Origin: Aurantiochytrium sp. KH105
Lineage: Eukaryota; Sar; Bigyra; Thraustochytrida; Thraustochytriidae
DNA length: 64,000 nt
NCBI GenBank assembly: GCA_003116975.1
Contig: BGKB01000024.1
Span: 186,001 to 250,000, forward strand
Direction of reading: 5' to 3'
Within the stretch, counting starts at the first letter, position 1; the number at the start of each line of letters is the position of its first letter. Positions 1 to 64,000 of the stretch are shown piece by piece. The notes under the pieces were generated by a model that did no database searches, was not told the origin of the DNA, and saw only the letters and a list, made by a program, of their open reading frames with translations. The position numbers and the translations under genes were made by a program.

Positions 1-524
1 AACGAGCCTTGTTTTGCTCCCATTGCGCCTATCCTGCGCCAATCTTGCGGCCCTGCTGGCCCGGGGGCACGCACGCGCGCCTCGCGCGCTGCTGGCAGCT
101 GCTGGCAGCTGCTGGCCCGCGAGCTTCGCGGCGGTGGTTTCTTGTCGAGCGAGCCGGCGGGCCAGCACACGAACGAGCGCTCGGACGGATCATCCAGTTT
201 GAGTTACGAATTAAGGTGGGTCTGGGAGGTACAGTGCACAAGACATGGTGCACTCTTCGACCGGAACGAACGATTGAAAGCGCAAGAGCAAATCCGCGCG
301 AGAGCAAACCCGCTTTGAGGATCAATCGCTTGTGGCGAGGGCGCAAGAGACCTGCACGAGGTACGCGAGGCCTGATCGCCGCCGCGCGAGGCCTTCGAGA
401 GGCATCCGTCGGCCGGGAGAGGTGGGCGGGCACGAAGGGAAGATCCACCTTTGGCCACGCACAAAGCGAACATCTCCGCGTGCGCAGGGTATGCAGTGCG
501 AGCAAGGTCGAGAGGGAGGCAGAC

Positions 525-1172
525 ATGGTGGACGTACACGTCCGCGAAATCGACTTGTCCGAGCGGCTTTGGATGGTGGCCCGCTTCGAGATTGCGGTGC
601 AAACGGGAACACCGCTGGAGACCTTGACTGTGCGTGCAAGCGTCCAGCACCGAGGCCAGCCCGTGGCGGTTATCGAAACATCTCTTAACGTGATCGCGGG
701 CACTGGCGACGAGAGTGCGACGCTTCAAAAGGGCTGGTGTGGGCCTCATAGGGCCTTCGCGAACCTCGATATCGCCCGCTGCGAACACGGGCTCGATGGT
801 GATATAAAAAAATCCCGCCCTCTGCGTCTTGCAGTTGCTGTTGAAGATGGCACCATGCGCTATGACACCTGCGCCAGCTTTACTCTTGCAATCTTTCTTG
901 CCGGTGAAAAGATTGCTGACGCTACCCAGTCCACTCCGAACAGTATGCACGAGCTCTTTACGAGCGCCCACCTTCTTGGGAACTTGCCGGTACACTGGGC
1001 TTGCGCGCAGCCCCCATCCATGCATGCTTCGCTGCAATTAAATGTGGCAATCTTGGACGATTCATACTTGCATTCAGCTGATCTCCAGGATACTAGCTTT
1101 CTTGAGAGCAACGAGGAAGTACACGCAAATTCTGCCGAACTTTACGCAGCCTCATACAAGCTAGACCCGTGA
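525..1172 (+). CDS. Hypothetical protein, possible fourth, divergent member of the tandem nuclear-protein family
   Basis: A 215-residue frame starting at ATG 525 (context GACATGG). The same frame is open back to the window edge, but the upstream translation is Arg/Ala-rich and looks like leader. I do not recognise the protein. Its hydrophobic pattern resembles the N-terminal beta-rich half of the paralogs at 2864, 6704 and 8844: an early FEIAV stretch in the place of their IFQVSG/IFEVSG, and a later PLRLAVAVE stretch in the place of their KYLRVRLDF. It lacks the family's helical block (RTIENV...GxM), acidic middle and C-terminal KR-rich tail. It could be a truncated or decayed member, or an unrelated short gene. 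Family membership is inference from weak alignment; position at the head of the tandem set is the main support. Confidence 0.45.
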   Translation: MVDVHVREIDLSERLWMVARFEIAVQTGTPLETLTVRASVQHRGQPVAVIETSLNVIAGTGDESATLQKGWCGPHRAFANLDIARCEHGLDGDIKKSRPLRLAVAVEDGTMRYDTCASFTLAIFLAGEKIADATQSTPNSMHELFTSAHLLGNLPVHWACAQPPSMHASLQLNVAILDDSYLHSADLQDTSFLESNEEVHANSAELYAASYKLDP

Positions 1173-2798
1173 TTGACTTGAATTCTCTGAAAAAGCACAA
1201 TTCTGCACGTGTAGGTAGCTTTCTTCCAGTGAAGCGCCGAGACACAAATGCGTGAACATGGTCTCGTGCACATGGACGTCAGGTGCTGCCGCGCCAATCA
1301 AATCAAGCAGCGCGCTTTCGATCGTTCAGTAGGTCGAACTTTCAAAGATTCACCAAATAATGATACATGATTAAATCTTCTCTACGACCTGTAGATTGTT
1401 GTCTTCCCGGTTGGCGGCCTTTTTGCATGACTCGAATATCTCTTGTATGACTATTGTTGAATGGGAACTCGCTCGCAGAAGAAACTCTGCTCTCGAGTTT
1501 GCTTCGTCGAAACGCCGCTTCTATCGTTTGCGCGATCCCTTCCCGCCCCCCCCCCAAAAAAAAAAGTGGCGCTCAATGTCGATTTTCGCTCGATCAAGTC
1601 GTGTTGGCACGCGTGAAGCGACGCTGAAAAAGGCGCTTGCTATTGCTGATGAAATTATGAAATTGCACGAGCTCGCGGATGAGATCATGGCTCGCTTCTA
1701 CATATGTGCGCGGCATGTTCTAAAAGGCAACGACAGCGAGGACGATCAATCGCTCTGTTCTTCAAGAACTACCCGACGTACGTTTCGAAGACAACTAGGC
1801 TCTAGGTCTTCCGTAACGACCGGCGCGTCATCATCGCACGCATTTAGGTCTTGGTGATTTCGTTTTAGGTGCTGAGAAAAAGAGTAAGAAGTTCGTGCCA
1901 GCCTGATAATTACGAACCGCACCGCGTCAAAACCTGCACACCACCATTCGAGTGATCACCAATGATGCAAGCAAGTTTGTTTTGCGGGCCAGAAACACTT
2001 GCTTTGCGTAGCTGTGGACCACTTTTTTGTGATCGAGAAAGCCGGCCCGAGATGGTCTCATCGTGGTAAGCACATCACAGCATGCATGTGTGCATGCAAC
2101 TCAGAAGAGCGCGCACAAATGACATCCACCAGGGTCGCCAGCCGCTCGTCAGGCTCCTGCGAGGTGTGCGTGCGAATCGTCGCGGGTCATGGCCAACTCC
2201 TGCACGACAGGCACGTGCGCCTGGCTGAACGTGGCAGGACTTGCATACGTACCTTCAAGCCTCTTGCTCTGGCCCGTACCGTTCTTTTGTCGCCCACAGA
2301 GACGGCGAGGCTACAACAGGAAGAGCTGCGACGTCAACAACAACAACCATTACAACTACGATGTAAGATTCGCTCGTTGAAAGGTGCGCGGAAAAGCCCT
2401 AGGAAAAGTAGGTAAACGCAGCCAAAGGGAGAGTTAGTACTTTCAGGCTCAGCAAAACAACGTCGCAGCCAAGGGAGGCTCGCGCCGGCCCAGTCGCGCG
2501 CGCAGAGCCCGCCTGCGCGGCAGCTCGCGCCGGCTCCGCCCGTCGCCCTTCCCCGCCCGCCCGCCCGCGCCGCGTCCTCTGTCGGCGCAAGCATCGAGAA
2601 GAGAAAAGCACGTGCCGCAGCGAGCCTCAGGAGCTTTCCTCGTCGAGGTTGCTCCCGCCAGGCGCGGAGCCGCGATACTTCCGGGGGACTCCCGGGCGCG
2701 TGCGGTACGGTCCGGCAGCGCGGCAGCAGGGTTGCCCGCGACCAAGGTGGCTGCCCTCGCCTGCGTGAGCGTGCTGACCAAGTCGAGCGAGAAGAGTA

Positions 2799-2800
<2 letters not shown>
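1173..2800. other. Gene-free spacer upstream of the second family member
   Basis: No convincing gene. A C-run followed by an A-run lies at about 1544-1565. An open frame in 1400-1857 has a short helical stretch (ALAIADEIMKLHELADEIM then ARHVLKG) that faintly recalls the helical block of the neighbouring paralogs, so it may be decayed family sequence; this is too weak to call. 2460-2620 is very GC-rich and is probably leader or promoter sequence for the gene at 2864. Confidence 0.4.

Positions 2801-2827
<27 letters not shown>
2801..2827 (+). repeat. (CTG)9 trinucleotide repeat in the 5' leader
   Basis: Nine uninterrupted CTG units end 36 bases before the ATG at 2864. Similar CAG/CTG tracts occur at 13183 and 57295. 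Confidence 0.9.
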
Positions 2828-2830
<3 letters not shown>

Positions 2831-2863
2831 GTGCAGTAGATAGAGGTTCACGTGCTGTCCACC

Positions 2864-4126
2864 ATGGCCGCTATGAGCTTTCTCGGCTGGACGACGTGCT
2901 CGCAGGCGTACGGCGTCAAGCGCAAAGCCCTCAACCAGGTCGTGGTGGCACTCAGGAAGCGCTTGGCCGCCTTGGGTATCTTCATGGTATCCAATGTGCC
3001 GGAAGGCGCGCTGGAAAAGTTGAACATCCGTATCGAGTGCTTGCCCCATAAAAATGCCACGCCAATCTTGCTCACGGAGGCAAGCGCTCCGTCCGAAGTG
3101 CTCGGGCAGCGTCCCAAGCAGGCCCACATCACACGCTCGCGCTTCGAAGACCCCAGCGGCGTGGCATGCGTCAACTTTGTCCACTATGTCCGTAAGGGCA
3201 CCAACCTTTACATCTTTGTGGACGAGGGCACAGTGAGCCAGGAAATGATGGCCCAGCCCATGCTTTCAGCATCGATGTGGCTGCGCGCTGCAGTGAGCGT
3301 TCAATTTCAGGGCACCTCTTCAAAGGAACTCAAGATGAACAGCGACCTGCTTGAATGGGTGCCGCTGGGTGAACACACGGGTACTCCTCGCAAAACATCC
3401 GAGGAGGATCGGGCAGCTGCTCGTGCCTACCTTGTACACGTGCTTCGAAATGTGGAGCACGTTCTGGAAAATGGTTCAATGAACGCGGATTGCCCCACTG
3501 AAAAGTTTGGCTCCCTCAACTGGCTTCGGGAGAACCCCGAAGAGGCCAAGGCTTTGGTTGATTCTCTTCGCGGTGCTGACGTGGAGACTCACTTCAGCGA
3601 AAAAATGAAAGAACTCTTTGGGCATTTCGTCGAAGACTTTGGGCTCGACGGGCCCTTCCTTCGCATCTCCCTCGCCACCACCACCAACCAGCTTTTGGCC
3701 AAGCCGAGTGATGACATGGTGATGGCTGTCGGAAGCTTCGCCGAGCTCGGTGAGCATTGGCAGCAAGATAATGCGCACGTGGATCGGGCTGAGACCGATG
3801 ATACGAGCGCTCTCGCTGTTTCCGATTGCCAAGTGAGCGCCTCGCCGGAATCCATCTCTGCCATTGGCGATGTCTTGCATGACGTGGACTGCGAAACGCT
3901 TTTTTCTTGTGTGGACGCGCTCACTCACGAAACCAGCCACCAGTTCCTTGTGGAACAAAAAGGCGCCTCTTGGACTGCTATCGGCTCGCAGCTCAGCACA
4001 TCTAGCACCAGCACAATTACCAGCTCGACTGCAAGCACCGACACTGCCGAGAGCCAGGACATTTCTCCGTCTCCGAAGCGTCATCGTGTTTCTGAGACGG
4101 TTCCTGCCATGCCCTCTGCTGCCTAA
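2864..4126 (+). CDS. Lineage-specific putative nuclear protein, tandem family member 2
   Basis: 420 residues from ATG 2864 in a perfect ACCATGG context; a GTG-started extension to 2852 is not needed. Homologous in order to the products at 6704 and 8844. The N-terminal half has the family's beta-rich pattern: GIFMVSNVPEG, then EASAPSEVL, then VNFVHYVRKGTNLYIFVDEGTVS, then WLRAAVSVQF. A helical block follows (VLRNVEHVLENGSMN...FGSLNWL). The C-terminal third is Ser/Thr-rich and acidic and ends with a basic SPKRHRV motif 18 residues from the end, a plausible nuclear localisation signal. No known domain is recognised. Structured domain, acidic tail and terminal NLS together suggest a transcriptional regulator or nuclear adaptor, which is inference. 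It lacks the WQGQQ motif that the other two carry near the N-terminus and is the most diverged of the three. Confidence 0.85.
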   Translation: MAAMSFLGWTTCSQAYGVKRKALNQVVVALRKRLAALGIFMVSNVPEGALEKLNIRIECLPHKNATPILLTEASAPSEVLGQRPKQAHITRSRFEDPSGVACVNFVHYVRKGTNLYIFVDEGTVSQEMMAQPMLSASMWLRAAVSVQFQGTSSKELKMNSDLLEWVPLGEHTGTPRKTSEEDRAAARAYLVHVLRNVEHVLENGSMNADCPTEKFGSLNWLRENPEEAKALVDSLRGADVETHFSEKMKELFGHFVEDFGLDGPFLRISLATTTNQLLAKPSDDMVMAVGSFAELGEHWQQDNAHVDRAETDDTSALAVSDCQVSASPESISAIGDVLHDVDCETLFSCVDALTHETSHQFLVEQKGASWTAIGSQLSTSSTSTITSSTASTDTAESQDISPSPKRHRVSETVPAMPSAA

Positions 4127-4214
4127 GAGCAATGGTGACTCTATGTAAACACGTTTTTCGTCTCTTGTAGTACGTAGACCGACAAGAATCTTTCAGTTTT
4201 CTTTTCCTTCAACG

Positions 4215-4369
4215 AAGCGACGTGTCATTTGCTTCTTCGCCTTGTCGCAGCTATCCTCAGCGACAACGCGCAACGTCTTCTTCACTCTACAACTAAGCGA
4301 CGTGTCATTTGCTTCTTCGCCTTGTCGCAGCTATCCTCAGCGACAACGCGCAACGTCTTCTTCACTCTA
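4215..4369. repeat. 80-bp-period tandem duplication downstream of family member 2
   Basis: Positions 4215-4289 and 4295-4369 are identical over 75 bp with a period of 80 bp. The duplicated unit lies just 3' of the gene ending at 4126, so it may fall in its 3' untranslated region. Perfect identity implies a recent event. Confidence 0.9.
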
Positions 4370-5634
4370 ACAGTCCATGTCGTCCTCAGCGTCATCATGA
4401 TAAGCTGGCAGTGCTCGGCCATTTTCCTGCTGAAAAAGCCTCCTTCACAAGTCCCCCAAGGCTTCCAAGTTGTTGGAGGCCGCGCGCACCTGTGAGGCGG
4501 CCCGCTTCGTGCTACGAGCGAACAATGCCAAACGAACTTGTAAAGTGACCTACAGAAGCTGGCACAAAGCCGCTGCCACGATGAGAGGACTCGCATGGCA
4601 CGCGAGCCTGAGGAGAACTTCTGTTCTCTGAACTTGCTTGGAACGGGCAAGGAAAAAAGCGCTGCCGCATGCGCCCCGCCTCTCTCGCCCCCCCACCCAC
4701 ACACACTCACACAAACCTAAATAGACCCACACACGCTTCTGCTCCTCTCCGAGTCGCACTCCCTCTCTCTCTTCTTCCTCGCTATTCCTCGCTGCACCTC
4801 TCTCGCATTTCCCCGCACAAAAAGAAATGCTCCTCCACAGCCATCTTGCTTTGAAAGCTATTTCCTTTTTCTTGGAGTTCCAATGTGACGTCTCAATGGC
4901 CCCCATACTGCACGTGCAGTACGAACCATGGAGAGTGGGGAAGGGGCATTGGGGGAGTGTGCGAGTGGTGGCTGTGGCCAGTTTGCTTGCGCTGGAAACG
5001 ATAGAAGCTGGAAAGAGACCCAGCCCGGCCCAGCCGCGCTGGACCTCCCGCCAGGACGGAGCGAGCAGCGGAGCGGGGAGGACAGGTGCAGAGGAGGAAA
5101 GGGCAGAGGAGGAGCGAGCGAAATGCTGAGCGAACGAGGGTGCGAAGGTGGGAGGCAAGCAGGCAGTCAGACAGGCAGGGGGCGAGGACGAAAGTCCAGC
5201 GCCGCGTCGTGGCCTCGCCTTGGTTTCGTGACACGGCCAGTTCATTTTTCATTTTTCTTACTTTCTTTTCATTTTCCTCTTTTCTTCTTTTCATTTTCTT
5301 TTCCCTTTGGTCTGGCGCCAATTTTCCAAACTTCCGGTTCACTCGCCAGGCAAATCTTTCTTGCAGACTCTAGTAGTAGCGAGCAACTGCCGGAGGAGCG
5401 CGATGCGCGCTTCCGGCGGATAATCTGGCTCGTTCGTCCGAGACGAAGCGGCCCTATGTATCTCTCTTTATCCCTCGGTTCTCGCTTTCGCACTTTCCAA
5501 ATTCCTTTTTGAAAAGAAAAAAGAAAAACGTTTACAGTTAAAGCATCGTTTAAGTGGTCGTGGCGCTGGAAATAGAGCCTAACAGTAAGATAGTTCGCAA
5601 AAAGAAGATTTAAAATTAAAAATTAATTTTAAAA
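4370..5634. other. Gene-free pyrimidine/purine-rich spacer
   Basis: No supportable gene. 4680-4830 is CT-rich with CACA-type microsatellite; 5040-5200 is G/A-rich; 5240-5320 is T/C-rich on the plus strand. The frames open here are low-complexity translations of these tracts. From about 5520 the sequence turns AT-rich into the MITE. Confidence 0.5.
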
Positions 5635-5638
5635 TTAA

Positions 5639-6146
5639 AGCTCTCGTGACCTCAACGCAACCAGATTTGTACGATTGTGCAGAAATGTACATTCCTTAAT
5701 TTTTGATCCACCTTAACTGGGTATATCTCCCCCCGGAAGAATCTTCAGAGGATTAGGAGTACTAGAGCACAGCTATATAGGTTGCAAAGTTGTCACCTTA
5801 AAAAGCTATTTATTCTCACAAAATGAGTCAGTGACGGACAAATATTTCATATTGCGCCACATGCTGTATTATTTTCCCGGTACCTCAATAATTTACCCGA
5901 ACCTTTCATATGATTTATATGGGATGGGAAAAAACGGAGACTGTACTGTCGATCAATCACTTGCAGATTAGCTCACCTTGTTTATATGGGGAGGGGTGCC
6001 GACGAACTTCGGGCGAACGGAGGATTAGAAAAATTTAAGGTGGATCGATTACTTTCATATTATCTGTAATTGGCTTATTTCTCCGGTCACCATACTAATG
6101 AGACTCGAGGTTTTCCCGGTTTGGTCGCGTTGAGGTCACGAGAGCT
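5639..6146. mobile_element. MITE-like non-autonomous DNA transposon, 508 bp, TTAA target duplication
   Basis: The ends are inverted repeats: the left end starts AGCTCTCGTGACCTCA at 5639 and the right end is its near-perfect reverse complement finishing at 6146. About 24 bp pair with one mismatch. TTAA flanks both sides (5635-5638 and 6147-6150), the target duplication expected of piggyBac-like elements. A second, inner inverted pair (GATCCACCTTAA near 5704 and TTAAGGTGGATC near 6037) shows subterminal symmetry. The interior is AT-rich, unlike its surroundings, and has no coding frame. The family assignment rests on the TTAA target and TIR only. No second copy was seen in the window. Confidence 0.85.
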
Positions 6147-6150
6147 TTAA

Positions 6151-6703
6151 AAAGAAATCTCAGTAGACTCTGCGCCATCACGGAGGGGACAAAACAGAAC
6201 GGGGTCCAGAGCAAAGGAGTTGGTGGCACGAGGCGCAGTGGAGCGTGAGGGGCGGCTGCGGGAGCAAAGGAGAGCAGGCAGATTAATTTGGAGAACGACG
6301 GCCAGCACCGAGGATTCCAGGTCTCCTTCGCCCAGGAGGCAAACCTCTAACTCTCCAAGAGAAACACCAAGAAAAATCGCTCACGCCGCCGCTCGCCACC
6401 GCCATCCGCCGGCACTGCCATCACTGCTGCCACCGCCACCACTGCTGCCACCGCCGCCACCGCCATCCGCCGCCACCGCCCGCTGCCGCCCCTGCCCGCC
6501 GCCGCCGCCGCCCGCCGCCGAAGCCAGCTGCAGCCCAAGCTAGCTACCGCTTGAGCCAGCTGCAGCCCAAGCGCGCCATCGCCCCCGCCGCCCAAGCCAC
6601 CTCCGCGCGCGCGCGCCCGCGTACGAAGGTATCGATCGATCTGGCTGCGAGACGAAGCGACGCCTTGGGCGAGGACGTGCAGCTGCTGCTAACTGAGCAC
6701 GCG
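6151..6703 (+). promoter_or_regulatory. GC-rich leader of family member 3
   Basis: The sequence between the MITE and the ATG at 6704 is G/A-rich, then a run of imperfect GCCACC/GCCGCC triplets (about 6395-6525). An open frame from 6551 is in phase with the gene, but its translation (Ala/Pro/Arg-rich) does not align with the paralogs, so I treat it as leader. The MITE sits about 560 bp upstream of the start and may border or interrupt the promoter. Confidence 0.4.
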
Positions 6704-8146
6704 ATGGCCTCCGCGATCATGGCGCACGCGCCGGTGCCAGCCCTGAACCTGATAGGGACAACCAACATGTGGCAGGGACAACAATTAAATCACCAGACCG
6801 AGGCCGCCGGGAGAGGCCTCAATGGCAGCTTCGTCATCTTCGAAGTTTCCGGTCTCGAACCTGGCAGCGTGCTCTGCGCCGTGCGGGTGTCGCTGCTCGC
6901 GGTGACGAGGAACAATGAGGAGATCTTCATCACCAGAGCCGATATCCCTGCGGACGTGCTGCGCGAGCAGCAGCAAGGCGCCCTCGTGCACTGCCCAAGC
7001 CCAGCGGACATCGACAACAGGACCCACGTTCAGGTGAATTTCATCGCCTTTACTCGCAACGCCTATGGCAACGCCCTCTTCATTGTCAACGAAGGTTCGC
7101 TGGTGAAGAAGAACAAAACAAACGGAGCGACGGGCAAGTTCCTGCGCGTCCGGCTCGAGGTCGTGTGCAATGACGGCCAGCAGCATCTTCTCAACCAGGT
7201 GGACATCCGATGGCAGTCCAACCTGTCAAATGGGCGCAAGGAAGCGCATCGCGAAAATCTTCGTCACTTTCGCGTTGCGTACAACCTTCACGCCGCGAGG
7301 ACTATTCGACATGTCCTGGATCACGGCACCATGGATCCGTCGAGCCCCAGCGATAGAATGGGCAACCTTGCGTACCTCTTGGACAACGCCCACACTGCAA
7401 AAGAATATGTCGCGCAGCAGCAGCCCGAGGCGCATCTAAACGGGGATGTCTTTCTCTTGGACACCGTACGGTCCTTCCTCCCAAGACGCGCCCCGGCGTC
7501 CAGATCGCAGCTCGAGTTCGCAACAACGGAGGGGGAGTGCTACATGAAGCAGGACTCCAGAGTCTTGAGCGCAACGCCCGGCAGCATCGACGATGCCAAC
7601 GAAGCCTTCATGGGATCTCCAGCTCGCGGGCACGTTTCGGCGATTAACTCCGACGCACCGCTGGCCGTTCCAAGCAGCGATCTGGGAGCCTGGTGTGCGT
7701 CGGCCGGCCAGGGATGCGCATGCACGGAGGTCGAGCTCAATTTTGACCTGGATAACCAATTGCCCCCGGAGACGCTGCTCTCTGAGTCCGAGGTCTTTCA
7801 GTCTGTGGTCTCTGAGTCCGAGGTTCCTGCGACCGAGGACTACACATATCAAGAAAAAGAGGATTTCTCCCAGGTCATGCCTGATACCTCTGATTTCGGA
7901 GACCATGAGGTAGACTCCGAGGTCATGCTCGGCGACCTTCATTTACCAAATCTGGAGGAGAGCATCTACCAGGAATTTGAAGTTAAAACATCCAGCGAGA
8001 CGCACGAGACGCAGGATGTCCTCGCCAATTGGGGAGGCATGGAAAATCTCGATGACGAGAATGTAGATAGCTCCTCTCTTAAACGGGCTCGAGATGACGA
8101 CGCGGAGCTCGAGGATGCAAACAGCCACAAGCGATTTCGCGAATAA
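6704..8146 (+). CDS. Lineage-specific putative nuclear protein, tandem family member 3
   Basis: 480 residues from ATG 6704. ATG 6719 is an equally good start and matches the MAH start of the paralog at 8844. The N-terminal conserved domain (about residues 10-240) shares with the 8844 product: LIGTTNMWQGQQ, AGRGLN, IFEVSGL, NGATGKFLRVRLE, QVDIRWQSNLSNGRK and YNLHAARTIRHVLDHGTM followed by MGNLAYL. The middle and C-terminal part is rich in Glu, Asp and Ser, and the protein ends with two basic clusters, LKRARDDD and SHKRFRE, probable NLS elements around an acidic patch. No catalytic motif or membrane segment is visible. Function is unknown; the layout fits an activator-type nuclear protein. It is separated from its closest relative (8844) by about 700 bp, consistent with tandem duplication. 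Confidence 0.88.
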   Translation: MASAIMAHAPVPALNLIGTTNMWQGQQLNHQTEAAGRGLNGSFVIFEVSGLEPGSVLCAVRVSLLAVTRNNEEIFITRADIPADVLREQQQGALVHCPSPADIDNRTHVQVNFIAFTRNAYGNALFIVNEGSLVKKNKTNGATGKFLRVRLEVVCNDGQQHLLNQVDIRWQSNLSNGRKEAHRENLRHFRVAYNLHAARTIRHVLDHGTMDPSSPSDRMGNLAYLLDNAHTAKEYVAQQQPEAHLNGDVFLLDTVRSFLPRRAPASRSQLEFATTEGECYMKQDSRVLSATPGSIDDANEAFMGSPARGHVSAINSDAPLAVPSSDLGAWCASAGQGCACTEVELNFDLDNQLPPETLLSESEVFQSVVSESEVPATEDYTYQEKEDFSQVMPDTSDFGDHEVDSEVMLGDLHLPNLEESIYQEFEVKTSSETHETQDVLANWGGMENLDDENVDSSSLKRARDDDAELEDANSHKRFRE

Positions 8147-8668
8147 ACAACAGAAGGGACGCCTTACCGCAGTAGCCGCGAGGGGCGTCTTGCAAAGTGT
8201 ACATAATTGATGGAAAGAACCAATGTCGATAAAAAAAAAAACATAGAAAAAAAGCTTCTTTCCCCCTATACATAAATGAAATGATCTATGAATAGTAACC
8301 TCTTGATCATTCGCAAAGTTGACAAGAAACAGAAAAGAGAAAGAAGAAAAAAATAAAAGAGGTAGAAAAGAGTTTTCATTTGTTCTCCAGCCTAGGCCTA
8401 GAAATTTCGGTCTCGCAGACAAGAAACCTCGGACCTCGCGCGTCGCAGCCGCACCTCGCGGCACCCCTCGTCTCGCGCGGCGGCCTCGCCCCGCGCCGCC
8501 CGTCCGCCCGCGCCCTCTTCCCCCTCGTTCCTCGCTTCACTCGTCGCGAGGGCGCCGGCCGGGGCGAGAGCGAGCACCAGAGGCGGGCGCGCCCCCGCTG
8601 CCGGCGCCGCTGCCGCTACTGCCGCCTGCGCCGCTGCCTGCGCGCGCCCCTGCTCGGCTGGGATTACG

Positions 8669-8736
8669 CCGCCTCGCCCGCCTCGCCCGCCTCGCCCGCC
8701 TCGCCCGCCTCGCCCGCCTCGCCCGCCTCGCCCGCC
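8669..8736 (+). repeat. 9-bp minisatellite, about 7 units, in the leader of family member 4
   Basis: CTCGCCCGC-type units repeat about seven times in a very GC-rich leader roughly 110 bp upstream of ATG 8844. Read in the downstream frame it would give Leu-Ala-Arg repeats, which have no counterpart in the paralogs. Confidence 0.85.
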
Positions 8737-8843
8737 CCTCGCGCCAGCCGTTCGAGAGGACCCGCGGAGAGAGAGAAGGAAAAGAAAGGAAGAGGGCGAG
8801 CGAGACCAGCGTGCACGCGCTGCGCGCGGCTCAGAGACAGACC

Positions 8844-10091
8844 ATGGCGCACGTTATGGTCGCGCCGCCGACGGTCGACTTGATTGGCAACACGAACACC
8901 TGGCAAGGCCAGCAGTTCAACTGGCAGAATTCGAGCGCCGGACGTGGGCTCAACAGCAGCATTTCCATCTTCCAGGTGTCCGGCATCCCCGAGGACGTGC
9001 CGCTCTCGGTTCTCAAGGTGAGCCTCTTTTCTCTCGCAGATATGGGCAGAACCGAGGAATTCATCGCCAGCGCGAGCGTCCCTGCGAATGTACTACATTC
9101 CAGAGTGAATGCCGCCTGTGTGCAGGACCTTGTCTTTTCCGGGAGGGCGCACGTCATGGTTAGCTGGATTGCTTACCTTCGCCAACCCGGAGGCCGCGTT
9201 CTGATCTTCATCGAGCAAGGGTCGGTTACAAAAAGGACTGCCTCAAACGGTCCGAGCGGCAAGTACCTCCGCGTCCGTCTCGACTTCAAGTGTGAGGGCC
9301 ACAGTTGTGCGCTGCAAGGTCAGACGGACATTCATTGGCAGACGAACTTGACCAATGGTCTGAAGAAGCGCTACAAGGATCATCTTGGCAAGTTCCGCGA
9401 CGTATACAATGTGCATTGCGTCCGAACGATCGAGAACGTCATCGCAGAAGGCAGAATGCACCCGCAAAGTCCCTGCGACCAGATTGGCAATATCAAATAC
9501 CTCTGCGAGCATCTTGACGTTGTAGAAGATTACCTCTTGGGTTACTCGCAAGGCAAAGTCGAGGCACCTCTGGTGAAAAAAATCGAAGAGTTCATGCTTC
9601 GTTGCGAAAATAACAGGCATGAGACGCTCGACTTTGTCAGTTTCGCATCCCTTGACTCTGCGGGCGATACTGCAGGCAACGAGGACAATGACATTAAACT
9701 TGAAGTCGCTTCGATCACGAGCGAAGAAATGCGCTATTATGAGGCGAACGAGGTTTCATCAGAGTGCGCGGAGTTCACGGAGACCTCTTCGTGTCTTTCT
9801 CTCAGCATCTTCGGTCACGACATGCTAGCATCCACACAGGAGCCGAATTCTGGGATGCAAGTATCGGCCATGGCGTCCGAGTCGAATGATCTGCAAGAGG
9901 AAGATGAAACTTTTTCTCTGGCGATGTTCGACTCTTTGGTTGATAGCGTAGCTCCGGATGGTTCCGGGGCTCTGGCAAGTCTAATCTTTTCTGATGACGA
10001 GGCCGATGAGCCGACGCATCGTCAGAAGCGTCCTCTTCAAGATCAGGATGAAACGCAATCCTCGAGGAAGAGACGCCGCTTCGATCATTAA
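8844..10091 (+). CDS. Lineage-specific putative nuclear protein, tandem family member 4
   Basis: 415 residues from ATG 8844 in the context ACCATGG. The longer frame from 8319 is GC-rich leader including the 9-bp minisatellite. It is the closest relative of the 6704 product. Shared blocks in order are LIGNTNTWQGQQ (residues 12-23), AGRGLN, IFQVSGIP, a SASVPANVL segment, WIAYLRQPGG, NGPSGKYLRVRLDF, TDIHWQTNLTNGLKK and the helical block VRTIENVIAEGRM with IGNIKYL. After about residue 240 the chain is acidic and Ser/Thr-rich and ends in a bipartite-like basic tail, HRQKRPLQ then SRKRRRFDH. The NG-SGKYLRVRL/NG-TGKFLRVRL stretch is the best family signature. Role: probable nuclear or DNA-associated regulator, by architecture only. 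Confidence 0.9.
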   Translation: MAHVMVAPPTVDLIGNTNTWQGQQFNWQNSSAGRGLNSSISIFQVSGIPEDVPLSVLKVSLFSLADMGRTEEFIASASVPANVLHSRVNAACVQDLVFSGRAHVMVSWIAYLRQPGGRVLIFIEQGSVTKRTASNGPSGKYLRVRLDFKCEGHSCALQGQTDIHWQTNLTNGLKKRYKDHLGKFRDVYNVHCVRTIENVIAEGRMHPQSPCDQIGNIKYLCEHLDVVEDYLLGYSQGKVEAPLVKKIEEFMLRCENNRHETLDFVSFASLDSAGDTAGNEDNDIKLEVASITSEEMRYYEANEVSSECAEFTETSSCLSLSIFGHDMLASTQEPNSGMQVSAMASESNDLQEEDETFSLAMFDSLVDSVAPDGSGALASLIFSDDEADEPTHRQKRPLQDQDETQSSRKRRRFDH

Positions 10092-10613
10092 CTCGCACGC
10101 GCAAAGAAGAAATTCCCAGCCAGCATTCTTGCGCTGTGTGGCGTGCCGCATTTTCCCCTTCTTTTTCCTTTCGTCCTTTCTTCGTTTTTCTTTCCCTTTT
10201 TTTGTTTCCTTTTTTTTTTCCGGTCCTTTTTTTACGTTCCTTCCTTTCGTTCCGAGCCCTTCTAATCTTTTCTCTCTTTCCCTCTTTTCTGCTTGTCTCA
10301 CGGCAAGAATAAGTTTTTAAGTTGAATTGTTTGTTGTTGTGTTTCAAATTCATGTTGCTGTCTATACCCATTGTGTCGAGCGAACAAAAGGAGATCGAAA
10401 GGCTTGCCATGGCAAAGGATTCAAAAAATAAAATTAGATAAATGCCATGCTCTTGCCCAAGCCCCTAAGATAGTTCATCAATGCACAAGCGGCTCGGCAC
10501 TCAAAAGTATAACGCTTGCTTCGAGTCTGTCCATGTCAGTTCCAACGAGCTGACTCGACCCGGCCTCTTGTCCTTTCTTGTGCTTACACATGTTTGTTTT
10601 GATGGATAATGAT
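10092..10613. other. Convergent intergenic region
   Basis: Lies between the stops of the plus-strand gene ending at 10091 and the minus-strand hydroxylase ending at 10614. It holds a long T/C-rich tract (about 10140-10300) and AT-rich sequence that should contain both 3' ends. No gene is seen. Confidence 0.6.
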
Positions 10614-12296
10614 TTAGTTGATGGTGGCAATCTTCTCCTTGCCCTTATCCTTGTCATTGGCAGTAAAAGAAAAGATGCGCTCCGTGCCGCCCTTGACTCG
10701 TGCGAAAAAGCTGTGGCCATGATAGGTGGTCATGGGCGAGTATTCACCGGGCCCAAGTACAACCTGAAAAACCCCCTTGTCGGAGCCATCATCCCAAAAG
10801 AGCTCGACGGCTTCTTCTCGCGCGTTGTGGAAGCGCATTTCGATACCGTTGGAGTTGGCCGGCTTTCCATCCTTTGCCTGGTCTTTGCGTGGCTTGGGAC
10901 GGTTCCAAATCCACACGTTGGCGCTGTACTTGGTGCCTTTAATGACGGGACATCCGCCGTGCAGACTTAATTTGTCGAGTGATCCATCAGCCTCTTGACT
11001 GTAAAAAAGGACAGCGTTGCCGGCCTTTGGCTCTGAGCGGAGCGCCGTTGACGATGTGTTGCAGACCCACTCGGCGTCACTCTGCGCAATGTAGCCGGCG
11101 GTCCGCTCCGTGCCCGGCTTGACCAGTTGCTCGCCATTGTAACCCTCGTGCGTCTTGGACAGCGGAAAAACCGTATGGCCGCCCTCTTCGACGTCGGTCA
11201 GATACAAAAAGACGGTGGCAAAACGGTTGGTACCGTTGTTGACTTTAGGGTCGTGGCCGTCGTAGGCCTTTTCAGCAAACCAGTCGGTGTGCGGCTTGTA
11301 CCACTCGGTGAGGTTGTAACGGAGGACCTGAACGGCGTCGGCCATGTCGGATTGGAACTCCATGCCGAGCAGATCGAAGCTACGTTTCTGGACCTTGCGC
11401 GCGGCCCACGAGTGAAAGTCCCACGCCGTGCTGCTCGTGCGGGTTTTGTCGCGCCAGCCTGCAAAACCAACCTCGCTCGGTTTCAGCAGCTCGCGATTGT
11501 GCTCGAGGATGGCATCCATTTCGTCCGGAGACATGAAGTTTTCCACGGTAAAGACACGCGGCGACATGCTGAGTTGTCGGAGCGCGATGGGCTTGCCTGG
11601 AACGGGGCTTTCCACGCTGTCCGGGTGCCAGACACTGCCGACCTTGGCCAAAGGCCAGACAAAGTTGAGTCCTTGAGGAACCACATATGTTCGCTGGCCG
11701 TCCTCAATGTCGAAGAAGGAGAGCACGCGTCGGCCCCGATCCGTAAAAAGCTTGGCTCCCAGTTCGGGTTCGCATACTTGTACAGCAGCTTTTTCGTCTC
11801 CATTAGTGACCTTTGACAGAATCTCGGGTAGCGCCAGACAGGCGTCGCGGATAAGCGCGTCAAGGCCCGGGTAGTCGGCGGAGGATTTGGACAGACCCTC
11901 GCTGAGCCCGTCGCCGTTAAAGTGGACGGTAAACTGCACCGAAGGTTCGCGTTTAGTATCCTGCGAATACACGCTTTTGGACTCGCGCTTGAAGCCCCCG
12001 CGCGTCAGCAGCGAGAGACCCGTGGCGTCCTCCACTGCAATGACCACCTCCTCGGGAAAGAAATCCACGACGGCGGCCTTGGTTTTCGGGTCGTGTTGGA
12101 GCACGAGGGCCACAACGCCGGCGAGGGCTGCCACGAGCGCTGCGAACATAAGCATGGACTTGGCGAGGATTGCGCCTTCGCTGGGCCCTGCTACATTCTT
12201 GCGAACGGTCCTGTCGGCGCTCGGCTCTGCTCCTGCAGCAGATGTGTCCTTGGGGACGGCCCCGTTCTTGCGGTCCTTTAGCGTTTCCGCTGCCAT
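10614..12296 (-). CDS. Membrane-anchored prolyl 4-hydroxylase with a C-terminal VHL-like beta domain
   Basis: 560 residues. Short cytosolic N-terminus, one transmembrane helix at about 44-67 (type II), a linker region, then a 2-oxoglutarate/Fe(II) prolyl 4-hydroxylase domain at about 245-466. The iron ligands are visible: H336 and D338 (PHTDW), distal H446 (SLHGG), with K456 (GTKYSAN) for 2-oxoglutarate. This is the collagen/P4H-alpha class of the secretory pathway, which hydroxylates proline in protein substrates using O2. Residues 484-545 then align to the human VHL beta domain without gaps from W501 (VHL W88) through L514/L101, P516/P103, G517/G104, T524/S111, Y525/Y112, G527/G114 and H528/H115 to F530/W117. 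In VHL, W88, Y98, S111, H115 and W117 form the hydroxyproline pocket; here Y98 is Gln (F510 is adjacent). The fusion is seen directly; hydroxyproline binding is inference. Confidence 0.93.
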   Translation of the reverse strand: MAAETLKDRKNGAVPKDTSAAGAEPSADRTVRKNVAGPSEGAILAKSMLMFAALVAALAGVVALVLQHDPKTKAAVVDFFPEEVVIAVEDATGLSLLTRGGFKRESKSVYSQDTKREPSVQFTVHFNGDGLSEGLSKSSADYPGLDALIRDACLALPEILSKVTNGDEKAAVQVCEPELGAKLFTDRGRRVLSFFDIEDGQRTYVVPQGLNFVWPLAKVGSVWHPDSVESPVPGKPIALRQLSMSPRVFTVENFMSPDEMDAILEHNRELLKPSEVGFAGWRDKTRTSSTAWDFHSWAARKVQKRSFDLLGMEFQSDMADAVQVLRYNLTEWYKPHTDWFAEKAYDGHDPKVNNGTNRFATVFLYLTDVEEGGHTVFPLSKTHEGYNGEQLVKPGTERTAGYIAQSDAEWVCNTSSTALRSEPKAGNAVLFYSQEADGSLDKLSLHGGCPVIKGTKYSANVWIWNRPKPRKDQAKDGKPANSNGIEMRFHNAREEAVELFWDDGSDKGVFQVVLGPGEYSPMTTYHGHSFFARVKGGTERIFSFTANDKDKGKEKIATIN

Positions 12297-13181
12297 CTTG
12301 TTCTCCCGCTCGATGTCCCCAGTGGTCCTGTCTGGCCGCCCGACACGTCACGCCTCCTCCGCGCGGGGCGCCGCCAAGTCCGGTCCGGGCCGGCCTTCCC
12401 TTCGCTCCGTCGCGGCGCCGAGGTTCGAGCTCTTTGTTTTTGCCAGTCTGTCCCCGACGCCGGCCCCTGCGCGATGCCGAGTATACTACTTATAACAAAG
12501 TATACACCATGCCGCCCCGCCTCTACATCGCCCTCTCACCGCCCCATGCGGGGATACGGGGACTCGCCGAGGCTCGGCCCCCCACCCCAAAGGCGCTCCC
12601 AGTAGGCGCACATCGCGTACTCGTAGACGGCGGAGTTTTGCAAGTCCGGCTCGTCGCCCTTCTCGCGCGCCGTCTTGCTCATCAACGTGCGCCTTTGTGC
12701 ATGCATGTATGTAGGAGTAGGCCTGCATGATATAAGACATGGCGACGGTCCTCTCCAAGCCCAAGCCCGAGCACAACGCAGACGCAGACACAGCCTGAGA
12801 CGCGGGCAGACGCGAGCCCCTCCGCGGGCTTTGCGTCCAGGCAAACTATGTGATGCGAAGCGATGCGGAGCGATGCGCAGCGACAGGTCGTACCTTCGGC
12901 AGTCACTCGGCTCCCTCCTCGCATACCATTCCTGTCGCCTGACAGGCAGGTAAACTATGCAGGCCGCTAACGCGCGTTGTCGGCGGAACGGCGCAGTCGC
13001 GCACCACGACGTACGCGCGCGCCTCGAAGACGAGCCTCGCGGCGCGTCTTCGGTACGTACACGTACGCGCACGTCGCTCGCGCCTCTCCTCCCGGTTGGT
13101 CCGTCCGTGGGCCCGACTTACTGTTGGCGTAGCGACTTTTTGATCAAAGTCTAGGCAGGAATCCCCATAAACGTCGTGGTC

Positions 13182-13182
<1 letters not shown>

Positions 13183-13215
<33 letters not shown>
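13183..13215 (+). repeat. (CAG)11 trinucleotide repeat
   Basis: Eleven uninterrupted CAG units in non-coding GC-rich sequence about 0.9 kb upstream of the hydroxylase start (minus strand). Same repeat class as those at 2801 and 57295. Confidence 0.9.
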
Positions 13216-13217
<2 letters not shown>

Positions 13218-13603
13218 TGCGGGAAAGATAGATTGATAGATAGGAAGCGAGAGACTCGGAAAGAAATTGCTGTGGCGCAGCTGAGGGGCGGAAAGCGGTC
13301 CGTGCGCGGCCGTTCTCTCGGGAACGGAACGCGAGAGCGGCGCCGCGGTGGCCGCTGCCGGCCGCGTCGCGCCGGGCTTGCGCTGCGTGCGTGCGTGGCT
13401 CCGCGTCCGCGTCCGCGTCCGGGCTCCGGCCGTTTCCGCGCGCAGCTAACGCCCGCGGTGCGCGAAGCGAAGTTCGAGCCGCGCGCGGGCCGAGTGGGAA
13501 AGTGCGCGCGACGGTCCCGATCTCGCCGGCAAGCGCAGCCAAGACCAAAACACAGCGCGGCGGAAACGCCGTGGCATCGCGGCGGCGGCGTGTTGCATGC
13601 TCG

Positions 13604-13637
13604 CTTTGCCTGCTTGCTTGCTTGCTTGCTTGCTTGC
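13604..13637 (+). repeat. (TTGC)n tetranucleotide repeat
   Basis: A run of TTGC units, preceded by a TGCC variant and followed by TGCG/TGCA variants. The complementary GCAA form recurs near 19675-19700, 51592-51628 and 57195-57211. Confidence 0.85.
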
Positions 13638-16600
13638 GATGCTTGCGTGCATGCGTGCGCGCTGATTAGTCGAGTCTGATCAGAGTGGAACCAAGTGCCA
13701 CGCACCACTCTGGGCAGGGTAGGCCTGGAAAGCTAAAAGATACTTACAAGTTTCCACCATTCGCTTTGTTCGCTCTGCTCTGCTCTGCTCTGCGTTGACG
13801 CTGCTGCAGCCTTCAAGTCGAGACGGCGTGCATCTTCCTCTACTTCTCCGGCAGTAGGAAGGACAGGACCGACCGCCTTGCACGCTATCCCACTGCGCGA
13901 ACCGGGCCTTGTTGCGCGAAGGGTTCCGCAAGGCGCTCTCAAGCTGACGACGGAACGAACGAAGGTTGAGTGTAGGAGTGAAGGAAGCGAGCGAGCGAGC
14001 GAGGGAGGAAGGGGCCAACGCGAGGCGTGCAGCGTGCGCGAGGTTTCAAGTTGACGTCCCGCAGAAGATAGAAGATCCTTCCGCCGGCAGCAAGGCGAGG
14101 GCGCAGGAGCCTTTTTCCGAGCAAAGCAACCAACTGACCGGCGATGGCGCATCGCCGGCGAATGAATCAAGAATTTGAACCAGGAAACGCAACGAGGTGG
14201 CGACCTGCAACAAAGCCTGCAGCGCAGGAGTTTCATGCTTCTCGACAGGCTGTACATTCTGGAAACCGACCAACCGGCGGATCCACGCACGAGAGGCAGG
14301 ACTGCAGCGGAAAGGTAAGAAGGGTCGAGGTCTTCTCTGAAAAGACGCTGGCCCGGAGCCTGATTCGCCGGCCAGCGACACGGATTTCGACGGTACGGTC
14401 CATCCGCACGCGGATCTGCCGTCGCGGCGCGGCCAAATGATGCGTGCCAAGATCCAAATCTACGCGGCCCCGACAAACTCACCCCAACGTCCACTCCGAG
14501 AGGATCATTCCATTGCCAGCTGCAGTGCTGTCACTGCCACGTATACACTCGCACACGCACTAACCATCTCTTGCTGCAAAAGATACTGAACGTGGAAGGA
14601 CATGTGCGGAAAAGTGCGGCTCGAGGAAGCGCGGTCGGTTGGCGACCGCGCGAGAACGAGATCGATCTGCGCACCCGCCGAACATCATGGTGCCCAAAGG
14701 TTCTCTTGGAGAGCTCTCAAGTGCAAGGTGCACGAGTTCGGGACGGATTCTCGAACCCGATCCCGCGCGTGAGCTGGCTGCTCCTGCTGGCCGCACGCAG
14801 CAAGCACAGTTGCAAAAATCTGCTGCAGCTGCCGCACCGCTGGCGCCTGCGAGCCTACTGAGCGAGCGTGGAATGATCGGCGGGCGTACCTGCAGTGCCT
14901 GCCGCGACCGATTCTTGCGGCCGCCGTGGTCGCGACGGTAACAAGGAGCGCATTGAAACAAAGCAAGAAAGCTGCTGCTTGCTTGTTTCGCGCGAACTGC
15001 GGCCGTAAAGAACCCGAAGTGATCCACTTCGGACAACTTCCTGCGGCCAGCGTTCCTGTCAGTGAGGTCAGGTCGTGCTCGCTTGCATTCGTGTCGCGCG
15101 CAATGCTCGCGCCCGCTCGCTCGGGCGCACGCACCAGCACGCGGCAGCGCGTGTCCGCTCAAAGCCGAGGCTCGCAAGATCTTCGAGCCGCCATCGGGCG
15201 GCAGTGGGCTGCACTGACAGCCTGCGCCGAGGCCGGCCCGGACGCTTTCTGGGGTGCCCTCGCGCGTAGGTGGGGCCTCGAAGGCATGAGCACGCACGCA
15301 TTTTGTTGCTCAACTTGGATCTCCGCTGCGACACGACCTCCATTCCTCGCGTTCCTGCGCCTCGGCGCTGCAGACCTCGCGCAAGGCCGTTGTCTGCAGC
15401 TGCAGCTGGCGCGGCTGCTGTGCGTCGCAGCAAGCTCGCTGCGCAGCGTTCACTTGCGAGGAAGACTCGCAGGGCGCCCTCTGCTTCATCGCCCGCGCCG
15501 AATCGATCGGCCCCGGCGTCGTCGAATGCTGTCGTTCATCCAGCCGCGGTTTCATTCATTCGCGCCCGGGCCTTACGCGTCGCAGCCGCGGCCCTTCCCT
15601 CTCTCCGTTTCGCCTGCGCTCCTCCCGAGCCCGGTCGCGTCGTTGCCCGCGCACATCCCGAGCTCGTCCTCGCCATCTTTTGTTCTGCTCCATCGCCGCT
15701 CTCGCTGGGACGCTCCGGGCGCGTCCCAGTCGACGCCTCGCCTGCGTCCCCTCTGCGCGCCCGTGTTTCCTTTTGCCGTCTCCCCCCCCCCTGTGCGCGC
15801 GCGGGATTCTTCACTTCGGCGCCGCGCGCGCAAGTGAACTCCCCCCCCTCTCAGCTGGCTGTTCGGCTGGTCCTACCGCCGATCTTTTTTCCCTGTTGTT
15901 CGCCTGCCGCTCGCCAAGAAAGATCGACTGATCTCTCCACCCATCCACCTGCGACGCTGCTGCGCGCAGGCGGTCGATGCCGCGGTGAAGTCAAGCACGC
16001 CGCCGCGCCGAGCTCTGTCCGGTTCAGCCCCGGCCGGGTCCGCGAGACGACGCTCTGCGCAGCGCAGCCCGGAGCGGACCAGAGCGGCAGTGGCCAGGAC
16101 TCCTTACAGTTGAGGAGCCCGGCGGGTCTCGATTGCGGCGCGCGTCTTCACGGCGGCGGACGGATCCTGCGCCCGCAGAGGAGGGAGCTGAGGTGCGCTG
16201 TGGGGCAGGGGGAGAAGGGAGGGTGTGCGCTGGACGCGGGGCGAGCAGAAGTGACTGTGAGGTAGGTGCGCTGAGATGGGGCGGGCTGGAGACCGACTCG
16301 ACTCGACTCCACTCGACGCGATGCGATGCGATGTGAATCGATGCGATGCGGCTGGGATTGGGGCGGGCCGGGCTCGCAGCAGAACCGCAACGCCTCGCGC
16401 CAACAAGAAGAAGAAAAGCCAAGCGAGGAGAGAAGTATTATCGAAGAAAGGAAGAAGGTGCGTGACATACGTGGAGCGAGGAGGCAAGGTAGGCTCGTAA
16501 ACTTTTGCGCAGTGAGCATGACTTGAGCATTGAGCATGACTTGAGCATGAATTGAGCAGAGCATGCTCGATTCTTGAGTCCAGGCGATAGCGCAAACGAC

Positions 16601-16696
16601 ACGGAAAGCGGCCAATCAAATGACCCCTTTGATCTTGAGCGCAAACAACCAGAAAACTAACTGACAAGGGGACAACTTAAATCAGCAGCAAGGAAA

Positions 16697-17980
16697 ATGC
16701 TCGCCTCCCGCAGCATGCGCAGCGTCGCCCGCCGCATGGGCTCCGCCCGCGGCCTCCATGCCTCGGCCCGCCAGGACATGAAGGTCCTCGTCGCCCTCTA
16801 CGACGACCCCGAGACCGGCTACCCTCCCAAGTACGCCCGCGATGACATCCCCCACATCGAAAAGTACCCGGATGGCCAGACCACCCCGACGCCGCAGAGC
16901 GAGCTCCCCTTCCAGCCCGGTGAGCTCCTCGGCTGCGTCTCCGGCGAGCTCGGCCTTCGCAAGTTCCTCGAGGACCGCGGGCACACTCTCGTCGTGACCA
17001 GCGACAAGGATGGCCCCGACTCGCAGTTCGAAAAGGAGCTCGAGGACGCCGACATTGTCATCTCGCAGCCCTTCTGGCCCGCCTACATGACCGCCGAGCG
17101 CATCGCCAAGGCCAAGAACCTCAAGGCCTGCCTCACCGCCGGTATCGGCTCCGACCACGTCGACCTCGAGGCCGCCTGCAAGAACAACGTGACCGTCACC
17201 GAGGTCACCTTCTGCAACTCCATCTCCGTCGCTGAGCACGTGTGCATGCACATCCTCACCCTCGTGCGCAACTTCGTGCCCGCCCACAAGATCGTCTGCG
17301 AGGGTGGCTGGAACATTGCCGACGCTGTCTCCCGCAGCTACGATGTCGAGGGCATGAGCGTGGGCACCATCGCCGCGGGCCGCATCGGTCTTGCCGTCCT
17401 CCGCCGCATGGCTCCCTTCGACTGCAAGCTGCACTACACTGACCGCCACCGCCTCTCCCCGGAGGTCGAGAAGGAGCTCAACCTCACCTACCACGAGACC
17501 GTGGAGGACATGGTCAAGGTCTGCGACGTTGTGACCATCAACTGCCCGCTCCATCCGGAGACCGAGAACATGATGAACGAGGAGATGCTCTCCAAGTTCA
17601 AGCGCGGTGCCTACCTCATCAACACCGCCCGCGGCAAGATCTGCGACCGCGACGCCATCAAGCGCGCCCTCGAGTCCGGCCAGCTCGCTGGCTACGCCGG
17701 TGATGTCTGGTTCCCCCAGCCTCCCCCGCGTGACCACCCGTGGCGCACCATGCCCAACCACGGCATGACCCCGCACATCTCCGGCACCAGCCTTTCGGCC
17801 CAGCACCGCTACGCCGCTGGTGTCATTGAGACTCTCGAGTGCATCTTTGACAACAAGCCCATCCGCGACGAGTACCTCATTGCCCAGAACGGCTCCCTCG
17901 CCGGTGTTGGCGCCCACTCCTACAGCCCCGGTAACGCCACTGGTGGCTCTGACGAGGCCGTCAAGTTCAAGAACAAGTAA
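16697..17980 (+). CDS. FDH: NAD-dependent formate dehydrogenase, mitochondrial-type
   Basis: 427 residues. Oxidises formate to CO2 with reduction of NAD+. It belongs to the D-2-hydroxyacid dehydrogenase superfamily. An Arg/Ser-rich N-terminal extension (about 1-27) looks like a mitochondrial targeting peptide. With a constant offset of 28 from the Pseudomonas enzyme, the key residues are all present: N174 (formate binding), R312 and H360 (catalysis), Q341, the Rossmann motif GTIAAGRIG at 223-231 and D249-R250 that select NAD. Length matches plant and fungal enzymes plus the presequence. Codon use is strongly C-ending, more biased than most neighbours, as expected for a highly expressed gene. 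The long open frame on the opposite strand is a by-product of that bias. The start ATG at 16697 follows an A-rich context. Confidence 0.97.
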   Translation: MLASRSMRSVARRMGSARGLHASARQDMKVLVALYDDPETGYPPKYARDDIPHIEKYPDGQTTPTPQSELPFQPGELLGCVSGELGLRKFLEDRGHTLVVTSDKDGPDSQFEKELEDADIVISQPFWPAYMTAERIAKAKNLKACLTAGIGSDHVDLEAACKNNVTVTEVTFCNSISVAEHVCMHILTLVRNFVPAHKIVCEGGWNIADAVSRSYDVEGMSVGTIAAGRIGLAVLRRMAPFDCKLHYTDRHRLSPEVEKELNLTYHETVEDMVKVCDVVTINCPLHPETENMMNEEMLSKFKRGAYLINTARGKICDRDAIKRALESGQLAGYAGDVWFPQPPPRDHPWRTMPNHGMTPHISGTSLSAQHRYAAGVIETLECIFDNKPIRDEYLIAQNGSLAGVGAHSYSPGNATGGSDEAVKFKNK

Positions 17981-18881
17981 GGCGCCTCTTCTGTGACGTC
18001 GGTGTGATGATTGATTGATTTATGCCAGCCAGCATTCACCTTGTTCGCAAACCATTGGCGGTTTTGTGTTCGTCTGCGCTAGCCATGGACAACAACTCCA
18101 ACAATTCTTCTTTAGCTTATATCTACAACTTATCATTATCGTGATTATCCCAACTCGGCTCCATTCCTCGCAAATCTCCTTCTCTTCAACTTTCTTTGCC
18201 ACTGCGCTGCGGGTGCGGACAAAAGTTTGTCTTGGCGGCCGGTATACACCTCCCATCCTATGCAAAGCTAGCACGGTCTTCAATAGATAGCTATACGTCT
18301 ATCCAAGTCCATAAATATCTAAAGATCTAGCCAGCAAACGAATTCTATGAACGAACGAATATCGGCTGTGGGTGCACAAAGTGTATACATAGTATTCAAG
18401 CACTTCAACGAAAAGATCGAGCGTGCTCATTTCATTTCCCTCAAGACCGCAAATTGTCCGCAAAAATCCAAAAGATCCGATCCAGCCAGCGAACGAAACG
18501 ACGAACGAATGCCGGCTGTGGGTGCATAAAGCGTATACGTAGTAGTAGTCATGCACTTGACAAAAAGATCGAGAAGGTATGCTCAGCTCCTTTCCCTCGG
18601 ACTTACATGAAGACGAAGCACCTTTGGATCGGCTGCACCATGAACTGTTTCCTCAGGAAGATCAGTCCCTGCATCGAAAAACAAAGTCCATCGAGCCAAC
18701 CTGAACAGGCATGGAGACGAGAATTGACGCCAGGGAAGAAAACGGGCTTGCGTAACTACCATTGCGCAACTCGTCCTGACAACAAAGCTACGTCTGCCGA
18801 GAAGTGTTGCTTCGAAAGATGTGCAATGCAGGGTCTCGCGACGGTCGAGAGAGAGCGTCTTCGAAGTGCATGGCCACAGCA
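17981..18881. other. Gene-free region downstream of formate dehydrogenase
   Basis: Lower-GC sequence expected to contain the FDH 3' end. It includes the imperfect direct repeat listed separately. No coding frame with protein-like composition is seen. Confidence 0.5.
18328..18560. repeat. Imperfect direct repeat, period about 157 bp
   Basis: A block of about 65 bp (CCAGC...GAACGAACGAAT..CGGCTGTGGGTGCA...GTATAC.TAGTA) beginning near 18330 recurs near 18487, with an AAAAGATCGAG segment repeated after each copy. The two copies differ at several positions, so the duplication is not recent. Confidence 0.75.
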
Positions 18882-19259
18882 TCAGAACGTCGAGAGCCAA
18901 ATAATGGTCCAGGCCAAGTAGCCCGTGCCCAGAGACGGGAGCAGCGGCCAGCGAAGACGAGAGACGCACAGATGGAGCACAATGGCAAAGACGAGACTCG
19001 CAGACACGCCCTTGATAATCTGCCAGGAGAATCCTTCGAGAGCGGCAGCATGGTCTGCTGCTTCAAGTTGCGTACCATCGTTCGCGGCTTCCGGCTGCCC
19101 GTCTTTTCGAGCGCGCTGCCTCTCGTACAGCAGGAGCGCAACCGTCGTGGTCACGGGCGCAGTTGCGAGCGCCGCTGCCAGCGTCTCTGAGAACTCGGCT
19201 GCATACAGCGTCAGCGCGAGGATGACGCAGGTCAAGCATAGCTCGACGACGTCCACCAT
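18882..19259 (-). CDS. Small multi-pass membrane protein, unrecognised
   Basis: 125 residues from an ATG in ACCATGG context on the minus strand. About four hydrophobic segments: VELCLTCVILALTLYAA (residues 5-21), a second around LATAPVTTTVALLLY (31-45), a third around GVSASLVFAIVLHLC (84-98), and a C-terminal one around LGTGYLAWTIIWLS (108-123). A charged, Gln/Ala-rich loop lies between the second and third. The pattern recalls small bacterial-type permease-like membrane proteins of about the same size, but I cannot name a family. Composition, start context and clean TM periodicity distinguish it from the surrounding chance frames. Confidence 0.6.
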   Translation of the reverse strand: MVDVVELCLTCVILALTLYAAEFSETLAAALATAPVTTTVALLLYERQRARKDGQPEAANDGTQLEAADHAAALEGFSWQIIKGVSASLVFAIVLHLCVSRLRWPLLPSLGTGYLAWTIIWLSTF

Positions 19260-20757
19260 GGTGTGTATAGCGCAGTGGCGTCTCCCGCGCTCTGCCGGCA
19301 GCCAACCTGTGTTCTGGCGGTGGTCTTACGTCAACCTTCTTTTAGCCAAGCCACCTTCAAGTTGAGCCCAGGTGCCATGGTGAGGAGAAGAGACCTAAGT
19401 CTGATGATGAAAGAGGCCTAACGAAGCAGGCTCGTCCGCGAGCGAGCTTTAAGAATGTGTGGTCGTCGTGCTTGCGGCAGTCAGGCTGCGTGGATGGATG
19501 GGACGGGCGGCCAGCAGTAAAAGCAGGAGCAGCAGTGGTAGCAGCAGCAGGCAGCCACGCAAATCGCGCGCCAAAGCAACAGAGAGAAAGCAAACCACGA
19601 ACCGTCGTCGGTTTCCTGCGCAAGTTGGGTGGCAGACAGGGAGGCAGGCTCCTCCTCTCCACCCGTTGCGGCAAACAAGCAAGCAAGCAAGCAAGCAAGC
19701 CAGCCACCATGGCGTGAAGTCCTGCGCAGGCCAGGGTGAAAGCGTACGTATCGTGAGTGGATGAAAAGGAGTGAGTGAAAGGGCGCAAGACTGGAGATTG
19801 CCGCGTTGCAGCGGGTGTTGGGCCCCGATTATGCCTTCTTGCGTGTTGCGCCATTCTTTTTCTTGTTCATATTCTTGATTGTCACGAGCTGAGGTCGTTG
19901 CAGATGGGTTATTGTGGGTTCGAAACATCATGGTTATCCTGAGCGCTCCTGGCCTGCTGGCGAGAGATGCTTACCATAGACTAGAGTTTCTGATCTTCTT
20001 TTTATATCTTCGTGACGAGACATTCCCTTGGCTGTCTGACGCTATATTTACCAAAATATTGCTCGCCATTGTCGCTCGGTTTCCATGATCACGATCCCAT
20101 TTAAACCCCCATCGATACGCTCTGACAATAATATGAACCAGGAAGGTCAAGAAAGAGGAGAAGAAGCAAGCAAGAGAGCATGGACGCGTCCTTGGCACGG
20201 AGTGAGATACCCAGTGAAGATTTCGTTTTCGCAAACCCTTTCTGAAGGTACATAAACATGATCGAGACATACGAATTGGAATCTCGTTAGTCAGAGGGTA
20301 CCTCCTGCATACAAGGATTCTGCAACCAATTTCGGGTGAGAAGCGAGTAGTGCGAGAGAGGGGGGGGGTTCAGCTGTTTACAGAGGAGCTCAAAAAGGCT
20401 GCAAGATATTGCACGTAATTGGCTGAGAAGCGCATCCACGCCTATGCCAATACCGGTTGCAGCCGAAACCAATGACACATGTTGTGTGGAGTCATTTTCG
20501 TGGTTTGATGGGGCGCGTCCCGTCGTCAGAGCACATGTTCGCTCCTCATACAACCGTTTGGCCTGGGAAGGGTAGGGGAAAAGAGTTGGAATGGGGAAGG
20601 GGGAAGGAAAACTAACATGATAGGGGCTTTTCATGTCGCACAGTCTACCTACCACTCATCCAACGTGCACGCACACCAATCAACTGCATCAAACATCACC
20701 CAAGACTCGTCTCGTTTGCTGTCTTGTTTGACGCAGATGACATAAGAGATAAAACGC
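19260..20757. other. Gene-free spacer with GCAA microsatellite
   Basis: No supportable gene. A (GCAA)n tract lies at about 19675-19700 in CAG/AGC-rich sequence. 19880-20640 is lower in GC with no protein-like frame. It should include the promoter of the minus-strand membrane protein and the 3' end of the minus-strand gene ending at 20758. Confidence 0.5.
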
Positions 20758-21828
20758 CTAGGCTGATGCGGCCTCGAGCTGGAGATCCTGGACAGTGTTC
20801 CAAGGTCCAACAATGCGGCGAAGCCGCAGGTCCGCTCCCTCTGTAGCTTTGGCGAAGTCTTCACCAAGCGCAGCCAACGCTTGTGGTCCTGTGCTGCTTG
20901 GACGGACAATAACCGTCTGCGATCCCGATGCATGGCGAAGCAGCATATCGTGCAAGGCCTCTTCGGGTGACTTCCCGGCCCCGTTAGCCTCACCGGCTCG
21001 TCTTTGCGCGCCTAGCGAGAAGATATGGTGATCCATCCGGCGTGTTACTGGTTCGAGATGTCCCTGACTTGCAAGATCCGGCGCGAACGGTCTCGTCGAC
21101 AATGGAACCGCGATGGTGTGCGCGAGCGGCGTGTCAAAGGAATATTGGAAAGCAAACCAATGTTCGCCCTGTGCAGCAGGTACACGGGCTTGCAGTACAA
21201 GTATCGCGGCGTCTTTGCCGAGGTACTCGTTCTTTTCCAGCAGAAGAGATAGTGTTTCACTGTTGTTGCCCTCGGTTTTCGAATGCAAGAGTGCGCTCGC
21301 GTCTTGTACGCTGAGTACTTTTCGGGATGTAATTTCAAGCATGTTGACATTTTCTCGCGCCTTTTCACAGACGTGTGCTTCGGCCAAAGCCTGCATTTGC
21401 GTCTTCTCATCGTCGTCGTTATTACTGTCGCTGTCGCCGTCTCCGTCTTCTTGCTCTTCCTCCCTTTCCATGAGCATTTTCGCGAGCAAGGACTCGCGCA
21501 CGACTTGTGGGAAACAAAGCTTCAGCTCTTCTAGCACGCTGTGGAGCTTTCTGTCAGCTGCAGCTGCAGCTGCAGCTTCGTCCCCGCCCGCGTCTCCGAG
21601 GCGGACGCTACCCTTTTGCTCGTGTGAAACGGGCAGCGGGACGGCCAAGATAATCTCTTGTGCTTGAACTTCCTGGGCGTCAATCTTGGCGCCAAAGATA
21701 ACGTGCTGGCGTGCGTGGCCGCCCTCGCCGCCGCAGCGCCGATGCACGAGGCATCGCACGTCCCGGAGCTCGGCGGCTTGCGCCTCTTGAGCGTCGCCTC
21801 CTGCCGCGACGGGCAGGACCCAGACCAT
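20758..21828 (-). CDS. Unrecognised acidic-linker protein
   Basis: 356 residues from ATG 21828 on the minus strand; a 10-residue longer frame starts at TTG and is not used. I do not recognise the protein. It has no signal peptide or membrane segment. The N-terminal third has beta-like stretches (HVIFGAKID, EIILAVPLPVSHEQKGS). The middle holds a poly-Ala run and a strongly acidic linker (EREEEQEDGDGDSDS then NNDDDEK). The C-terminal half is mixed alpha/beta (ILVLQARVPA, WFAFQYSFDTPLAHTIAVPL) and ends RRIVGPWNTVQDLQLEA. Protein-like composition, absence of stops over 1 kb and a clean ATG support a real gene. It is divergent from the methyltransferase at 22376 across 547 bp, so the two may share a promoter region. 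Confidence 0.7.
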   Translation of the reverse strand: MVWVLPVAAGGDAQEAQAAELRDVRCLVHRRCGGEGGHARQHVIFGAKIDAQEVQAQEIILAVPLPVSHEQKGSVRLGDAGGDEAAAAAAADRKLHSVLEELKLCFPQVVRESLLAKMLMEREEEQEDGDGDSDSNNDDDEKTQMQALAEAHVCEKARENVNMLEITSRKVLSVQDASALLHSKTEGNNSETLSLLLEKNEYLGKDAAILVLQARVPAAQGEHWFAFQYSFDTPLAHTIAVPLSTRPFAPDLASQGHLEPVTRRMDHHIFSLGAQRRAGEANGAGKSPEEALHDMLLRHASGSQTVIVRPSSTGPQALAALGEDFAKATEGADLRLRRIVGPWNTVQDLQLEAASA

Positions 21829-22332
21829 CCTGTTTCGTTCCCTCCACCAAGCACGCAAAGAAAGCTAGCTACAGCCAGCCAGCCGGGCGGCCCGCCAGCG
21901 GGCGCGCACGCGAGCAGGCACGGGGGCGCCTGCCTCTTGCGGCGCGGCGCGGCGTTGCTCGCGGCCTCTCTCGCCGCTGCTGTTGCCGGTCTGGCCCAGG
22001 CCTCCTCTGCTACTCCAAGAGTCGTCCAAACTGCTCGAGACTGCTCCAAAAAATCCTCCGCGTTGCCATCCAAGATCGGCCGGCGCGACGAGGCGCTCTC
22101 GGGCGCGCCCGGCGAGCACCTGGCAGCGCCAGTCTCCCGCGGCGCGCGTGCAGCGCCCCTGGTTCCCTGTTTCCCTGCCTCCCTCGCGGGCCGAGTCGGC
22201 GCGTGCGGCACGAGAGCGAAGCGAGCTGCGCCTGCAGTCGGGCGGCACGTGCAGCAGACCGTGAACGCGCGCGTGGAGAGAAAGAGAGAAAGAAAGAAGA
22301 CTAGAAGACACCTTCGCGCGCTCGGGAAGCCC

Positions 22333-22375
22333 GCGCAGAGCGGCGCGCAGAGCGGCGCGCAGAGCGGCGCGCAGG
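22333..22375 (+). repeat. 12-bp tandem repeat abutting a start codon
   Basis: Three units of GCGCAGAGCGGC plus a partial fourth, ending at the base before ATG 22376. Located in the 5' leader of the methyltransferase gene, within the divergent promoter region. Confidence 0.85.
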
Positions 22376-23281
22376 ATGGGGGCGGCGTGGGCGGCGGCGC
22401 AGGCGTGGGCCGCGCAGAGCCTGGGTCTGGGGAGCGCGGCGGGGCCCGGGGCGGCGGGGCAGGTCGCGGGCCGGCATGGCGGCGAGGAGGACGACGAGGA
22501 GGAGCGCGGGCTCGCGCAGTACAAAGACCCGGACTTCCACGCGCGGCTGCGCAAGGACTGGCCCGAAGACGGCGAGCAGCTGCACTCTGGCGGCTGGGCC
22601 ATGACGAAGAAACTCATGGAGGACATGGAGAGGTGGCTCGGGGAAAAAGCGATCGCTGCGCCCGATGCGCGACTTTTGGACCTGTGCTGCGGCGAAGGCT
22701 CGACGCCCATCTTCTATGCCAAGGAGCGGGGCTGGGCCAGCGTGGGCATCGACATTTCCGAGACAGCTATTGCCGCCGCTCGAGCGGCCGCGACAAAGGC
22801 CAATGTGCAGGACAAGGCCACTTTCGTGGTCGGGTCCGCCTTCAAGCTGCCTTTTCAAGCCGAGGCGTTCGACGTGATCTACGGCCAAGATCCGGACGCC
22901 CTTTCGCTTCCTCAGAGACCAGCCTGCTTCCGAGACTGCCTGAGGACGTTGCGCAGTGGTGGCGTTTTGGCGTTCCATCACCACTGGATTCCTGGTCCTG
23001 GATGGGATGAAAGTACCCTGAAACAGTACTGCGCAGAGTCCGGATCAGATGAGGTTCATGCCGATCAATACGTGCAAGACTTGGAAGCAGCAGGATTCCG
23101 GGTCGAAGTGGCCGAGAATATCTCTGCTCTCGCCTCCTCCCATCTGCATGGCCAACTGGAGCGGATGAAAACGCGAGTGGCAAATGAAGGCGGAGTTGTT
23201 CAACCCTGGCTTGTCAAGACCTGTGAGTACATTGACAAGGGACACGCATTTGGCGTTCGCATTGTTGCGCGCAAACCTTGA
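22376..23281 (+). CDS. Class I SAM-dependent methyltransferase
   Basis: 301 residues. The N-terminal 45 residues are Ala/Gly-rich followed by an acidic patch and are probably disordered. The Rossmann methyltransferase core starts near residue 65: motif I LLDLCCGEGSTP (100-111), the acidic loop ending strand 2 at D126 (VGIDIS), the motif II/III region with YGQDPDALSLP (169-179), and RSGGVLAFHHHWIPG (193-207). The QDA-type motif and the following His-rich strand resemble small-molecule N-methyltransferases of the sarcosine/dimethylglycine or phosphoethanolamine type, but the substrate cannot be assigned. The start ATG at 22376 is the first in frame, directly after a 12-bp tandem repeat. Likely cytosolic; no organelle signal is clear. 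Confidence 0.88.
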   Translation: MGAAWAAAQAWAAQSLGLGSAAGPGAAGQVAGRHGGEEDDEEERGLAQYKDPDFHARLRKDWPEDGEQLHSGGWAMTKKLMEDMERWLGEKAIAAPDARLLDLCCGEGSTPIFYAKERGWASVGIDISETAIAAARAAATKANVQDKATFVVGSAFKLPFQAEAFDVIYGQDPDALSLPQRPACFRDCLRTLRSGGVLAFHHHWIPGPGWDESTLKQYCAESGSDEVHADQYVQDLEAAGFRVEVAENISALASSHLHGQLERMKTRVANEGGVVQPWLVKTCEYIDKGHAFGVRIVARKP

Positions 23282-23534
23282 GCGATTTGAGCTGGCCTCT
23301 AGTAGCTATTACACGATCATTCAAAAGAGGAAGGAATAGATGAATTTCGAGCTCTTTTCCGCTGGTAAGGCGAATTCCACTCCTCTGTTTCGCAATCTCG
23401 CATGACCGCGCGAGGACGTTCAAGTAGAAGATAAGCAAATTTGGGCGCTGTTTTTGAGTTTTCAGCAGAGGGATTTTTTGTGCTGATACTCGAGTTTGGC
23501 CGGCTGGCTATCTGACCCTCTCGGAAGACTCGAG

Positions 23535-23656
23535 GCTATGGGCGCCGCTTCTGGTGATGCGCGAGGCACATTTTGCTGCTCACTCGCAAGGGAAAAGCTG
23601 ATGTCTATTCTCGGCGTTGATATCAATGCATCATTCTACGAGACGTTTTGCCCAAG
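23535..23656. repeat. Type I 3'-flank block, copy 1
   Basis: Diverged copies of this segment (GGCGCCGCTTCTGGTG...CTCGCAAGGGAAA...) recur at 29650-29765 and 38224-38343. A second shared block nearer the genes is at 24148-24260, 29930-30045 and 38910-39003 plus 39809-39840. These blocks mark the 3' side of the gene ending at 24261 and of both relic copies, but not of the other two intact genes. Confidence 0.8.
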
Positions 23657-23699
23657 ATTTGGTTCCTACTATCGATCGTGTTTTACTCGGAAACAATAG

Positions 23700-24110
23700 T
23701 TGGGCCCTGGATTTACAATCACATGAAGCCAACGTCGACCAGTAGAAGTCGGCACTTCTTGAGGTATGAAAATCTGCCGGGTGCTGACCAGTCCTTTCGA
23801 TAACAAGAGAACATGAATTGGAACAGATTGACTTCAGGTTCCGAATGCCTTGTACTCGGTAACCTGAAGTTAAGTTGAAAATCCTGATGTCCCGTTGAAA
23901 AGAATTGGGGGGACATAAATGGGGTCCTTCCACATGACGACGATGCTTTGCGTTCATCCACATGTGCATAAGTAAACATTCCGCATGCCGCGAAGTTACA
24001 GGATGCTACTTCTTGAAGTCGGCGACTTCTCGCTTAGCATTCGAGATATTTGAAGTGCCGACTTCTACTCGTCAAAGTCGGCTTCACGTGTTTGTAGATT
24101 CAGGGCCCAA
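23700..24110. mobile_element. MITE-like element, 411 bp, with about 65-bp terminal inverted repeats
   Basis: The left end (TTGGGCCCTGGATTTA from 23700) pairs with the right end finishing CAGGGCCCAA at 24110. About 65 bp pair with scattered mismatches, including GAAGCC...GTAGAAGTCGGCACTTC against its complement. A third GAAGTCGG.GACTTC palindrome lies internally near 24015. No coding frame. It interrupts the type I flank block, which runs uninterrupted in the copy at 29650-30045. The target duplication is not clear, so the superfamily is not assigned. Confidence 0.8.
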
Positions 24111-24260
24111 GGGGAGTTTCTTTTTTACAATTCAAGGAACACAAGTCGCGACACCTTCGGCAAATGAAAAGCTGGAATTATCTTTGAAGTTTACAATGCT
24201 TGTGAACATGAGCTTGATTGTCAGAGGCTGGAATTAGACCTGTCTCTGAATTGCAGGGCA

Positions 24261-27200
24261 CTAGACGGCCTTGCAATTATCGTTCGCGCTACTGTAATAA
24301 ACCCAAGAAGGGGTCCGAAAGTCTTCGTCGATACAGGTCGCTTGCACGATTTCGTCGATAGCATTTTGCAGATTGTCGAAGTCGGTCTGAATCTGCTGAA
24401 TCGAAGGAGGCTGTCCTTCTTCGGGAGTGGAAAACGGACTCAGACAATACTCGAGGAAGTTCGAGTCCAAATTGTTGCCGATCCTGACAACAACCAGGTA
24501 AGCCTCTTGATCGTTGATGAGGTGCCAGGCCTGGTACTCTGTGCATGCAATGTCTTCCGGGTGTCGAGTGTTCTCATTTGTTCCGGGATCGGAGATTTCG
24601 TCGATTTCGTTGCAGTAAGTTCCCCAGTATCTGTTCGGGTTTCCGTCCGTGAGGAGAACAACGACCTTGACGGCATCCGAGCGTGGGCCTCCATCGTCTT
24701 CATCCAGAGCCATGATGTAGTTGGCGGCCTGCAATGCCTGTGGAGTGTTTGTGAAGCCGTCGCCGTCGTTGGACCCACCAAAGGCATTCCAGTCGTTCTC
24801 GGTCGTCGCAGCCGCATCATTGAAGAAGAATGGGCTGCCTACATCGCCAGTTGAGCCACTGCCGAATGGATTGGCACTCGAGACTGTACCGGACACTCCG
24901 ACGATGGAGTTTGTGAAGCGGAATCCCGCGAACCTTGTATTGGCATTGGTGAAGGTGTACGCTTCGTGCACATTAAGCAGCAAGTCGTTGAGCTCGTCGG
25001 AGCCATTGGCGCCATTCTGGTCGATCGAGCCGCTGTTATCCACAACCCAGACAATGTCGAGCTTCTTTTCCGGGCAGCTGAAAACTGGCGGATATGTAGG
25101 CTCGGGAGTTGGCTCGGTTGGCTCTGGCGTCGGTTCAGGCGTGGGCTCCGGTGTCGTGGGCTCGGGAGTTGGCTCAGGCGTGGGCTGCGGAGTTGGCTCA
25201 GGCGTGGGCTCGAGAGTTGGCTCGGGAGTTGGATCCGGCGTGGGCTCGGGGGTTGGCTCGGGAGTTGGCTCGGGAGTTGGCTCAGGCGTGGGCTCAGGAG
25301 TTGGCTCAGGCGTCGGTTCAGGCGTGGGCTCAGGAGTTGGCTCCGGCGTGGGCTCGGGAGTTGGCTCGGGAGTTGGCTCAGGCGTGGGCTCAGGAGTTGG
25401 CTCAGGCGTCGGTTCAGGCGTGGGCTCAGGCGTGGGCTCAGGAGTTGGCTCCGGCGTGGGCTCGGGAGTTGGCTCAGGCGTTGGCTCAGGTGTGGGCTCC
25501 GGAGTTGGCTCAGGCGTCGGTTCAGGCGTCGGTTGAGGCGTGGGCTCGGGAGTTGGCTCAGGCGTGGGCATGTCTGTGCAGATCTTAGGACCCGAGATCC
25601 ATTGGCCTGCATCTTTGATATTGCCAATCTCGGCAATCAGCTCACATATCGAGTTGGTCGTACGGTAAGCCCAGTAGTTGCACTCATCATTTTCCACGCA
25701 CTGAGAATGGCATTCCTCCTCCGAAGTCACTGTAGGGCTCTCGAGCACGGTGGGGTTCTTGTACCTCTTGCCCTCCACGTAGCAGCCTGACGTCTCAATG
25801 ACAGGAGCCAATGTCGGTTCAGGGGTGGGCTCGGGGGTTGGCTCGGGCGTGGGCGCATCCGTGGGCGCGTCGGTACAGATCTTCGATCCTGAGACCCATC
25901 TCGTAGATGCGACCGAGACTGCATCGTTGAGAGCGCGCATGAGGTTGCACTGCGCGCCCGCGTTGGCATCCGAGTTGCCGCTTGCCGAACGAAAGCTCCA
26001 GTAGTTGCAATCCTCATTCGCCACACAAGCAGAGTGGCACTGCTCGGGAAGCTGAACGCCGGGCTCATCGTCGTACGTGTAGATCCTATCGGCGGCCTTG
26101 GCCTTGTAGATGACCTGCTCCATGTAGCACCCATCAATGTAATCGACTGGGCTCAGCGTGGGAAAGGGAGTCGGCGCGTCCGTAGGTGCATCTGTAGGCG
26201 AGGACGTCGGCTCCGCGGTGGTCGGGGAAGGCGTGTCTTCCTCGGGATTGGTCGGGCACTGGTCAGAAACAATGCTGTCGACCAGGGTCATCAAGCCAGC
26301 ATAGTCATCCGCCTGGTACGTCTGAACCTCGGGTGTGACGGGGCTGTACAGGTTGTTGCCCTGGTCATCACCGACACGAACCGCGACGTATGTGGCCGAA
26401 GTGTCCTGGATCATCTGCGCGTACATCTGTGTGCACTTCTTTGCGGCTACTTTGGGGTACTTGGCTTTCCTGTCGTACCACTGGCACTCCTCCGGAAGAC
26501 GGGCACGGATCCACTCGACATTGGGCACATCGTCGCCAACATGCACGACATAGGTGGGGCGATCGGCGCGACCGGCTGCTGCGTCGGCGGCGTCAGTGGC
26601 CTCGATCATGGCCAGCGTCGTCTTGAGCGCAAGCGGAGTGTTGGTGTTGCCCTCTTCGGAGTTGGGACGGGTCAAGGCACGAACGGCGTTCTCGAATGCA
26701 GTTTGCGTGGTATAGCGCAGGTTGCCGCTCTCGTCAAGAATGGTCAGCTCATCCGTGATTCCTGTCGAGTACTCGACGAGACCAAAGCGTGCGCCGTCCT
26801 CGGCGCCGACCGTGAAGCGAGAAGCAAAGTCGAGCACAAAGTCGTACGCCTGCACGAGCTCCTCATCATCGATGGTAAACGAGGCGTCGACGACAAAGAT
26901 GATGTCGACGCTGTCCTCGCATCCCTCGCCGCTTGTGATGTCGCACGCAAGATCGGCAACATCCTCGGCAATCGTGTTAGCGTTGGAGAGATCAGAGGGC
27001 ATCTCCAGGTAAGCTGCGAGGGCGTCCGTGCCGGCCTCGGGAACGAAGGCGTCATCGCCGACAGGGACGTAGATGACCTTGATGCCCTCGTCGTCGACAG
27101 TGTTCTCGACTTGCTCAAGGAAGCAGGCTTGGATGGCCTCGTCCGAGAGATCTTTCTTTTTCGAAATGCCAGAGCAGATCTTACCAACTCGAGGCCTACT

Positions 27201-27665
27201 GTAGGAGGTCACATCAGCGTGGCCGTCGGAAAGGAGAACGATGATCTCGGTTGCTCCCCTGGACTTCTTCTTGATGATCTTGTTGGTGGCGTAGTTGAGC
27301 GCGTACGGGATGTTGGTCTCAGTTTCTTCGTCCGTCATAGAGTCAATAAGCTTATAGAGCTTGTTCTCATTCTTGATGGCAGTCAGAGGCTTCTTTTTGA
27401 AGACCGTGGAGCCAAAGCTGAGAGCGGTGACACGGTCCTTGGTGGCGGACTTGCCGATGTCGAACTGATGGCCGATGGCCTTTGCATAGCGCTTGATCTT
27501 GTTGAAGTTCTCGATGGACGCAGAGGCGTCAAGCATGAGGACCACGTCGTACGGCGCACACTCCTCGGAAGGGCCGGCGCCATACTGCTCGACCGAGCCT
27601 TGCACGGTAAGGGCAAGGCTTGCCACCATGGCGGCCACGGCCGCGCGCCACATGGCGCCGCGCAT
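24261..27665 (-). CDS. Secreted vWA-vWA-PAN-PAN-(EPTP)n stalk-vWA protein, array gene A
   Basis: 1134 residues from ATG 27665; a 3-residue longer frame starts at TTG. Signal peptide 1-23 ([18 protein letters not shown]). vWA domain 1 at about 38-242 has an intact metal-binding site (DASAS at 46-50, TNIPYAL, LLSDG). vWA 2 at about 253-470 has a slightly altered DASFT. A Pro-Thr linker follows, then PAN/Apple-like domain 1 (C513-C597) and 2 (C628-C696) with the ECHS.C...DECNYW pattern, about 160 residues of EPTP stalk, and a third vWA domain near the C-terminus with an intact DNSGS, TNTPQAL and LLTDG. No C-terminal membrane anchor is visible. vWA and PAN domains bind proteins or glycans, so a secreted adhesin or wall/matrix protein is likely. 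N-terminal parts are almost identical to genes C and D. Confidence 0.93.
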
Positions 27666-29640
27666 TCTTGTCAACGTAGTAGTAGTGAGCCTACTGACTT
27701 TATCGAGTTCCTGATCTCGGGACTCGAAGTTTCGGGTTTGCTTGTCTAGCTGGCTTCATGCAACCTGCGTGACTGCCAGTCTGCCTGCTTTTCTCCCTGC
27801 CTAGCCTATGTCTGGGTGTGTTGCTTCTGGCTGATGCCGCCCGCTCCTTCCTGTCCCGTGCGTGCTTCCTTCCGGGTACGAGTTCTGAGGACGCGCCAGC
27901 ACTTTGGAAGTTTGCAAGATTGTAAGGATAAGTGCTCCCGCAGTGCAACCACAGCCATTGGATCTCCCGTATCTCCCCGCAGAATGAGAGTGGTTTTCAG
28001 TCATTTTCTTTTATTTTTCAAATCCTACCATACGTGTTCCCGTATTGCATTTAGGTAGTTCTGGTTCTCATCGACGTACATTCCCTGCTCCAGCTACCTT
28101 CTGTCACGCCCTCCTGGCTCTTGCGGGCCGGTCTGGCCGCTGGCCGGCCTGCTTTTAGTGTCCGCTCTTCGGTCTGCAGCTCCGAGTACACGACGCGGAG
28201 TCGCCCCTGCAGCGGCCAGGAGCCCACTAACGTAGCTGGCGCAGCCTGCGAGCTATACAGAACCAGCTATTCAAGCAGGCTTGCTCCGGTCGTCTAGCCG
28301 CCAACCGATCGCCCCACTTCCCTCGACATTGCCGCGGCCATAGCAACTGAAACTCTTGGTACGATGGCAAGGCAATGAAGTAGGGGTCTTACTGTTAGTG
28401 CGCGCGCGCCGCTTTGATCGAAGGCTCCTTGTGCCTCAGCCCTGCGCTGCACGTCATCTCGTCCCGTCTCCATTCGTCTCGTCTCCTCTCGTCTCGTCTC
28501 CTCGCGTCGTCTCTCGGCCGGCTGCTGCCCGCGTGCCGGCCTCGCCCGAGCCTCGAGCGAGTCGGCCCGCCCGTGCCGCTCGCTCGCTCTTCTCGGGACG
28601 CGAGGGACGTCCCCGTCCCGGCCGGACGTGTCCGCCCCGCGATCTTGCGCAGCGCAGACGCAGCGCAGCCGTGGCCACGGACACAACGACACACACAGAC
28701 ACCGACACAGACACAGACACCGACACAGACACAGACAGACATACGCACTGTAGTTCTTCGGTCAGTGACTGACTGTGAAGTGCGCTGCCTCGGCGCATCC
28801 GGCCTGTCCGCGCCGCGCAGCGAGGCCGCTCTGCCCGAAGAATGAACGGCGCAGCGCGCGCCCGTCGTCGAGGCGCGCCACTGAAGCCGCGGCCAATAAT
28901 GAGGCAGGCAGCTGCATGGAGCGAGCTCATCGCCCGCGGCTGGCCACCAATAGCTCGCGAGCTAGCTGTGTGCTGCAAGCTGCAGCTGCCAGCCCTGGCG
29001 TGCCCGCCCGGGCGCGTCGGCCGACTGCGGGCCGCTGTGGTTGTCCCACCCCTCAAGTGCCTGCCCCTCAAAACAATTCTCTTCGTCGCCGAGCACGTGC
29101 TGCCCTGCGGCTTGGGCTGCGTTGCTGGCGCGCGCGCCTGTGCCGGCGCCAGCAGCTGCAGCAGCCAGCTGCAGCTGACAGTCAGCTGCTGCGGCGCTGA
29201 GGCTCTTCCTGGCACCGTGGCCGCTGGCGCCGGGACTGGCTGCCCGCCCGGGCCGCAGTTCGGCGGTTCGTATGGTGGAGAGCTGGAAGGCCAGAGGTGG
29301 CGGCGCGGAGGCTCAGAGGTAGGTGGCCGTGGTCTCGGACAGTCCATTCTCTGGGACAAACAAGATGCGGCAGCGACCCTTGCGACCAGCGCGCGGCCAC
29401 GTCGCGAAAACGGGTGAGGGACTGCACCGCGGCGTGAGTCGAGACAAGAGACGAGACGGCAGGAGGCAAAAGCCATTGCAGTGATGACAAGCGGCTGGGA
29501 GTGGCAAGCGGTAGGACTCGAGCGCGAGATCAGAATCTGGAACAAGATTACCAGATGAGAGACAAGCTGGGGATTGCGGCTAAGGTGCCGAGGTGAAACA
29601 CCTTCGCTCGGAAATGGGCCGGGAATCTGACCCTCGCTAG
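27666..29640. repeat. 5'-flank block upstream of gene A, paralogous to 36015-38215
   Basis: The roughly 2 kb upstream of gene A matches the region upstream of gene C in order. The first 350 bp are nearly identical. Agreement then continues through the segment with TAGGTAGTTCTGGTTCTC (28053 here, 36417 there), the GTCTC-rich stretch and the GC-rich stretch to 29640. Indels and one block unique to the C side interrupt it. It contains the promoter of gene A. Frames open within it are not conserved between the two copies, so I read it as non-coding. Confidence 0.8.
28681..28740 (+). repeat. ACACAG/ACACCG hexanucleotide microsatellite
   Basis: About ten CA-rich hexamer units within the 5'-flank block of gene A. 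Absent from the corresponding place in the gene C flank (about 37455). Confidence 0.85.
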
Positions 29641-30054
29641 AAATAAAAGACTGTGAGCGCCGCTTCTGGTGTCGCACGGTGCACATTGTGCTGCTCGCTC
29701 GCAAGGGAAAAACCGGTGTCAATTTTCGGCATCGATGTCAATGCGTCAATCTACAAGACGCTGGTCTCTACTCTCGTGTTGAATCGTACTGGAGAAATCG
29801 CCATTCCCAAAGATTTGATGTGAAGGGAATCTACTTCAGAATTAAGAATCCAATAGAGCCAACGACGAAACACGATATAGGTACAAAAACACCGCATTGG
29901 ACCCGCTTTAAATTCAAAAAGTAGGGCTAATGGCACGTACGACGAATAAAATGCTGGTAATATCTTTGATAACTGCAGTGCTTGCGAAGATGAGCTTGAT
30001 TGTCAGAAGCTCGCATTTGGCCTATCGCTGACTTGCAGGGCAATAGGCGGTCTT

Positions 30055-30394
30055 TCTTGCGAAAATTGACTGATAGCTTCTGATTATCGCTGATTGGGTA
30101 CGGGTGTTTCGGATCTGCTCATGATGGGACCGCTTTTCCTCGGCGCCAGGTCCGAGATTGGATAAGTGTTGTACAGAGGAGCTGGTGAGGAGCACGGGCC
30201 TTTTGTGATACTTATCCACCAGGGAATGTTCACTACTGTGACCCTGCTGTCTGCTCTTTCTTGAAATATACTAACCGCCGTATAAGCCTTGAAAGAGGCT
30301 TTCTATGGCGGAGAGGTTAACGTCATCTTGCCCATGTCATCCAGCCGTGGTGGCGTCATTCTTAGTGCGAATAATAGTAAAGATTTGCACGAGC
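30055..30394. other. Unrelated insertion at the 3' end of relic copy B
   Basis: Sequence that interrupts the alignment between the type I 3' flank and the coding remnant starting at 30395. No frame or inverted repeat is evident. It replaces the last codons of the relic. Confidence 0.45.
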
Positions 30395-32114
30395 CTGGCA
30401 GTAATCATCCGAGTCATAGTAAGAGACGCTGGCGAGTTTTAAAGGCTTCGTCGATACAGGTTGCTTGCACGATTTCATCGACAGCACTTTGTAAATTGGC
30501 AAAGCTGGTCTGAATGTACTGAATCGAACGAGGCTGTCCTTTCTGGAGCTTGGAACGCGAAACCAGGCAGTAATGGAGAAAGTTCGGGTCCAAATTGTTG
30601 CCGATCTCGACAACAACCAAGTAAGCATTCTTGTAATTGATGAGGCGCCAGGCCTGTTACTCTGTACATGCGACGTCGTGCGGGTGTTGAGCACTCTCAT
30701 TTGTTCCATGATTGGCGATTTCGGCGATTACGTTGCAGTAAGTTCCCCAATATCTGTTCGGGTTTCCGTCCGTGAGGAGAACAACGACCTTGACAGCATC
30801 CGAGCGTGGGCCTCCATCTGCTTCACTACGACCCATAATGTAATTGGCAGCCTGCAGCGCCTGTGGAGTATTTGTAAAGCCGTCTCCGTTGTTGGACGTA
30901 CCAAATTCATCCCACGCGTTTTCATACCTCGAAGCCGCGGCATTGAAGAAGAATGGGCTGCTGGTAGCGCCAGTTGAGCCATCGCCGAACGGACGCTCTC
31001 TTGAGACTGTGCCGGATACGCCGACGATGGAGTTGGCGAAACGAAAGCCAGCAAACCTCGTGAAGGCATTCGTGAACGTATACGCTTCGTGCAAACGAGG
31101 TAGCAAAGTATTTAGCTCATCGGAGCCCTTGGCGCCATTCTGGTCGATCGAACCGCTGTTGTCCACGACCCAAAGGGTGTCCAGCTTCTTTTCTGGGCAG
31201 CTGAAAACGGGCGGAAACGCGGGCGAAGGCGTGGGTGCTGGAGTTGGCGCAGGAGTAGGAGCAGGCGTAGGTGCTGGAGTAGGCGTCGGAGTTGGCGCAG
31301 GCGTGGGTGCCGGAGTAGGAGCAGGCGTAGGTGCTGGAGTTGGCGCCGGAGTTGGCGCAGGCGTGGGCGCCGGAATTGGCGCAGGCGTGGGTGCCGGAGT
31401 AGGAGCAGGAGTAGGCGCCGGAGTAGGAGCAGACGTGGGAGCGGGAGTAGGAGCAGGCGCAGGTGCTGGAGTAGGAGCGTCTGTGGGTGCTGCTGTGGGC
31501 ATGTCTGTGCAAGTCTTAGGACCCGAGATCCATTGACCTGCAGTCTTGACTTCACCAATCACCGCAATCAGCTCGCACCTCGAGTTTGTCGTGCGATAAG
31601 CCCAGTAATAACACTCATCGTTCTCTACGCACTGAGAATGACATTCCTCCTCCGAGGTCACAGTAGGTCTTTGAGCACAGTGGGGTTCTTGTACCTCTTA
31701 CCCTCCACGTAGCAGCCGGGGATCTCAACGACAGGAGCCAAAGTCGGCGACAGTGTTGGCGCATCCGTGGGCGCATCTGTGGGCGCATCCGTTGGGGCGG
31801 TGGTGGGCGCGTCTGTGGGCGCATCGGTCAGGGCGTCGGTGGGCGCATCCGTCGGCGCATCCGTGGGCGCGTCGGTACAGATCTTCGATCCTGAGACGCA
31901 CCTCGTAGATGAGACCGAGACTGCATCGTTGAGAGCGCGCATGAGGTTGCACTGCGCGCCCGCGTTGGCATCCGAGTTGCCGCTTGCCGAACGAAAGCTC
32001 CAGTAGTTGCAATCCTCATTCGCCACACAAGCAGAGTGGCACTGCTCGGGAAGCTGAACGCCGGGCTCATCGTCGTACGTGTAGATCCTATCGGCGGCCT
32101 TGGCCTTGTAGATG
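30395..32114 (-). pseudogene. Relic copy B of the vWA/PAN/stalk gene
   Basis: Minus-strand remnant matching genes A and C from PAN 1 through the stalk and C-terminal vWA domain. The signal peptide and both N-terminal vWA domains are missing: homology stops at 32114 inside the start of PAN 1 (GGCCTTGTAGATG), where unrelated sequence begins. Compared with A and C there is a one-base deletion near 31665 at the start of PAN 2, and a TAC-to-TAA nonsense change at 30657-30659 within the last vWA domain. Its stalk is built of Pro-Thr-Pro-Ala units instead of Pro-Thr-Pro-Glu, so it descends from a different ancestral stalk or has drifted. The vWA MIDAS (DNSGS) is still readable. It lies between genes A and C and carries the type I 3' flank. 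Confidence 0.88.
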
Positions 32115-32139
32115 CGAAAGACGCCGCAATTGTCCAACA

Positions 32140-32603
32140 TCTGTACAAGTTTGCCCCCCGAGGAATAAATCAGTGACCAAAACGCACTTCAGACATCGGA
32201 CCTTGAGCTTGGGGAGACTCATTCTGGTGGAGAGACCACGTGTGCGAGCAAGCGAGTGTGTACTTCCGCTCTCCGCTCTCCAAAATTGAAAAGAAGAGAC
32301 GCCTACTGCATTCTCGAAAGAGTGTGCCAAGACAAGGTCGTTAATCGACACACGTGGGCAGGCTTACCGCACACGACAGATCGAAGACACATTCTGTACA
32401 AAGGACGATATTTTCGCTTCTACCCTTTCGAGATCGGGTTCGCAAAATCTGGCCAGAAGGAGAGGTCCTTCTCTTATATAATGCAGTCCCTCTTTTCTTT
32501 TGCAGTACCTTGCAGATGCTAAAAGCACAACAAAAATCGCGAGATGTGGTCGGTGGGGTTAATTTATTAGACCTCTAGGCCTGCCTAGGAAGATTGCTTG
32601 ATT
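32140..32603. repeat. Type II 3'-flank block of gene C
   Basis: Matches 40384-40740, the 3' flank of gene D (GGACCTTG.GCTTG.GGA, then CGCTCTCC and GAAGAGACGCC segments), at perhaps three-quarters identity by eye. Absent 3' of gene A. It shows that C and D share a flank different from that of A and the two relics. Confidence 0.75.
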
Positions 32604-35600
32604 TTAATCGTCATAGGCCTTGCAGTGAGCATTCTGATTATTGTAAGTGACCTCAAGGGGAGTTCGGTGGGCATCGTCGATACAGGTCGCTTGCACAATT
32701 TCATCAATCGCACTTTGCAGATTGGCAAAGTTGGTCTGAATCTGCTGAATCGAAAGTGGCTGATCATTCGGAGGATCTTCGTTCTGTCGTAGACAGTACT
32801 CGAGGAAGTTCGAGTCCAGATTATTGCCGATTCTGACGACAACCAGGTATGCGTCTAGATCGTTGACGAGACGCAAAGCCTGGTACTCTGTGCACGCGAC
32901 GTCTTCTTTGCCCCGATTGTTTTCATTCGTACCCGGATCGGTGATTTCTGTGATATCATTGCATTCAGTGCCCCAGTACCTGTTCGGGTTTCCGTCTGTG
33001 AGGAGAACGACGACCTTGATGGCATCCGAGCGCGGGCCTCCATCTGCTTCACTAAGACCCAAAATGTAATTGGCAGCCTGCAACGCCTGTGGCGTGTTTG
33101 TGAAGCCGTTACCGTCGTTGGACCCACCAAACTCATCCCAATCGTTCTCATTTGTCGCAGCCGCATCATTGAAGAAGAATGGGCTGCCTACATCGCCAGT
33201 TGAGCCACTGCCAAACGGATTGGCGCTCGAGACTGTACCGGACACTCCGACGATGGAGTTTGTGAAGCGGAATCCCGCGAACCTTGTATTGGCATTGGTG
33301 AAGGTGTACGCTTCGTGCACATTAAGCAGCAAGTCGTTGAGCTCTTCGGAGCCTTTGGCGCCATTCTGGTCGATCGAGCCGCTGTTATCCACAACCCAGA
33401 CAATGTCGAGCTTCTTTTCTGGGCATCTGAGGATTGGCGGATATGTTGGCTCAGGCGTGGGCTCAGGAGTTGGCTCTGGCGTGGGCTCGGGAGTTGGCTC
33501 AGGTGTGGGCTCCGGAGTTGGCTCCGGAGTTGGCTCAGGCGTCGGTTCAGGCGTGGGCTCGGGAGTTGGCTCAGGCGTGGGCTCAGGAGTTGGCTCAGGC
33601 GTCGGTTGAGGCGTGGGCTCTGGCGTGGGCTCAGGAGTTGGCTCTGGCGTGGGCTCGGGAGTTGGCTCAGGTGTGGGCTGCGGAGTTGGCTCAGGCGTCG
33701 GTTGAGGCGTGGGCTCGGGAGTTGGCTCAGGCGTGGGCTCAGGTGTGGGCTGCGGAGTTGGCTCAGGCGTCGGTTGAGGCGTGGGCTCGGGAGTTGGCTC
33801 AGGCGTGGGCTCAGGTGTGGGCTGCGGAGTTGGCTCAGGCGTCGGTTGAGGCGTGGGCTCGGGAGTTGGCTCAGGCGTGGGCATGTCTGTGCAGATCTTA
33901 GGACCCGAGATCCATTGGCCTGCATCCTTGATATTGCCAATCTCGGCAATCAGCTCACATATCGAGTTGGTCGTACGGTAAGCCCAGTAGTTGCACTCAT
34001 CATTTTCCACGCACTGAGAATGGCATTCCTCCTCCGAAGTCACAGTAGGGCTCTCGAGCACGGTGGGGTTCTTGTACCTCTTGCCCTCCACGTAGCAGCC
34101 TGACGTCTCAATGACAGGAGCCAATGTCGGTTCAGGGGTGGGCTCGGGCGTGGGCTCGGGGGTTGGCTCGGGAGTTGGATCCGGCGTGGGCGCATCCGTG
34201 GGCGCATCCGTGGGCGCGTCGGTACAGATCTTCGATCCTGAGACCCACCTCGTAGATGAGACGGAGACTGCATCGTTGAGCGCGCTCATGAGGTTGCACT
34301 GCGCGCCCGCGTTGGCATCCGAGTTGCCGCTTGCCGAACGAAAACTCCAGTAGTTGCAATCCTCATTCGCCACACAAGCAGAGTGGCACTGCTCGGGAAG
34401 CTGAACGCCGGGCTCATCGTCGTACGTGTAGATCCTATCGGCGGCCTTGGCCTTGTAGATGACCTGCTCCATGTAGCACCCATCAATGTAATCGACTGGG
34501 CTCAGCGTGGGAAAGGGAGTCGGCGCGTCCGTAGGTGCATCTGTAGGCGAGGATGTCGGCTCCGCGGTGGTCGGGGAAGGCGTGTCTTCCTCGGGATTGG
34601 TCGGGCACTGGTCAGAAACAATGCTGTCGACCAGGGTCATCAAGCCAGCATAGTCATCCGCCTGGTATGTCTGAACCTCGGGTGTGACGGGGCTGTACAG
34701 GTTGTTGCCCTGGTCATCACCGACACGAACCGCGACGTATGTGGCCGAAGTGTCCTGGATCATCTGCGCGTACATCTGTGTGCACTTCTTTGCGGCTACT
34801 TTGGGGTACTTGGCTTTCCTGTCGTACCACTGGCACTCCTCCGGAAGACGGGCACGGTTCCACTCGACATTGGGCACATCGTCGCCAACATGCACGACAT
34901 AGGTGGGGCGATCGGCGCGACCGGCTGCTGCGTCGGCGGCGTCAGTGGCCTCGATCATGGCCAGCGTCGTCTTGAGCGCAAGCGGAGTGTTGGTGTTGCC
35001 CTCTTCGGAGTTGGGACGGGTCAAGGCACGAACGGCGTTCTCGAATGCAGTTTGCGTGGTATAGCGCAGGTTGCCGCTCTCGTCAAGAATGGTCAGCTCA
35101 TCCGTGATTCCTGTCGAGTACTCGACGAGACCAAAGCGTGCGCCGTCCTCGGCGCCGACCGTGAAGCGAGAAGCAAAGTCGAGCACAAAGTCGTACGCCT
35201 GCACGAGCTCCTCATCATCGATGGTAAACGAGGCGTCGACGACAAAGATGATGTCGACGCTGTCCTCGCATCCCTCGCCGCTTGTGATGTCGCACGCAAG
35301 ATCGGCGACACCCTCGGCAATCGTGTTAGCGTTGGAGAGATCAGAGGGCATCTCCAGGTAAGCTGCGAGGGCATCCGTGCCGGCCTCGGGGACGAAGGCG
35401 TCATCGCCGACAGGGACGTAGATGACCTTGATGCCCTCGTCGTCGACTGTATTCTCGACTTGCTCAAGGAAGCATGCTTGAATGGCCTCGTCCGAGAGAT
35501 CTTTCTTTTTCGAAATGCCAGAGCAGATCTTGCCAACACGAGGCTTGCTGTAGGAGGTCACATCAGCGTGGCCGTCAGAAAGGAGAACGATGATCTCGGT

Positions 35601-36014
35601 CGCGCCTCTGGACTTTTTCTTGATGATCTTGTCGGTGGCGTAGTTGAGCGCGTACGGGATGTTGGTCTCAGTTTCCTCGTCCGTCATAGAGTCAATGAGC
35701 TTATAGAGCTTTTTCTCATTCTTGATGGCAGTCAGAGGCTTCTTTTTGAAGACCGTGGAGCCAAAGCTGAGAGCGGTGACGCGGTCCTTGGTAGCGGACT
35801 TGCCGATGTCGAACTGATGGCCGATGGCCTTTGCATAGCGCTTGATCTTGTTGAAGTTCTCGATGGACGCAGAGGCGTCAAGCATGAGGACCACGTCGTA
35901 CGGCGCACACTCCTCGGAAGGGCCGGCGCCATACTGCTCGACCGCGCCTTGCACGGTGAGGGCAAGGCTTGCCACCATGGCGGCCACGGCCGCGCGCCAC
36001 ATGGCGCCGCGCAT
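32604..36014 (-). CDS. Secreted vWA-vWA-PAN-PAN-(EPTP)n stalk-vWA protein, array gene C
   Basis: 1136 residues from ATG 36014. Same domain order as gene A: signal peptide, vWA 1 (DASAS), vWA 2 (DASFT), Pro-Thr linker, two PAN/Apple-like domains, a long stalk of EPTP with interspersed QPTP units, and a C-terminal vWA domain with intact DNSGS, TNTPQAL and LLTDG. Over the first 600 residues it differs from gene A at only about ten positions, some shared with gene D (AEGVADL, KPRVGK) and some private (WNRARL for WIRARL). This mosaic suggests gene conversion. The C-terminal vWA is more diverged from A (ILRCPEKKL; ends NAHCKAYDD). Secreted adhesin or extracellular-matrix role is inferred from domains. 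Confidence 0.93.
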
Positions 36015-38215
36015 TCTTGTCAACGTAGTAGTAGTGGGCCTACTGACTTTATCGAGTTCCTGATCTCGGGACTCGAAGTTCCGGGTTTGCTTGTCCAGCT
36101 GGCTGCATACAACCTGCGTGACTGCCAGTCTGCCTGCTTTTCTCCCTGCCTAGCCTATGTCTGGGTGTGTTGCTTCTGGCTGATGCCGCCCGCTCCTTCC
36201 TGTCCCGTGCGTGCTTCCTTCCGGGTACGAGTTCTGAGGACGCGCCAGCACTTTGGAAGTTTGCAAGATTGTAAGGATAAGTGCTCCCGCAGTGCAACCA
36301 CAGCCATTGGATTTCCCGTATCTCCCCGCAGAATGAGAGTGGCCATGGTGGTTTTCAGTCATTTTATTTTTTTTTTCAGATCCTACTATACTGGTTAGGC
36401 CCAGATCGTAATGCATTTAGGTAGTTCTGGTTCTCATCGACGTACATTCCCTGCTCCAGCTACCTTCTGTCACGCCCTCCTGGCTCTTGCGGGCCGGTCT
36501 GGCCGCTGGCCGGCCTGCTTTCAGCGCCCGCTTTTCGGTCTGCAGCTGCAGCTCCGAGTACACGACGCGGAGTCGTCTCTGCAGCGGCCAGGAGCCCACT
36601 ACCGTAGCTGGCGCAGCCTGCGATACAATACCAGCTATTCAAGCAGGCCAGCTCCAGTCGTCTAGCCGCCAATCGATCGCCCCACTTTTCCCGCAAAATT
36701 GCTGCGGCCATAGGAACTGTAACTCTTAGTACGATGGAAAGGCAATGAAGTAGGGGTCTTACTGTTAGTGCGCGCGCGCCGCTTTGATCGAAGGCTCCTT
36801 GTGCCTCAGCTCTGCGCTGCACGTCGCTGCCATGACAAGTGCCGGCGGCAGACTTTCACTCTGCATGACACGGGGCTGTGCTGTACGGCTCATCCAAGCG
36901 GTTGCTGAGCTAGGTCTTGGGCCCTCTGTCCAGATCGGCTTGCTGCGGTGGCGGCTAGTGCACAGTGCGGTGGAGTCCAATAAGCGTCTCGTCTCGTCTC
37001 GTCTCGTCTCGTCTCGTCTCGTCTCGTCTCGTCTCGTCTCGTCTCGTCTCGTCTCGTCTCGTCTCGTCTCGTCTCGTCTCGTCTCGTCTCGTCTCGTCGT
37101 CTCGTCTCGTCTCGTCTCGTCTCGTTGCGTCGTCTCGTCTCGTCTCGTCTCGTTGCGTCTCCTCGTCTCGTCTCGTCTCGTCTCGTTGCGTCGTCTCGTC
37201 TCGTCTCGTCTCGTCTCGTCTCGTCTCGTCTCGTCTCGTCTCGTCTCGTCTCGTCTCGTCTCGTCTCGTCTCGTCTCGTCTCCTCTCCTCGTGTCGTCTC
37301 TCGGCAGGCTGCTGACCGCGTGCCGCCCTCGCCCGAGCCTCGAGCGAGTCGGCCCGCCCGTGCCGCTCGCTCGCTCTTCTCGGGACGCGAGGGACGTCCC
37401 CGTCCCGGTCGGACGTGCCCGCCCCGCGATCTTGCGCAGCGCAGACGCAGCGCAGCCCGGGGAATGCGAATGAATGAAAGCCGCGCGCCCGTCGTCGCGA
37501 GGTTCAGGCGCGCCGCGGGTGCCGCGGCCAAGAACGAGGCGGGCATCTGCCATGGCTGCATTTGCAGCTGCAGCGAGCGAGCGCATCTCTAGCTGGCTGG
37601 CTGCCGGTATTCGTAGCTGGTAGCTAAGCTACTGCTAGACCTGCTATGCGCACGCCTATCGCGCGCGCGCACGTGCCCCGCAGCGGCTGCGTCGGCCGCA
37701 GCCGACGGCCACGCTGCGGGCCGCTGTGGGAATGCGCCCCTCAAAAACAATTCTCTTCGCTGCCGCGGCGCGCGCGCCTGTGCCGCCACCGCCACTCGCA
37801 GCAGCAGCCGGACAGCTGCCGCGACGCTGAGGCTTTTCCTGGCGCCGAGGCGGCTGGCCGGCCGAGCTTCAGGTCCGCGGGTCGTACAGCTGGGAGCTGA
37901 AGGCGGGCCGGAAGTGGCGGCGTGGGAGAGGTGGCCGCGGTCTCGGCCGCGTGCCGGACAGTCCATTCTCTGGGACAAGGCGCGGCAGCGACCCTTGCGA
38001 CCAGCGCGTGGTCGCGGCGTGGAGACGAGTCGGGGTCTACATCGCGGCGTGGGACGAGGCGAGAGGAGCCGAGACTCATTGCAGAGATGAAAAATGCCTG
38101 CGACTAATGGCAAGCGGCGATCGGAACCTGGAAGTGACAAGTCAGGGATTGCGGCGTCACGTGCGGAGGCAATACACCTTCGCTCGAGTCTGTCCGGCTA
38201 TTTGACCCTCGCCGA
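36015..38215. repeat. 5'-flank block upstream of gene C, paralogous to 27666-29640
   Basis: Second copy of the upstream block. Differences from the gene A copy include a short insertion near 36345 (GGCCATGG), a private segment at about 36826-36984, and the large GTCTC expansion. It contains the gene C promoter. No conserved coding frame. Confidence 0.8.
36985..37281 (+). repeat. (GTCTC)n pentanucleotide array, about 300 bp
   Basis: Nearly 60 GTCTC units with a few GTTGC, GTC and CTC interruptions. The same place in the paralogous flank of gene A (about 28459-28512) holds only about 50 bp of degenerate GTCTC. Frames open across the array (Ser-Arg-Leu-Val or Asp-Glu-Thr-Arg repeats) are simple translations of the repeat. 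Confidence 0.95.
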
Positions 38216-39008
38216 ATCATAGAGACTATGGGCGCTGCTTCCGGTGACGCACGGTACAAATTGCTCTGCTCGCTCGCAAGGGAAATGCGGTGTCAATCTT
38301 CGGCATCGATGTTAATCTGTTAATCTACGAGACGCTTTGCCCAGGACAAACTGTAAGTTTCTGCTGGCCAATCGTGTTGGACGATAATACAGACGTGGAT
38401 CTTCCCAAATATCTACTGTCAGGAGGGAAGGTACCGTGACTCAAGAACGTCATACATCCGATAAAAAACATCGAATAGACACGATGCAGAAAGCACGAAT
38501 TCCGCGTTGAACTCGCGCTGTGGAAACGCGCGGAGTCGGGAACCAGCACTAGCCCACGCCGTAAGTTCGCCCCGGGGCCTGGACCCCGCTCGAACAAGAC
38601 TAGCATAAGCAGAGACTTTTCCACTGATGCTGGACCAGGCTAGCGACCTGGGACCACTGAGCCGAGCAAATCAGGCAGCGACCAAACGTCGACGCCGGAA
38701 GCCGGCAGATCCGAAGTGCACCAACCATAAAAACATTCGCCGAGCAGCAGCGTAAAAATCCTAACAATCTACTTTCCGGTATCGTGCCAGCCACAAAGCG
38801 AAGTTTTTTCACGTTTAGGCAAAACAACTTCTTCGTTCCGTTCGTTTCCTATCCGGGGGAAATTCCCTTCAACGGTTTGGATAGTATTAGGTTATTATCT
38901 GCGAAGAAAATGCAGTGACACCTTCGACGAATGAAAAGCTGGAATATCATTGAAAATTGCAATACGTGCGAACATGACATGAGCTTGATTGTCAGAAGCT
39001 CGCATAAC
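38216..39008. repeat. Type I 3'-flank block belonging to relic E
   Basis: 38224-38343 and 38910-39003 match the other type I flanks; 38350-38900 is private sequence with no gene seen. The block is split from its relic by the 800-bp element that follows. Confidence 0.65.
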
Positions 39009-39808
39009 CCTGGCTAGCCACAGAAAACGGGACGAAATTGGGACGAAATCTCTGCTCACGTTATCCGTCTGGGCATGGTCAGATCTACACCGCGTGTTAT
39101 GAAATTGAGCTCAATTCTAGGTTTCCGTGTCTAGATTACTATACCAAAGTTTGAGATTCTGAAAAGTGTTTTTGATTGAGAATTTTAAAAATGAAAGACT
39201 GATTTGCCGGCTGCGAGTATAAAGTGGTCTATTTGATCAGAATAGGTCTCGTCCCGAAAAACGGGACGAAATTGACTAAGACCCTCTTAATGGAATTTCG
39301 TGTAGTAAATTCAAAAATTGCGTTGCGCTCGGAGAATTTCTTGCTGCGGCGCTCGCCCGTCACCATCCTCAAAGGCATGCGTCATGGCGTGGAAGAACTT
39401 GCGCTGCCGACCACAGCGCGAAGAAAGATGGTGCGAGAACAGCTGCTGGGTGGTCTCTTCGTTGCGCGTCGCAACGCGACGCCAAGGCAAGACTATGCAG
39501 CCGTCGCAGCTATCAACGAAGAGCGGTGGTTAGGCTCCCGCTGGAATGCCAACGAGTACACCCACTTTGCAGATCAAGCTTGAGAATGTCCACCGGGTGA
39601 ATCTCCTCGAGAACTTGCATGGAGACGGAGGGGTATCGTGGGAATCACCATGCCAACGCGCGAGATTTGAATTTGATCTGGGGTATTTCTTTCATTGACT
39701 TTTCTGATTTTTAGATATTTCGTCCCGTTTTTCGGGCCTACACCCCGTTTCGGCAAAACTATTTCGCCGACGATTTCGTCCCGAAAAACGGGACGAAATT
39801 TAGCCAGG
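39009..39808. mobile_element. 800-bp non-autonomous inverted-repeat element, copy 1
   Basis: Inserted into the type I flank: sequence continuous in the copy at 30000-30030 is split here. Ends are CCTGGCTA (39009) and TAGCCAGG (39808). A short word, CGGGACGAAAT or its complement, recurs near both ends and inside (39038, 39253-39272, 39715-39735, 39776-39800), often as the palindrome CGTCCCGAAAAACGGGACG. A GC-richer interior (39300-39590) has an open frame of about 95 codons of protein-like composition that I cannot identify. The left 300 bp match 63689-64000, a second family member. No target duplication is clear. Confidence 0.75.
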
Positions 39809-39839
39809 CCTATCTCTGACTTGCGGGCCAGTAGATGGC

Positions 39840-40352
39840 CTTGCAATTATCGTAATCGTTATCGTAATGGACCACAGCGTGATACCGGAGGGCCTCGTCG
39901 ACACAAGTCGCTTGCACGATTTTGTGAATAGCACTTTGCAGATCGTTTTAAAGTCGGCCTAAATCTGCTGCTGGATGGAAAGAGGCCGCTTGTTCGGGGA
40001 AGTTTTATTCTGCTGCAGACAATGCTCGGAGAAGTTTAAGTCGAAATCATTGCCGATTTTGACAACAACCAGGTACACATCTTGACTGTGAATTTGTTGC
40101 CGGGTTTGATACTCTGTGCATGTAACGTCTTGCGTGACTCGAGTGTCCTCATTTGTTCCGGGGTAGGTGAATTTGGCGATTTGGCTGGAGTAGGTTCCCC
40201 AGTATCTGTTCGAATCTCCGTTCGTGAGGAGAACAATGACCTTAATAGCATCCGAGCGTGGTCTACATTATCTTAATCAAAAGTCATGGTGTAATCGGCG
40301 GCCTGCAATGCCTGCGGAGTACTTGTATAGTTGTCACCATCATTTGCCACGG
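39840..40352 (-). pseudogene. Relic copy E: C-terminal vWA fragment
   Basis: About 500 bp on the minus strand alignable to the last vWA domain of genes A and C (segments matching GATACAGGTCGCTTGCACGA, ACAACAACCAGGTA and TCTGTTCGGGTTTCCGTC). It is more decayed than relic B, with several indels and stops and no stalk or PAN domains. It lies 3' of gene D, which lacks this domain, and is separated from D by the type II flank. It could be D's lost C-terminus or an independent relic; the intervening flank favours the latter. Confidence 0.8.
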
Positions 40353-40383
40353 ACAGTTGCTTTCGCACCTCCCTTTCACCGCG

Positions 40384-40740
40384 CATGTCTCATCTCACGT
40401 CGCTTAATCACGCCGCAAGCGAAGTTTACTAAAATGTTAGGCTAGGAGGACCTTGTGCTTGAGGACACTCATATGGATGGATAGTCCACGTGCGCGAGCG
40501 AACGAGTGTGCTTCCGCTCTCCTCTTTTCGACGTATAGAAGAAGAGACGCCCACTACACTCTCGAACGAGTGTACCAAGCCACGGTCATACATGTCTACA
40601 CGGGTAGGCAGGCTTACCGCGTACTATGGAGCAGCTTTGCGGCGAGAAGGACTTTGGCAAATTGCGGTATTTGAAAAAGGGAAATATGTACACATGTTGC
40701 TTGAGCACCTGCTTGATCGACAAGTATCTTAACTCGCGTC
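40384..40740. repeat. Type II 3'-flank block of gene D
   Basis: Paralogous to 32140-32603, downstream of gene C. The retained order relic - type II flank - intact gene, seen twice, indicates that this combination was duplicated as one unit. Confidence 0.7.
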
Positions 40741-40838
40741 ACAAAATCAAAAAAGGAGTTATGCGAGTTTGATATTGATTGATTGTTGAAGTTTGGCACA
40801 CCGTGACACATAACTCTTCACTTCCTTTGTCAATTCCT

Positions 40839-43800
40839 CTACGAGCTGCTTCCGACAACGCAGCCAGCGAGGCCAGACGTCCATTGGTTTCCACCGCCAC
40901 CCGCCTCCAATTTTGTCTCATCCGCGAAGAGAAAGCACTGGTTAGAGATGTCATTGTGGGACCAAGCTTCACACCAATTGGTGTCCTCGCAACGTTGCGA
41001 GCACAACTGTGGCGTATTAAGGCTGACCCTTTGGTCATGATCGTTTGCCCATCTCCTGCCTGTTTCGTAGCAGAGCGTGGGCTGGGGAGTTGGCTCAGGC
41101 GTGGGCTCAGGAGTTGGCTCTGGCGTGGGCTCAGGAGTAGGTTCAGGCGTGGGCTCAGGAGTTGGCTCTGGCGTGGGCTCAGGAGTTGGCTCAGGCGTGG
41201 GCTCAGGAGTTGGCTCAGGCGTAGGCTCAGGAGTTGGCTCAGGCGTAGGCTCAGGAGTTGGTTCAGGCGTGGGCTGCGGAGTTGGCTCAGGCGTGGGCTG
41301 CGGAGTTGGCTCAGGCGTGGGCTCCGGAGTTGGCTCAGGCGTCGGCTCAGGCGTGGGCTGCGGAGTTGGCTCAGGCGTGGGCTGCGGAGTTGGCTCAGGC
41401 GTGGGCTGCGGAGTTGGCTCAGGCGTGGGCTCCGGAGTTGGCTCAGGCGTGGGCTCCGGAGTTGGCTCAGGCGTCGGTTCAGGCGTGGGCTGCGGAGTTG
41501 GCTCAGACGTAGGCTCAGGAGTTGGTTCAGGCGTGGGCTCCGGAGTTGGCTCAGGCGTGGGCTCAGGAGTTGGTTCAGGCGTGGGCTCCGGAGTTGGCTC
41601 AGGCGTGGGCTCCGGAGTTGGCTCAGGCGTGGGCTCCGGAGTTGGCTCAGGCGTCGGTTCAGGCGTGGGCTGCGGAGTTGGCTCAGGCGTGGGCTCGGGA
41701 GTTGGCTCAGGTGTGGGTTCAGGTGTGGGTTCAGGCGTGGGCTCCGGTGTCGTGGGCTCAGGCGTTGTCTCAATAATCTCAACCGGTGCGTTTGTGGGTT
41801 CTGCTGTGGGCATGTCTGTGCAAATCCTAGGACCCGAGATCCATTGACCTGCGCTGGTCTTTCCACCGAGCTCCGCCATCAGTCTGCACATCAGCGTATT
41901 CGGGCGGAACGCCCAGTAGTTGCACTCATCATTTTCCACGCACTTGGAGTGGCATTCCTCTTCAGAGGCCGCAGTAGTGCTCTCAAGGTACGCCGAGCTC
42001 CTGTACCTCGTACGAGTCTCGTAGCAACCCGGGAGAACGTCCACAGGAGCCAACGTTGGTTCAGGCGTGGGCGCCGGCGTGGGCTCCGGCGTGGGCTCAG
42101 GTGTGGGCTCCGGAGTTGGCTCAGGCGTCGGTTCAGGCGTGGGCTCCGGAGTTGGCTCAGGCGTGGGCTCCGGCGTGGGCTCCGGCGTGGGCTCGGGAGT
42201 TGGCTCGGGAGTTGGATCCGGCGTGGGCTCGGGAGTTGGCTCAGGTGTGGGCGCATCCGTGGGCGCGTCCGTGGGCGCGTCGGTACAGATCTTCGATCCT
42301 GAGACCCATCTCGTCGATGAGACGGAGACAGCATTTTTGAGCGCACGCATGAGGTTGCACTGTGCGCCCGCGTTGGCATCCGAGTTGCCGCTTGCCGAAC
42401 GAAAACTCCAGTAGTTGCAATCCTCATTCGCCATACAAGCAGAGTGACACTGCTCGGGAAGTTGGACGCCGGGCTCATCATCGTACGTATAGATCCTGTC
42501 GGCGGCCTTGGCCTTGTAGATGACCTGCTCCATGTAGCACCCATCAATGTAATCGACTGGGCTCAGCGTGGGAAAGGGAGTCGGCGCGTCCGTAGGTGCA
42601 TCTGTAGGCGAGGACGTCGGCTCCGCGGTGGTCGGGGAAGGCGTGTCTTCCTCGGGATTGGTCGGGCACTGGTCAGAAACAATGCTGTCGACCAGGGTCA
42701 TCAAGCCAGCATAGTCATCCGCCTGGTACGTCTGAACCTCGGGTGTGACGGGGCTGTACAGGTTGTTACCCTGGTCATCACCGACACGAACCGCGACGTA
42801 TGTGGCCGAAGTGTCCTGGATCATCTGCGCGTACATCTGTGTGCACTTCTTTGCGGCTACTTTGGGGTACTTGGCTTTCCTGTCGTACCACTGGCACTCC
42901 TCCGGAAGACGGGCACGGATCCACTCGACATTGGGCACATCGTCGCCAACATGCACGACATAGGTGGGGCGATCGGCGCGACCGGCTGCTGCGTCGGCGG
43001 CGTCAGTGGCCTCGATCATGGCCAGCGTCGTCTTGAGCGCAAGCGGAGTGTTGGTGTTGCCCTCTTCGGAGTTGGGACGGGTCAAGGCACGAACGGCATT
43101 CTCGAATGCAGTTTGCGTGGTATAGCGCAGGTTGCCGCTCTCGTCAAGAATGGTCAGCTCATCCGTGATTCCTGTCGAGTACTCGACGAGACCAAAGCGT
43201 GCGCCGTCCTCGGCGCCGACCGTGAAGCGAGAAGCAAAGTCGAGCACAAAGTCGTACGCCTGCACGAGCTCCTCATCATCGATGGTAAACGAGGCGTCGA
43301 CGACAAAGATGATGTCGACGCTATCCTCGCATCCCTCGCCGCTTGTGATGTCGCACGCAAGATCGGCAACACCCTCGGCAATCGTGTTGGCGTTGGAGAG
43401 ATCAGAGGGCATCTCCAGGTAAGCTGCGAGGGCGTCCGTGCCGGCCTCGGGAACGAAGGCGTCATCGCCGACAGGGACGTAGATGACCTTGATGCCCTCG
43501 TCGTCGACTGTATTCTCGACTTGCTCAAGGAAGCATGCTTGAATGGCCTCGTCCGAGAGATCTTTCTTTTTCGAAATCCCAGAGCAGATCTTGCCAACAC
43601 GAGGCTTGCTGTAGGAGGTCACATCAGCGTGGCCGTCAGAAAGGAGAACGATGATCTCGGTCGCGCCTCTGGACTTTTTCTTGATGATCTTGTCGGTGGC
43701 GTAGTTGAGCGCGTACGGGATGTTGGTCTCAGTTTCCTCGTCCGTCATAGAGTCAATGAGCTTATAGAGCTTTTTCTCATTCTTGATGGCAGTCAGAGGC

Positions 43801-44075
43801 TTCTTTTTGAAGACCGTGGAGCCAAAGCTGAGAGCGGTGACGCGGTCCTTGGTGGCGGACTTGCCGATGTCGAACTGATGGCCGATGGCCTTTGCATAGC
43901 GCTTGATCTTGTTGAAGTTCTCGATGGACGCAGACGCGTCAAGCATGAGGACCACGTCGTACGGCGCACACTCCTCGGAAGGGCCGGCGCCATACTGCTC
44001 GACCGCGCCTTGCACGGTAAGGGCAAGGCTTGCCACCATGGCGGCCACGACCGCGCGCCACATGACGCCGCGCAT
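40839..44075 (-). CDS. Secreted vWA-vWA-PAN-stalk-PAN-stalk-PAN protein, array gene D
   Basis: 1078 residues from ATG 44075; a TTG-started frame is 3 residues longer. Signal peptide, vWA 1, vWA 2 and PAN 1 are nearly identical to genes A and C. It then differs: an EPTP stalk of about 75 residues precedes a divergent PAN 2 (C684-C752, [11 protein letters not shown]), the main EPTP/QPTP stalk is the longest of the array (about 753-1001), and the protein ends in a third PAN domain (C1002 onward, CYETGRRW...CSQRC...CEAW) instead of a vWA domain. The upstream sequence matches A and C only to about 10 bp before the start, so its promoter is different. Same secreted adhesin-like class; ligand specificity is expected to differ because of the domain swap. 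Confidence 0.92.
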
Positions 44076-45420
44076 TTCTCTCAACTGCGTGGGCTTCCTC
44101 CGGAAAAGTACTTTCCGGACGTGCGCATGAATTTTGGGTTTGCCGAGTTCGCGCTTGCTCGCTGCAGAGCTCAGTCACAGCAGCTTGCATGCTTGCATAC
44201 TTTTTTGCTTACATGCTTGCACCTATACCACCACTCCATCTTTTGCTTCCAAATCGGCGCACGTGTGGTTGCGCTTGCGCTTGCGTTGCGCGCGCCTACG
44301 TCACGAGCTTTCCATTTCACGTACTGACTCCCGTTTTCTTTTTCTTTTGCAGGTTCCCTCTTTGTTGCGCGCGCTCGAAAGTTGGTTTTCATGAATCCTG
44401 GGAAGTTCGACGCCCGTCTGTGGCCTCCTGGAATGCGTCAAGGAGAGAGTATCCACCATTCAACTGACCAGCCGACCAGTCCTTGCTCATTCGATCCATC
44501 AATCGATCGATCGCCTGGGGCGGCGATAGCGACAGACGAGTCGCGGCAGCTGGCGCTGGGGACCGCTCGCCACGGAGTGACCTGTACGGTCGATCATCCT
44601 TGTTTCCAGCCGCTAGGCCAGTGAAGACCAAGAGGTGGAGAGAGACAGACAGAGAGACCAGGGAGACGGACGGAGACCGTCTTCGGGCTTGCTACAGCTA
44701 CTCTTGACAGTGACGGCACCTTCTGAATGCAGGCCGTCTTCTGCCGTGGCCCTCTACACGGAGGGCCTGCTTCCCATGGAGCGCGCGAACACGTCTCTGC
44801 CCCTCCTTTTCCAAAGGGGAGATGGCCCACAGCTTTTCCGGTCGACTGACTGACTACTGCGGAGGGGTCAGTCCTGCCGAGCACAGTGGAAGTAACAAGT
44901 ACTATGGTAAACTCTAGGCCCGCCGCCGCCCGCCGCCGACGCGTTCCACAATGTACAGGACGACATTCCCTTTTTTCTTTTTCTTTACCGATTGGGCTGT
45001 TCGCTCATTTGCATTCAAGTCGCGTTCGCAGCGCTTTTGTCCGGCCAGACTGACCGCGTCGGCGCGTGCCATTGCTGCCAGCCACCATGGCCACCACCGT
45101 CCCGGCAGCCTCTGAGCCAGAGTTATCGAGCCAGCTATTCGCACTCGCATCATCATCAGCAGCAGCAGTGGCAGCAGCGCGGCCGGATACTGTCTCGATC
45201 CTCGCTGCGGCCGCCAGCCAGCTCGTCCGTCCGGCCCGTGCCATCGACGTGTACGCCAGCCAGGCCTTTCGCAGCAGCGAGCCACACGACGTGCGCACGG
45301 CCCGCCAGAGGCGAGGCAGGCGGCAAAGGCTCACAGACACCAGCGTCACGGGACGGGTACACATGCAAACGCGCGCTCTCGCTTCTCCTGCAGCTGATCG
45401 GCCAGCATCGAGGTGCCGCT

Positions 45421-45451
<31 letters not shown>

Positions 45452-47180
45452 ATGACCACTATCTTGCAGACGCGATCGATCGATCGATCGATCGATTGCG
45501 CTCGCTGGCGAGCCGGCCGCGAAGATGCTGCGCCCCGCAAGTGTGTCCGCATCGCCACTCGGGTGTCGGCCGTCTTCGCCACAGCTGCCCCCGAGGCCAG
45601 CCACCTTTTTTGGCCACCCACGGATTTCCGCACCGTGGACGCGCGCGTATACTCAATTTTCCTGTACGTGCGTCTCCCGCACCTTCCCCCAGCCCCGCAG
45701 CGGAGTCGCTCGCTTCTACCTAGCCGGGGCCAGTGGCCAGCCAGCCAGGTGGCTGGCTTCCTACCCAATGTCAAGCCAAGCGCGAAGCGCGAGGCGACCT
45801 CCGCCGACGCCACGCGCTTCGACCGCGTCGCCGCCGCCAGCTCTCCTCCTCCTCTTCCTCCACGCCGCCGGGCGCGCGGCTGAGGCCGAGCTCCAGCGCG
45901 AGCCTGACGGCACGCGACCGGCGACCCCGCCCCAAAGGCAGGCCGCCTTCGCGTGGCTCGGGACCTCGCCGGGTCCCCGCTGTCCCGACGCCGACGCCGC
46001 CGTTGCCACAGGCCGCGCCTCTCGAGACCGGGTGCGCCGAGCCGAGCGGCAGCTGCAGTTGCCATGGATGCTGCTGCTGCTGCCAGCTGCAGCATGCGGG
46101 CTGCTGCTGCTCCGGGCCTGGCGAGGAGGCGCCTCGTGCCATGGCTGGGCCTGGCGAGGCGAACGCGGCGGCGCCCCAAGATGGCCAAAGGAACTCTTTT
46201 TTCCGAGTCGGCTTCTGCGGAGAGCGACCACGTCCGTGCCGCGCGAGCCTCGTCCCGAACACAAACGCCCCGGCAGGCAGGAGCGCCCGCCGCGGCCGGC
46301 CGGCTTCGCTCGTGGCGCGGCAGGCAAGGTCGACACCTCCAGCCACGTCGCTCCGAGTCGCGGACGGCAGGACAGCGGAGACGCGATCTCATGGGTCCAT
46401 CATTCTTTTTTCACGGAAAAAAGAGAAGGCCGTGCCGCCTCTTCAGATAGGAGCGCCGCCTCCGAGCCTGGGTCGGGGTCAGGCAGGGCGCGCAGCTCTT
46501 GCAGCAGCTGCTGCTGCAATGCAGCTGCAGCTGGCTGTGGCTCGCTGTAAGACGACGCGCGCGCAGTGCAGCGGCCAGCTGTGGCTGCTGCTGCAGCGCG
46601 GCGGCGGTTTTGGAAGCTCGATGCACCCCATGCCAGTGGCCGCCGTGCGTAGAGAGGCTCCATGATGACTTGGAGGCGCGCGCCGGCCAGGCTCGGGCGG
46701 CGCTTCCCGTTGCCGGCCAGAGAGCCTTCGCACTGGCTGGTGGGGCAGAGCCAGTCGCGAATTGGGAGTTCGCCAAGGAAGTCTTGCGGCAGCACAAGGC
46801 GACCGGCATTGGCCCATTGGCCGGCTCGGTGAGCCATTCATTCGTTCACGCGCTCGCTCGCTCGCTCGCTCGCGTGCCGGAGTGGGGCGCGGGAAGGGAC
46901 TGGTTGTACTTGGCTTGACATGAGCAATCAATACGAGGCCTAGAGGAGCGACCAGCGAGGCTGGCGGATCTTTTGGCCTGCAGCCAGGCAGGTGAAAGGA
47001 AGCGAGCCGCCGGCAGCGGAGGCCTGGACTCGAGCCTCCTAACAACAAGGTACTGGTATGGAGCCGAAACAAGGTGCAGCAAGCCAGGTGCTGTTGCATC
47101 CAGGCTTTTGCCTGCTTGCAAAAAGACAGACAGCCTGAGGGGATGGCTGTGGCCGGCCGGCGTGGGCTGCATTAAAGGAA
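44076..47180. other. GC-rich gene-free region upstream of gene D
   Basis: No supportable gene. Overlapping Arg/Ala/Pro-rich frames on both strands reflect base composition. It includes the gene D promoter side, which is unrelated to the flanks of A and C, plus CTG/ATG and GATC tracts (listed) and CGCT repeats near 46857. AGCTGCTGC-type stretches near 46060 and 46500 are CTG/CAG-rich but interrupted. Confidence 0.45.
45417..45496 (+). repeat. Compound (CTG)n(ATG)n and (GATC)n microsatellites
   Basis: CTG units pass into ATG units at 45417-45453. After a short gap an uninterrupted GATC run covers 45474-45496. A shorter ATCGATCGATCG run lies near 44499. Confidence 0.9.
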
Positions 47181-47880
47181 AATGAAAACCTATTCTCGCG
47201 TCTCGCAACGATGCCGCGTTGCATCACGCGGTGGTCTCCGCGGTACCGCGCTCGTCTCGCGAGTCGGGACGATCGGCGATGACCCACTGGCAATGCGACG
47301 ATACAGATACAATGGAGAGAGAAAGACCAACAAAGTTTATCGTTGCACCAGGTATACATGCGGAAGGGTAAAACGTCGACGACGCATTCTTTGGCAGCTT
47401 GCGCCAATCTTGCGGGTAATCTGCGGCTCGTTGTCGCCAAGACTCATCTCGCAAACATTGATGATCGGCTACGCTAACGACGCGGCTGTTCTCTGTGGGC
47501 CCAGCAACTTGGTTGGCAGAGGCAAAAAATTGGGAGTGGAAGTGCGTGACGCCCCAGCTTGGCTCGTTGTCGCGGAAGTGCGAAATCGTGACATTTCCAA
47601 GCTTGCCTGGCTCGTTCATTTGCCGTGGCTGCCGCTGCCAAGAGAGAACGGAAGCACGTTCGAACGTCTCTACGCGCAATGGCACGGGCCTGCGAGAACG
47701 AGTAGAGATATAAAATTTACTGGTGGGCCACAGTGCGTGATGGCCTCGAAGATATCCCCTCGCACAGCACGCAACGCTCAAATGAATGGCTGGAGTCCGC
47801 CTGTCTGTCCGAATGTGAGGCAGCGAGAGCGCTTTTGCAGAGATTCGAGACTATATTTTTACGACTGGCTCGTCTGAGAT
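47181..47880. other. Region with overlapping but unconvincing frames
   Basis: Frames of about 230 (plus) and 185 (minus) residues are open over 47182-47877. Neither has a recognisable domain, and TGGCTCGTTGTCGC-like sequence occurs twice (about 47426 and 47562). The GC content is falling toward the island that follows. I do not call a gene. Confidence 0.35.
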
Positions 47881-48064
47881 GTGCAGGCCGCACCGGCTAT
47901 CGATATCTCCATCAAGCGCTCGCCCGAGATCTGCAGGCCGGGCCCACGCTTTCTTCGCCAAACGCTGCTGCTGTCTGCAGGCCGGTCCACGATTTCTTCA
48001 AACAAGCGCTGGGCAAAGTCTGCAGGCCGGGCCTACGATATCTTCAATCAGCGCTCGCTCGTCG
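47881..48064 (+). repeat. Four tandem units of 44-50 bp
   Basis: Units start at 47881, 47931, 47975 and 48020, each beginning TGCAGGCCG and containing a TCTTC.....A.GCGCT core. Unit lengths 50, 44, 45 and about 45 are not multiples of three, so the repeat is not part of a conserved reading frame. Each unit start carries a small GGCC-centred palindrome. Confidence 0.75.
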
Positions 48065-50450
48065 AATCAGGGCCAATCGTTTGAATCTGAGAATCATCAA
48101 CAAAGAGGGAGCGCAAAAGACGCTTTGATCAAAGAAAGGAAGAACACGAGAAGAAGAAGAAAATGTTAGAGCTGAATTCGCAACCCATCGTCAAAGCTGC
48201 GAAGTGGACGCTTCGCATCGAAGCACAGAAAATGTTTGCTCAATTGTAATCTCTTCAAAGAGCACAACGCGTTATCAAGCTCGAAAAGTGCGCGAGTTGG
48301 TTTGCATAGAGAGCGTTAGTCTGTGTGTATTGAATTAGCGCAGAGCAATTGAAATGAAAGAATAGGAATTGCATTTGTTGGCGCATAAAAGCGCAACATT
48401 TCGTAAAGGAGCTCTTGTGTGCGGCTATTCTTTACTAAGGCTGCGGAAGTACACATGCTGCGCTTTGGTCAAAATATCAAAATGGAACAGGTGCCAAAAC
48501 GCTTTTGTGTCCAAGGCCCTCAGTTTCTCGATTCATACGAGTTAAAATTGCCAATGGCAGATGGATTGCTTGTTCGGCTATGTAAGCAAGGATCGCTAGG
48601 GCAATTTCGAGTCTTGAGAAACGAAGTGCTCCACTAATGGACTTCGATGTGCTCACCATTTTGGTAGGGGAAACGGAAATGACGTGAGTGGACAGAAGCG
48701 CCACAGAAGTGGCGAAGTCAACTTGGCACCCATGGGAAGTCTACTGTAGACTTGATGTGCCAACAACCATCCAATCTTAGCAATCACTTACTCGTGCGAC
48801 ATCAAGGTAAGTCTAACATCGCTCAGAGCACGAATCAGCACGTTTTTGTGATCACCAAGCTCTTCACTACATCCTCGAGACGACATTCAGGTGGGGAGAA
48901 ACATCGATCTTCACCACCAGACAAATTCGTCTCAGCAGAACCGAAACTCCCCTGCCATTCCTAGCGTACCTAGGCATACTAGCAATCCATATGATTCCTA
49001 CTTCATAAATTTTAAAGGCTGCCCAAAAAAGTGCTAAATGATTTTGTTGACGAACAGAGTTTGAGGAAAAAGAAGATGATTTTTTGAATTTCTGCTTCGT
49101 GGCTAGCACGCACGAAACGGGAAGGTAGAATGTACCGCCAGTGCCTCGCTCGCTGCTACTTGGATTGCTTGCGGGTAGATTTGGTTCTGCCTGCGTTGGT
49201 CTTGCATAGTTGCTAAGTCCCGACTGCTTGGCTTCAGTGGCGACTAGGCCGAAGATCTAGTTCATCTTTATTAGATGCGTCTTATGCTATGCTAAAACAA
49301 TTCTTGGCGCGGACTATCGTCGCTTCCAATATCAATATAGAAGGACGTGAACTTCTTGTCACTTCCCATTGCCCAAGAAATACTTGCGCGGATGACCAGG
49401 ACCTCAACGCATGCTTTGTTGTTGATCCTGTAAGCTAACATGGGCGATGTACTAACGCATCGATACTCTAAAGTAGCTTTCCTTCTGGCGCTAAATTGCT
49501 ACGACTGCCCACTCTACCTTTGTGGTTGAACAGGATTACTTGTAAAGCTATATCCGCAAGGGCCGCAAGGGTAATTTCGGGTCTGACGAGACGAACTTGT
49601 CTGCTAATAGAGTTCGAAGGATGTGCTCGCCACCTAAGATGTACAAAGAGAAGATGAGATAAAGAACTCACTAATCACAAATTTCTCGGCTGTGCTAGTC
49701 AATGCTTCGGGCGCTGTTGGACTTGCCTTGGTGTCGCATGAACTAGTGGCTGCCACAATTGGATAAGTTGTTGGCGCGGCAAGTCCTTCAGAGACTTTTC
49801 ATGGGATTTAAGTTGATCTCACCACTTTAGTAGGGCTGCTGTCGATTCACGTCAATTTCATACCACAGATTATACCCTCGCTCCGCTACTTTCCTGCTCT
49901 GGACAACAAGAAAAGGGTCAGGAACGTGCAATGCATTACTTGAACCTTGTTGTTGACAGAGGCAAAATTGTCAAGTGCTGCCAGAAATGACAGGCGTTCT
50001 CCTAAATGAAATTGCAGACTAAACCTCGTCCTCTCATAAAGGTTTGCACCTTGGTCCGTATTTAGGTATCAGCAGTCGCTACCGATTTCGACCACTGGAT
50101 CTCATCGATGCATGTCTTCTGCTACAACCCTTTGACATGACATTGCTTCCTTTGCTATTTGCTCTGAAAGCAAACGCCCGCCGTCAAGCACCGCGCATCT
50201 CTTGAAAACACTGTCTCTTGCAGCGCGCCTCTTTTGGAGAAATTGTCTCTTGCGACGAGATCGAGACTGTGGTCGCAGAAAATGAATTGGTCCGAAGAGT
50301 GAAGCTTTAACTTCACCTTTTTAATTAATGCTGACGCGAAGGCACTCGTGCCGTGTACCATCGCAGTCGTGTCGCTGGCATCAATCAAGGCAGCAAGAAC
50401 GAAGCAATCGACTTTTCTGGGGATCGTTGATCGAGAATGGGACTGTTTTT
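48065..50450. other. Lower-GC island without a recognisable gene
   Basis: Clearly lower in GC than the flanking 4 kb on either side. Only short frames are open. It contains a pair of diverged direct repeats (listed next). Composition and repeats suggest old mobile-element debris, but no element family can be named. Confidence 0.45.
48566..49640. repeat. Diverged direct repeat pair within the low-GC island
   Basis: 48566-48660 and 49532-49635 align (GGATT.CTTGT..., GCAAGG..CGC.AGGG.AATTTCG.GTCT.., ...CTAAT.GA.TTCGA.G.ATGTGCTC). On the minus strand both translate to a related ~40-residue stretch (LEIALAILAYIAEQAI and PEITLAALADIALQVI), so the shared ancestor may have been coding. Confidence 0.55.
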
Positions 50451-51590
50451 TTTAATGGTTCACTTGCCAAAGCTGGGGAGCCAAAGGCGCGCAAGATGCG
50501 CGATCCACATCGTTGCAGAGCTCCTCTCAAGTGAAAAACGCATTGGCGACCCGATCAGAATACTGCCGAGCTACTGGCTTTCTAATGAGAAAGATTTGGC
50601 TTTTACATTGCAAACCTGTTACGGTCGACAGCAAGACAAGCAAACTACTCACTCTCTCCCAACGAACAGTAACAACCTCTTTTGTACGCACCTTCACCAC
50701 CTCTGGCACTTCCGCAACGCGCGGCTCTGCGCAACCCCAATTCCCCTCCGTCTCCTCCATTTCCCCTTCTTCCTCTCCTTCCTTGGGGACGCTAACTCCC
50801 CGCGCGCCCCCTCCCCCCTTCTTTCGCCCGAGGTAAAAGCAGGGGCCGGGGTCCCCGGCGGGGGCAGCGGCGCGCGTCTCCGCCCTCCGCAGCGCCTGCC
50901 TTTCTTCGCACTGCTGGCCGACGTCATCACGCCTCGTTTCTTCCCTCCTTCCCTCCTTCTCCCCTTGCTTCCTTCCTTCCTTCCTTCCCTTCTTTCTCTG
51001 TTTCCTGCTTCGCGTCAAACCGCCGCACCGATCGACAATCCTCGTTCCCGAAAGCCGCGCTCGCAGCGGCCACCGCGACGAAGCGCGCGAGGGAGGGCCT
51101 CGCCTCGCTGGCTCGCGCTCGCGCTGGGCCTCGGCCGCGGAAGGGCGCGGGGAAGCGGCGAGGGAGGCAGGGAGAGGCGCCCCTCGCAGGCGCGTGGGGT
51201 GGCGCGGCGCCGCAGTTCGTTTGCTCGCTGGCTTGGTTGCTTGCAGGGAGGGACGTATACCTCGAACTGTTGCTGTTGCGCGTACGGCTGCGGCTGCGGC
51301 GGCGGGGCTGTGCAGCTGAGCTGGGCGGGCGCCACCCCACGCAAGCCTTGACGCCTGGGAGCGCCCGGAGCGATCGGGAAGGCAGCGCAGCGGCCGGCAG
51401 CAGCGGCTGCGGCAGCAGGCCGGATTTGAAACGAGGACTCCTCGGCACAGCTTGCGCTCCGAAGACTCACTGCCTGAGGCGGCGGCGGGCGAGGCGCAGC
51501 TCTGCAGGGAGAGGGGTCAGTGCGCCGCGCCGAGCCGGAGCGACGCTGCGCCACGCCTGTCGTCCGTAAGTCACTGTCCGCAGAGCACAG

Positions 51591-51626
<36 letters not shown>

Positions 51627-52651
51627 CTTCGTTTTGAAATTTTCGAAGTTTCCAGTGCGTGCTCGCGTGCGCGCTCGCAAGCAAGCGAGCAAAGCCACGC
51701 TTCTTGCGTCCCCCCGCGACAGCGACCAGCACAGGCCGGCCGGCGGGCGTGTGCCTACGCGCCGGCCGCGGAGTGTACTCCTCCGCGGTGCTGCTCTGCT
51801 TCTCCCTTCCATCCCCTTCCTTCCCGCCACCCGAAACGCATTTCACCGCCTCCCTCCGAGGCCCTCGCCCCCGCCTCCCTCCGCTCCTCCCTCCCGCGCC
51901 AGCGCCTCCTCGCCGCCCCGCGCCGCCGCGTCCTCGCCGCCCTGCGCCGCGCAGCTTGCAAGGCAGCTAGCTGCAGCCGCTCCCTCCTGCTTCCGCGCGC
52001 TTTTCTGCACGCTCGGGCGCCGCCGCCGGAACGCGCCGCGGCCTGGCCGCCGCCTTCCTCGAGGACGGCGCCGAGGACGTCGAGGCCGGCGTCGAGAGCG
52101 CGGCCGTGGCCGTCACCGTCGCCGTCGGCGCGGCACGGCAAGTTCGCCTCCGCCTGCTTCGCGCCTTTCCTTCAAGTCGCTTTCGCTCGACTCACTGTCA
52201 ATCAGCATCCGCAGTGCAGCACTTGCTTGTCTCGCACCTCTCTCTCTGTCTGTGTCTGCCTGTCTGTCCCGGCGAGGCCGCGCACGAGGACGGCGTCCGG
52301 GAGCAGTACGCTTTCGCCTCGCTCGCTCGGTCCGCGCAGCCGACCGCGACGCGAGGGGAAAGTCTGCGCGTCTGCCTGCGCGTCTGTGCGCCTGCTGACG
52401 CGCGAGCGCGGCGAGGGACGCCGCCGACGGGCGCAGCGCCGGGTGGACGGGAGCGCGCGCGAGAGCACGCCACGAGAGGAGGCGCAGTCCACTCTTTGGT
52501 GATTCGACGAAGCCAGCCGTGCAGGCACGCACTCATTGTCAGTCGCTCACGCTCACTCACGTGCCCAGGAGGGCCGCCGAGCCGAGCCGAGCCGAGTAAA
52601 GCCGAGCCGAGCCGAGTAGAGAAGAGCGGAGCGGGCGCGCTGAGCGCGGCG
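50451..52651. other. GC-rich leader/promoter region of the protein kinase gene
   Basis: No supportable gene. CT-rich tracts at 50700-51000, a (GCAA)n tract at 51592-51628, and very GC-rich sequence to 52650 with GAGCC repeats at 52575-52620. The frame of the kinase is open back to 52106, but that part is Arg/Pro/Ala-rich and lacks a good start context. Confidence 0.45.
51592..51628 (+). repeat. (GCAA)n tetranucleotide repeat
   Basis: About nine uninterrupted AAGC/GCAA units, the longest of four such tracts in the window. Confidence 0.9.
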
Positions 52652-55147
52652 ATGCTAGCGGACGCGGAGGGACACCATGGGCACACCACCACCACCCTGG
52701 GCATCCATGGCTTCATGCCGCGCAACAACCCTATTCTGGGGACCTTTTCACATGCGCCGAGCGCGTCCATCGGACGCTCACGCTTCTTCAAGGAGGATGT
52801 CACCAGCAAGGCCGACCACGACCTCATGAAGACGTGGCGCCACAACCCCTACACCGGCCAGTTTCACGTTGCTCCTAATGTATACTCCAAACTCCATGGG
52901 CTTCACCGCTTCGCGCGCCTTCGCAAGTCCATGAGCACGAGCCTCGCGGACCGTCTCGGCTCCTCAGCACAAACAGAAAGCGCAAGCACTACCACCGCGA
53001 GCACCTCCAGTAGCACCGCGAGCCCTGGCAGCACAATCAGCAGCAAGCACAAACGCTTCCATCAGCACGATAGCGAGAACAACCAGACCGAGGGCGAGAA
53101 TGACGACGACCGTCATGATGATCATAATGATGATGGACACCCCGCGGGCAGACCTCGCGGACATCTGCGCAGACAGACGTCAGTGTCAGAGCCTGATCTC
53201 GAGGGCGTCGCTGCCGTCGCCGCGCACGAGCCCTCGTACCAAAAAGACTTCCGGGACTTTCTTAGACACTTCCACCTCGAAGCTCCTGGCTACCAAAGCG
53301 ACGGCACCGTGTCAGTTCCAGACTACAACGACTGGGACGGTCACATGAGCGACACCGACCTCTCGTACCACACTTTGCTCCCAGCCGAGCTTACCACGGT
53401 TGAAGACTTTGGCATTGCACCCCGCAATCCCGTCATGTACGATGACGACGAGGACGAGAACTTTAACGCTGCTGCTGCTACCGGTGAAGACGCCGGCGGC
53501 GACGACGACGAGTCAGTCCGCGTTGGAGACGCCGATGATGCGGCGGACGCTGATGACGAAGACGAAGATGATGACACCGAGTTCTCCGGCCGCGAGGTGT
53601 CCTCCTTTGGCCTCGGTTCGGCCTCGAATTCGCTGTCGCATGCGTCCAACCTCAACCTCGCGTCCGGGAACCACCTCTTGGCGTCCAAATCCACGCCGCC
53701 ACCACTACAGCAAGACCCGCCATCGCCATTTCTCCCCGCGCTGTCCTTTTCCGCCGTGCCTTCAAATATGCTCCTGGAGGAGCTCTCTCTCCCCGGAAGT
53801 GCAGCGTCTATCCCACGCGATGCCCTCGAGGTCGGAGCAAACGAGGCAAATATCGAAAGTAGAAGAAGTTTGCTCACCTCGTCGGCCTCGGTCATGCATT
53901 TGTCCGCGCCGAGGCCCATCCCGCTGCGCAGGCGTTGCCGCTCGTCTGAGACGGCGCAAACGCTGATCGGTTCGCCCTCGCCCACATTCTCTACTCTCAA
54001 CACTGCTCCTTATTCGGGTTCGCGCGGATCAAGCCACCATCGAGACGCGTCCTTTGGCAGCAGCAATGGTGCACGCGCGCGCGCCTCCACTTCAGTCGTT
54101 AGCGCGAGCACCGCTACGTCTGCGACCAACAGTCAGGGAAGCTCCGACGAGGACCTTCTCGCTGAGGAGACGCAAGCGACGAACCCGTGGATCATCAACC
54201 GCACCCAGGAAATTAAAGCCAAGTACAAACTGTGCATGGACGAAACCCTTGGCAAGGGTGCCTATTCGGTCTGCAAGGTTTGCGAGAACCGAGTTTCGCA
54301 TCGCCAATTCGCCGTTAAAATTGTGCGCAAGCGTCTTCTCGTTTCCGCTTCGGAAAAACAAATGGTCAAACGCGAAGTGGAGCTTCATCAGGTGTTGCGC
54401 CATCGCAACATTGTCCGTCTGTACGAGATATTCGAGGACCCCGCTCGCCTTTTTCTCATTTTGGAGAAGGTTGATGGCGGGACTCTCGATCAGCTTCTTT
54501 TGCGTAACGGTGGCAAGCTTCCGGAATCGGTCTGCTGCAACCTCGCGGGCCAGCTGCTCGATGCTGTACAGTATTTGCATAATTACGGCGTTTTGCAGGG
54601 CGATCTCAAACCTGCCAACCTTCTTCTCTCCAAACAGCCGGGGGCTCACTCCGACGACCCTCACTTTGCCAACTACACGGTCAAAGTATGCGACTTTGGC
54701 CTTTCGCGCAAGGTCCCCGACGTAAAGTATTACAAGGTCACCGGCGACGTCCACAAAGTACCCTACACGGACATTGTCGGGACCATGGGCTATGTCGCGC
54801 CTGAAATATTGCGGCACGAGGCATATACCGTTGCCGTCGATGTTTGGGCCGTGGGCATTATTCTCTACGAGATGCTCAGCGGCATCCGTCCCTTTGTGCC
54901 CTACAAGGACTGCCTCACGCAGGATCTGACGTTTCCTGCCCCAGTCTTTGGCCACATTTCTACCGAAGCCATGAGTCTCGTCGTGGCTCTTCTTCAACGC
55001 ACCGTTGCGGAGCGTCCCACCGCAGCCGAGGCCCTTCGTCACCTTTGGTTTCGGTCTCGCTCGAGGGATGCTCTTTTATTCCAATCCGCATCTGCCGCTT
55101 CTCTACTCTCTTCGACGACGTCTATTTCTACGGCAGCGTCCTCGTAA
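52652..55147 (+). CDS. Serine/threonine protein kinase with atypical QGD catalytic-loop motif
   Basis: 831 residues from ATG 52652. Residues 1-524 are mostly low complexity. There is a conserved-looking segment near the start (MPRNNPILGTFSH, then MKTWRHNPYTGQFH), Ser/Thr-rich tracts, and a run of about 40 mainly Asp/Glu residues. The kinase domain spans about 525-798: glycine loop LGKGAYSVCKV, VAIK-type lysine K556 (FAVKIV), catalytic loop QGDLKPAN with D651, DFG at 681-683, activation segment DIVGTMGYVAPEIL, and DVWAVGIILYEMLSG. The catalytic Asp, Lys and Asn are all present, so activity is expected, but the usual HRD is QGD. Loss of Arg means activation-loop control by the HRD arginine is absent. 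Overall similarity is to the CAMK group. The tail after the domain is Ser-rich and short. Confidence 0.92.
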   Translation: MLADAEGHHGHTTTTLGIHGFMPRNNPILGTFSHAPSASIGRSRFFKEDVTSKADHDLMKTWRHNPYTGQFHVAPNVYSKLHGLHRFARLRKSMSTSLADRLGSSAQTESASTTTASTSSSTASPGSTISSKHKRFHQHDSENNQTEGENDDDRHDDHNDDGHPAGRPRGHLRRQTSVSEPDLEGVAAVAAHEPSYQKDFRDFLRHFHLEAPGYQSDGTVSVPDYNDWDGHMSDTDLSYHTLLPAELTTVEDFGIAPRNPVMYDDDEDENFNAAAATGEDAGGDDDESVRVGDADDAADADDEDEDDDTEFSGREVSSFGLGSASNSLSHASNLNLASGNHLLASKSTPPPLQQDPPSPFLPALSFSAVPSNMLLEELSLPGSAASIPRDALEVGANEANIESRRSLLTSSASVMHLSAPRPIPLRRRCRSSETAQTLIGSPSPTFSTLNTAPYSGSRGSSHHRDASFGSSNGARARASTSVVSASTATSATNSQGSSDEDLLAEETQATNPWIINRTQEIKAKYKLCMDETLGKGAYSVCKVCENRVSHRQFAVKIVRKRLLVSASEKQMVKREVELHQVLRHRNIVRLYEIFEDPARLFLILEKVDGGTLDQLLLRNGGKLPESVCCNLAGQLLDAVQYLHNYGVLQGDLKPANLLLSKQPGAHSDDPHFANYTVKVCDFGLSRKVPDVKYYKVTGDVHKVPYTDIVGTMGYVAPEILRHEAYTVAVDVWAVGIILYEMLSGIRPFVPYKDCLTQDLTFPAPVFGHISTEAMSLVVALLQRTVAERPTAAEALRHLWFRSRSRDALLFQSASAASLLSSTTSISTAASS

Positions 55148-55533
55148 GCAAAGGGAGATTTTGGGAGAGAATGCGTGCGATTTTTACAGCTGTGTGGATT
55201 TGGGCCAATACTTGTATACATGAATTATCAACAAGCTTTCCATGTGTTGCTTTTCTTCTTTCTCGATTTTTGGGGACCCATCCCACAACACCATGCCGAT
55301 AGAAGGTCAAGTGCTCATGCTTTAGCCTGAGAAAAAAAAAAAAAAAAAGGCCCAACGGTAAAATTGCATTGCCATGTGCTTTTCACACATCGTCGATCGC
55401 ACGGCAACAAGTTCGTCAAACCAGAGCGCCCAGAGGCCAAAATCTCTCGGTGCGCGACACCCTGGTGCGCGACGCCTTAGCGCTTCGACGTGAGCCTGCA
55501 AAGGCAGGTCCGACACTCGAGCAAGCTTGCAGC
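55148..55533. other. Intergenic region with an 18-base A tract
   Basis: Separates kinase and IFT57, both on the plus strand. An uninterrupted A run at about 55331-55348 follows the probable kinase 3' end. The IFT57 frame is open back to 55369, but only from a TTG. Confidence 0.5.
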
Positions 55534-56964
55534 ATGGCTGGGCAGGAGGATGTCAACGTAGACGACGCGAGTCTGCCCAAGAACACCTCGAACGGAGGTG
55601 TACTCTTGCTCGCAGAGAACGTCCTGGAGAAACTCAAGATTCTCAATTATGATGCCCAAGTCGTGTACCGCAAGAACCAGACGCTCTTCACACGCACATA
55701 CTTTGCAGAACCAGCCGCAAACGCAAATGGTCAGTGGGTTAGCCTTCTTGGGCTCGTGAGCTGGCTCATCGCCGAGCTCGGAGGCGACTTTACCGTCGAC
55801 AAATACGATGACCCAAACACGAGCGCCAACAAGATGATGCTCACGCTGAAAAAGCTTGGTTTTGAGCCAGACTTTCCCGTTTCGCGCCTCAAGCAGGCCT
55901 ATGGCGAATCCGTCTGCAGCGTTTTGGACTTTTTGGCCGACAAGCTCTTGAAAAAGCGCGGATTCCGCTTTCGCGAGCCGCAATACCCCGAGACCGATGG
56001 CTTCGAGGAGGCCGAGGTCGACGATGAAGCCGACCTTGGGCAGGCTGACATTATTGATGAGGCCATCGAAAGTGAAGAGGAGGATGCCCTCTTTAGCGAA
56101 CACGTGCGCAGCGGAGCCGCGGGTTCTGGCGGCGTCTCGGGCGCTACATCGTCGTCTTCAGGCGTCGCAAGACGAGGTCTCGGCGGCAGCGGCAGTGGTG
56201 CTGCGGAAGATGTTCATGCTGCCGACCGCGACGCGGACGACAGCTTCTCCATGCTGCAAAGCGAGGCATCGCCCGAATTTCAGGCCGCCTGGCAAGCTGA
56301 GCTCGAGCGTGTCGCGCCGCGATTGCGTCGCGCAGCAATGGGCGCCACGGGGAATGAGTGGCGAGCTCATCTGGAGCAGACGGTCAAGCACAATGCCACA
56401 ATTCAGGAGATGCTGCCGAGCTGCACCAAGCAGCTCAGTCGCATCAACGAAAACCTGACCGCTTCGCTTGAGCGAATCCAGACCAAGGAAGCTGCTCTTG
56501 GCGGATCCTTTGAGGCAATTGCCCGCGAGTACAAGGGCGTCCAGGAGACGCTCAAGCTCATCACGTCAAAGTATGAGGCCTCGAGCGAGGCTGTTGAGAA
56601 ACTCTCCAACGAGCTCAGTGCTGTTTCCGAGGCCCTCGATGAGCTCAAGGACAACATGGACTCGCGCGGCAATTCGATGGTGGACACTTCGCCTCTGCAA
56701 AAGATTCGCAAGGCCTTGTCCAAACTCAAGGCGGAGATCAAGCAAATGGAGCTTCGTATCGGAGTTGTTGGACATTCCTTGCTCCAGGCTAGTCTGCGCT
56801 CTGCGCAAGAGGCTCGTTTGCAAAAGTCGTCACGCTCAGGTGCGGGCCGCGCTTCCTCATCGTCCTCGGGTGCGGTGTCTTCCTCTTCTGCGTCTTATTC
56901 GGCACCGCGATCTCCACGGCCCATCGACCTTTCTCCGCGCTCACCTGACCCGGCCTTTATCTAG
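55534..56964 (+). CDS. IFT57: Intraflagellar transport protein 57
   Basis: 476 residues from ATG 55534. IFT57 (Hippi) is an IFT-B complex subunit required to build and maintain cilia. The N-terminal calponin-homology-like region is recognisable: ENVLEKLKILNYDAQV, then QWVSLLGLVSWLIAELGGDF, PNTSANKMMLTLKKLGF and YGESVCSVLDFLADKLL, a signature of this family. An acidic segment and a Gly/Ser/Ala-rich linker follow (about 155-235), then a long coiled coil (about 265-425; QTVKHNATIQEMLPSC, LERIQTKEAALGGSFEAIA, YKGVQETLKLITSKYE, LSKLKAEIKQMELRIG). The last 45 residues are Ser-rich. Length is close to the family's usual 430-470. Its presence implies a flagellate stage such as zoospores. Confidence 0.96.
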   Translation: MAGQEDVNVDDASLPKNTSNGGVLLLAENVLEKLKILNYDAQVVYRKNQTLFTRTYFAEPAANANGQWVSLLGLVSWLIAELGGDFTVDKYDDPNTSANKMMLTLKKLGFEPDFPVSRLKQAYGESVCSVLDFLADKLLKKRGFRFREPQYPETDGFEEAEVDDEADLGQADIIDEAIESEEEDALFSEHVRSGAAGSGGVSGATSSSSGVARRGLGGSGSGAAEDVHAADRDADDSFSMLQSEASPEFQAAWQAELERVAPRLRRAAMGATGNEWRAHLEQTVKHNATIQEMLPSCTKQLSRINENLTASLERIQTKEAALGGSFEAIAREYKGVQETLKLITSKYEASSEAVEKLSNELSAVSEALDELKDNMDSRGNSMVDTSPLQKIRKALSKLKAEIKQMELRIGVVGHSLLQASLRSAQEARLQKSSRSGAGRASSSSSGAVSSSSASYSAPRSPRPIDLSPRSPDPAFI

Positions 56965-57293
56965 AGTTCGTACGCACGCTGCTGAGGATGCGTGGCACGC
57001 ACTTTCTCGACCATGTTCTCTTCTTTTGTCAAGCCTAATTAAGCCAAGTGTCCGGATGCTTTTGTTTTCAATGTTTGAAAATCTTGGCGTGCTTGTTGAC
57101 GGCACGGACATCGTCGACTCGATGCGTTGACTTGCTACCATGCGTTGACTGTATTGATCAATTGGAGTAGCTTTCGCCAGCACATTTGTCCAATGCAAGC
57201 AAGCAAGCAAGTTGGATATCTTGAAAAATGACTTCTTCTCTTCGTTTCCGTGTGATTGCTTTTTCGCGCATACTGCCATCCCATACACCGCCC

Positions 57294-57333
<40 letters not shown>

Positions 57334-58094
57334 CCACACCTTAACACCAACGCTTGCTTTTTCATATGCAACATCGGCTGCAGCAACCTTCTCCACCTAA
57401 CTCCATCTTCGCGGTGCGGCCCCGAGAGCCAAGGCCCCCTTGGTTCCCCGTCGACCGCGCGTTCGCCCCCGTTCCCCCGCGTGCGCGATATGAGATTGTT
57501 CTAGAATCGCGAGGCTCTCTCTCGCCGCGTCATCCGCACTTGCGGCCGCCGCCGCAAGTGCGCGCGTGCGCTATACCCCACTTGCGCGCGCGCATTCTGC
57601 CCTTTCCCGGCGGCCCGATTCTCCACTTGCCGGCCCCGCCAGGCAGGCAGGCAAGGCAGGCTCCGCCACGCGATCCGCCGCCCTCCCTCCCTCCCTCCCT
57701 CCGTCCCTCCCTCCCGCGCGCAGGCGCGCAGACGCGCAGACGCGCAGGCGCGCGGACGCCGCCCTCGCGCGCGCGCGGCCCTCGCGCGCGCCCTCGCGCG
57801 CCGGCGGCGTCTCTCCGCCGGTCCATCCTCTCCGTATCCTCGCGAGGCTTCGAGATCGGGCTCCTGCATTCGCCGCCTCCTCCTTCTTTCCCTCTGCTTT
57901 CTCGCCTTCTTTCTTTCCTTCTCCGCCGCCTTCCTCGAGTGGCCGCGGCAGTTCGCCAAAGCCCAGCCACGGCAGCCACGCGCGGCAGCCTGCACGAGGA
58001 GCGAGCGAGCGAGCGAGCGAGGCCGTGGAGAGCAGCAGCAGCGGCAGCGGCGGAGCAGAGCAGAGCAGAGCAGAGCAGAGCAGGGCAGGGCAAG
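56965..58094 (+). promoter_or_regulatory. Leader/promoter region of the Hsp110 gene
   Basis: Contains the (CAG)12 tract, a GCAA run near 57195, a very GC-rich CT-type stretch (57540-57960) and a GAGCA repeat just before the ATG (about 58050-58085). An inverted heat-shock half-site pair, TTCTAGAA, sits at 57499-57506; only two of the three NGAAN units of a full element are visible, so this is a weak candidate. The frame is open back to 57354, but the translation is low complexity. Confidence 0.4.
57295..57330 (+). repeat. (CAG)12 trinucleotide repeat
   Basis: Twelve uninterrupted CAG units about 765 bp upstream of the Hsp110 start. Confidence 0.95.
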
Positions 58095-60599
58095 ATGGCG
58101 GTCGTGGGCGTCGACTTCGGCACGCTCAACTGCACCATCAGCCAGGCGAAGCGCGGCAGCATTGAGACCGTGCTGAATGAGGCCAGCAAGCGGCAGACGC
58201 CCGCGCTCGTGTCGTTCCAGGGCAAGGAGCGCTTCATGGGCGTGGCCGCCGTGAGCCTGACCAAGAGCAACTACAAGAACACCATCGTGGAGCTCAAGCG
58301 CTTCATTGGCAAGAACTGGAGCGACCCCCAGGTCCAGGCCGACATCAAGCGCTGCCCTAATGCCAACGCCTTTTCCGAGCAGGAGGGTGACCGCATCGGG
58401 ATCACTGTCGCCTACAACGACGACAAGTTGGTCCTCTCGCCCGAGGACGTTTGCGGCATGATGATCAACTCGCTCAAGTCCACGGCCGAGTTCGCCAACG
58501 AGGGCCGCAACGTCGCCGACATCGTCTTTAGCGTGCCTTCCTTTTGGCAGGACCGCCAGCGCCGCGCCTTCCTTGACGCCGCCAAAATTGGCAACGTCAA
58601 CGTGCTCGGCCTCATCAACGACGGCACCGCCACCGCGCTCAGCTACGGTATCTGGAAGAGCGCCAGCAACCAGTTTTCCGTCGACGAGGCCGAGTACGTC
58701 ATGTTCGTCGATGTTGGCTACGCAGCCATGCAGGTCACCATCGCGGCCTTTTACCAGGGCAGGCTCCAGATCGTGGCCTCGGCCGCGGACGAGAACCTCG
58801 GTGGCCGCGACATTGACTGGATCCTCTGCGAGCACTTTGCGGAGGAGTTCAAAAAGAAGCACGGCGGCAACGTCATGGAAAATGCCAAGGCCGTCATCAA
58901 GCTGCGAGACGCCTGCAACAAGGCCAAGTCGACCCTTACGCCGGAAGGCGTCGCCTTTGCCAATGTCAACGTCGAGTTCCTCCTCAACGAGACAGATTTC
59001 AACACCAAGCTGGAGATTGAGACTTTTGACGAGCTCATTCAGCCCCTCGTGGACCGCGTCGCGGACCCTATCGAGCGCGCCATGGAGATGAGCGGGCTCT
59101 CCATCGACAAGATCAAGAGCGTCGAGATCGTTGGCGGCACCACGCGTGTGCGCGCCATCAAGCGCCGCATCAGCGAGGTCATGAACCTCGACAAGGAGGC
59201 CCTGAACTTTGGCCTCTCGACCACCCTCAACGCTGACGAGGCCACGAGCCGCGGCTGCGCGCTGCGCTGCGCCATCCTCAGCCCGGCCTTTCGCGTCAAG
59301 GAGTTTATCATCTCAGACACGGTCACGCAGCCCATCAAGCTCGAGTGGGACGCCGCGGCCGCACCCGCAGAGGAGCCCGAGGATGACGAAGCTGCTGCTG
59401 CCGCCGCTGACGACGCCGAGGACGCCTCGAGCGCCGCGGGCAAGAATGACATCACCATTCTTCCCCAGGGCACCGAGACGCCCAAGACGCGTCGCGTGAC
59501 CTTTCGCCGCGGCCAGCCCTTTGAGGTGCGCGCTCTCTACGCGGACGAAAAGGACGAGAACAAGACAGATCTCGCCGTGTTCAAGGTCTCGGGCATGCCT
59601 GCGACCGTCTCGGACGGCAGCGTGCCCCGCATCCGCGTCGACTTTCGCCAGGACGAGTTTGGCCTCTTCAAGGTGTCTGCCGCAAAGTTCATGGAGCCTC
59701 TCGAGGACGAGAGCAAGGCCGAGGGCGAGGATGCCGCCAAGGACGGCGAGGCCAAGGATGGTGAGGCCAAGGAAGGCGAGGCGGACAAGCCCAAGAAGAA
59801 GAAGTTCAAGGCTGTCTCGCTCCAGGTCGAGTCCCTCTTCTCCAAGGCACTCTCGTCGAGCGATGTCGACAACGCCGCGGCCCGCGAGCAAGAGTTTGCT
59901 CAGCAGGATCGTCTCCTTCGCGAGACCGCAGAGACGCGCAACAAGCTTGAGGAGTACGTGTACCAGTTCCGCGACAAGATCTCCGGCGCGCTTCGCGAAT
60001 TCGGCACGGACGACGAGCGCAGCACCCTTTCTGCCGCCCTCGATGCGGCCGAGGCCTGGATCTACGACGAGGGCTACGACGAGACCAAGGAGGCCTACTC
60101 GAACAAGCTCAAGGACCTTATGGGAATGGGCAACAAGTTCGTGGACCGCAGTGATGAGTCAGAGGGCCGCCCCGCGGCAATTGCTAAATTCCAGGAGAAG
60201 ATTGGCGAGCTTCTTAAGGTGGCGAACTCCGAAGATCCCAAGTACGATCACATTGAGGAGGACGAGCGCAAGAAGGTGCGCGACGCCTGCGCCGATGCCG
60301 AGACGTGGTTCAAGGAGGTCTCCGAAAAGCAGGCGGGCATGAACACGTACGAGGACCCTGTGCTGCGCGTCGCTGACATCAACGCTAAGATTCGCGATCT
60401 CGAGCTAACATGCAACCCCATTGTCAACAAGCGCAAGCCGGCCCCCAAGGCCAAACCTGCCGAGGAGAAGAAGTCCGAGGAGAAGGAAGCCGCTTCGGCC
60501 GAGAACATGTCGACGGAGGGTGGCGAGGCAGAGGCAGAGGGTGACGCCGATGCTGACCCAGAGGCCAAGGACCAGGACAACGGCATGGACGTCGACTAA
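58095..60599 (+). CDS. Hsp110-family chaperone (HSPA4/Sse1-like nucleotide exchange factor)
   Basis: 834 residues from ATG 58095 (context AAGATGG). Hsp110 proteins are Hsp70-like and act as cytosolic nucleotide exchange factors and holdases for Hsp70. The ATPase domain fills about 1-385: VGVDFGTLNC at 4-13 (the Hsp110 form of the phosphate-1 loop), INDGTATALSYG, VMFVDVGYA and VEIVGGTTRV. The beta substrate domain follows with two acidic Ala/Glu/Asp-rich insertions (near 420-450 and 535-570) typical of Hsp110 and absent from Hsp70, then the helical region and a disordered Lys/Glu/Asp-rich tail. The protein ends MDVD, similar to the terminal tetrapeptides of animal Hsp110s. Codon use is strongly biased, suggesting high expression. 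A canonical EEVD is absent, as expected for this family. Confidence 0.96.
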   Translation: MAVVGVDFGTLNCTISQAKRGSIETVLNEASKRQTPALVSFQGKERFMGVAAVSLTKSNYKNTIVELKRFIGKNWSDPQVQADIKRCPNANAFSEQEGDRIGITVAYNDDKLVLSPEDVCGMMINSLKSTAEFANEGRNVADIVFSVPSFWQDRQRRAFLDAAKIGNVNVLGLINDGTATALSYGIWKSASNQFSVDEAEYVMFVDVGYAAMQVTIAAFYQGRLQIVASAADENLGGRDIDWILCEHFAEEFKKKHGGNVMENAKAVIKLRDACNKAKSTLTPEGVAFANVNVEFLLNETDFNTKLEIETFDELIQPLVDRVADPIERAMEMSGLSIDKIKSVEIVGGTTRVRAIKRRISEVMNLDKEALNFGLSTTLNADEATSRGCALRCAILSPAFRVKEFIISDTVTQPIKLEWDAAAAPAEEPEDDEAAAAAADDAEDASSAAGKNDITILPQGTETPKTRRVTFRRGQPFEVRALYADEKDENKTDLAVFKVSGMPATVSDGSVPRIRVDFRQDEFGLFKVSAAKFMEPLEDESKAEGEDAAKDGEAKDGEAKEGEADKPKKKKFKAVSLQVESLFSKALSSSDVDNAAAREQEFAQQDRLLRETAETRNKLEEYVYQFRDKISGALREFGTDDERSTLSAALDAAEAWIYDEGYDETKEAYSNKLKDLMGMGNKFVDRSDESEGRPAAIAKFQEKIGELLKVANSEDPKYDHIEEDERKKVRDACADAETWFKEVSEKQAGMNTYEDPVLRVADINAKIRDLELTCNPIVNKRKPAPKAKPAEEKKSEEKEAASAENMSTEGGEAEAEGDADADPEAKDQDNGMDVD

Positions 60600-61390
60600 G
60601 AGGCACAATAGATACGTCCACTTCTATTTCGAGACCACACCACGTCTTAATTTGTTCCTCCCTTTCCTCGATCTACTACAAAGATCCAAGCAGGATGGTT
60701 TCTTCATTGACATGATGAGCAAGTTTTCAGTGCCAGATGGATCATTGTGGGCTTCCGCATTCTTTCCAGAAGAGAGCTTATAGCAGAAACTCCAAAACAA
60801 TCCGAAAATGGGACGAACGTCCACACACCGCTTGGTTTGTTTCTTCAGTTATTGAATTAGAAAAAAGAAAACGATCAAGATCAAGATCAAGAACAAAAAA
60901 AAGGTGAGAGTATGTTCCTTCTCTTGCGACCATCTACTTGCGCACACTGCTTTCGTTTGCTGCATACATACCTCGAGGTGGTTTTGACCATCCTTCTCGC
61001 GTACTCCCCTTATTCTTCCTATCGTCGTCGTCGTCGTCTTCGTCGTTGTCGTCGTCGTCGTCATCATTATCATCAGCATCATTGTCGTCGTCGTCGTCAT
61101 CGTCGTCGTCGCCATTTTCTCATCTTCTTGCCAATCCAAAAGTCTCCCCTTGCCGAAGCTTTTACGATACCGAAACTCAACTTCTGAGACTCGGGGTCAT
61201 GGTATGGCTGCATGGTTGGTAAGATGAGGGGAGAGGCCGAGAGAAGCTCATCGCTTGCCAACGAGTCCCAAAATCTTTACCCGCCACGGGTGGGGCTCAT
61301 TCCTAGCACGGCGAGGCGCGCAGAGGAGGCGGCAAAGGCGAGACGGAGCAAGGCTTCTCGCACTCGCGACGGCGTAGAACTCTGGGCAAG
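60600..61390. other. Intergenic region between Hsp110 and transporter
   Basis: AT-richer 3' sequence of Hsp110, then the CGT-rich microsatellite and the transporter leader. No gene is seen. Confidence 0.5.
61021..61112 (+). repeat. Imperfect (CGT)n/(CAT)n trinucleotide repeat
   Basis: About thirty mostly CGT or CAT triplets with interruptions, about 280 bp upstream of the transporter start. Confidence 0.9.
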
Positions 61391-62890
61391 ATGCGCGTTG
61401 AAGATGAGACGCCACGAGGGAGCGAAAACGGCGGCGGCGACGACGACGATGTGGACCGTCTGGACGTGGAGCTTTTGCAGCAGGACGAGGAGAACGAGGC
61501 AAGAGACTCGGACGATGATGAGGCGCTCGCCGTAAGCGAGGAGGACTGCCAGGCCACGATTGCATCGACCGTGTTCAACCTCTCGAACAACATTGTCGGC
61601 GCGGGCATCTTGACGCTGCCGCAGTGCTTCAAGCAGGCAAGCATTGTGGAGGGGAGCCTGCTCCTGATCGGCGTGGGCGTCCTTAGCGGTATTTCACTCG
61701 TGCTGATTGCAGTGTGCTGTGAAGCTACGCGCTGCTTTTCGTTTCGTGGCATGGGCGAACGCGCCTTGGGCCGCAGCTTTGGAATTGCCATTCAAACCGT
61801 CATGTTCGTGTACACGTTCTTTAGCTGCGTGAGCTTTATGATCCTTGCGGGAGACTTTTTCAGTGGAAAGGATGGAATCCCGCAAGGTCTTTGCTCAGGA
61901 TCCCAATGCCACAGCTGGCTGGCTGATCTTTTTTACGAGCGATTTGGTGCCGTTGCCACACTGACGTTGCTGGTGCTTGCCCCGCTGAGCAGTCTGCGCA
62001 ATCTAAACGCGCTGCGCTTCACAAGCTTGCTCTCGATTGTGGGCATGTTTTATCTCTTGTACCTGCTCGTTTCCTCATATGTGGAGGCCTCGCGGCACAA
62101 GGGGCTTGCGCCTGCGAAAGAAATCCGCGTGGCGACGCTCTCATGGGGCGTCTTCTCGGCCGCGCCCGTCGTCAACGTGGCTTTCATCGCTCACTACAAC
62201 GTGCCCCGATTCTATCAAGAAATGAAAGAGCGCTCGATTCGCAAGTTTGCAACGGCCGTGGCGCTTGCGCTCGGTCTTTGCGGCAGCGTGTACGTCTTGG
62301 TGGCCCTCTTTGGATATCTTCACTTTGGTGAAGCCACCAAGAGCGACGTCTTGGAGAACTTTGGAAAGACATCGTTGAAGGGTACGCTTGGGCGAGTTGC
62401 CATGGCGGCCGTGGTTCTCTTTACGTATCCTCTGGCATTCAACTCCTTGCGTGCGTCGGCGATTGCTCTTCTGGGCCTGTGCCTGCCGGCGCGGGACTTT
62501 GCGAGGCGGCGCAATTTTTTGACACTCACGTTTGCGTTGGTCGCGCTGACTTTCATTCCTGGTTCCGTACTTTCGGACATTGGCATCGTCCTTGACTACA
62601 AGGGCGCCATCCTTGGTGGTTGTATCGGCTTTGCGTTTCCAGCGTGGATGTTCCTCGCACGTTGTAATCCGTCGGCTCTTCCGGCTCGCTGTGCCAAGCC
62701 GACCACGGACGAGAGTTCTCTGCAGCCTCTTGTGGGTGGGCATGCAGCCGGTCCGGGGTTCACGGGTTCTTCTGGAGAATTGGTTTTTTGGACTCGCGCG
62801 AGCTATGCGTTTTTTACCTGGGCCTTGATTAGTGGCATTATGGGCGTGGCGGTGACAACGATCAATCTCGTGCGCGCGCCTTCTCACTAG
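61391..62890 (+). CDS. Amino acid/auxin permease family (SLC38-like) transporter
   Basis: 499 residues from ATG 61391. The N-terminal 50 residues are cytosolic and acidic (GDDDDVD, EARDSDDDEA). The first transmembrane segment carries the AAAP signature NLSNNIVGAGILTLP (63-77), where the helix unwinds to bind substrate and, in SLC38 members, sodium. About eleven membrane helices follow, including LLLIGVGVLSGISLVLIAV, TVMFVYTFFSCVSFMIL, ATLTLLVLAPLSSL, GMFYLLYLLVSSYV, VVNVAFIAHYNVPRFYQEM (the family's F..HYN..R..EM motif), ALALGLCGSVYVLVALFGYLHFG and a last helix at the C-terminus. It should move neutral amino acids across the plasma or vacuolar membrane; the substrate is not predictable. A soluble loop of about 45 residues before the last helix is longer than usual. 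Confidence 0.95.
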   Translation: MRVEDETPRGSENGGGDDDDVDRLDVELLQQDEENEARDSDDDEALAVSEEDCQATIASTVFNLSNNIVGAGILTLPQCFKQASIVEGSLLLIGVGVLSGISLVLIAVCCEATRCFSFRGMGERALGRSFGIAIQTVMFVYTFFSCVSFMILAGDFFSGKDGIPQGLCSGSQCHSWLADLFYERFGAVATLTLLVLAPLSSLRNLNALRFTSLLSIVGMFYLLYLLVSSYVEASRHKGLAPAKEIRVATLSWGVFSAAPVVNVAFIAHYNVPRFYQEMKERSIRKFATAVALALGLCGSVYVLVALFGYLHFGEATKSDVLENFGKTSLKGTLGRVAMAAVVLFTYPLAFNSLRASAIALLGLCLPARDFARRRNFLTLTFALVALTFIPGSVLSDIGIVLDYKGAILGGCIGFAFPAWMFLARCNPSALPARCAKPTTDESSLQPLVGGHAAGPGFTGSSGELVFWTRASYAFFTWALISGIMGVAVTTINLVRAPSH

Positions 62891-63688
62891 GCCTTCCTTA
62901 GTAGGTCTACCCATTTCCATTTCTTAGAATTTATATTTTTGGCCATCAACCAGTTCACTCGTATGTTTGATGAATTCTCTTCTCGTTTGATCGATTCTCT
63001 TTTCATTTGCCAACGGCAGCGAGCATCTTTTCTTTACGGCGGTGCGCGCGCCCTTGCGATGCGATTCGCGACTTTGAGCTGTTTCGCAATGACTTTGACA
63101 CAACCTTCAGAGCAGAGCTTGCATTACAACAGAAGTCGCTCGCCAAGCGACTTTCCCCCGCAATCTACTTTGCAGTCTCAGTCACAGTAGCAGCAAAAAT
63201 TGTGTTGGTTCTTTGTTTTTCAACGTGATGCTGCCACGAAGGGTCTCGGCGTGCAGAGAACTCGCGCAATGAAAGCGACCCCGTCGAGAGGAGACCATGG
63301 CGCAATACTGCGATGTTAATCGCTATAGTCCAAACTTTGGGGGTCGCTAACAGTATCCATGTGAAGCGCGACGAGACGCCTCTCCCCGCGCAAAAATGGA
63401 TCCGAGACGAGATTGTTGGAGCATCAGCTCCGCAAGGGTGGACTTCAGTGGCTGGCTTTGCCCACGAAGGAAAATCTGCGGGTATGCATATTTAGTCTCG
63501 AAAATGCAAAGTCCCTGAAGGTATGCTGCTTCACACATTCGGTACAATAATCGGTTGGCCAGGCCAGCATCGATTCTTCCGCAGTTGAAAAGGTTGAAGC
63601 AGAGCCGAAGTTCGCGAGCCTCCTTGAAGTCTTTCGCCGGCATCAACACACGGAAGGACAAATTTTCTAGAAAAAAAATAGGCCTATC
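62891..63688. other. Gene-free region downstream of the transporter
   Basis: Nothing identifiable beyond the expected transporter 3' end. Short frames only. Confidence 0.5.
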
Positions 63689-64000
63689 CCTGGCTAGCCA
63701 CATGAAACCGAACGAAAAACCGAACGAAATTTCATTTGCCTGATCTCTTCCAGCGCGCTCAAAATTAACTCGCGCGCCTTGAAATTAAGCACAGGGAAGG
63801 ATCTCTGCCCGTAGATTGCTGTGCCAAATTTTAAAGGCTTGGGAACCAGTTTTGGTCAAGGGGTAGGGAAAACTAGATTTGGGGGAAGGCGGCGGAGAAG
63901 CGGCCTATTTGGCCAGAATAGACCGATACAGTGAGACCGAACGAAATTAATTAGGAGTAATATGACTAAGACTGTGTTAGGTGAGTTTCGCCTAGCCAAA
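63689..64000. mobile_element. 800-bp inverted-repeat element family, copy 2, left part (cut by window end)
   Basis: Begins CCTGGCTAGCCACA at 63689, as does copy 1 at 39009, and aligns with it through the CCTATTTG..CAGAATAG and GACTAAGAC..T.TTA segments (about 39225-39295 in copy 1). Where copy 1 carries repeated CGGGACGAAAT words, this copy carries CCGAACGAAAT at corresponding places (63707-63732 and 63933-63949). The right end lies outside the window. Confidence 0.75.

Follow-up and report, generated by a model that had tools for sequence, protein, structure and literature searches.

A prolyl 4-hydroxylase joined to a VHL-family beta domain in Aurantiochytrium sp. KH105, a candidate writer–reader enzyme

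Whether one polypeptide might both hydroxylate proline and recognize the product is the question raised by a gene in a 64,000-nucleotide stretch of contig BGKB01000024.1 of Aurantiochytrium sp. KH105 (the window, below). The gene encodes a prolyl 4-hydroxylase (P4H) followed by a domain resembling the beta domain of animal VHL protein (pVHL), the classic hydroxyproline (Hyp) reader. If the resemblance extends to ligand binding, the protein would both write and read prolyl hydroxylation; if not, the pocket conserved in bacteria and in this eukaryote must have a different ligand. VHL-fold domains accompany prolyl hydroxylases in several genes of this genome and in more than one layout, which allows a direct test of whether Hyp reading by this fold predates the HIF pathway.

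Features of the gene are collected in Table 1. The other haplotype, on contig C112, encodes a protein with 554 of 556 aligned residues identical and four residues missing near the start. Places matching PF13640 in the genome fall almost entirely (32 of 33) into 16 pairs with equal or nearly equal scores, as in an unphased diploid assembly (76 Mb, 367 contigs). The protein has one markedly hydrophobic segment (19-residue mean Kyte–Doolittle value of 2.78, against at most 1.06 in the rest of the protein), in agreement with the anchoring transmembrane helix proposed by an initial annotation made from the sequence alone, and has sequons at residues 328, 354, and 413. As judged from sequence, the segment and the sequons would fit with a lumenal enzyme. 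Residues 116–230 matched no Pfam family, PF13640 being the only family matched in the protein, and lie mostly below a pLDDT of 50 in the full-length AlphaFold2 (AF2) model. Because this model is poor (mean pLDDT 58.8; residues 71–226 unmodelled), no claim is made on the mutual orientation of the P4H and VHL-like domains. An NCBIfam scan of five proteins gave no match.

Table 1. Features of the gene, in nucleotide positions of the window.
Feature	Position	Strand	Basis or remark
Complete ORF, P4H and C-terminal VHL-like domain (P0001)	10614..12296	minus	560 aa, internal stops 0
N-terminal hydrophobic segment, residues 48–66, probable signal anchor	12099..12155	minus	Kyte–Doolittle; AF2 helix 40–68
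Residues 116–230, conserved with the C44 paralog	11607..11951	minus	paralog alignment
P4H catalytic domain, residues 241–467	10896..11576	minus	PF13640, phmmer, Foldseek
H336-x-D338, iron ligands	11283..11291	minus	alignment to 2jig
H446, distal iron ligand	10959..10961	minus	alignment to 2jig
K456, 2-oxoglutarate ligand	10929..10931	minus	alignment to 2jig
Linker, residues 469–482	10851..10892	minus	pLDDT <50 at 469–475 and 477–482
VHL-like beta domain, residues 484–560	10617..10847	minus	sequence, profile, and fold matches; paralog over Pfam cut-off
Pocket-equivalent stretch W501 (W88), Q511 (Y98), T524 (S111), H528 (H115), F530 (W117)	10707..10796	minus	alignments

The catalytic half matches PF13640 at 53.6 bits (E 4.7e-14; cut-off 27). 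The closest solved chains are those of Chlamydomonas reinhardtii P4H-1 (phmmer to 2jig, 7.6e-26), which share the catalytic domain and its ligands at 31–32% identity in structural alignment (2jig, 3gze) but, at about 225 residues, have no VHL-like domain. His336, Asp338, His446, and Lys456 align with the H, D, H, and K of 2jig, which we take to be the iron and 2-oxoglutarate (2OG) ligands of that chain. In a Foldseek search with the low-confidence full-length model, P4Hs of algal, bacterial, and human origin rank first (3gze_A, 7.3e-15). The P4H domain and the four ligands named in the initial annotation are thereby borne out, and the assignment of the protein as a P4H, with prolyl hydroxylation as its predicted activity, is supported by ligands, family, and fold.

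Two particular P4H types were considered and rejected. An EGLN/PHD-type HIF hydroxylase does not agree with the hydrophobic N-terminal segment, and the first PHD2 row of the Foldseek search stands at 2.2e-6, behind the algal enzyme. Human P4H-TM (6tp5) is, like the window protein as predicted, a transmembrane-anchored P4H, located in the ER, and matches it by phmmer at 5.2e-11. P4H-TM has an EF domain, however, according to PMC7948501, whereas Pfam, the only resource used for this point, gave no EF-hand match in the window protein up to an E value of 10. For the peptide-substrate-binding (PSB, TPR) domain of collagen P4H, Pfam gave no match, but residues 71–226 are unmodelled. Elsewhere in the genome, a 2OG oxygenase (L044 on C42 and L004 on C146; PF13640, 1.4e-16) resembles by eye the cytosolic EGLN/PhyA type and has no obvious hydrophobic start.

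The initial annotation had aligned the C-terminal domain without gaps to pVHL residues Trp88–Trp117 and had named the Pfam model PF01847 as a check. The alignment holds, with Trp501, Gln511, Thr524, Tyr525, His528, and Phe530 at the positions of W88, Y98, S111, Y112, H115, and W117. The Pfam check failed: PF01847 does not match the window protein up to an E value of 10, and the four rows of its scan of this genome lie on contigs C44, C116, C104, and C113, the window gene not being among them. The gene on C44 and C116 is a paralog with the same layout as the window gene; it scores above the Pfam VHL cut-off of 21 bits (24 and 22.2 bits), and its VHL-like domain is identical to that of the window at 39 of 74 residues.

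The fusion recurs in this genome. A VHL-like domain is joined to a P4H in four genes and to a probable 2OG oxygenase in two, as collected by three own-genome protein searches with VHL-like queries and a profile scan of P4H loci. In the former searches, 21 of the 22 rows, several of them individually weak, fall in genes with a P4H or 2OG-oxygenase part. The VHL-like domain follows the P4H in two genes, precedes it in two, and stands after thioredoxin-like and 2OG-oxygenase parts in two. The C60/C1 gene consists of anchor, VHL-like domain, and P4H; its frame covers 84 of the 98 PF13640 positions and probably ends before the P4H domain does because of an intron. The C78/C169 gene (L034:1938-3377 on C78) consists of anchor, VHL-like domain (weak by sequence), ShK, and P4H. 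On C35/C161, two divergent neighbor genes each have a thioredoxin-like part, a probable 2OG-oxygenase part, and a C-terminal VHL-like domain. The thioredoxin-like match is at 0.029 in one of the pair, which has no PF13640 match, and PF13640 is at 0.013, below the cut-off, in the other; HxD and HGRP are seen by eye in the oxygenase part. Against the PDB up to an E value of 1, the pair retrieves no P4H chain and only pVHL chains (best 0.58). At L030 (C35:11001-15500) and L031 (C161:9001-13500) the related genes stand head-to-head, and the motifs SYRGH and TTFRGH are present.

Only the C44/C116 gene, one of the six, exceeds the Pfam VHL cut-off. VHL-like domains are carried by 4 of 17 PF13640 genes, and by four of the seven with similarity to the window P4H at E < 1e-3. 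Three of these four carriers contributed to the profile used for the scan, and further cases may be hidden by introns. A further gene on C104/C113 (L017:4108-5127, L018:4032-5051) has a 339-residue frame with a VHL domain that keeps Trp at position 117, no oxygenase, and no hydrophobic start (0.79); PF01847 scores it at 21.1 bits in the genome scan and 18.5 in a second scan (cut-off 21). Of the seven VHL-like genes detected in this genome, six thus include a P4H or probable 2OG-oxygenase part, a share biased upward because the C78 gene was detected only via the scan of P4H loci and equally divergent unfused genes would escape. An N-terminal hydrophobic segment is present in each of the six fused proteins (means of 1.85 to 2.78 over 19 residues). 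In a tree of 65 rows and 58 columns, tentative with its few columns and its long branches meeting at the fused clade, the six fused domains fall into a single clade (97/97 support) and the C104 domain lies among bacterial rows.

Membership of the VHL family was assessed further against 2506 distinct ORFs from bacterial loci, 56 of which form a VHL set, delimited with a profile built from the domains of this genome and run on loci recruited via PF01847 or a Calothrix VHL protein. The window domain alone retrieves 14 ORFs at E < 0.01, all within this set, and 26 at E < 1, with 24 in the set and the first outsider at 0.19. At E < 0.01, the C60 domain retrieves 10 ORFs and the domains of the C35 pair 38, again all in the set; the C78 domain retrieves none at this threshold and six at E < 1, all in the set, which makes it the weakest member. 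The likeness to bacterial VHL beta-domain proteins (Calothrix, Nostoc, Phormidesmis, and others) extends to profile–profile comparison with 11 bacterial domains, in which the window domain with its paralogs reaches an E value of 1.4e-11 and the six fused domains 4.8e-12. A profile that combines a single window row with 18 bacterial rows matches pVHL in the PDB at 1.1e-9 in one gap-free block; a profile of only the six fused domains reaches pVHL at 0.09, which is not significant and ranks behind five other chains.

The AF2 model of residues 472–560 (pLDDT 86.9), which was built from an alignment containing bacterial VHL rows and so shares part of its basis with the sequence evidence, has seven strands. 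In a structure search with this model, the matches listed (the best 50 of 994 up to an E value of 10) are all pVHL entries, with a best E value of 1.8e-5, a TM score of 0.73 on the query, and 72 matches at E up to 0.001. The VHL-type beta-sandwich that the initial alignment implied is therefore present in the model. A chance likeness over a 30-residue motif, in a domain outside the VHL family, would accord with the lack of PF01847 matches in the window protein and in four further fused genes, and with the poor PDB rank of the six-domain profile. Yet it is very improbable given the paralog over the Pfam cut-off and the mixed-profile match to the PDB, and the bacterial-ORF search, the profile–profile comparison, and the fold search already largely refute it. 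From these several lines (paralog, bacterial ORFs, profiles, fold), not all of them independent, sequence and modelling place the C-terminal domain firmly in the VHL family, although PF01847 misses the window copy.

In pVHL, Ser111 and His115 hold the 4-hydroxyl of Hyp, and Trp88, Tyr98, and Trp117 hold the ring and backbone, with Tyr98 contacting the backbone. Four residues are invariant in the six fused domains: Phe489, Trp501, His528, and Phe530 in window numbering, the last three corresponding to W88, H115, and W117. Ser or Thr at position 111 and an aromatic residue at 112 are likewise found in all six. Position 98 is Gln, Ser, or unaligned and is Tyr in none of the six, position 117 is Phe, and H110 is not kept. 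The replacement of Y98 and the changes of S111 to Thr and W117 to Phe had been read correctly from the window gene at the outset. So the predicted hydroxyl-reading pair is kept in the fused domains while the remainder of the site has shifted. Compared with the animal pVHL beta domain (PF01847; 1lm8, 1lqb), the window domain is alike in predicted fold and in the equivalents of W88, H115, S/T111, and aromatic 117, and differs in its place on a hydroxylase chain, in positions 98 and 117, and in its probable location in the secretory pathway. The pVHL E3 substrate receptor has, after the beta domain, an alpha domain with the elongin C (BC) box. The window frame ends at residue 560, directly after the last predicted strand, and has no alpha domain, which rules out a pVHL-type E3 role for this frame.

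The same pocket is found in bacteria. Among 57 bacterial domain rows, W88 is present in 57, Y98 in 40, S/T111 in 54, and H115 and W117 in 56 each. Unlike the fused domains, nearly all retain W117 and most Y98; some rows are overlapping copies of one protein, and selection by VHL profiles favors the motif. With the window P4H domain as query, phmmer detected no P4H (best E value 0.59) in 73 bacterial loci with flanks of about 1.5 to 6 kb; several of these loci overlap or are copies, and in three (L071, L072, L074) the match to the Calothrix query was confined to its start. Since bacterial domains with no P4H detected nearby keep the pocket, it is a feature of the family and is not tied to P4H, and by itself it is no proof of Hyp reading. 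Bacterial occurrence of PF01847 is sporadic: in genome samples from three phyla it is present in 9 of 292, 7 of 398, and 23 of 282, and in each sample one of the positives is the center genome, already known to carry it. A bacterial (Litorilituus) VHL protein is described in passages of PMC9002001.

These data bear on a reading in which the VHL-like domain serves as a general extracellular module of beta-sandwich fold whose ligand is not Hyp but another peptide, a partner protein, a glycan, or the domain itself, with a family-wide W/H/aromatic motif and P4H as merely one among many partners. The motif of the bacterial rows and the 73 loci devoid of a detected P4H agree with it, as does the finding that 4 of 10 multi-domain bacterial ORFs scanned carry another Pfam family (RicinB lectin, MliC, FG-GAP/SpvB, CAP); so does a 1881-residue frame that contains a tandem array of nine VHL domains in a Phormidesmis priestleyi MAG (L069:4750-10395). 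The upward-biased six of seven VHL-like genes joined to an oxygenase in this genome and the separate clade of the fused domains speak against this reading, which we regard as quite possible and as the main rival. Separately, an ORF of the third phylum sample (L109) has its VHL domain within a Tc-type protein with SpvB and FG-GAP matches.

IMG/VR scans with queries A1 and A2 and a prokaryote scan with query A1 gave no relatives, three Erwinia phage records have a P4H match covering 42% of the query, and 12 viral loci with a P4H match contain no VHL-like ORF (best 0.93). Weak fold matches to the VHL-like domain occur in BFVD, in Pithovirus and others (A0A481Z5Q7 of Pithovirus LCPAC202, E 8.8e-5, 19% identity).

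Between the paralogs, dN is 0.42 in the VHL-like domain, with dS at 1.9, near saturation, and 0.22 in the P4H domain; on these sequence comparisons, the VHL-like domain is constrained, less so than the P4H domain. Its alleles show five synonymous and one non-synonymous differences between the window gene and C112, and five of each between C44 and C116, where there is little sign of constraint.

The reading that we rank as most likely, and hold tentatively, is that of a membrane-anchored lumenal P4H with an in-cis VHL-fold peptide-binding module, probably for Hyp. The P4H would be anchored in the membrane, probably in the secretory pathway, with the VHL-fold beta domain on a short linker binding proline/hydroxyproline peptides in cis. 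By the most likely route, the 4-hydroxyl of the product would be read by Thr524 and His528, and its ring packed on Trp501 and Phe530. The enzyme could thus hold a repetitive Pro-rich substrate and hydroxylate successive prolines, or retain its product. Hyp reading in cis is suggested by the six genes in which the domain accompanies a P4H or probable 2OG oxygenase, by the fused clade (with the few columns and long branches of the tree), and by the invariant W88, H115, and W117 positions with Ser or Thr at 111. It is also suggested by the predicted pVHL fold, by the paralog dN of 0.42 against a near-saturated dS, and by the hydrophobic N-terminus, present in all six fused proteins and not in the non-fused C104 protein. 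The loss of Y98 in all six, Phe at 117, and the lost H110 argue against it, as do the equally conserved pocket of bacteria whose 73 loci gave no P4H and the allele differences of the C44/C116 gene. Of the writer–reader fusion proposed by the initial annotation, the writer half, the VHL fold, and the anchor stand and recurrence in six genes is added; Hyp binding and processivity are at the level of prediction.

The PSB of collagen P4H is helical (TPR). The VHL-like domain would be its functional analogue in a different fold, an unrelated solution to the same arrangement. The collagen P4H alpha subunit likewise has a peptide-binding module beside its catalytic domain, a precedent that favors Hyp reading in cis; according to PMC12433258, the PSB binds Pro-rich peptides and one Hyp-containing peptide, and its function is unknown. 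This behavior would also agree with a VHL-like domain that, like the PSB, binds unmodified Pro-rich substrate with no preference for Hyp; the aromatic residues Trp501 and Phe530 would suit prolines, and the changes of Y98 and W117 speak for such a reading. Retention in all six domains of S/T111 and H115, the 4-hydroxyl readers of pVHL, speaks against this third-ranked reading, which is distinctly unlikely.

In passages of PMC9618697, VHL is treated as part of the animal HIF pathway; PHD, FIH, and VHL homologs are reported in its two non-metazoan phyla (choanoflagellate, Ascomycota), and earlier work is cited for no VHL in choanoflagellates. Passages of PMC13223302 describe an engineered plant system with PHD3 and VHL as separate parts. 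A P4H–VHL fusion is not mentioned in the passages of PMC13223302, PMC10015696, PMC9002001, and PMC9618697 and is not described among the open-access matches listed, which is no proof of absence. A broader evolutionary scenario, which we consider somewhat unlikely, is that the VHL fold read Hyp before animal oxygen sensing, that secretory P4Hs with in-cis readers form a writer–reader family, and that animal pVHL is a cytosolic re-use.

At lower window coordinates, two adjacent plus-strand ORFs (6551–8146 and 8319–10091), with no Pfam match up to 0.1, are alike by eye (WQGQQ, WQ[ST]NL[ST]NG) and are perhaps a tandem duplicate.
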